IMG/VR virus record: IMGVR_UViG_3300033980_000247
Span: 1-26,651 of that record
Reading direction: 5' to 3' (one strand)
DNA length: 26,651 nucleotides
From: a virus
Made by a program: the position numbers and the translations under genes. Shown piece after piece: positions 1-26,651 of this stretch (positions are counted from its first letter, which is position 1; the number at the start of each line of letters is the position of its first letter). The notes beneath the pieces were generated by a model. That model saw nothing but the letters and a program-made list of their open reading frames with translations, was not told where the DNA came from and searched no databases.

Positions 1-230
1 AGTATCTCTATCTGACCCATATCCTCCACCCATCGCCACCCGTACCGGACGCTGTTCTTATGGTGATGCGGGAACTGCCCGATGCCGAACAATTTGTTTA
101 TGTCGCTCTGGTCCTCGCCCACATTGTACCGGCAGCTATCCGTGAACTCGACCTCGTAGCGCAGTGCGACGCAGTCGAACAGGATCGCGGGCATCCGCAG
201 CGGTGCATGTGTGCCTTTATTTATTATCAC
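1..230 (-). CDS. Partial conserved-looking phage protein, function unknown
   Basis: This reading frame stays open from a GTG at 230 to the window's left edge, giving about 76 residues of N-terminus. The GTG overlaps the TGA of the preceding gene in a GTGA junction, the same coupling style seen across this operon. An ATG at codon 13 is an alternative start. The visible part has several aromatic residues and a His-rich stretch (FPHHHKNS) followed by a Trp-rich segment (GWRWVED). I see no signal peptide or membrane segment. I do not recognise a function. Its place after the fibre and holin-like genes would suit a tail, lysis or accessory role, but that is position only. Confidence 0.6.
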   Translation of the reverse strand, partial: MIINKGTHAPLRMPAILFDCVALRYEVEFTDSCRYNVGEDQSDINKLFGIGQFPHHHKNSVRYGWRWVEDMGQIEI

Positions 231-445
231 TTGTCCTGCTTTTGGTTCATGGTGATTTCTATCTGCGTCAGTTTGTCCATGATGCGGTCCAGTTTCGCAT
301 AAATCTCGTCGTCCTGCTTCTCTACACTGGTCAGACGCAGGTCCAGCTCGCGGAGCTTTATTTGCATGTCCGTGTATATTTTGAACAGACCGATCGCGAA
401 GCCCAGCGTTTGAATGATAACGGTAAGCAACATCTCCTTCGTCAT
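227..445 (-). CDS. Small membrane protein with coiled coil, holin candidate
   Basis: A 72-residue protein. It has one hydrophobic segment at about residues 5-23, followed by a heptad-rich charged region (about 28-66) with regularly spaced Leu/Ile, which predicts a coiled coil. The start codon overlaps the stop of the preceding gene by 4 bp (ATGA), and its own TGA overlaps the next GTG. One transmembrane helix plus a cytoplasmic or periplasmic coiled coil, at the end of the tail-fibre genes, is the architecture and position of many small phage holin-like proteins. No lysis enzyme is visible in the window to confirm this. It could instead be a membrane-anchored accessory protein. Confidence 0.65.
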   Translation of the reverse strand: MTKEMLLTVIIQTLGFAIGLFKIYTDMQIKLRELDLRLTSVEKQDDEIYAKLDRIMDKLTQIEITMNQKQDK

Positions 446-843
446 ATCACCGTATATGTCGCGAAATTGAAATAGTAATCCGCTCCGTCGAACAAGAACG
501 TGATGACTGTCGTACCCGTGCCCGTCACGCTGCCCGACGCGCTAAATTTGCCGACGGGCAGATTGAGCGTGTAAGCTCCCTTTTTTATAAGGGTGTACAC
601 CATGCCCGCCACCGGGTTTGAAATTGTCAGCGTGCTGTTTACCGTCAGCGTTTTCTCCTGCAAAGAGGACAAAGAGCAGTCGTAATTCAGTGCCGCCATC
701 GTAACCTTTTGATCTATCCAGGGCACACTGTCGGCAACGTTCGCAAAGGTGTTCTGCACCTCCTGGCCCGTCCATTTATTTGTCCCCGTCGTGAAGGCGG
801 CGGTGTTCTCTGTTTTGAAAGTTGTCTTAGACTTATATGACAT
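442..843 (-). CDS. Putative tail fibre or virion surface protein
   Basis: A 133-residue protein rich in Thr, Ser, Gly and aromatic residues, with the alternating pattern of beta-structured virion proteins. The N-terminal half has a segment (TFANVADSVPWID) of the kind that recurs in phage tail-fibre N-termini. The C-terminal half has repeated short beta strands and the run GTGTTVITFLFDG. No catalytic motif is seen. The start abuts the stop of the Kelch-type protein by a single shared base, so the two are probably translated together. Position among adhesins suggests a fibre, fibre tip or receptor-binding accessory. Confidence 0.55.
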   Translation of the reverse strand: MSYKSKTTFKTENTAAFTTGTNKWTGQEVQNTFANVADSVPWIDQKVTMAALNYDCSLSSLQEKTLTVNSTLTISNPVAGMVYTLIKKGAYTLNLPVGKFSASGSVTGTGTTVITFLFDGADYYFNFATYTVI

Positions 844-1808
844 TACGATTCGGTTAAAATGTGATATTTCTTTGTAAGCGTCGTGCCGGGATCCCCGCTA
901 CCGCCGGAAGTGTGCAGCGATCCTGTGCTGGCGACCCATGCCGTCATGGCGTGCAAGTCGGTTATCGCAGACCCGGTCAGTTGTGTCCAGTCGATGCCGT
1001 TGGTGCTGTACCAAGTGTCCCCCAAGTTATCGCCTGGCGAACTTGTACCAAAAAACCCACCGATGACCCAGATCTTATCCTTCCAGACAATCGTCTGGTG
1101 ATATTGGCGACCACTGCCCGGGAAAACCCCCTCCTGCACCCATGTGATGCCGTCAGCAGAGGAAAATATCTCTTTCGGATATGTCCTGTTGGCAAGGCTT
1201 GTATCGTCGTAGATGCCGCCGCATATCTTCCAGATGCGCCCTTTGTAACTGACGCAGGATCCCCAAAGGTTGCCGCCCGTGAACGGCGTCGTCGCAATCT
1301 GCGTAAAACTCACGCAGTTGTCCGTCGATTTCAGGACATTGTCATACTTGCCGTCAATTATGTACCTGGTCTTTTGTCCGCCAATAATATAAAACGCTCC
1401 ATTGTGATATGTCGCGCCCATCATGTTCCGCACCCCGATGCCGCAATTAGATGCCTTTTGCGTCCAGGTCGTTCCGTTAAAGACCCAGCTGTCCGTCGCA
1501 GGAAAAAAGACGTCTCCGCCTACAACGTAAACGGTATCTGAAAGTACAAATGTCGCCGCCGTGTGACGTTCCGCAAACGGGAGGTCCGACTGCTTTGTCC
1601 ATGACGTGCCGCCGTTGGTGGACTTATAAAAGTCTTTAAGGCTGTCGCTGTTACCCTCCCATCCAAACGCGATAAAGTCGTTAGCGCCAATACTGAAACC
1701 AAACGACCCATCACGCTCGTCTGGGCGACCGCTCGGCGTCGTCTCGCTCCATGTGTACGTTTTTGGAGTGACAGATAGACCATTTTGAGATGCAAAAAGT
1801 TTCCTCAT
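843..1808 (-). CDS. Kelch/Asp-box beta-propeller protein, likely tail adhesin
   Basis: A 321-residue protein with the internal repeat pattern of a beta-propeller. Di-glycine Kelch-type strands occur (YVVGG, YIIGG, KICGG, WVIGG), each followed by a Trp-containing strand. Asp-box-like motifs (S-x-x-x-G-x-x-W) appear as STNGGTSW, SSADGITW and STNGIDW, with a degenerate copy STDNCVSF. Four to five blades are visible. No signal peptide is present, as expected for a virion protein assembled in the cytoplasm. The start overlaps the stop of the FN3 protein by 4 bp. Such propellers commonly bind glycans or proteins, so receptor recognition is the likely role. I see no complete sialidase active site. 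Confidence 0.7.
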   Translation of the reverse strand: MRKLFASQNGLSVTPKTYTWSETTPSGRPDERDGSFGFSIGANDFIAFGWEGNSDSLKDFYKSTNGGTSWTKQSDLPFAERHTAATFVLSDTVYVVGGDVFFPATDSWVFNGTTWTQKASNCGIGVRNMMGATYHNGAFYIIGGQKTRYIIDGKYDNVLKSTDNCVSFTQIATTPFTGGNLWGSCVSYKGRIWKICGGIYDDTSLANRTYPKEIFSSADGITWVQEGVFPGSGRQYHQTIVWKDKIWVIGGFFGTSSPGDNLGDTWYSTNGIDWTQLTGSAITDLHAMTAWVASTGSLHTSGGSGDPGTTLTKKYHILTES

Positions 1809-3010
1809 ACGTTACGGCTCAACGCTGTTTCAAAGGTTACGACTGCGTCGTTTAGGTTCGTGACGTTGGCATCGTTGAGGCCGTCACCCATAAAGGCGAA
1901 TGCGTACTCGATGCTCGCAAAGTATGTCGCCGTGCCGTCAATGTTTGACGCACCGATGTACATGTTGTAAGTTTCCGGGTTATTCTCGACGGTTGTGGTC
2001 GTGTTGGTCGTGCTGACCTGCGCGCCGTTGCGGTACATCTTTATGACGTTGTTCGCCGTACGGGATATCACGAGCAGCTTGTTAAACCCTGTGCGCGGGT
2101 TCTCAAGGACCCCCTCGTTGTATCCGCTGTTGGTGTTACTGCCCGCCGTACCGAACAGGCGATCCGCGCCGGACGCGTTGTAATATGTCAGACCCGTATC
2201 GATGCCGGACTTTTGCACGCCCATGAACACGCGGTACTCGCTCGCGGTCAATGTCGGGTTATCGCGAGAATACAGACCCACGGCACTGCTGAACTGCGTA
2301 AGGTTAGTGCGAGGAATGTACCCGGTATTAGCGTACCCGTCGGTGCCGTTAGGCTTTGCGCCCGTTGCTGCATGCGTCCATGTCCCGTTGAACGTAAGAT
2401 TGAACGTGCCCGGCTGCTTCAAATTCACAGCATGCGCGGAAGATGACCCGCCGACGAAAGGATAAATGGCATCCATCTTTGACCAAATCCCGTCAGATTT
2501 TAGTTTCGTGACGAGGTTGTTGATTGCGTTGGTGATTGTCGAGTCCGTGATGGCCGCAGCTGTCAGGAACGTCTGGGCATCGCTGTCGATGCTTGTTGTT
2601 GTCGCGTTTGCAATGACAGAATACTCGCTGTTGGAATATGTAACGCCGTCACCGATTGCTTTGAGGCGGTAATAATAGGCCGTCACGGCGTTAAGGCCCG
2701 TATGGCTGTACGATGTGCTGTTCGCTGCAATGGTGCCGCCTATCTGCGTCCATCCGGTGCTTCCGTTCGCGCTCCACTCCAGCAGGTAGCTGCTTTCATT
2801 GCTAACGTCCACCCATGTCAGATTGATGACATTCGATCCGTTAGGCGTTGCCGTCAGTACCGGCGTCGCAAGTTGTATCAATCCGCTTCCGACGTTGAGG
2901 TTGGACAGCTTTACTTTGTAATAGTTTCCGAGCCCATCATCCACCAGCACGAACCATGTATCGGTCGGGCTTGTCGATTCGTTGAACTCGTTGATCATTT
3001 TTTTGGGCAT
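1805..3010 (-). CDS. Tail fibre protein with FN3 and lectin-like (LamG/concanavalin) domains
   Basis: A 401-residue protein in three parts. A short N-terminal segment (about 1-45) is rich in Asn and Asp and resembles a virion attachment region. A fibronectin type III domain (about 48-138) shows the ordered motifs INLTW, YLLEWS and AYYYRLKA. A long C-terminal beta-rich region (about 195-400) resembles a LamG/concanavalin jelly roll. The start at 3010 (MPKK) is used here, but the ATG at 2998 follows a run of six A and may be the real one. FN3 plus a lectin-like fold is a common carbohydrate-binding design in tail fibres, so a host-glycan adhesin is inferred. Confidence 0.72.
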   Translation of the reverse strand: MPKKMINEFNESTSPTDTWFVLVDDGLGNYYKVKLSNLNVGSGLIQLATPVLTATPNGSNVINLTWVDVSNESSYLLEWSANGSTGWTQIGGTIAANSTSYSHTGLNAVTAYYYRLKAIGDGVTYSNSEYSVIANATTTSIDSDAQTFLTAAAITDSTITNAINNLVTKLKSDGIWSKMDAIYPFVGGSSSAHAVNLKQPGTFNLTFNGTWTHAATGAKPNGTDGYANTGYIPRTNLTQFSSAVGLYSRDNPTLTASEYRVFMGVQKSGIDTGLTYYNASGADRLFGTAGSNTNSGYNEGVLENPRTGFNKLLVISRTANNVIKMYRNGAQVSTTNTTTTVENNPETYNMYIGASNIDGTATYFASIEYAFAFMGDGLNDANVTNLNDAVVTFETALSRNV

Positions 3011-3013
3011 GCG

Positions 3014-3562
3014 CTATGTATTAAAGTCGTTAGCCTCGAAGTCAGCTGCGACAAAATCGCTGAACTGCTGCGGGTTGTAAGCAAGTAAATTTCCGTTATT
3101 GTCCACGATATCAACGTCGAGGTTATCCGCCACCAAATATACAATATTCTCGGGCTTGCCGGATATGGTCAGACTGAAACTAAAGTTCGCAAACTGCCCG
3201 ACAGTGCCGGTTATATTGATATCATCAATGATGCAGTCCGCTTCGTATGTTACCTCTTTGTTGATATCATCTGTAATTTTGTACCGCGCGAACACGCTCT
3301 CACGGGCGTGCTGCTTTTCCACCAGATCAAAAATGCTGTAAAGTTCTGTTCCGGTTGAAAGCTTTGCGACACCTTGGCCTTGTATCTGGCCGGTCAGTCT
3401 GCCGTAGATAAATTTCCTCCATTCACCGGAGGAATAAGGCGCGAGCTCGATTTTGTCGGCGGTCGTTGTAACGCTCACATTACTGCTGCACGCGACAGGA
3501 TAAAGCTGAACCCCTATTTTCAGATAAAGGACAAAGTCCTTCCCTTTAATTTCATTACTCAT
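3014..3562 (-). CDS. Second tail-tube-like protein of the tail tip region
   Basis: A 182-residue protein starting at MSNEIKGKD (3562). A longer frame back to 3625 exists but lies wholly inside the previous gene and has an unnatural N-terminus. The 8-bp overlap with the tail-tip gene supports the shorter start. Residues near the N-terminus (KDFVLYLKIG, then YPVACSSNVSV) and the middle (EWRKFIYGRLTGQIQGQG) resemble the beta-sandwich of TP901-1-type major tail proteins. A separate tail tube candidate is encoded at 7943-8386, so this one is probably a tail-tip or fibre-anchoring paralogue using the same fold. Fold assignment is by eye. Confidence 0.6.
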   Translation of the reverse strand: MSNEIKGKDFVLYLKIGVQLYPVACSSNVSVTTTADKIELAPYSSGEWRKFIYGRLTGQIQGQGVAKLSTGTELYSIFDLVEKQHARESVFARYKITDDINKEVTYEADCIIDDINITGTVGQFANFSFSLTISGKPENIVYLVADNLDVDIVDNNGNLLAYNPQQFSDFVAADFEANDFNT

Positions 3563-5570
3563 AGTAAAAATCAAATGAGTGAACATCGTCGACGCCCGGG
3601 TCATTGCTCGGGACTGTCGTGTCAAAAATCTCCGTCAGCGAGGCGGTCCATGTCGCGCTCATAAAATCGATCTCCTTAATGTTGGAGATCCCGTAAACTT
3701 TTGTAGGTGCGTCATCGGCAAAGATAACCGTATTAATCAGCCCGATCGGGTACTTTGTCCCGGCAATGTCCCACGTAAGGCCGTAAAGATTGACATCAAG
3801 CAGCGTCTTATAGGACCTATTCATGAACCACTTTGCCAGTGCGTTTTGACGCTTGAACGTCAGCCGCTCGCTGTCATGGTCACGCCGGAACCAGCGATCG
3901 CCCGTGAGCGTGATGCCATCGGACTTATAGATTGCGCCCTTGTAGGTGTGCGTCTCCGCATCGTCCAGGTACACTGTCTCCGTGAATGTCTTGCTTATGT
4001 CTTTTGAAATTGTGTAGCGGTCATAGTCGCCTTTTACAAGTCCGCGCCGGAGGTTCTTTATTGACGGCTTGACGTCAAAACTGAAATCTTTGACATACCG
4101 GTAAAGCGCGCCAAGATTTGAATAATCATGCACCAGGTACACATGTATGTACCCCGCCACTGGTGTGCCGCCGATCGCCTCGCTGTTAAACTCTTCCCAG
4201 TCCACGCCACTCGTCGAGCGGGCGACGGTGCAGGCGGGTATCAGGGCCCAGGATGTAATCTCGCTCCATGTCCTGCTCGCGCTGTTGTACCCGTATGTTT
4301 TTGCATCGTTGCCGAAGAGGAACACAAAGGCCACTACGTCGGCCGCGGCCGTGATGTTGGCGTCATTGCGGTGCTGGAAACTTATGTCGATATAATCATT
4401 GTCCTCGACGTACACTTTGCAGGATTTCATCCAGCTGTCAGTTGTCGGCTGCGGGACAAGCGCGACAAAATCATCGTCCGGCAAACTGCGGGCCGTGCTT
4501 GCATATCTCCGCCATCTCTCAAGATTGTCCGTAATGTTGGTCGGTGTATTGGGCGTTGCGCCTTTCTGCCATGTCCAGTCATCGACGCTGAATGCGTCAA
4601 ACTCGACCCCCAAAATGCTGAACTCACGCAGCTTTGCGCCCGCCTGGAAGCTCTCATTACAAACCACCTGGGCGAACTTGTCCCAGTTGAAGCGGATGGT
4701 CGTCTGCTTCGACGGCTTCCGGAACGATTTTATCATCTCCGGCATGATGGGCTTCACGCTCTCATTCTCGCCGACCATGATATCGTAACGGGTCTGCGAG
4801 CTTGTCCGGTTGCCGACTGTCGGCCGATCGTTGTTAATAACGTTGAGCGTCTGCGATGGGTCGATGAACATCTCCGGAATACGCACAATCCACCATTCCC
4901 CGCGGTACTGGAAAACAGTCTGACACCATGCGCTGTTGATTTTCTCGAGAACTGTGTAACTATCGTCGAACTGATTGACGGACTGCTCAAATGTCCGCGC
5001 ATCGATCTTGCACTGATCCAGACCCGTTGAAAGGAACGTCGTCGTCATGCCCTCATAAAACAGATTGCTGATGACATGCGACCGGAAACTTTGGTATTTA
5101 CTTTTGTCCCCAGCATAGGCGATGAGGTTAAGCGGCGTAAATGTGCCGACAAGCTGCTCGCCCGCGGTGCTTTGTAGTTGTATGTTTTTCAGGCGTCCGA
5201 TGCCCTCATCTGCGCGCAGTATGATGACGTGCTCCTGATCTATCCAGTTCTCGCTAATATCCTCCTGCGAAATGAACCCATACCAGTACGCCGTCCACGG
5301 ACCGAAATCGAACCGGACCGTGATGTCGTCATCGTTGTCGGATAAAAAATCCTCTATCGTGACGGACCCGTCCGTGACGATCTCGATGGTCGCCTGCTGC
5401 GGCCGGACAGGCTTGAAAATATCATTATCAGAATTGAACTCACCCAATACGAACGGCCTGGTACTGCCTTGTAAAAGTATCACATCGCCAGAATACCCGG
5501 TGACATCAAAGTCAAGACGGCAATCATACCCCTCGACATTCTGAAAATCCATCCGGTACTTTATGCCCAT
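3555..5570 (-). CDS. Large tail-tip / baseplate protein (Dit/Tal-like position)
   Basis: A 671-residue protein directly after the tape measure gene, joined by a TAATG overlap. In siphoviruses this position holds the distal tail and tail-associated baseplate proteins. The N-terminal 150 residues are beta-rich, with WTAYWYGFISQED and HVIILRADEGIGRLK segments typical of tail-tip proteins of Bacteroidota prophages as I recall them. The remainder is beta-structured with many aromatic residues. No peptidase or glycosidase motif was recognised. The likely role is to close the tail tube and anchor the adhesins encoded downstream. Confidence 0.7.
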   Translation of the reverse strand: MGIKYRMDFQNVEGYDCRLDFDVTGYSGDVILLQGSTRPFVLGEFNSDNDIFKPVRPQQATIEIVTDGSVTIEDFLSDNDDDITVRFDFGPWTAYWYGFISQEDISENWIDQEHVIILRADEGIGRLKNIQLQSTAGEQLVGTFTPLNLIAYAGDKSKYQSFRSHVISNLFYEGMTTTFLSTGLDQCKIDARTFEQSVNQFDDSYTVLEKINSAWCQTVFQYRGEWWIVRIPEMFIDPSQTLNVINNDRPTVGNRTSSQTRYDIMVGENESVKPIMPEMIKSFRKPSKQTTIRFNWDKFAQVVCNESFQAGAKLREFSILGVEFDAFSVDDWTWQKGATPNTPTNITDNLERWRRYASTARSLPDDDFVALVPQPTTDSWMKSCKVYVEDNDYIDISFQHRNDANITAAADVVAFVFLFGNDAKTYGYNSASRTWSEITSWALIPACTVARSTSGVDWEEFNSEAIGGTPVAGYIHVYLVHDYSNLGALYRYVKDFSFDVKPSIKNLRRGLVKGDYDRYTISKDISKTFTETVYLDDAETHTYKGAIYKSDGITLTGDRWFRRDHDSERLTFKRQNALAKWFMNRSYKTLLDVNLYGLTWDIAGTKYPIGLINTVIFADDAPTKVYGISNIKEIDFMSATWTASLTEIFDTTVPSNDPGVDDVHSFDFYYE

Positions 5571-7276
5571 TAGCCTACCCTCCCGATTCGTGAATTAGTG
5601 TTATTGAGCACCCCGACAAGGTCCGGGCCGCGCTGTACGAAAACCACCTGGCCCGACAGCTGCATGCCACCCTGGCCCATGTTGCCGCCGCCAAATGTGG
5701 GCGCGGAGCTGCGGCCAAGTTGGAACAGCGACCCGATGCCAGATCCACCGCCACCACCCAGCAGCCCCTTGAACACCGACCCGAATGAAGCGGCCCCCGC
5801 GGCCGTGCCGCCTGAAATTATGGTTAATATACCGGCAAGGATTGCGGCCTTTGCTATCGTTGCGACAAGTTGAATGATAAGCCTTTTCAATGCGCCACCG
5901 AGTGCTTGAAAAACATTCTGACCGTTCTCGAGTGCTCCGAAAACAGCATCCACGGCGGGCGCAACGATGCCGTTGAGTGTTGCGGCCAGTGTGTTTAGTT
6001 GCTCTGCGCTAAATGTGTCTTTTATCTTTGCCTTGAAAGCGTCAAAGGTTGCAAGCGCGGCCGCTGGTATCGTCGGAACGATGGGCACCTGTACGACCGG
6101 GTTCGCTAATTTGAACGCGTTATTGATATCTCTGTCGGCCTGCTCATTGCTGACCCCGAGCTTTGCAGCGTCGGGCACGACGGCCACCTTAACGACAGGC
6201 TTCGCTGTCCGGGTCTGACCCAGTGAACGAGTGACCTTGTTGTTCGCATCCGCGAGATTCTTTGTCGATTCAGCTGCGGCGTTAATAGGCGCGGTGATCT
6301 GGTTGTACCTGTCGATGCTTTTCCCGATCTCTGTATTCAGATCCTTTGTCCGGCCCAGCAGCGCGTTCACGACTTGCTCCTGCTTTCTGACTGCGTCAGT
6401 TGCCGCCACTATGTCCCGCGTGTCCACGGTTGCCGCGAGGCCGACAATCCTCTGCGGTGCCGCCTTTGCGGTCGCGAGTTGATCTTTTAATTTTGCCAGA
6501 AGCGTCTGCTGCTCGCTTAATTGTACGTTGGTCGCGCCGATCTGCTGCTCAAACCCTTTGATGATGGCACTCTGGATGATGGCATCTTTGTAAGCGGTCA
6601 CGGCGGTCGTCAGCCCTGTAACCTTGCCTTTCTCAATGTCAAGATTCCCAAAATAATCCTTACTGATTTTTTTCAGGTCATTGAGCGCGTTGTTACGCTC
6701 GAGATAGCTTTTTGTCTGGTCCTGCACAATCCCGACAAGCGCGTCGATCTTTGCCAGTTGCCCGGCCGCGCCTGCGGTCTCTTCCGCGACTATCTGCTGT
6801 GATGTCCGGAGCTCCTCATTGAACTTTTCGTAAGATTTCGCGGCCTTCGCGGTTTCCGCTGCCAGTTGGGTATTATTGGCTGTCAGCGCGTCAATCGCAG
6901 CCCCAAGACTGCCGTATTTCTGCACGGCGACAGTGACGGCCGATGACACTAAAGAAAAGCCAAGCAGGAGCCCCGTAGGCCCTAACAATGACGAGCCGAG
7001 AGCTTTAAGTGCACCACCCACGCCGCCGCTTTCTTTGGATAGCGACTGAAAGCTTTGAATCAACGGCTCGATGTTGTTGCCTATCGCTATAAAGCCAAAA
7101 GGCGCGTCAGATGCGACACGCCCCAAGTTCTGTAATGCAGTCCCCGCTTTGTTGGATGCAGCGGTCAACGGCTTTGTCGCCTGCTCCAGCTGTTTGATGG
7201 ATTTCTCGGCCCTGTCAAGCCCCCGCTCAAGTGGAGCAGTGTCTACCCCGGCCGTTATTTTAAGCGTTGCGTCCAT
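5570..7276 (-). CDS. Tape measure protein (short)
   Basis: A 568-residue Ala/Thr/Lys/Gln-rich protein with long helical, coiled-coil-like stretches (about 1-60 and 130-340). Two hydrophobic segments are seen, near residues 88-110 (LLGPTGLLLGFSLVSSA) and about 465-500, followed by a Gly-rich C-terminus. This pattern and the position directly after the chaperone frameshift pair identify the tail length ruler. At roughly 1.5 angstrom per residue the length would predict a tail of about 85 nm, short to medium for a siphovirus. The start overlaps the end of the frameshifted chaperone by 17 bp. No lytic transglycosylase or peptidase domain is seen. Confidence 0.88.
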   Translation of the reverse strand: MDATLKITAGVDTAPLERGLDRAEKSIKQLEQATKPLTAASNKAGTALQNLGRVASDAPFGFIAIGNNIEPLIQSFQSLSKESGGVGGALKALGSSLLGPTGLLLGFSLVSSAVTVAVQKYGSLGAAIDALTANNTQLAAETAKAAKSYEKFNEELRTSQQIVAEETAGAAGQLAKIDALVGIVQDQTKSYLERNNALNDLKKISKDYFGNLDIEKGKVTGLTTAVTAYKDAIIQSAIIKGFEQQIGATNVQLSEQQTLLAKLKDQLATAKAAPQRIVGLAATVDTRDIVAATDAVRKQEQVVNALLGRTKDLNTEIGKSIDRYNQITAPINAAAESTKNLADANNKVTRSLGQTRTAKPVVKVAVVPDAAKLGVSNEQADRDINNAFKLANPVVQVPIVPTIPAAALATFDAFKAKIKDTFSAEQLNTLAATLNGIVAPAVDAVFGALENGQNVFQALGGALKRLIIQLVATIAKAAILAGILTIISGGTAAGAASFGSVFKGLLGGGGGSGIGSLFQLGRSSAPTFGGGNMGQGGMQLSGQVVFVQRGPDLVGVLNNTNSRIGRVG

Positions 7277-7930
7277 CCTGTTCCATCTTTAACTTTTCAA
7301 ATATTGCCGCTATATCATCCTCATTCATTTGTCCCTTTACCTCGTCTCCAGGCAGTTGCCAAAGGTCCTCCGGCGTTTTTGGGCTTTTCTTAGGATCGCC
7401 CCACATTTTCGCCATCATGAACATAAGTAAGCGTGTTTGCCGGTACTGATTAACCACCCTGTCGGCATACCCCGATATTATCAGGCTCACCTCCCGGAAC
7501 GTCATCGCGTCGTACCCGCTTGCTCCTATTTCTCCGGTGACGTAGGCGCGGAGGTCGTCCCATCCTTGCTCACTTGTGAGGTGGAACTTTTTTTTTCGTC
7601 CTGCTCCGCCTCCTTCTCCGCCGCGCCTTTTATTACCCGACTATTGTAAAACGTCTCCGCAATCTTTTGGAACACCTCCGTATTGGTCACGTTTTCATCC
7701 ACCCAGTCGCAGACATCCTCAAATGTGAAATCAGGATCCTCTCGCTTTACATAGCAGTTATTAAACAAACCCCAGTACACGATGACCGGTATCAGTGCCA
7801 CGTCCACATTCTGCCCAAGTTGCAAGCCGAGCTTTTGGCTTTCAAGGGTTATCTGTTGCACGGCAAGCATGCCGAACTTTAGCCCGCGCTTTTTACCCAG
7901 ACAATCAATCTGGATATATCCGTTAGTCAT
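7260..7930 (-). CDS. Tail assembly chaperone, -1 frameshift fusion product (gpGT analogue)
   Basis: Reading from 7930 in frame 0 to the A9 run (7588-7596) and then shifting -1 gives an open frame that ends at 7260, with no stop in between. The product is 114 frame-0 residues plus 109 shifted residues, 223 in all. The shifted stretch before the internal ATG at 7505 reads as natural protein (for example GWDDLRAYVTGE) and runs straight into MTFREVSLIISGY. The downstream part is therefore a fusion domain, not a separately started gene. In lambda the equivalent gpGT recruits tail tube subunits to the tape measure protein. The fusion overlaps the tape measure start by 17 bp. Confidence 0.82.
7526..7930 (-). 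CDS. Tail assembly chaperone, unshifted product (gpG analogue)
   Basis: A 134-residue protein, the frame-0 product. The N-terminal 100 residues form a compact mixed helical domain (LGKKRGLKFGMLAVQQITLE and FTFEDVCDWVDE are visible). The last about 30 residues are a low-complexity Lys/Glu/Ser/Thr/Pro tail, as expected when the codons chiefly serve the other frame. It lies between the tail tube gene and the tape measure gene, the conserved chaperone position in long-tailed phages. Both the short and the fused product are normally needed for tail assembly. Confidence 0.83.
   Translation of the reverse strand: MTNGYIQIDCLGKKRGLKFGMLAVQQITLESQKLGLQLGQNVDVALIPVIVYWGLFNNCYVKREDPDFTFEDVCDWVDENVTNTEVFQKIAETFYNSRVIKGAAEKEAEQDEKKSSTSQVSKDGTTSAPTSPEK
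7588..7596 (-). promoter_or_regulatory. Slippery site for programmed -1 frameshift
   Basis: A run of nine A on the coding strand lies at frame-0 codons 112-115 (GAA AAA AAA AGT). It contains an A AAA AAA slippery heptamer. Slipping back one base opens a frame of 109 codons to 7260, whereas frame 0 ends only 20 codons later at 7526. Position, direction of shift and frame content all match the tail chaperone frameshift of lambda-like phages. Confidence 0.82.
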
Positions 7931-7942
7931 GTAAATGGTTTG

Positions 7943-8386
7943 TTATGGTTGTACGACGACGAGCGTGCCGGTGGACTGCAGGGTGCCGGAGAAATTGATG
8001 TAAGCACCGCCGCTGGCGTCCTGGTTGAGCGTCAGATCGGTGAAATACGCCTCGCTTTCATGGTAGTACACTGTACCCACCGATGACCCGGGGATTGTCG
8101 GGTTCCTGAAACGCACTTTCACTTTTGTACCGGCGTTGATGCAAGTCAGACAATCTTTGTACGATATGCTGCTCCCACCAGGTGCGCTTTCGCAGATGGC
8201 GTCAAAATCGAAGCTGAACCCAGGCGTTCCGACGCTTGTCAGCTTGCCGCAGTTGGTCTCCTCCTCGCTCACGCTCGCGGTCGTATTTACCGATGAGGTA
8301 CGCAGACAGACGAGCGTCTTATAAGCTGAGCCCGCTCCGGTCACATCGATCTCGATGTTTTGTAAATTACCAGCAATTTGTGCCAT
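7943..8386 (-). CDS. Major tail tube protein
   Basis: A 147-residue Gly/Ser/Thr-rich, beta-structured protein placed between the tail terminator and the tail assembly chaperones, which is the standard place of the major tail protein. Features include an N-terminal MAQIAGNLQNIEIDV, several short beta strands and a C-terminal stretch reading AYINFSGTLQSTGTLVV. It starts immediately after the tail terminator stop. The assignment is mainly by synteny and size; the only competing candidate is the second tube-like protein at 3014-3562, which sits in the tail-tip region. Confidence 0.72.
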   Translation of the reverse strand: MAQIAGNLQNIEIDVTGAGSAYKTLVCLRTSSVNTTASVSEEETNCGKLTSVGTPGFSFDFDAICESAPGGSSISYKDCLTCINAGTKVKVRFRNPTIPGSSVGTVYYHESEAYFTDLTLNQDASGGAYINFSGTLQSTGTLVVVQP

Positions 8387-8812
8387 TTACTTCTGAATTA
8401 AGGATTGTGAAAAACGTATTAATTTACGAACAATGAAATAAGATCCATCTTGTTCCGTCAGATAGTTGGCAGATTCCAAAGTTACATTCAAAAATTGATA
8501 ATTTGCATTTGTAGGCGCGGATGAAGGAATCGCCAGCACGGCGTTCTGAACTACCTCGGCGATATCGTCCACTGTATCGAGGTCGATCTGCTTGTACTGC
8601 TTGACCACCACGTCCAAAGTGATGACCCCAGTGTGGACGAAAAGTTGATTGTTTCCCTCCTGGTCATAGTCGATGGCGTTAATGTACACATACCTGTCCG
8701 GCGTCGTCACGATGGGCATATTGTCGTACACCGTCACCGGCATCCCGCCGTATGTGATGCCCGACAATGCCGCCATGTACGCGTCCCTCAATGCCCTACC
8801 CGGATTTTTCAT
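8387..8812 (-). CDS. Tail terminator / tail completion protein (DUF3168-like)
   Basis: A 141-residue protein that starts with a helix (ALRDAYMAALSGITY), continues with strands and the motif PDRYVYINAID, and has a strand pattern (VITLDVVVKQYKQ) common in tail terminators of the lambda gpU and DUF3168 types. The start overlaps the HK97 gp10-like gene by 17 bp. Order (gp10-like, terminator, tube) fits. These proteins cap the growing tail tube and provide the surface for joining the head. No enzymatic motif is present. Confidence 0.7.
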   Translation of the reverse strand: MKNPGRALRDAYMAALSGITYGGMPVTVYDNMPIVTTPDRYVYINAIDYDQEGNNQLFVHTGVITLDVVVKQYKQIDLDTVDDIAEVVQNAVLAIPSSAPTNANYQFLNVTLESANYLTEQDGSYFIVRKLIRFSQSLIQK

Positions 8813-9332
8813 CCATTGCTCTTTTTATGTCCTTAACTATCTGCCTGGCGTTGGAAAGAAACGCAGGATACAAAAATGGCTGCGGCCTGATGCCCTCCTT
8901 CATGATTTTCCGCGCGATTAGATAAGCATGATTTTTTGAATCCTTGCCTTTCTCAATGTAGCCTTTTTTCAGCCCCCATTCATGTATGGCATTCACCATG
9001 CCCCTAAATTTGCCCCTCTTTTTTCTTTTTTGAATCCGGCGGGCAATATCTTTTAATTCCGTCGGAACGACTGTCTTCCCCCTCGTCCCAAACTCAATAT
9101 AAGGCGCATGATACGCATTTGCTGCCACCTCCCAAAGTAAATATCCGACCTTTGCGTGTTGAATACTTTGATGGATGCCGGATAGATAAATTGGCGCGCG
9201 CATAATTGCATCCTTCTCTATCTTTATAACCCCGGCCTCAAGGGCGATATCAATCTCCTCCGTCAGCTCGTTCTCAACATCTCGTAATTGGTTCAAGGCG
9301 TTCTGCACCCCGACCAATTTGAAATTAATCAT
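8796..9332 (-). CDS. HK97 gp10-like head-tail joining protein
   Basis: A 178-residue basic protein with an N-terminal helical segment (LNQLRDVENELTEEIDIAL) and the family pattern YHAPYIEFGTRGK followed near the C-terminus by PQPFLYPAF. It carries a Lys-rich insertion of about 30 residues (around 95-125) between these motifs, longer than in the shortest family members. The ATG overlaps the stop of the connector gene by 4 bp. Members act at the head-tail junction. Confidence 0.82.
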   Translation of the reverse strand: MINFKLVGVQNALNQLRDVENELTEEIDIALEAGVIKIEKDAIMRAPIYLSGIHQSIQHAKVGYLLWEVAANAYHAPYIEFGTRGKTVVPTELKDIARRIQKRKKRGKFRGMVNAIHEWGLKKGYIEKGKDSKNHAYLIARKIMKEGIRPQPFLYPAFLSNARQIVKDIKRAMDEKSG

Positions 9333-9832
9333 ATCACGATCCTTTTATACCATATGCTCGCCAGTTCCGGGAAACTGGTCAGGCTGGCCGTCTCATTGCT
9401 TAGCTCGATACCCCTGTTCTGATACGACCATGCGACAATTCTTTTCAGGTCGTTCAAAATGTCATCCGGCACCGTTGTGTACCCGCACTGGTAAAGTATC
9501 TCATGCACACCTGGCGAATACACCTCAATGCTATCGCCGTATTGCTTATACGTCACACAATCGCCTTCGTTTGTTACCGACAAGATCCCCGTCACCGGAC
9601 CGGGCAATGTGTATAGGTCCATCGGTGACATCTCCACGGTCAGCTTGATGGTCTTTTTGCCGAGCTGTAAGCCCGTATAATTCTCAAGCCAAAGGCGGGC
9701 ATTTTTGCAAAGTGACGCGATTAGTGCGTCATCATCGCTGAATGATATTTTCATCGCCGCCTTCGCCGCCGCGGTCGTCAGCGGCTCCGTCGAAAGGTCT
9801 GTCTGAATTTCTTTTGCGATCAATAAATTCAT
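9329..9832 (-). CDS. Head-tail connector (HK97 gp6 / phage_gp6-like adaptor)
   Basis: A 167-residue protein with the typical N-terminal opening of DNA-packaging adaptor proteins. LTTAAAKAAMKISF is followed by DDALIASLCKNARLWLENYTGLQLG, a helix pair that packs against the portal ring. A helix containing DDILNDLKRIVAWSYQNRG follows. Its usual place is directly after the major capsid gene. Here it is separated from the capsid gene by about 3.2 kb holding glycosyltransferases. The start overlaps the GT4 stop by 4 bp, so it is read from the same transcript. Confidence 0.8.
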   Translation of the reverse strand: MNLLIAKEIQTDLSTEPLTTAAAKAAMKISFSDDDALIASLCKNARLWLENYTGLQLGKKTIKLTVEMSPMDLYTLPGPVTGILSVTNEGDCVTYKQYGDSIEVYSPGVHEILYQCGYTTVPDDILNDLKRIVAWSYQNRGIELSNETASLTSFPELASIWYKRIVI

Positions 9833-10815
9833 CGGTATTCCCTCTTTGCTTTGAAAACGAAATCTTCGATCTTTTGCAGTCCCCCAAATGGGTCGAGCTC
9901 GATGGCCCGCTCCTTTGCTTTCTTAGATGCTGCGGAGAATGCTTTTCTTTCATCGAGCTTTTTTATCGCCTTGACCCAGTCCTCTACCTTGTCCCGGTCC
10001 TGTATGTATATCCCCGCCTCGCCACAATTTTCAAGCAGCCCCGGCGTGCTCGAGCATATCACCGGGATCCCGCTCGCCATCGCCTCCGTCGCCGTCCGTC
10101 CCCAGCTTTCGTATTTGCTCGGCATTATCAGGATGCGTGTCTTTTCATAGACTTTCCTGATATCCTCCTGCTTTTCCCACACCTCGACATTCGGCGGCTG
10201 GTCAATGTGCTGCCCTATCGATGCAGGCTCCGAATACGATCCTTTAACCCCGATGAATTTCTTGTCCGGCATTGCCTTTGCAATCTCTCGCAAAATATGC
10301 CCTCCCTTGTTCTGGTCGAGGTTAATGAGCGTAATATAGTCACTTTTCTGCGGGTCAGGGTTGCAGTTATAAACACGATAGTCACATGCCGGTGGTACAA
10401 CGATCGAATCGTGCTTATAATTTAGTTTTTTGGCTGCCCATTCCGAATTATAAACTATGTATTGCGGATTTTCTGCATCGACAATGCAGTCGTATTTGTG
10501 CGTGTTGTGTATGAGATGCACGACGGGCAGCTTGAATATTTTTCCCATCTCGACGGTCCATGCAGCATAATCCAAATGCGTGAAAACAACGTCCGAGGCG
10601 TTAAATAAGTTGGTTATAAATGTCGGGTCTGACGGGAATACATCAATGCCGTCATAAATGTAATGCTCTGTAATCTTGTAATGGTTCGCCTGGTGCAGCA
10701 GGACCTTAACAGTGTGCCCTTTGCCTGCAAGGTATTTGTTGATTGCATGGAGCATAAACTCCGCGCCGCATAAGTGTTTAGGCGGGTAAAGATGGACCGA
10801 GCAAAGTATGTTCAT
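9829..10815 (-). CDS. Glycosyltransferase family 4-like, GT-B fold
   Basis: A 328-residue protein. The N-terminal Rossmann-like half begins MNILCSVHLYPP with a GAE motif where GT4 enzymes bind the acceptor side. The C-terminal half has the nucleotide-sugar segment ITLINLDQNKGG and the family's E-x7-E motif in YESWGRTATEAMASGIPVI (about 242-260), followed by a Gly/Glu-rich segment. Length is slightly short for GT4, which suits a compact phage version. No signal peptide or membrane anchor is seen, so it acts in the cytoplasm. It is the last of four transferases. The sugar and acceptor cannot be deduced. Confidence 0.85.
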   Translation of the reverse strand: MNILCSVHLYPPKHLCGAEFMLHAINKYLAGKGHTVKVLLHQANHYKITEHYIYDGIDVFPSDPTFITNLFNASDVVFTHLDYAAWTVEMGKIFKLPVVHLIHNTHKYDCIVDAENPQYIVYNSEWAAKKLNYKHDSIVVPPACDYRVYNCNPDPQKSDYITLINLDQNKGGHILREIAKAMPDKKFIGVKGSYSEPASIGQHIDQPPNVEVWEKQEDIRKVYEKTRILIMPSKYESWGRTATEAMASGIPVICSSTPGLLENCGEAGIYIQDRDKVEDWVKAIKKLDERKAFSAASKKAKERAIELDPFGGLQKIEDFVFKAKREYR

Positions 10816-11017
10816 GGTATTCTAATTCGATTAGTATGTCAAGATAATGCCGCGCTTTTTTCAAGTCCTCAAGTCCATTCTTAAACTTATGACGCATGAT
10901 GTACTTTATGATGTTCCCCTCGATGTATGGCAGCCCGTTGGCATGGATAAATTCAATCGGTTGAATCTTACATTGCTTGTAATGCTGACCGCCCTCCTGC
11001 GTCTCTAGCGCGCTCAT
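10778..11017 (-). CDS. DUF3310 protein
   Basis: A 79-residue protein starting at MSALETQEGG (11017), whose ATG overlaps the GT11 stop by 4 bp. A longer open frame to 11167 runs inside the GT11 gene and has an Arg/Ser-rich shadow N-terminus, so I reject it. The core shows the DUF3310 pattern: HYKQCKIQPIEFI, then NIIKYIMRHKFKNGLEDLKKARHYLD. The family is common in phage genomes and has been labelled a nucleotide kinase without firm evidence that I know of. It usually sits with replication or nucleotide genes, so its place among glycosyltransferases is unusual. It overlaps the GT4 start by 38 bp. Confidence 0.85.
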   Translation of the reverse strand: MSALETQEGGQHYKQCKIQPIEFIHANGLPYIEGNIIKYIMRHKFKNGLEDLKKARHYLDILIELEYHEHTLLGPSLPA

Positions 11018-11757
11018 ACGACTACCCATTTTTCGGGATAAATGTCTTTGGTCTCCAAATGCGCCGCCGCAGGTCCGAACCATTGTCGAGGTGCGACTAC
11101 TTGCCCGCCGGCGAGCCATGCGGCCCACCAGGAAAATGTACTGTTCGCGATGATATGGTTGGCGCATTTTTTCATAAGCCGAAAATCCTCATAAGTCGTC
11201 CCGCTCTGATAAACATCATGCCCACCCATAAACTGCCCCAGGATCTCCTTTGCCTTGACGATGTCATCTGAAAATATCATGTAAGGTCCCTTTAGATGCT
11301 TCATCGCCTCAACATAGTACCATTTGCTGCAAATAGGGTGATACTCGCCCCCATAATCCCCGCACCTGATATGGATAGCAGTGTAAGGCAGTGGCTCGCT
11401 TTCGTCCTTTAACGTGAACAGGTGGCGGATATAATCCGCGCAGTGAATGAAATACTTTTCGCTTTGCATGTGGCCGACATATGACCACCCGTCCGGATGA
11501 TTCAGCCCTTGCCATCCCCAGGCAACGTGGTAATCGCCCATATCTTTATCCAGTCGTTTGACGGTCTCCCAATACGGAAACCACCGTCCGACATTGACAT
11601 CTTCCTTACTCCCGAACCGTTCCACCGCGTCATGGTTCACCCACTTCGGAAAAGCATAGTCGTACCCGTTCGCCTTTGCGATGCCGATTGTGCTGGCCAC
11701 TTGAAACAGCTGGTTTGCAAAACGGCCGTATCGTCCCAGGTTGGCAAAAGTTACCAT
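11014..11757 (-). CDS. GT11 family glycosyltransferase (alpha-1,2-fucosyltransferase-like)
   Basis: A 247-residue protein with the three landmarks of GT11. The N-terminal GRFANQLFQ (11-19) corresponds to the family's G-x-x-x-N-Q-x-F. The donor-binding motif reads HIRCGDY (129-135) in place of HxRRGDY. The C-terminal block ANSTFSWWAAWL (about 209-220) matches the conserved N-S-[ST]-F-S-W-W-x-A-W-L. FSDD (near 167) is also typical. GT11 enzymes transfer fucose from GDP-fucose to galactose-type acceptors. The Cys in the donor motif is a variation. No GDP-fucose biosynthesis genes are in the window, so the host would have to supply the donor. Confidence 0.88.
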   Translation of the reverse strand: MVTFANLGRYGRFANQLFQVASTIGIAKANGYDYAFPKWVNHDAVERFGSKEDVNVGRWFPYWETVKRLDKDMGDYHVAWGWQGLNHPDGWSYVGHMQSEKYFIHCADYIRHLFTLKDESEPLPYTAIHIRCGDYGGEYHPICSKWYYVEAMKHLKGPYMIFSDDIVKAKEILGQFMGGHDVYQSGTTYEDFRLMKKCANHIIANSTFSWWAAWLAGGQVVAPRQWFGPAAAHLETKDIYPEKWVVV

Positions 11758-12440
11758 TCCTCATTCCTTTTCCTGTGATGATGGAATATGACCGGATAAG
11801 TGTCCATGTATGTACCCTTGTCGTAAATGAAAGCCCCGTCGTTATACATCGCCGGCCACCAGTGCAGTTTTAACCCGTGCCATTGTTGCAAGCAAGTAAG
11901 GATCGCCTGGTCGTGTCTGTGCTCCTGAAACTCCGGATGTTGGTCGACTTTCAAAACGTCATTTATAAAGTCCGGCATCTGCGACCATAGCAGCCACTCA
12001 CGCACAAAGTTACGCGAGAACTTTGTCGCTTTAATGACAATAGCTGATGCCTGCGCCTGCAGCTTATCCTTAGCAAACATGAGGACATACACCTCTCGCT
12101 TGCACCAGTGAATATGCCGGTAATGGTTGCCGAAGATCATGATGTCCTGGTCCATTGCGTCCACAAGATGTTGAATATTATCGACGACTTCGACCCCTGC
12201 GTCGATATAAAGCAACACATCACTCTCGTCCATATTTGAAAGGCACTGGTCGATGATGTACGGTTTCCATAGCCAATACCCCGCTCCGCGCGGATGGTTC
12301 AACGTGTCAAAGTTTTGCAGATAGAACTCCGATGATATTTCGGCATGGATCGGTGTCGCTCCGAAATTTTGCGCGGACCTTAAAGCAAGATCCCTGCTCC
12401 TGCTCATGTTCTCGCTGGCATATGTCGTGACGTATATCAT
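11751..12440 (-). CDS. GT-A-fold glycosyltransferase-like protein, family unassigned
   Basis: A 229-residue protein. The motif GAGYWLWKPYII (52-63), the hydrophobic strand and metal-binding-like DVLLYIDAG (74-82), and a later HRHDQAILTCL are the pattern of nucleotide-diphosphosugar transferases that include surface polysaccharide enzymes. YIDAG could supply the DxD-equivalent acidic residue. The start overlaps the GT25 stop by 4 bp and the stop overlaps the GT11 start by 7 bp. No membrane segment is visible. Acceptor and sugar are unknown. Confidence 0.7.
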   Translation of the reverse strand: MIYVTTYASENMSRSRDLALRSAQNFGATPIHAEISSEFYLQNFDTLNHPRGAGYWLWKPYIIDQCLSNMDESDVLLYIDAGVEVVDNIQHLVDAMDQDIMIFGNHYRHIHWCKREVYVLMFAKDKLQAQASAIVIKATKFSRNFVREWLLWSQMPDFINDVLKVDQHPEFQEHRHDQAILTCLQQWHGLKLHWWPAMYNDGAFIYDKGTYMDTYPVIFHHHRKRNEEW

Positions 12441-13048
12441 ATCAATTCACGAAGATAATCCTCTGACGCTATAAATGTATCGGTGTAGTCCACATTCCTG
12501 TCCCAAAGGTCCGAGCGGGTCGGGCGCTGGAACGACAGGAACGGGTATGTTACATATGCGCTATAATGTGGCAATATAGTGTCAGAAAGAAAAGTGTCGT
12601 ACATAACGCCATCCTGATACATCTCGATAATGCTGGCGGCCATGTCGGCAGTGTAGGCAACGGCGTGTGTAGTGTATGCAGCCCTAACGCGGAAAATGTG
12701 GTCAGTGACTTTTATAGGCGCCGGATGGTCCGGGTACGGCTTAAGGTTTGCGCCGAAATAAATGATGTCCCACCCTTTGGGCATGTCCGCTATAATCTCG
12801 TCCAGCTTACCCATGTGCCGGAATGTGGCATCGTCCTCGAATAAAACGGCGGTCTCTTTGCCGCTATCGACAAAGTCCCGCAGCATGGAGATCTGGGACT
12901 TGTTAAAACTTGCATGCGGACTTTCGTCCTCTATGGCATAGAACCATTTATAACTGAAATCTGCCCCCTGCTCGAACAAATATCGGCGGTCCACCCTGGC
13001 GCGCTGGGTCAAGACGGCAATGTGGTCAAAATGGTCGTTGAAAGTCAT
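12437..13048 (-). CDS. Glycosyltransferase family 25-like (LPS biosynthesis type)
   Basis: A 203-residue protein. It opens with the family's IAVLTQRARVDRR pattern and carries VLFEDDA (69-74), the conserved acidic E-D-D motif of GT25 that binds the metal and nucleotide sugar. GWDIIYFGAN follows, then a C-terminal region holding HAVAYTADMA. GT25 members include bacterial LPS galactosyl/glucosyltransferases. It is the first gene after the intrinsic terminator downstream of the capsid gene, so its expression would depend on read-through or a local promoter. No Shine-Dalgarno is seen before the ATG. Confidence 0.83.
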   Translation of the reverse strand: MTFNDHFDHIAVLTQRARVDRRYLFEQGADFSYKWFYAIEDESPHASFNKSQISMLRDFVDSGKETAVLFEDDATFRHMGKLDEIIADMPKGWDIIYFGANLKPYPDHPAPIKVTDHIFRVRAAYTTHAVAYTADMAASIIEMYQDGVMYDTFLSDTILPHYSAYVTYPFLSFQRPTRSDLWDRNVDYTDTFIASEDYLRELI

Positions 13049-13061
13049 GGTTTGCGAAATG

Positions 13062-13097
13062 AAAAAAGGGAGCCGCCCGGCGCGACCCCCCTTTTTT
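13062..13097 (-). terminator. Intrinsic terminator after the major capsid gene
   Basis: On the minus strand an A-rich arm ending in GGG (AAAAAAGGG) pairs with CCCTTTTTT across a GC-rich loop that contains its own GCC/GGC inner stem. The hairpin is followed by a T-run. The arms are A and T rich at both ends, so it could work in both directions. It fills the 54-bp gap between the capsid and GT25 genes, the only clear intergenic gap in this part of the operon. Confidence 0.75.
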
Positions 13098-13102
13098 TAG
13101 AA

Positions 13103-14251
13103 TTATGCAGATGTACCGGTCGTGCCGTACACAGCAGCCTTCGGCTGGAACGAGAGGAGCTCGATCCGGGCCTCGGCGCGGTAGGTGACGAGGTTCTTTA
13201 TGAAGTCGCTCTGATCGAACTCGGTGCTGCGGACCTGCAGGCCGGAAGCCTGAGCAGTTGCGAACGCGTCGGTGTTCAGAACGTAGAACCTGCTGCCTGT
13301 TACCTGGCTGTGCGGAACCACGGGAATACCGTTGATGCGGATGCGGCCGTCGGCATCGACTGCAACGGATGCAGGTACGCCAAAGTTTGACGGCTTAGTC
13401 AGCAGCAGGGTGCTCCATGCGGCCCATGTGGTCAGGATCAGGTTCGGCATGCCGAGACCCAGGTCGCCATGCTGTGCAACACCTGCAATCATCTTCGACA
13501 CGGTTAGCGTCTCGGAAGTAGACAGCGCGGTGCTGTTGGTGGCGATGGTGTTCAGGTACCTTGTATTCACAGCCCTGTTCCAGTCCTCAATGAGGGACTG
13601 CGAAAGGTAGGACTGCAGGAAAGGCAGATCCTGCAGCATCTGGCGGGACACTTTCACGTAACCAGCGATGAAGGGAACGCTCACGTTCACCATTGTCACA
13701 TCGTAATCGATCTGTGCCTTGTCATTGCCTTCGGTCTGGGCTCCAAACGATCCCTCACCGACAGGGCTGTTGCCACGCGGGAAAGTAACGTTACCGGTAG
13801 CGGTCGGAACAATCCGGAACACATCGTAAAGATGCGGATTATAGAACGACCTCATGATGGGGTTCGGAACGTAGCTGATCTGGCTGGTGCCGGTCAGGTT
13901 GTCTGTCAGGTTCATCGTTCCGACGATTTTCATCGCGGAGAATGCCTGCTCGGACTTCATCTTCTCGTGATTTTCAGCCACGATCTCATTCACCGCGTTC
14001 TTAAGGTAGTCGCTGTTGGTCCAGCCTGCTTTTTCAACCTGCGCAGCTTTCAGCTTGCCGTTGGAAGCTACAAGGCTGTCCACCTTTGCTTTCAGTTCGG
14101 CAATGCTCTCGCCTTTTTTGGCGGCATCTTCATTCAGTTGTGCAACGTCTGCGGCGACCTTGCTGTCAAGTTTGGCTACCTCTGCGGTAAGCTCGTCTTT
14201 GTGGCCCTTGAGCTTTGGGTCAAGTGCCTCCATGATGTCCTTTACTTCCAT
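13103..14251 (-). CDS. Major capsid protein (HK97 fold)
   Basis: A 382-residue protein. Residues 1 to about 85 are a charged, heptad-like coiled coil (delta/scaffolding domain) that the neighbouring protease probably removes. The remainder shows HK97-fold features: an N-arm, the segment VPFIAGYVKVSRQMLQDLPF (E-loop and spine-helix region) and the C-terminal block FYVLNTDAFATAQASG. Order portal, Mu-F, protease, capsid is canonical. The capsid stop is followed directly by the intrinsic terminator at 13062-13097. Confidence 0.92.
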   Translation of the reverse strand: MEVKDIMEALDPKLKGHKDELTAEVAKLDSKVAADVAQLNEDAAKKGESIAELKAKVDSLVASNGKLKAAQVEKAGWTNSDYLKNAVNEIVAENHEKMKSEQAFSAMKIVGTMNLTDNLTGTSQISYVPNPIMRSFYNPHLYDVFRIVPTATGNVTFPRGNSPVGEGSFGAQTEGNDKAQIDYDVTMVNVSVPFIAGYVKVSRQMLQDLPFLQSYLSQSLIEDWNRAVNTRYLNTIATNSTALSTSETLTVSKMIAGVAQHGDLGLGMPNLILTTWAAWSTLLLTKPSNFGVPASVAVDADGRIRINGIPVVPHSQVTGSRFYVLNTDAFATAQASGLQVRSTEFDQSDFIKNLVTYRAEARIELLSFQPKAAVYGTTGTSA

Positions 14252-14252
14252 C

Positions 14253-15080
14253 TTAGAAATGTTTGTGAATTAATAATTGAATTGCCTGCTTAACCTTATC
14301 GTCCTCGGCCTTTGGCTGCTCGACGGGTGCCTCAACGACTGCCCTGGCGCTACTCATGTCCTCGATAAGTTGATTTAGCTGTTTTATCTCAAGCAGCAGC
14401 AGCTCGATGGTCTCGTCTGTTGCGTCTGTTGATTTTACGAATTTCTCGAGCTTTTTCAGTCGCTCGATCCGGTTGTGCATGTCGTGACCTTTCATACCAA
14501 GCAAAGGCGTGTATTCATTTGCGCCCCATGACGTCAGGCTAGACCCCTCGAACAGTTTGATGTCAAGCAGCTCATTGGCGCTGTCGCCTTTCTGCTCTTT
14601 TATCACGTTGAACCCGATGCTGTGTTCTTTCACGAGATCGCTCTCGACCATCTTTATAAAATCCTGCCCCAGGTTGTGCTTGCCGATCTGGCTCTCGTAA
14701 TAAAGGCCGTAAGCGTCCTCCTTCAGGTCCATAATCTTACCCAGCGGCTGACGCGGGTCATGGTTCAGCAGGTGCTTTATGCGTCCTTTCGGAAACCAGT
14801 CGTTAATGCTTTTCTGAAACGCACCCGGTCGGATGATGTCCCCATCGCTGTCTTTTATGTTAAACGCGGAAAAGTAACCAGTGACGATGCCTTTTTTTGC
14901 ATCGACGTCTTTTACTTCCTGCTGCAATCGTTTGTATCCGTATATCATTCTCTTATTTTTTGAACTTTCTTCCGCTGCCAAATATGCCACATATGCGCGT
15001 TCGGCGGCGGGTTTGCTGGTGTACATGCAAGGCCCGTCGCCTATCCTATATTTCCCGTCTCCGCACGCGTATATCGGCAT
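14253..15080 (-). CDS. Prohead maturation protease (HK97 U35-type) with N-terminal extra module
   Basis: A 275-residue protein starting at MPIYACGDGK (15080), two bases after the Mu-F stop. A longer frame to 15146 is open but would lie inside the Mu-F gene. Residues 1 to about 35 form a small module (KYRIGDGPCMYTS, AAERAYVAYLAA) that I recall from phage head proteins of Bacteroidota. The protease core follows: GIVTGYFSAFNIKDSDGDII, HLLNHD (His103/107), EHSIGF (Ser154) and LFEGSSLTSWGANE. His and Ser match the catalytic pattern of HK97 gp4; which acidic residue completes the triad (E178 or a neighbour) is uncertain. A coiled-coil tail (about 190-250) may be a scaffold part. Confidence 0.87.
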   Translation of the reverse strand: MPIYACGDGKYRIGDGPCMYTSKPAAERAYVAYLAAEESSKNKRMIYGYKRLQQEVKDVDAKKGIVTGYFSAFNIKDSDGDIIRPGAFQKSINDWFPKGRIKHLLNHDPRQPLGKIMDLKEDAYGLYYESQIGKHNLGQDFIKMVESDLVKEHSIGFNVIKEQKGDSANELLDIKLFEGSSLTSWGANEYTPLLGMKGHDMHNRIERLKKLEKFVKSTDATDETIELLLLEIKQLNQLIEDMSSARAVVEAPVEQPKAEDDKVKQAIQLLIHKHF

Positions 15081-15082
15081 GT

Positions 15083-15892
15083 CTATCGTTTTACAAGTCG
15101 GCCCCTTTCGTCTCTTTTCGGCGTGAACGCTACCACACATCGGCAATTAATCGTGAATGATGCCGGAGCGTTTGGATCTCCTGGCTGTGCTGCGACTGCC
15201 GTGATGCCTTTCAGTCCCGTTTGCTCAAAGTTTGCATCCATCTCCCTCACCTGTCCGTCCATTGCCCAGTGGTCAAACTCGTCTTTTTTGCTGAACCGTC
15301 TTGTCAGCTTGTCGTTCCCGGCCACCCATTCTTTCGTCAGTACCGTGCGGCTCTTTGCCGCCGCCTCCATCGCCCCGACATTTGATGCCCTTCCAACCTC
15401 TGTCCTTGCGATTGTTAGGGCTCTCGGATACTGCACGATGTAACTATTGGCGATGTTCAGCGCGATCTCCCGATAGCTTAACTGCTGTTCCTCGCCTTGC
15501 GTGATGATTTTCAAAAGCTCCTGCTTTGTCGTGTCATCCATTCGTGTGACGAGGTCCAGCGCATGCCTGCCCAAAATGTTCACAATGCGCTGAATAATGT
15601 CAGCATTAAAAAACACGTCCTTTCGCTCCTGTACCTGCAAAGATCTGTTCACATTTATCGCAAATTGCAGGCCGACTTTTTTGTAAAGGTCCATAATGAG
15701 CTTTATAAACTCATCGTTGAACATGGGCATCTTTGACCATGCCGCCTGAAACCCGATACTGTCCGCCTCTTTCACCAATGCATCCACCTGACGCTTAATC
15801 AATGCCTGTATCTTTTTCGCATAATTGACCTCATGCTTCCGCATCTGTCGGCCCGCCGCTAACCAGTATTTCCTCCGCTCTGCGAAATTCAT
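15083..15892 (-). CDS. Mu gpF-like minor head / head morphogenesis protein
   Basis: A 269-residue basic protein with a long helical N-terminal half. It has the Mu-F family core LTIARTEVGRASNVGAMEAA and the C-terminal pattern EFDHWAMDGQ, then FTINCRCVV, which ends many family members. It lies between portal and protease, as expected for the head protein that is packaged with or bound to the portal. The ATG at 15892 overlaps the preceding small ORF by 62 bp; a downstream ATG at 15844 would shorten this to 14 bp, but residues before it (ERRKYWLAAGRQ) look natural. Confidence 0.87.
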   Translation of the reverse strand: MNFAERRKYWLAAGRQMRKHEVNYAKKIQALIKRQVDALVKEADSIGFQAAWSKMPMFNDEFIKLIMDLYKKVGLQFAINVNRSLQVQERKDVFFNADIIQRIVNILGRHALDLVTRMDDTTKQELLKIITQGEEQQLSYREIALNIANSYIVQYPRALTIARTEVGRASNVGAMEAAAKSRTVLTKEWVAGNDKLTRRFSKKDEFDHWAMDGQVREMDANFEQTGLKGITAVAAQPGDPNAPASFTINCRCVVAFTPKRDERGRLVKR

Positions 15893-16019
15893 CTATTAAT
15901 CTTTGTCTGTAACTTTCTCGCGCCGCGTCCCTCATCTTTGCCTCCGTTATACATGACCATTCGCTCGGTAATCGCGGAAATCGTTCTCTGACCAGCTGAT
16001 TAATGTGTTCAATGTCCAC
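15831..16019 (-). CDS. Small charged helical protein, function unknown
   Basis: A 62-residue frame from a GTG at 16019. It reads as an amphipathic, Arg/Glu-rich helical protein (RLPSEWSCITEAKMRDAARESY). It overlaps the Mu-F gene by 62 bp and a second small ORF (15947-16126) by 73 bp in another frame. Which of the two small frames is expressed, or whether both are, cannot be settled by reading. No family was recognised. Confidence 0.45.
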   Translation of the reverse strand: MDIEHINQLVRERFPRLPSEWSCITEAKMRDAARESYRQRLIDEFRRAEEILVSGGPTDAEA

Positions 16020-16126
16020 GGATTTTCACCCTTTATGTATGTCACTATTTCCCGGACCACCTGCCCCTTGACAACGACGTGATAATGCACCACATCGTCA
16101 GATCGATATATCACCGTCAGCTCCAT
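15947..16126 (-). CDS. Tiny ORF overlapping the portal 3' end, function unknown
   Basis: A 59-residue frame starting at an ATG inside the last codons of the portal gene (16126) and ending in TAA at 15947. The sequence begins MELTVIYRSDDVVHYHVVVKG and reads as a small beta-hairpin protein, with an aromatic, acidic C-terminal half. It overlaps the GTG-started frame 15831-16019. It fills what would otherwise be a 78-bp gap after the portal stop in an operon that is nearly gap-free, which supports it being real. No family was recognised. Confidence 0.45.
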   Translation of the reverse strand: MELTVIYRSDDVVHYHVVVKGQVVREIVTYIKGENPWTLNTLISWSENDFRDYRANGHV

Positions 16127-17492
16127 CGCTGTACCCCATATCCATGCCCGCGTCCTCTAAAGGTATTAGGCCCTGTGCCACATAGCTCATGTCATATGCG
16201 CCGCCCCTCGGCTCGTAGTTCATCGCAATCCTTTTCTCGTCCATCGTCAGCCAGTTGGCATTGACAAGGCCCGCCACCATTTTCTCGAGATCCCTTTGCA
16301 GCTCCGGCAATGCCGTGATGTCAAAGTCAATAAACACACCCGGCTCATTCATGCGCGGGACCAGCCACCTGTTAAGCTCGTCGCGCAACTGGGCACACAT
16401 GGGGACAATCGTGTTCGTAACGAGATCCCGGAGGGCGTTTTGGTAATTGTTGTCAGCCATGTTGTCCGGGCTGAACAAAACCACCGGCATACCAAATACC
16501 CGGCACCATTGCTGGAGCGAGAACTGCATCGTTTCAATAAGTGCCATCTCCCTGTTACTCAATCCAAACGAAAGATAGTCCCACGGCGTTTGTAGCATAG
16601 CCACCTGACCGGCTCGCTCGTTGTTGTTAATCCTGTCGGCAAGTGCCCTCTGCATCTGTGCGGCCTGCGTCTCCGTAACTTGTGGCAATGTGCTTCCGAC
16701 TGCTTTCGGCACCAGTGCGCCCTTTGCCCCTCCGTTCGCCATTTGGTTCGCGGCGGCTTTCTGCGCCTCAATGCCCATCAGGTAAGTATTCCACGCCGCC
16801 TTGATAGGTGACACGCCTCGGAGATGCTCTCGCGTAACGCTGTCAAACTTCGGCGTCCAGCTTTTCCACTGCATGATGTCGTCCTTCTCGAGATATTGCG
16901 ATCCGACGCCGACCTGTAACTCCCATCCGGCCACGCCGTAAAGGTCATTCTTGTCGGGCAGGAGGCCCATATACTGGGACGGCATGATAAACATCTCAAC
17001 AAATTCGCCGTCAGTGTCGCCATCGTTCCCCCACACAAAACCCTCGCCGGTAAGGAAGCGGAACCCGAAAAGTTGCTCAAAAAATTGGTCCTGCCCCTGA
17101 TATCCGTTCGGACGCTTGAGCAATGCCGCGACCTTTGAATTGTCGGCGATCATGCTCTCGTCATAGGCGTTCTTTCGCTCGATCATCGCGCGCTCCAGTG
17201 CGCCAGGATGCCCGACACCTTTGGTTAGCTGCTTGTATCGCTCAAGCGATAGCGCGGCCTTTGAGCCCTCGTTCTTCCGATAAACGTACCAGGGGATGCT
17301 TGCGGCCTTCCGGGCAAGGAATGAAACTATCGCGTAAACGTCGCTATTATTGTCGTATGCGGATGTGTATTTCTGCGCGTCAAATTGCGATAGGACCGCT
17401 GACGCGTTGATAGGCATCACCTGGTTCGGCTGATTCGGGCTGAAACCCTTGCGCCGAAGATATGAATCGATTAACCGGTCAAATATCGCCAT
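16098..17492 (-). CDS. Portal protein (HK97/SPP1-type phage_portal family)
   Basis: A 464-residue protein starting at MAIFDRLIDSYLRRKG (17492). The ATG overlaps the terminase TAA in a TAATG junction, which is why I prefer it to an upstream ATG at 17507. Portal features include SDVYAIVSFLARKAASIPWYVY (wing/stem start), WELQVGVGSQYLEKDDIMQWKSW and the C-terminal clip/crown region with GMPVVLFSPDNMADNNYQNALRDLV. It forms the dodecameric ring at the packaging vertex and docks the large terminase encoded just before it. Confidence 0.92.
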   Translation of the reverse strand: MAIFDRLIDSYLRRKGFSPNQPNQVMPINASAVLSQFDAQKYTSAYDNNSDVYAIVSFLARKAASIPWYVYRKNEGSKAALSLERYKQLTKGVGHPGALERAMIERKNAYDESMIADNSKVAALLKRPNGYQGQDQFFEQLFGFRFLTGEGFVWGNDGDTDGEFVEMFIMPSQYMGLLPDKNDLYGVAGWELQVGVGSQYLEKDDIMQWKSWTPKFDSVTREHLRGVSPIKAAWNTYLMGIEAQKAAANQMANGGAKGALVPKAVGSTLPQVTETQAAQMQRALADRINNNERAGQVAMLQTPWDYLSFGLSNREMALIETMQFSLQQWCRVFGMPVVLFSPDNMADNNYQNALRDLVTNTIVPMCAQLRDELNRWLVPRMNEPGVFIDFDITALPELQRDLEKMVAGLVNANWLTMDEKRIAMNYEPRGGAYDMSYVAQGLIPLEDAGMDMGYSDGADGDISI

Positions 17493-18619
17493 TACATGAC
17501 GCCCCATGTCAGGGCTGGCTGTTTTAATTTCGTGAACACCGCGTAACGCATTGCATCCACGATGTGATCGTTCAGCTTCACTGGTTCCTTATCGATGACC
17601 GTTCCGTCTTTGTCAGTTTTCCATTTATAGCTTTTCAGCTCGTGCATCAAATTTACGCTACTTCCGTGAACAAACAGCGGGAGGCTTTTTACTTTCATAA
17701 TGCCGGCATAAACATCCTTGTCCGCAGGCTTCACATTCCACCCGCATCTATGTAACTCCTCAATACTTTTCGGTTCCGCCGCGTCGCAAAAAATCTCATC
17801 TCCAGGCGCAATGCCCAGCGATGGCATAAGGTCAGCAAGGTCATTCGTTGTTAGGTTAGACTGGTAAAGCAATTCCTTGACATAAAGCGCATTGTCGTAA
17901 AGTTTCACCTTGACGATGGCGGTCGGATTGCGATATCCAAAGTCAAGGCCGTAAAACGTCTCCCCCTCCGGCATCTGTTCGCATATCCTCCAGTGCGTGT
18001 ATATCTGCTCTTGACTGGCTCCGCGTTCGCCGAGGCCGTAGACTTTCCACATCATCGGGTCCGCGTCGCGGTAGCTTTCAATCACGCCGCGCTGCATGTC
18101 GGACAGGAATGGGTTATCCCTGTATGTGCTGACGACCTTGACGGCCTTGTCGCCGTCCGCGATATGATAGGCGTAGCAGTCAAAATCGGCCGGGTTGAGG
18201 TCAGTGATGACCTTAAACGTCGTCCGCATATCCAGCTGGTCAAAGAGCGGTTTGCTTATCAAATTCGCCTCATTCACGAAAAGAATATCCCGCGCCGGAC
18301 CTCTTGCCCTGCCGGGATCTTCCAGCCCCACAAACTCAATGTAAGACCGGTTCTCGAATGTGTACACCTGGTCCGTCTTGTTGTGCTGGCTTTCGCTGTA
18401 CCATTGCCACCCGTTCATGATCTCCATGAAATCCCTGAACGCGCCGCGTTTCAGATGTGGGAGCGAATGTGACACGACTGAAATCTTCGTTCCCGGGTTA
18501 TTATCAGCCCAGTAAATCAGGGCCTGCAAAATCCCGAATGTCTTACCGCTTCGCGCGCCGCCCTCATGGCAAATGTAACGTCTGTCTGAATTTAAAAGAG
18601 CTTTAATCGTTCTGGCCAT
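17492..18619 (-). CDS. Terminase large subunit
   Basis: A 375-residue protein if it starts at MARTIKALLNS (18619), which overlaps the small-subunit gene by 17 bp; ATGs at 18652 and 18673 are alternatives. Residues 20-27 are the Walker A motif GGARSGKT, RDILFVNEAN holds the Walker B region, and VITDLNP is the coupling motif. The C-terminal RNase H-like nuclease shows GLDFGYRNPTA, CDAAEPKSIEEL and NDHIVDAMRYA, three acidic blocks expected for metal binding. It packages DNA into the prohead through the portal encoded next. Confidence 0.94.
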   Translation of the reverse strand: MARTIKALLNSDRRYICHEGGARSGKTFGILQALIYWADNNPGTKISVVSHSLPHLKRGAFRDFMEIMNGWQWYSESQHNKTDQVYTFENRSYIEFVGLEDPGRARGPARDILFVNEANLISKPLFDQLDMRTTFKVITDLNPADFDCYAYHIADGDKAVKVVSTYRDNPFLSDMQRGVIESYRDADPMMWKVYGLGERGASQEQIYTHWRICEQMPEGETFYGLDFGYRNPTAIVKVKLYDNALYVKELLYQSNLTTNDLADLMPSLGIAPGDEIFCDAAEPKSIEELHRCGWNVKPADKDVYAGIMKVKSLPLFVHGSSVNLMHELKSYKWKTDKDGTVIDKEPVKLNDHIVDAMRYAVFTKLKQPALTWGVM

Positions 18620-18998
18620 CGGCTTCGTCGCCGTCACTTTGATCGTCTGCATCTGTGCCGATGTATAACGCAATGCCCGGTTTGGGCACGTTGATTGTTT
18701 GGTTTACTTTCTGCGTGTTCAGCCGCTCGAGCTCATCGTCGTCGCTGATCAGTTTGAACTCGGCAATCTGTAAGGTCGGGTTATCAGAATTGCGCCAATT
18801 ACGACGCATCTTTTTTTTGATCTTTACTTTTTCCTCGCGGATAAGCCTTTTTATCTCGTCAGATTTGTCGAAGCCCCAGTCATACCAGGTCTGGTGACAT
18901 ATAGGCAAGCACAGTTTTAGTTCTGATTCCGTAACGCACTCCTCCTCTACAATTTTGCGTAATGCAAGCTGATATATCTCCTCCCTGTCATAAGCCAT
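18603..18998 (-). CDS. Terminase small subunit-like DNA-binding protein
   Basis: A 131-residue protein beginning MAYDREEIYQLALRKIVEEE. The N-terminal 60 residues are helical and include a helix-turn-helix-like segment (VTESELKLCLPICHQTWYDW). A Lys/Arg-rich helix follows, ending MRRNWRNSDNPTLQIAEFKL. The C-terminal tail is acidic (Asp/Gly/Gln). It lies immediately before the large subunit with a coupled start, the standard position. It would recognise the packaging start site. Confidence 0.8.
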   Translation of the reverse strand: MAYDREEIYQLALRKIVEEECVTESELKLCLPICHQTWYDWGFDKSDEIKRLIREEKVKIKKKMRRNWRNSDNPTLQIAEFKLISDDDELERLNTQKVNQTINVPKPGIALYIGTDADDQSDGDEADGQND

Positions 18999-19048
18999 AT
19001 CGGACCAAATTAGTCAACATTGTCAACATGCAGCAACAATGTGGCTAA

Positions 19049-19447
19049 TTAGTGGATTTCGATTTTTGGATAGGCTGCTTTGATGTAGTCAACGAGTTCG
19101 CTTTTATCGACATATCCCGGCACCAACATGGTCACCACCTTATCCGTCTGTTCCAGTATCACGGTCATCCGGTCATCGCTCATTATGTCCTGCCAGCGCA
19201 TCAGCGTGACGGTATCGTTCACGGCGATGAGGTTGTTAATCGTTTCGAGCCCGTTGATGATCGTGCTGTGATCTTTGGTGAACAAATCAGCAATACGCAC
19301 CAAAGTGTACCCAAAATAATCTCTCATTATCTTCCAGGCAAACTGACGGGCAAGCACATTATCCCGCTTCCGGCACTTGTGAAAAATGTCATCGACCTGA
19401 CACATCTCGCTGACGATTTCGACTACTGTTTTTTCATTCTGTAACAT
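19049..19447 (-). CDS. DnaA domain IV-like DNA-binding protein lacking the AAA+ domain
   Basis: A 132-residue protein starting at MLQNEKTVV (19447); the ATG follows an A-rich leader, and the longer frame to 19465 would need a TTG. The middle, about residues 35-70, has the DnaA C-terminal pattern: LARQFAWKIMRDYFGYTL, then IADLFTKDHSTIINGLETI, close to the DnaA signature around D-H-S-T. The second part of that signature is altered (N in place of S/A). There is no Walker motif or AAA+ domain. A stand-alone domain IV could bind DNA sites near the adjacent repeat region, either as an initiator helper or as a regulator that competes with host DnaA. Confidence 0.72.
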   Translation of the reverse strand: MLQNEKTVVEIVSEMCQVDDIFHKCRKRDNVLARQFAWKIMRDYFGYTLVRIADLFTKDHSTIINGLETINNLIAVNDTVTLMRWQDIMSDDRMTVILEQTDKVVTMLVPGYVDKSELVDYIKAAYPKIEIH

Positions 19448-19474
19448 GTTTATTTTTTTTATCAATTTGTGATT

Positions 19475-19805
19475 CTGCCAATAAAACCATTAAATGTCCA
19501 AACCCTTATATATATATACCTATATTATTTACTTTTTATTTACTTATTATTTTTTAGGAATTTTAATGGTTTTAATAGCAGGTACGTTGTAACTTGTTGT
19601 AATTCAATTACTTGCAGCCGCCATTAAAAAATATTTCTTCATGGCTGCTGCCATTAAATTGATGGCAGATTTTTCAAAACGGGAGATAGTCATTAGGTAA
19701 ATTACTAATATGTTGTTTCTCTAAACCTGATTCTGCCATTAAATTTTCCGCGCTGCCATTAACTTTTTCCCTTTTCGACCATTGATTTATCTCGTTGATG
19801 GCAGC
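19475..19805. repeat. Iteron-like cluster of TTAATGGCAG motifs with AT-rich tract
   Basis: Copies of the ten-base core, written here on the plus strand as CTGCCATTAA, are seen around 19475 (variant), 19486, 19618, 19647, 19733 and 19752. Reverse-orientation copies or half copies lie at 19561, 19659 and 19796. An AT tract (TATATATATA and TTTACTT repeats, about 19507-19556) sits inside the cluster, as does a palindrome GTAATTCAATTAC (19599-19611). About 40% of the cluster lies in the 3' end of the primase-helicase gene and the rest in the 226-bp gap before the DnaA-like gene. Iterated motifs plus an AT-rich element next to initiator and primase genes suggest a replication origin; a multi-site operator is the alternative. 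Confidence 0.6.
19648..19668. promoter_or_regulatory. Perfect inverted repeat in the iteron cluster
   Basis: CTGCCAT, a 7-base spacer TAAATTG, and ATGGCAG form a 21-bp dyad. A second, shorter dyad ATGGC/GCCAT (19641-19654) overlaps it. Together they look like a double protein-binding site. No sequence-specific binder can be assigned, although the DnaA-like and XRE-type proteins encoded here are candidates. Confidence 0.55.
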
Positions 19806-22304
19806 AATTTTTACCTCAAAAAATCGCCCGTTTTTGTCCCTCTCTTTGATATAATTATACCCTGATTTTTGCAGAAAAAAAGACAATTTCCTGCCGAAAA
19901 ACTTGTCCAATATTTTCGCCGAATATGCCTTTTGGCAATACCCCCATAACTTTTGCGAGTATATTTTTATACTGTCCCCGGTATGCTGAAAACAAGAAAC
20001 AAGCGTTTCCCCGCTGCCAATTTTAACCCCAAACGGCTCCAGTTTTTCCTCAAAAATCCTATGGCTAACGGACCCAGCAGCACACTCAAAAGCGTTCTCC
20101 ATGACCTCGATAAGGTAGCCAGGCACCAGCGTTGATATCAGCCTGCGCTCCATTTTTTGCTTGATGTCAATGTTCTCATACTTGATGATGCCATCCCGCA
20201 GGTACATCTGGATGCACTCGATCGCGAAATTGTAAACGGCTAACTTCTCCTTCTCCGGCCATTCATCGCTGAAAAAATCAGGCCCTTTGAACACATCTTG
20301 AAACCGGTATGTCGCGCTGAATACCTTTTTTATGGCCATAACAATGAACCTGTCCTTGTCGCTGTCGCTCTCCAGTGGTGGCAAGTAATTGGTCGTAATG
20401 AGCAGTTTAGGCGACAATTTATAGGGTATCACAAACGAGGTTTTGCCTTTCATTTCCACGGTAAAATCATCCGTAATGAAGTTGTAAAACTGCTGCATCA
20501 ATATCTGTGCGGTCGGGTCGTTAATGTAAAATATATCAGTCTTAACACCCACCCGCTGCATTTTAAACTGGCTGTCTGACTTGTACACCTTGCCGTCCTG
20601 CTCGACAGTGTTACGCATGTATTTGACAAACTGCCCGATAAGCCCCTTACCCGACCGCCCTCTGGCTTCCTCCTGGTCCTCGACATCTTCGATAATCATC
20701 AGGGCCTTTGCAAATGACTTCTTTTTGTAACTATGTAAAATGTATCCCAGGCAGCTTTTAATAAAATCGGTCGCCTTTTCGTCGATGCTTACAATGTCGA
20801 TAAAGTCCGAGAAATCCCCCAGGCTGGAGGTCTTTTTGTAGTCAATGTCTTTGATGTCCGACGCGAATATGTGCCCGTGCAGGTCCTGGTACCTGTGCAG
20901 TTTGACCTGGTTCCTTGTGATCTCTACAATTCCGTTGTTAAAAAACATGTATGACCTGTCATCTTTATCCCGCAACATCTCCCCGTCAAAAACAGGTAAC
21001 ACTGTCAGGTATGACATGATCCTGGGCATGAACGTGACAAGGATCCGCTGCGCTGACGCATCCGGATACGACCGGCGCACCTCCTCCATGTACTCCCGAT
21101 GAACGTCGGCCTCCTCGACATCATAAATAACATTATCCACAACCTTCACAATCTTCACAGGGCTGTCATTCCCATCTGCCAGGCGGAACCACTTGTAGCC
21201 TGCATTGATCGCCCATTCCTGCACCCCCATGATCTCAAGGCGATACGTCAGGCTCCCGTCGCGGTTCGGCGTCGCATAGACCATCGGCGTGCGTTCAGGT
21301 AGATCGATCTTGTAGTCAGCCGATACCTCAATGACCTTTTGATAAGTCAGCTCCCAGTTCCTGTCATTTAGGTAATACAGGACCATAAAAGGTGACAGCC
21401 ATGACGCCAGCCCGTCGCTGTTGTTGATGGATGGCAATTTTACGCCCTGGTCATTCGTATAAACGGATAGGCGTTTTTTCTCATAATAGTACGCCGCGCT
21501 GCGAATTTTCTTCTCATGCTCGGCCTTGCCCGGCCGGAACATCTCGATGAACTTACCATGATCGCCGCGGCCCTCTCTGGGCCTGTCGATGGTCTTTTGA
21601 TTGTATGACCACCCCATTGAAACAAGCAGCTCCGGGATGAACATTTCCTCAATCTCGGCATCAAACTTTTTCAGGACCGCCTCATATTTCACCGGAGGTG
21701 ACGGGTACCTGGACGCGCTATATTTCTTCAACCCGCCGGACTGCGTGATCGTGTTCCCCGTGAAACTATTGAGCGTGTAGGCCGCCTCAATCAGTTGCAT
21801 GACTTCCTCAAATTCAAGCGTCTCAACCTCCGTCAGCGACTTTTGTATAAACGTGTAACCGTTGGTAGGCGCGCAGTAAGTGATTCCGTTAAAATTGCCA
21901 CGCAATGCCACCAGCTCGCGCCCTTGTTCATTAGCAGCAATGGCGTGAATTTTTGGCTTCGTAGGACAAAAGAAATAGACATGGTACCCACCCGAGCGAG
22001 TACGTTCAATGACCAGGCGCGCGTAAAGCTCCGGGCTGATAAGTTTCCGCCACCGGTCAAACAGCGGGACGCCGCCGTTATGCTTTTCATCAAAGTCAAG
22101 TGCTAAAAGCGTCGGGTTCGCTTCGCCCATGATGACGGCAAGGCCGTTGTATCCTTTGCCTATCCATGCCCTGTGCTCCTCCTCTGACAATCCTGTCGCA
22201 AACTTCGAGCGGTATTCGTGAATGTGGTAAATGTCCGTGCCGACGGACTTCACGGGCATGACTTTGATGTCTGCATCATGCAGTTCAATAATGTGGTCGA
22301 TCAT
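19674..22304 (-). CDS. Primase-polymerase / SF3 (D5-like) helicase
   Basis: An 876-residue fusion. The N-terminal archaeo-eukaryotic primase-polymerase domain shows the metal-binding pair in LLALDFDEKHN (D70, D72) and RTRSGGYHVYFF (about 101-112). The middle is a linker and a D5_N-like region. The helicase has Walker A GRSGKG near residue 549, preceded by MIIEDVEDQEEA, and a C-motif-like ITTNYLPPLESDSDKDRF near 637. The last about 150 residues form a helical, winged-helix-like tail. It likely primes and unwinds phage DNA. It lies directly upstream of the iteron cluster, which partly overlaps its 3' end. Confidence 0.9.
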   Translation of the reverse strand: MIDHIIELHDADIKVMPVKSVGTDIYHIHEYRSKFATGLSEEEHRAWIGKGYNGLAVIMGEANPTLLALDFDEKHNGGVPLFDRWRKLISPELYARLVIERTRSGGYHVYFFCPTKPKIHAIAANEQGRELVALRGNFNGITYCAPTNGYTFIQKSLTEVETLEFEEVMQLIEAAYTLNSFTGNTITQSGGLKKYSASRYPSPPVKYEAVLKKFDAEIEEMFIPELLVSMGWSYNQKTIDRPREGRGDHGKFIEMFRPGKAEHEKKIRSAAYYYEKKRLSVYTNDQGVKLPSINNSDGLASWLSPFMVLYYLNDRNWELTYQKVIEVSADYKIDLPERTPMVYATPNRDGSLTYRLEIMGVQEWAINAGYKWFRLADGNDSPVKIVKVVDNVIYDVEEADVHREYMEEVRRSYPDASAQRILVTFMPRIMSYLTVLPVFDGEMLRDKDDRSYMFFNNGIVEITRNQVKLHRYQDLHGHIFASDIKDIDYKKTSSLGDFSDFIDIVSIDEKATDFIKSCLGYILHSYKKKSFAKALMIIEDVEDQEEARGRSGKGLIGQFVKYMRNTVEQDGKVYKSDSQFKMQRVGVKTDIFYINDPTAQILMQQFYNFITDDFTVEMKGKTSFVIPYKLSPKLLITTNYLPPLESDSDKDRFIVMAIKKVFSATYRFQDVFKGPDFFSDEWPEKEKLAVYNFAIECIQMYLRDGIIKYENIDIKQKMERRLISTLVPGYLIEVMENAFECAAGSVSHRIFEEKLEPFGVKIGSGETLVSCFQHTGDSIKIYSQKLWGYCQKAYSAKILDKFFGRKLSFFLQKSGYNYIKERDKNGRFFEVKIAAINEINQWSKREKVNGSAENLMAESGLEKQHISNLPNDYLPF

Positions 22305-22309
22305 GGTCG

Positions 22310-22582
22310 TTATTTTTTCGGAAAGTTACTGACTATTGTCTGCGGGAGATTGTGGACGTAGTGCTTTTGCATTGATCGGGTCTGACATTCCTTTATGATC
22401 CCATCACGGACCATCGTGTCAAAAATGCGGTAGCCCTCTACTTTCTCACCCAGCTGGGCCGCCAGCGCCTCAATGTATCCTGCAATGTAGGGAGCTGACA
22501 AGCATTCCTTGTCAGTCCAGATAATCCCAGCTAATAGCTTGTTGTGCATGCGCAGGAGACGCTGAATTTTCTCTGATTCCAT
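22310..22582 (-). CDS. Small protein in replication operon, function unknown
   Basis: A 90-residue, helical protein. Its ATG (22582) follows an AT-rich leader with a stop in the same frame just before it. It overlaps the 3' end of the VRR-NUC gene by 71 bp in another frame; the ATG at 22549 would halve this. It ends 5 bp before the primase-helicase start. The segment YRIFDTMVRDGIIKECQTRSMQKHY may be a winged-helix-like DNA-binding end. No family was recognised. Confidence 0.6.
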   Translation of the reverse strand: MESEKIQRLLRMHNKLLAGIIWTDKECLSAPYIAGYIEALAAQLGEKVEGYRIFDTMVRDGIIKECQTRSMQKHYVHNLPQTIVSNFPKK

Positions 22583-22826
22583 CTATATTAATTTTGGTCA
22601 TGACGTAGGTTTTTATGCCCGCCGCTGCAAGCTGTGCGTGACGGACGAGCTGCAAAGGCCTGGGCTTCTCTCCTGGGCGTTTTACCTCGATGTATATGGT
22701 GCGCCCTGCCTTATGGCAAATGAGGTCAGGGATGCCGTTCTTGTTGGTCTGCATGAGCTTGATGACGTACCACCCGTCCGCCTCGAGCAGGTTAATAATG
22801 CCGCGCTGGATTTTGGATTCGAGCAT
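22512..22826 (-). CDS. VRR-NUC domain nuclease
   Basis: A 104-residue protein starting at MLESKIQRGIINLLEADGW (22826); the open frame extends to 22856 but that part lies inside the XRE gene. The PD-(D/E)XK core is visible as GIPDL (D34), IYIEVKRPGEKP (E47, K49) and PRPLQLVRHAQLAAAG, the order found in stand-alone phage VRR-NUC proteins. These act on branched or structured DNA, for instance as Holliday-junction-type nucleases. A C-terminal tail of about 25 residues overlaps the next gene. Confidence 0.88.
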   Translation of the reverse strand: MLESKIQRGIINLLEADGWYVIKLMQTNKNGIPDLICHKAGRTIYIEVKRPGEKPRPLQLVRHAQLAAAGIKTYVMTKINIDGIRENSASPAHAQQAISWDYLD

Positions 22827-23043
22827 AACATTTGTTAAAAAGTTCCACGCCATCAATTTCTAATATTTGACAAATTTTGGCAAGTCGTAAAATAGACATT
22901 GCGACCGTGCCGTTCTCGTACCGGGAGACTGTGGTGTTATCGAGTACGCCTATTTCATAGGAAAGCTGCTGCTGGCTCATGCCTTTGGCTATCCGCGCCT
23001 TTCTAATTTCCTCCCCGACATGCCGTAAAAAATTAGTGTCCAT
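22792..23043 (-). CDS. XRE-family helix-turn-helix regulator
   Basis: An 83-residue protein with the typical Cro/CI-type order: EEIRKARIAKGMSQQQLSYEIGV (helices 1-2), NTTVSRYENGT (recognition helix) and LRLAKICQILEI (helix 4-5). It is DNA-binding domain only, with no dimerisation or peptidase domain. It starts downstream of the tRNA and hairpin region. It could control phage early genes or the middle region. Whether it is a lysogeny repressor cannot be told from this window. Confidence 0.88.
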   Translation of the reverse strand: MDTNFLRHVGEEIRKARIAKGMSQQQLSYEIGVLDNTTVSRYENGTVAMSILRLAKICQILEIDGVELFNKCYARIQNPARHY

Positions 23044-23070
23044 ATTAGAAAAGTGTCAAGTGAATTAAAT

Positions 23071-23094
23071 GGACAGGGGTAGAAACCCCCGTCC
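23071..23094 (-). other. Stem-loop between tRNA and XRE gene
   Basis: GGAC-A-GGGG, loop TAGAAA, CCCC-C-GTCC forms a nine-position stem with one A/C mismatch. It lies 22 bp beyond the 3' end of the tRNA. On the transcribed strand it is followed by AT-rich sequence but no good T-run, so a processing or stabilising element is as likely as a terminator. Confidence 0.5.
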
Positions 23095-23116
23095 GACTTA
23101 CTCATGCAAAAAACAG

Positions 23117-23212
23117 TGTCGGGGACAGGAATCGAACCTGTAAAGTTTGGGAGACCTCTTTATAAGCAACTTAAATGCTGTCCATGCGGTTAACCAATTC
23201 CGCCACCCCGAC
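23117..23212 (-). tRNA. tRNA-Leu (anticodon TAA), structurally unusual
   Basis: The minus strand folds with a perfect 7-bp acceptor stem GTCGGGG/CCCCGAC and discriminator A. The D-arm is GCGG/CCGC with GG in its loop, and the T-arm is ACAGG-TTCGATT-CCTGT. The anticodon hairpin AGCA-TTTAAGT-TGCT puts TAA at positions 34-36 after the invariant T33. A long variable region fits a type II tRNA such as tRNA-Leu. Oddities: the anticodon stem has only 4 clean pairs, and six bases (ATGGAC) separate D-arm and anticodon stem where one is normal. No CCA is encoded. Confidence 0.75.
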
Positions 23213-23221
23213 AAATAACCC

Positions 23222-23248
23222 CAGCGCGTAGAAACGCACCGGGTGCTG
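23222..23248 (-). other. Stem-loop just upstream of the tRNA
   Basis: A short stem GCG/CGC closes the same six-base loop, TAGAAA, as the hairpin at 23071. An outer CAGC/GCTG pairing spans a bulge. It lies about 10 bp before the tRNA 5' end on the transcribed strand. The shared loop suggests a related element; the function is unknown. Confidence 0.4.
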
Positions 23249-23264
23249 ATTTACCAACCAACCA

Positions 23265-23474
23265 CTAATATTTTTGATGCTTTCCCCCATGCTCACATAC
23301 CCCATTCTGACCGCTTATCCTTTTGTAATGAAACTGCGCAGATTCGCAGGCTTTCTTCTCAAGCCATGTCCAAAACGTATCCCAGGCGTTTTCTACCTTT
23401 TGGCACACGCTGCATGCTGCTGCCGGTTGTATTAGGCTAAATGCGATAATGAGGCTGATAAAGTACTTTTTCAT
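23265..23474 (-). CDS. Small secreted Cys-rich protein, probable lipoprotein
   Basis: A 69-residue protein with a classic signal peptide: MKKYF, a hydrophobic core ISLIIAFSLI, then QPAAAC. Cys21 sits where a lipobox cysteine would. The mature part is about 49 residues, with further cysteines at 24, 43 and 60 and a His-rich end (CEHGGKHQKY). Its start overlaps the stop of the small membrane protein by 4 bp. It would be exported and probably anchored in a membrane of the host envelope. Possible roles include superinfection exclusion or an outer-membrane spanin-like part, but the gene is far from any lysis cluster. Confidence 0.65.
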   Translation of the reverse strand: MKKYFISLIIAFSLIQPAAACSVCQKVENAWDTFWTWLEKKACESAQFHYKRISGQNGVCEHGGKHQKY

Positions 23475-23617
23475 AATTGTTGATTTTTGCGGTTACGTTT
23501 GTTTTTTGCCCTTTTAATCCAGGTCTTAATGGATAGTGAAATGATAAGAATTGCCGCTATGATAAATAAGTCAAGCGGATTAAAGCTGTTGGGTGCGTCT
23601 GTTAAAATTACAATCAT
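23471..23617 (-). CDS. Very small single-pass membrane protein
   Basis: A 48-residue frame: ATG at 23617, one base after the helicase stop, and TGA at 23471 overlapping the next ATG (ATGA). Residues about 15-31 are strongly hydrophobic (LDLFIIAAILIISLSI), followed by a very basic tail (KTWIKRAKNKRNRKN). By the positive-inside rule the C-terminus is cytoplasmic. The tight coupling on both sides supports expression. It pairs naturally with the exported protein encoded next; the function is unknown. Confidence 0.6.
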   Translation of the reverse strand: MIVILTDAPNSFNPLDLFIIAAILIISLSIKTWIKRAKNKRNRKNQQL

Positions 23618-23618
23618 G

Positions 23619-24872
23619 TTAAAAATGGTTTATGGTTTCGCTGTCAAGGTCCCTTTTAAAATGCTCTAACGTGTAATCTTTCTTTTTTAGTACCCGAAGG
23701 TATATTTTTTCTTCGATGCCCCCGGCCGCAAAAATCCAGTACACCTTTGCCGGCCGGTCTCTATCCTTTGACTGCATCCGCGCCCGTGCCTGCCAATAAC
23801 TTACCGCCGAAAAGTCGATGTTCATCATAACCAGGGCGTCGGCCGCGCTCAAATTTATGCCTTCGCGCCCGCTTTGTATTTGACTTATGTAGATGCGATC
23901 CGGGCCCGTAGCGTTGAACTCCTCCGGCGTGTCCACAATTCGATCGCCAAAAACATTGACCAACATCTCCCGCTCGGCGATAAACTTGTAAAAGATGGCG
24001 ATTTTATGCCTGGCAAATATTCCCTTTATAAACTTTGCTTTTGTATTATCAATGGCAATTCCCTTCCGCTCCGGTTCATCCACTATGACCGTACCACTGT
24101 ACACCTGATGTAGCTTGCCCATAAGCTTGACGGCAGTGTCGGCAATGACTGTGCTTTTCTTACCGACATACACGCTGTCATACTTTAGGCGTTTGGCAAT
24201 CTCGTAGGTCTGCGCCGCCATCTCGATCGTCAGCACTTCCTCCTCTACGACCTGCTCAAACCCCGCCTCCTCTTGCGTAAAACTGATGAACAAGTGTCCA
24301 CAAACGGCTTTTATGTCCTCGTTCCGCGCATGAGTGTAATCATTGACCTCTTTGTTGTAAAGGTATTTTTTGGTGACATCGACGTAATTCTTCGCCCAGC
24401 GGTAGAAATTCGTCTCCGGGAACGGGTTATCGGAGGATATCCAAAATTGATGATAAATCTGCGACCACGATTCAGGCGTCGGCGTACCGGACAGGTAAAT
24501 GACGGGCTTTATGCCTACGATGGTCTTGAGTAACTTTGCCCGCTTGTTTGGCAGCGGAAACTGCCCGAGGCCATGCGCCTCATCGCAAATGATAAGGTCA
24601 AACTTCTCCCCGTCAATTTGATGCAGCTTGTCGTAATTGATGACATTAATCGCAAACGTTACCGGCAATGCTAAATAATCCTTCTCAATGCTGCTGATCG
24701 CCTTTTTCTTCGTTACAAATAGGACCGTCTGCGCCCCGTGTTCCTGGGCGATACTTAACGCCGTCGCCGTCTTGCCCGTCCGCACCTCCATCGCGAGGTA
24801 GACCATGCCAAATTCTTTCAGCATGGCCACCCCGCGGCGGACGATGTCGAGCTGGTAATCACGCAGCTCCAT
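23619..24872 (-). CDS. SNF2-type DEAH helicase / ATPase
   Basis: A 417-residue protein starting at MELRDYQLDIV (24872), which overlaps the previous gene by 14 bp; the frame is open to 24938. Motifs in order: DYQ near the N-terminus, Walker A-like MEVRTGKTA (28-36), LIICDEAHG (Walker B, 93-100), LSGTPTPES (motif III, about 127-133), QSGREGINLSAAD (motif V) and YWQARARMQS (motif VI, with the arginine fingers). This matches compact phage SNF2-like translocases. A role in replication or recombination beside the exonuclease and VRR-NUC genes is likely. Confidence 0.9.
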   Translation of the reverse strand: MELRDYQLDIVRRGVAMLKEFGMVYLAMEVRTGKTATALSIAQEHGAQTVLFVTKKKAISSIEKDYLALPVTFAINVINYDKLHQIDGEKFDLIICDEAHGLGQFPLPNKRAKLLKTIVGIKPVIYLSGTPTPESWSQIYHQFWISSDNPFPETNFYRWAKNYVDVTKKYLYNKEVNDYTHARNEDIKAVCGHLFISFTQEEAGFEQVVEEEVLTIEMAAQTYEIAKRLKYDSVYVGKKSTVIADTAVKLMGKLHQVYSGTVIVDEPERKGIAIDNTKAKFIKGIFARHKIAIFYKFIAEREMLVNVFGDRIVDTPEEFNATGPDRIYISQIQSGREGINLSAADALVMMNIDFSAVSYWQARARMQSKDRDRPAKVYWIFAAGGIEEKIYLRVLKKKDYTLEHFKRDLDSETINHF

Positions 24873-25350
24873 TCGGATCTGTTTTTGTTGCCAGCTTTTC
24901 GGTGTACGTGTTGATCCAGTGATTAACCTCCCAGTCAATCATGTCCTTTGTCAGCCGATAATGCTTGACAGATTCAAGGTCAGACAGCCTGTCCCCTGCC
25001 TTTTCATAGGACCAGGCAAGGATCGCTCGCTTGTCGCGGTCGGGCTCCTGGGCGATCCTATGCAGTGCCCGGCGCATAGCGTGATACAGCAGATTGATGT
25101 TAACAAGCCGATTAATCTCCTCGTCCCTAACGGACAAGTCATGCCAAATGACAAGGTCGTACTGGCTTTCTTTCATTGCCGGATGGTACATGCCGTGAAT
25201 GTCCCATGTGAAAATGTCATCATCACCCTCGATTGTGCCCGCCAAGACCATGGGCGTGGCATTAAAACGAGTAAGTCCCTGGACTGTCTTGCCGGTGCGT
25301 GTGCGGACTTCCTGCCCGCGCTCCCACGCTTCAATACTGAATGGTGTCAT
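24859..25350 (-). CDS. Phage protein of unknown function
   Basis: A 163-residue protein. The N-terminal 60 residues have a beta-strand pattern (EAWERGQEVRTRTGKTV, then IFTWDIHGMYHP) that I recall as a common opening of small phage proteins with no assigned function. A helical C-terminal part (about 75-155) is rich in Arg, Asp, Leu and Trp. Both ends overlap neighbours (ATGA at the start, 14 bp at the end). No catalytic motif was recognised. Confidence 0.7.
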   Translation of the reverse strand: MTPFSIEAWERGQEVRTRTGKTVQGLTRFNATPMVLAGTIEGDDDIFTWDIHGMYHPAMKESQYDLVIWHDLSVRDEEINRLVNINLLYHAMRRALHRIAQEPDRDKRAILAWSYEKAGDRLSDLESVKHYRLTKDMIDWEVNHWINTYTEKLATKTDPNGAA

Positions 25351-25520
25351 TGTTTTGGTGTTGTGATGTTAGTAAAAAGCTCATTGATGTAATCCTTAGC
25401 TGACTTGTCGATTGTGACGTTTTCGCCATCGGTGCCAATGCAGTCGTTGACGTACTCGATCAATGTGTCAATCAGGTCGTCCTTTGAGATGGTGACGATG
25501 CCGTCTGAATTGATGGTCAT
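25347..25520 (-). CDS. Small acidic protein, function unknown
   Basis: A 57-residue frame with ATG at 25520 overlapping the exonuclease stop (ATGA) and TGA at 25347 overlapping the next ATG (ATGA). The sequence is acidic, with helix-forming stretches (DDLIDTLIEYVNDCIG and KDYINELFTN). It fills the gap between two coupled genes exactly, the best evidence that it is translated. No family was recognised. Confidence 0.65.
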   Translation of the reverse strand: MTINSDGIVTISKDDLIDTLIEYVNDCIGTDGENVTIDKSAKDYINELFTNITTPKQ

Positions 25521-26266
25521 GGTGTAGGTTTTTTATGTGTTAACTGATAAATTGCTTGCCTGGGCTTCGCATCAGCGTTCTGCGCTTGCCATAATTGCTG
25601 TGTAATCAGAAACAGGGCCATGTCGTCGGTCGTGTTCTCCTTAGTAATGAGTTGCCACCCGATGCCCTGCAATGCCCCTTTTTTGCCCTCGGTTCGGGTC
25701 TTGCTGTTCAGCCATAGTATTGCCACCTGATCGACCTCAATGCCCGCCACGCGGTGCAGGAGCGTCCGGTACGCCGCCAGTTGCAGCCAGTAAGACGCGT
25801 GCAGGTTATTGCTTGTCTTAATGTCCATGAGCGTAGTAACGCCCCCGATCTCCACGACCCTGTCAATGGTCCCGGCGTAGCCAAGCCCGTCATGGATATA
25901 ATTTTGCTCGCTCAAGATGATGCGCGGATGGCATCGCTGCGTAAACTCGACATATCGCTCGAACATCGCCCATTCACTCATCCGGTAGCCGATCTCGCCG
26001 GATTCGGTCAAGAGGCTGACCTCCAGTCCCGCATCATATGCTTCGGTCAGTTTATGCACAGTGGTGCCTCTGCGGCCCGCATCGTCGCGGACCGCGTCGG
26101 CGTTTTCGCCCTGCGATTTCAGCCAGGCAAAAAAGGCGGCGTCTTTCGGAAAGGCTTCGAGGATTGTTGTCACGGAGGGAACAAAGCCTCCGGACTGGGT
26201 ACGGTAAAAACGGGCGTCTAAAAATGTCAGCTGCTTAGTGCTGGTGTCGATGATGTAATTGCTCAT
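25517..26266 (-). CDS. PD-(D/E)XK exonuclease (RecB/Cas4-like)
   Basis: A 249-residue protein. It opens with a substrate-binding part containing VPSVTTIL and GTTVHKLTEAY (H71). The nuclease core follows: E120, GTIDRV (D135), LMDIKTS (D148-x-K150) and YWLQLAAY (Q162, Y166), the full motif order of RecB-type nucleases (PDDEXK_1). This family is widespread in phages and is thought to act with a helicase or single-strand-binding protein in recombination or DNA repair. It is coupled to both neighbours by 4-bp overlaps. Confidence 0.9.
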   Translation of the reverse strand: MSNYIIDTSTKQLTFLDARFYRTQSGGFVPSVTTILEAFPKDAAFFAWLKSQGENADAVRDDAGRRGTTVHKLTEAYDAGLEVSLLTESGEIGYRMSEWAMFERYVEFTQRCHPRIILSEQNYIHDGLGYAGTIDRVVEIGGVTTLMDIKTSNNLHASYWLQLAAYRTLLHRVAGIEVDQVAILWLNSKTRTEGKKGALQGIGWQLITKENTTDDMALFLITQQLWQAQNADAKPRQAIYQLTHKKPTP

Positions 26267-26499
26267 GGCTGTTTGGTTTTGTTTAGTTCTTCAATAAGTT
26301 TATCAGCAAATTCCACAGCAGTGGACGTAATGTTAGTGTCTTTTACAATCCACACCCCTGGTGTTGTATCACCCGCCAATAAACCCTGCAAGGCTATCGC
26401 TGCAAAATATTCCCGTTTGGTTAGGCCATGCTGCACATGTGGCTCCCACCTTAAAAGTGTTGCAAATGCTCCGTCTGTTGGTTTAGTTTCTTGTGCCAT
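26263..26499 (-). CDS. Small phage protein (TKREYFAA-type)
   Basis: A 78-residue protein with the segment GLTKREYFAAIALQGLLAG followed by a spacer and a C-terminal helix (AVEFADKLIEELNK). I recall this arrangement in many short phage and prophage proteins of unknown function. It starts about 17 bp beyond the terminator at 26516-26549 and overlaps the exonuclease start by 4 bp. It may be the first gene of the transcript that runs through the recombination genes. Confidence 0.75.
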   Translation of the reverse strand: MAQETKPTDGAFATLLRWEPHVQHGLTKREYFAAIALQGLLAGDTTPGVWIVKDTNITSTAVEFADKLIEELNKTKQP

Positions 26500-26515
26500 G
26501 TTTTTGGTTTAACGT

Positions 26516-26549
26516 GTTAAAAATTACCCGCACCTTATGCGCGGCGGGT
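26516..26549 (-). terminator. Intrinsic terminator between two transcription units
   Basis: On the minus strand ACCCGC pairs with GCGGGT (26526-26549) across a 12-base loop, followed by AATTTTTAAC, a short T-run. It lies 83 bp after the stop of the gene at the right edge and just before the start at 26499. The stem is short but GC-rich. The remaining 26550-26632 shows no gene that I can support. Confidence 0.5.
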
Positions 26550-26632
26550 CTGCGTCAGATGGCCTGAATGGGTGCGCCTATAACGGACAAGCCGCGGGCG
26601 TTTCAGGCTCTGTAACCATCCGATGGTATATC

Positions 26633-26651
26633 TTAGAACGGTATCCCGTCA
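26633..26651 (-). CDS. C-terminal end of a probable single-strand DNA-binding protein
   Basis: Only the last five codons and the stop fit in the window. They read D-G-I-P-F-stop, the acidic-hydrophobic tip typical of bacterial and phage SSB proteins (usually DDxIPF). The tip recruits other replication and repair proteins. The position next to exonuclease and helicase genes supports this, but five residues are weak evidence. Confidence 0.4.

Follow-up and report, generated by a model that had tools for sequence, protein, structure and literature searches.

Glycosylation of phage virions has so far been reported in a few mycobacteriophages. In Che8, Corndog and Myrna, phage-encoded glycosyltransferases (GTs) are reported to glycosylate the subunits of the capsid and of the tail tube (PMC11256854, PMC12363180, PMC12619734). 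In the chlorovirus PBCV-1 (A064R, A061L, A111/114R, GMD), viral GTs and methyltransferases make an O-methylated, fucose-containing capsid glycan (PMC9614988). The large aquatic 'moraphages' carry four GT orthogroups in their core genome, for which an excerpt gives virion glycosylation as one possible role (PMC12619734). In the published literature, mostly that outside subscription journals, we found no description of a capsid cassette of GT25, GT-A, GT11 and GT4 enzymes.

Such an arrangement is present in a 26,651-nt stretch of viral DNA (hereafter the window), where positions 9829-13048 of the minus strand hold four intact GT genes and a small DUF3310 gene, spanning the interval from the major capsid protein (MCP) gene to the head-tail connector gene. 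As in the mycobacteriophages, the GTs are phage-encoded, and the proposed glycan would sit on the virion. Che8, for which a glycosylated capsid has been reported, differs in having a head-to-tail adaptor directly after the capsid gene, which counts against our reading of the cassette. In its relative Maravista the GTs lie near the 3′ genome end; the accessible mycobacteriophage text mentions no cassette that combines four GTs with a tailoring slot (PMC11256854, PMC12363180, PMC12619734). The methyltransferase-like genes and GDP-L-fucose synthase found in a variable slot of related cassettes parallel the chlorovirus capsid-glycan enzyme set; in contrast, the PBCV-1 loci seem scattered, judging by their gene numbers, and eight candidate genes are described as expressed early (PMC9614988). 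The moraphages differ in being large phages, and the excerpt gives neither GT families nor location relative to the capsid gene (PMC12619734).

Two further systems share individual enzymes. Streptomyces phage TurkishDelight encodes a GT4 homologue, gp20 (30% over 99% of the window enzyme), whose gene lies three genes downstream of the one for the major capsid protein, with the major tail gene next. Unlike the window enzyme it is probably a fused double GT4, judging from its length and two matches, and no other GT is annotated in the stretch viewed. Among T4-like cyanophages, distant homologues of GT11 and GT-A are neighbours in P-TIM68, as are annotated GT11 and GT25 genes in S-SM2, but their surroundings are genes of nucleotide-sugar metabolism, and in P-TIM68 the prohead protease/scaffold genes are ~56 kb away.

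Organization of the cassette and its enzymes

A sequence-only reading of this DNA had placed four GTs between the capsid and connector genes as one coupled run, and all four open reading frames are there (Table 1). Every junction after the GT25 start is a short overlap of 4-38 nt (GT25/GT-A 4, GT-A/GT11 7, GT11/DUF3310 4, DUF3310/GT4 38 and GT4/connector 4 nt), whereas the MCP-to-GT25 junction is the sole one with a gap, of 54 nt. The statement that an MCP gene normally stands directly before the connector broadly holds, as cassette-free relatives have 41-1681 nt between the two, mostly <400 nt. The DUF3310 frame (10778-11017), the hairpin and the variable slot are additional to that reading. 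Comparison of the window with two relatives (L001, L005) shows purifying selection on the genes (dN/dS 0.02-0.10); the protease, whose values were impossible, probably from misaligned coordinates, is outside this set. We rejected the higher dS of GT25, GT-A and GT11 relative to MCP as proof of recombination, in that the portal and one Neck1 pair show high values as well.

Table 1. Features of the locus in the window, in order of transcription
Feature	Position	Strand	Evidence or remark
S78 prohead protease	14253..15146	-	PF04586 E 9e-19; upstream of MCP
HK97-type major capsid protein (MCP), proposed acceptor	13103..14251	-	PF05065 E 6e-14, phrog_10, TIGR01554
Terminator-like hairpin, proposed attenuator	13062..13096	-	MCP/GT25 gap; -23.2 kcal/mol, z -3.9
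GT25-like glycosyltransferase	12437..13048	-	PDB profile, AlphaFold/Foldseek, invariant E71-D72-D73
GT-A-fold glycosyltransferase	11751..12440	-	predicted fold; invariant Y78, D80-A-G, E84
GT-A/GT11 junction, variable slot of relatives	11751..11757	-	7-nt overlap, empty in window
GT11-family glycosyltransferase	11014..11757	-	PF01531 E 1.4e-18; phrog_2644 glycosyltransferase E 7e-50
DUF3310 small protein, 79 aa	10778..11017	-	PF11753 E 7e-15 (on longer ORF); ATGA overlap with GT11
GT4-family glycosyltransferase	9829..10815	-	PF13692 E 1e-16, PF00534 E 1e-15, phrog_26352 E 2e-69
Head-tail connector, downstream cassette border	9329..9832	-	PF05135 E 3e-7, phrog_442

The gap after the MCP gene contains the hairpin, which a simple terminator scan did not list. 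A similar hairpin lies within 90 nt after MCP in 66 of 71 cassette loci, as against 13 of 60 control segments. Because it is also found in 32 of 33 cassette-free loci, a cassette-specific role as a feature is ruled out and we regard it as a general property of the capsid gene 3′-end.

Pfam gave no match at E<=0.01 for the GT25 or GT-A protein, and their assignment comes from profiles and predicted folds. The GT25 profile matched, among PDB sequences, the mimivirus putative glycosyltransferase R655 (E 3e-9) and procollagen galactosyltransferase 1 (COLGALT1; E 2e-8). COLGALT1 was also the top Foldseek match (E 5e-12, TM 0.70) of the AlphaFold model (pLDDT 93), and E71-D72-D73 is invariant in 17/17 aligned sequences; sequence profile and predicted fold thus both point to GT25. 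The GT-A model (pLDDT 89) matched GT-A-fold enzymes in Foldseek, LARGE1 and glycogenin first, with E 2e-6 at best, and A64R of PBCV-1 at rank 18 below them. In VIA, the best folds were A64R and GT6 enzymes, tied at Z about 14; domain 1 of A64R gave Z 14.2 and rmsd 3.2 over 178 aligned residues, a point of likeness to PBCV-1. The resemblance to GT6 (ABO/alpha-1,3-Gal transferase) consists of this fold tie, with Pfam silent at the cut-off given above. No GT in the PDB was retrieved with a GT-A sequence profile, and no A64R chain was among its matches at E<=5. Y78, D80-A-G and E84 are invariant in 17/17 aligned sequences. We predict from the models that this protein has a GT-A fold similar to that of the GT34-like A64R. 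PBCV-1 is an algal virus with a capsid unrelated to the HK97 type.

The GT11 enzyme scores 67.7 bits with PF01531, above the threshold of 23.9; a PDB match to an antibody chain was dismissed as chance. We take the GT11 family to be of the alpha-1,2-fucosyltransferase type, and the suggestion of fucose in the sequence-only reading gains from the relatives, three of which carry a GDP-L-fucose-synthase-type gene near GT11 in the GT-A/GT11 interval (NCBIfam names it in L317 only, with a score of 448, below the equivalog cut-off of 500). Fucose is the best supported of the sugar identities we infer, and GT11 would be the enzyme that adds it. The GT4 protein has the GT4/group-1 domain, and its E236 and E244 are nearly invariant in the alignment, forming the EX7E motif. 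Relatives differ at the GT-A/GT11 junction, a variable slot that carries methyltransferase-like, GDP-fucose-synthase or other genes, most commonly FkbM-like ones (weak matches) and, in L005 and L150, a DNA N6/N4-methylase-like gene.

Association with the capsid gene across relatives

We gathered relatives starting from MCP, terminase or the GT-A enzyme, keeping the best 80 of 267 and the best 80 of 260 relatives for GT-A, the best 80 of 144 for terminase, the best 80 of 498 in the A6 scan and the best 80 of 82 in the genome scan. The 163 GT-A loci among 240 loci reduce to 79 non-redundant clusters; L325-L416 were examined apart. With each GT-A scan covering its best 80 relatives, MCP lies in the same locus in 70/79 clusters, upstream of GT-A in 63 and downstream, between GT11 and GT4, in 7; of the nine clusters with no detected MCP, eight are cut close by. 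The 42 clusters reached by these GT-A scans alone, which were not selected by MCP or terminase, give 26 upstream, 7 downstream and 9 not found. GT4-only versions occur at the same MCP-side insertion point, although L335 and L340, at first candidates for this class, are rearranged-type contigs cut upstream. The cassette is a recurrent set kept around the capsid gene in relatives, and by our own standard its GT genes are genetically tied to virion genes.

The cassette is not confined to the window-type MCP, occurring also with MCPs that are 28-36% and 18-23% identical. The latter belong to five rearranged phages (L309, L312, L317, L318, L320), in which MCP is 16-23% and portal 15-19% identical to those of the other types compared, but GT25 is 28-55%, GT-A 38-52% and GT11 39-60% identical. 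Their gene order is GT25-GTA-GT11-protease-MCP-GT4, so that GTs flank the protease and MCP on both sides; in L320, GT4 is confirmed to be followed by a connector. The MCPs of L309, L312 and L320 are PF05065 capsids. Three rearranged terminases were scanned: those of L309 and L312 are Terminase_6-type, as opposed to Terminase_3-type in the window, and that of L320 gave no match. As the MCPs have diverged far more than the GTs, the cassette appears to have moved between heads yet stayed at the MCP gene.

Trees of the head genes agree with this association. For the same 41 loci, GT presence requires one change on the MCP tree versus six on the terminase tree; for 59 loci, the counts are MCP 1, portal 3, protease 3 and connector 4. 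The MCP tree does better than the connector tree in two of three sets, the exception being an 83-locus set in which both require two changes, and so physical linkage explains part of the signal. These are 'quick' trees that leave out the rearranged group, whose terminase and connector were not recognized by the profiles used. The cassette has for the most part been inherited along with the capsid gene.

A proposed virion glycan and its alternatives

We propose, with a probability of roughly 60%, that the four GTs act in sequence and assemble a short oligosaccharide on the virion of the phage itself, with the MCP as the most likely acceptor. Synthesis would take place in the cytoplasm of the infected cell, where GT25 and the GT-A enzyme may add hexose-type sugars, GT11 fucose and GT4 a further sugar; in many relatives, methyltransferase-like enzymes from the slot may cap the glycan. 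Stepwise building by unlike GTs, as the sequence-only reading had envisaged, is consistent with the conserved motifs and gene order. As the GT genes lie behind the MCP hairpin, read-through past it would yield GTs at enzyme-like rather than shell-like levels. The phage could benefit from altered adhesion, or from a glycan that shields it against degradation or binding to surfaces. Two matches lend support: COLGALT1, the top fold match of GT25, glycosylates a protein, and the joint-best VIA match of GT-A, from PBCV-1, is described as an enzyme that glycosylates the major capsid protein of that virus. The purifying selection on the genes, the chlorovirus-like tailoring genes of the slot and the mycobacteriophage precedent also favour this reading, whereas the higher Foldseek rank of LARGE1 and glycogenin over A64R and the wide cellular spread of the GT-A family speak against it.

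Of the two jobs offered by the sequence-only reading, virion glycosylation has gained, both from GT presence requiring fewer changes on the MCP than on the terminase tree and from the cassette flanking MCP even with very different heads, while lysogenic conversion has lost ground. As a rival to our reading, the cassette would remodel a host surface glycan during infection (e.g. fucose and another sugar on lipopolysaccharide), such that progeny or superinfecting phages are not bound by the dying cell or debris; we consider this rather unlikely. Cellular GT-A relatives are common, two of them (L200, L244) near a GT11-like gene, but 0/80 cellular GT-A loci (the best 80 of 82 from 84,980 species genomes, some loci being short) lie beside such head genes. 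Of 24 related records, any of which may be a fragment, one has an integrase (PF00589). A gtr-type lysogenic conversion cluster has a flippase and a lipid-carrier GT; the enzymes here look soluble and might act on lipid-linked precursors, but Pfam recognized neither component in the window cassette or among the slot proteins scanned. The position of the cassette among late head genes would also be late for exclusion, and linkage to the capsid gene persists across very different heads. The same genes elsewhere with host-envelope functions were to count against capsid glycosylation; this is partly borne out at long range, by 22-38% identical GT11, GT-A and GT25-annotated genes in the polysaccharide-type sugar clusters of T4-like cyanophages. 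Distant homologues of two of these three enzymes also lie in an unannotated 735-kb phage.

Less probable still is a target elsewhere on the virion (tail tube, fibres or neck), with the GTs near the MCP gene because the late operon tolerates insertions there. The GT4-only versions at that point and the overlap of GT4 with the connector gene would fit, as would mycobacteriophage tail tube subunits, which the accessible text gives as also glycosylated (PMC12619734); however, GT presence needs more changes on the portal and protease trees than on the MCP tree, as it does on the connector tree in two of three sets, and the rearranged phages keep GTs on both sides of protease and MCP. Modification of phage DNA, by glucosylation of hydroxymethylated bases, seems very improbable. 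To our knowledge, DNA glucosylation is not a function of GT25, GT11 or GDP-fucose synthase enzymes, a thymidylate-synthase-family gene (PF00303) is found in 0/24 related records (possibly fragments), and linkage to the capsid gene would have no reason, even if two slots hold a DNA-methylase-like gene and phage GTs are stated often to glucosylate modified DNA (PMC12619734).

Returning to the MCP as the probable acceptor, we considered its C-terminus, as some cassette capsids have Ser/Thr-rich ends (GTTGT, AGTT or AGANS). Others end in FIYA, FVYL or VGGA, and at least two S/T in the last six residues are found in 21/46 cassette, 3/6 GT4-only and 4/18 cassette-free non-redundant capsids. The enrichment is weak and some cassette phages have no such end; we therefore set this site aside as a lead only. 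As for the host, the MCP comes closest, among phages with names, to those of Cellulophaga and Flavobacterium phages (29% identical), and a search of 395 genomes from the phylum of L229 (a Flavobacterium) with the MCP gave one weak match; freshwater Bacteroidota would be no more than a guess.

More tentatively, and short of even odds, the cassette could be a mobile capsid-glycan module widespread in uncultured tailed phages, with a four-enzyme core and a methyl-capping slot, that moves between HK97-type heads and stays on the MCP. By analogy with chloroviruses, the shell may then be fucosylated and O-methylated, its outer chemistry switched by one slot gene. Taken with the predicted folds, the GT25, GT11 and GT6-like-fold set could produce a histo-blood-group-like epitope (Gal, Fuc, alpha-Gal/GalNAc) on a phage. 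If a conserved, mobile capsid-side cassette does have this role, it would suggest that many tailed phages have sugar-coated particles, and there would be a sequence marker to find them. Why phages glycosylate their capsids would then become testable through sister phages in which the cassette is full, GT4-only or absent.

Glycosyltransferase genes between capsid and connector

The sequence-only reading had placed four glycosyltransferases between the capsid and connector genes, and they are indeed found there, with GT11 and GT4 recognized by Pfam and GT25 and the GT-A enzyme by models. On the minus strand the window is ordered terminase, portal, MuF-like protein, S78 protease, HK97 major capsid protein (MCP), cassette and connector. 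Neighbouring genes from GT25 to the connector share 4-7 nt, except DUF3310 and GT4, which share 38 nt; the sole gap, 54 nt from capsid to GT25, contains a strong terminator-like hairpin, past which the glycosyltransferases would be expressed by read-through. A comparable hairpin lies 3′ of the capsid gene in cassette-free relatives too. The DUF3310 gene in the cassette is also present in the related loci L001-L003 and L005 and, by eye, L007.

Features of the window, with the basis for their assignment
Feature	Position	Strand	Basis or remark
HK97 capsid (MCP)	13103-14251	-	
GT25	12437-13048	-	predicted structure and sequence profile
GT-A enzyme	11751-12440	-	predicted structure
GT11	11014-11757	-	clear Pfam member
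DUF3310 protein	10778-11017	-	79 aa
GT4	9829-10815	-	clear Pfam member
Head-tail connector	9329-9832	-	
Major tail protein match	7943-8386	-	phrog_1407, E 1e-12
Major tail protein match	3014-3625	-	phrog_1407, E 1e-13
fn3-like protein	1805-3010		
Kelch-repeat-like protein	843-1808	-	downstream of tail genes, adjoining the fn3-like protein
tRNA-Asn	23116-23212	-	ARAGORN; 97 nt, unusual anticodon att; may be a false call

The GT25 model (pLDDT 93) has human collagen galactosyltransferase COLGALT1 as its top structural match, with mimivirus R655 a near second, and the sequence profile recovers both. The GT-A model (pLDDT 89) resembles many GT-A enzymes; Foldseek ranks LARGE1 and glycogenin on top, and VIA re-ranking places PBCV-1 A64R and GT6 enzymes there in a tie. 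Acidic residues invariant across 17 aligned relatives occur in both GT25 and GT-A and are presumably of the kind expected in an active site; dN/dS is 0.02-0.10 among close relatives.

Conservation and linkage to the capsid gene

Relatives retain the cassette, and it keeps to the capsid gene. Of 67 loci recovered by searching with MCP, the majority are ordered MCP-GT25-GTA-GT11-GT4-connector as far as their contigs extend; a few hold GT4 alone. Because this set had been selected by MCP, we added a terminase search (best 80 of 144) and searches with GT-A alignments (best 80 of 267 and best 80 of 260), and the pooled 163 GT-A-bearing loci formed 79 clusters at 95% identity. MCP lies upstream in 63/79, between GT11 and GT4 in 7 and was undetected in 9; the complete window order is present in 45. 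Among the 42 clusters found by GT-A scans only, MCP is upstream in 26, downstream in 7 and undetected in 9. Eight of these nine come from contigs that end within ~2.2 kb of GT-A on one side or both. L311, the ninth, reaches 5.4 kb upstream of GT-A and 6.1 kb downstream; it may still have an MCP further on, because in the rearranged group that gene lies 3.6-7.3 kb downstream of GT-A.

This rearranged group (L309, L312, L314, L317, L318, L320 and L321) is ordered GT25-GTA-GT11-protease-MCP-GT4. Its capsids are 16-23% identical to those of other types (five members compared) and its portals 15-19% (three members); its GT25, GT-A and GT11 retain 28-60% identity. Pfam confirms the capsid protein in L309, L312 and L320 and the protease in L312; PHROG places a connector after GT4 in L320. 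L309 and L312 have terminases of the Terminase_6 type, versus the Terminase_3 type in the window, and the L320 terminase had no match in the family scan. A search with the L312 capsid found 17 loci, including the contigs of L312, L314 and L317, and GT11 or GT4 is near the capsid gene in all 17. Across 41 loci having both proteins, glycosyltransferase presence takes one change on the MCP tree versus six on the terminase tree. Other locus sets give 3 changes for portal, 3-4 for protease, 2-5 for connector and 1-2 for MCP (shuffled means 19-28); connector equals MCP in one of three sets, and thus physical linkage accounts for part of the tree signal. The rearranged group and the tree comparison each exceed what simple vertical descent gives.

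Variable slot between GT-A and GT11

The GT-A/GT11 junction, where relatives hold additional genes, is empty in the window; the near relative L005 (MCP 99%) has a DNA N6/N4-methylase-like gene there (10495-11103), as does L150 (4461-5060). Examination of the 79 representatives plus L052 and L053 identified additional ORFs within the cassette in 46 loci; counted from 60 aa upwards, these ORFs number 164 in 79 clusters, and many are small and perhaps not genes. The biggest clusters (29 and 14 ORFs) are FkbM-like, their representatives scoring 22.9-25.9 bits where Pfam sets its cut-off at 22.7. Another cluster, of 11 ORFs, is methyltransferase-like; one of its representatives is without a Pfam match and one falls under the cut-off. 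A GIY-YIG-like cluster (7 ORFs) also matches under the cut-off. Three ORFs of GDP-L-fucose-synthase type share an interval with GT11, in 3/24 related records. Five loci on four contigs, reaching the connector, carry one additional ORF and GT4 only; in L053 this ORF is a Pfam methyltransferase. The pattern suggests a putative glycan core with exchangeable capping. The slot of L282 holds a 607-aa ORF (12020-13840), Ser/Thr/Ala-rich and structural-looking by eye.

A probable role on the virion

We favour a reading, drawn from gene content and position, in which the enzymes would act one after another, assembling a glycan stepwise on the virion, most likely on the capsid. Virion glycosylation by phages is already known: three reports describe glycosylated capsids and tail tubes in mycobacteriophages (PMC11256854, PMC12363180, PMC12619734). 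For chlorovirus PBCV-1, a further report ascribes the capsid glycan to galactosyl-, xylosyl-, fucosyl- and rhamnosyltransferases and to methyltransferases that the virus encodes; some of these are biochemically proven and others inferred (PMC9614988). These are the nearest precedents for a virion glycan. In Che8 an adaptor directly follows the capsid gene, whereas the window has the cassette at that point; Streptomyces phage TurkishDelight encodes a GT4 homologue close to its capsid gene. A conserved, mobile, capsid-tied cassette of several glycosyltransferases with a tailoring slot was not found in the open-licence literature searched. Separately, the two phrog_1407 matches may mean that this phage makes a pair of tail-tube-like proteins.

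Action on the host surface instead is unlikely but keeps some weight, because no acceptor site for a glycan emerged from capsid sequence comparison and because T4-like cyanophages carry distant GT11, GT-A and GT25-annotated genes within sugar-metabolism clusters, which counts against the virion reading. In P-TIM68, ~56 kb separates the distant homologues from the genes for head protease and scaffold. The unannotated 735-kb phage record LR756501 has distant GT-A and GT25 homologues ~12 kb apart. A lysogenic role is less likely: an integrase occurs in 1/24 related records, possibly fragments, and a single pattern-based search of 84,980 genomes gave no cellular GT-A locus, among the best 80 of 82, that adjoins such head genes. 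DNA glucosylation is also unlikely, as a thymidylate-synthase-family gene occurs in 0/24 of those possibly fragmentary records. Two cellular genomes (L200, L244) have a GT11-like gene within ~3 kb of the GT-A relative, hinting that the pair may cooperate in cells as well.
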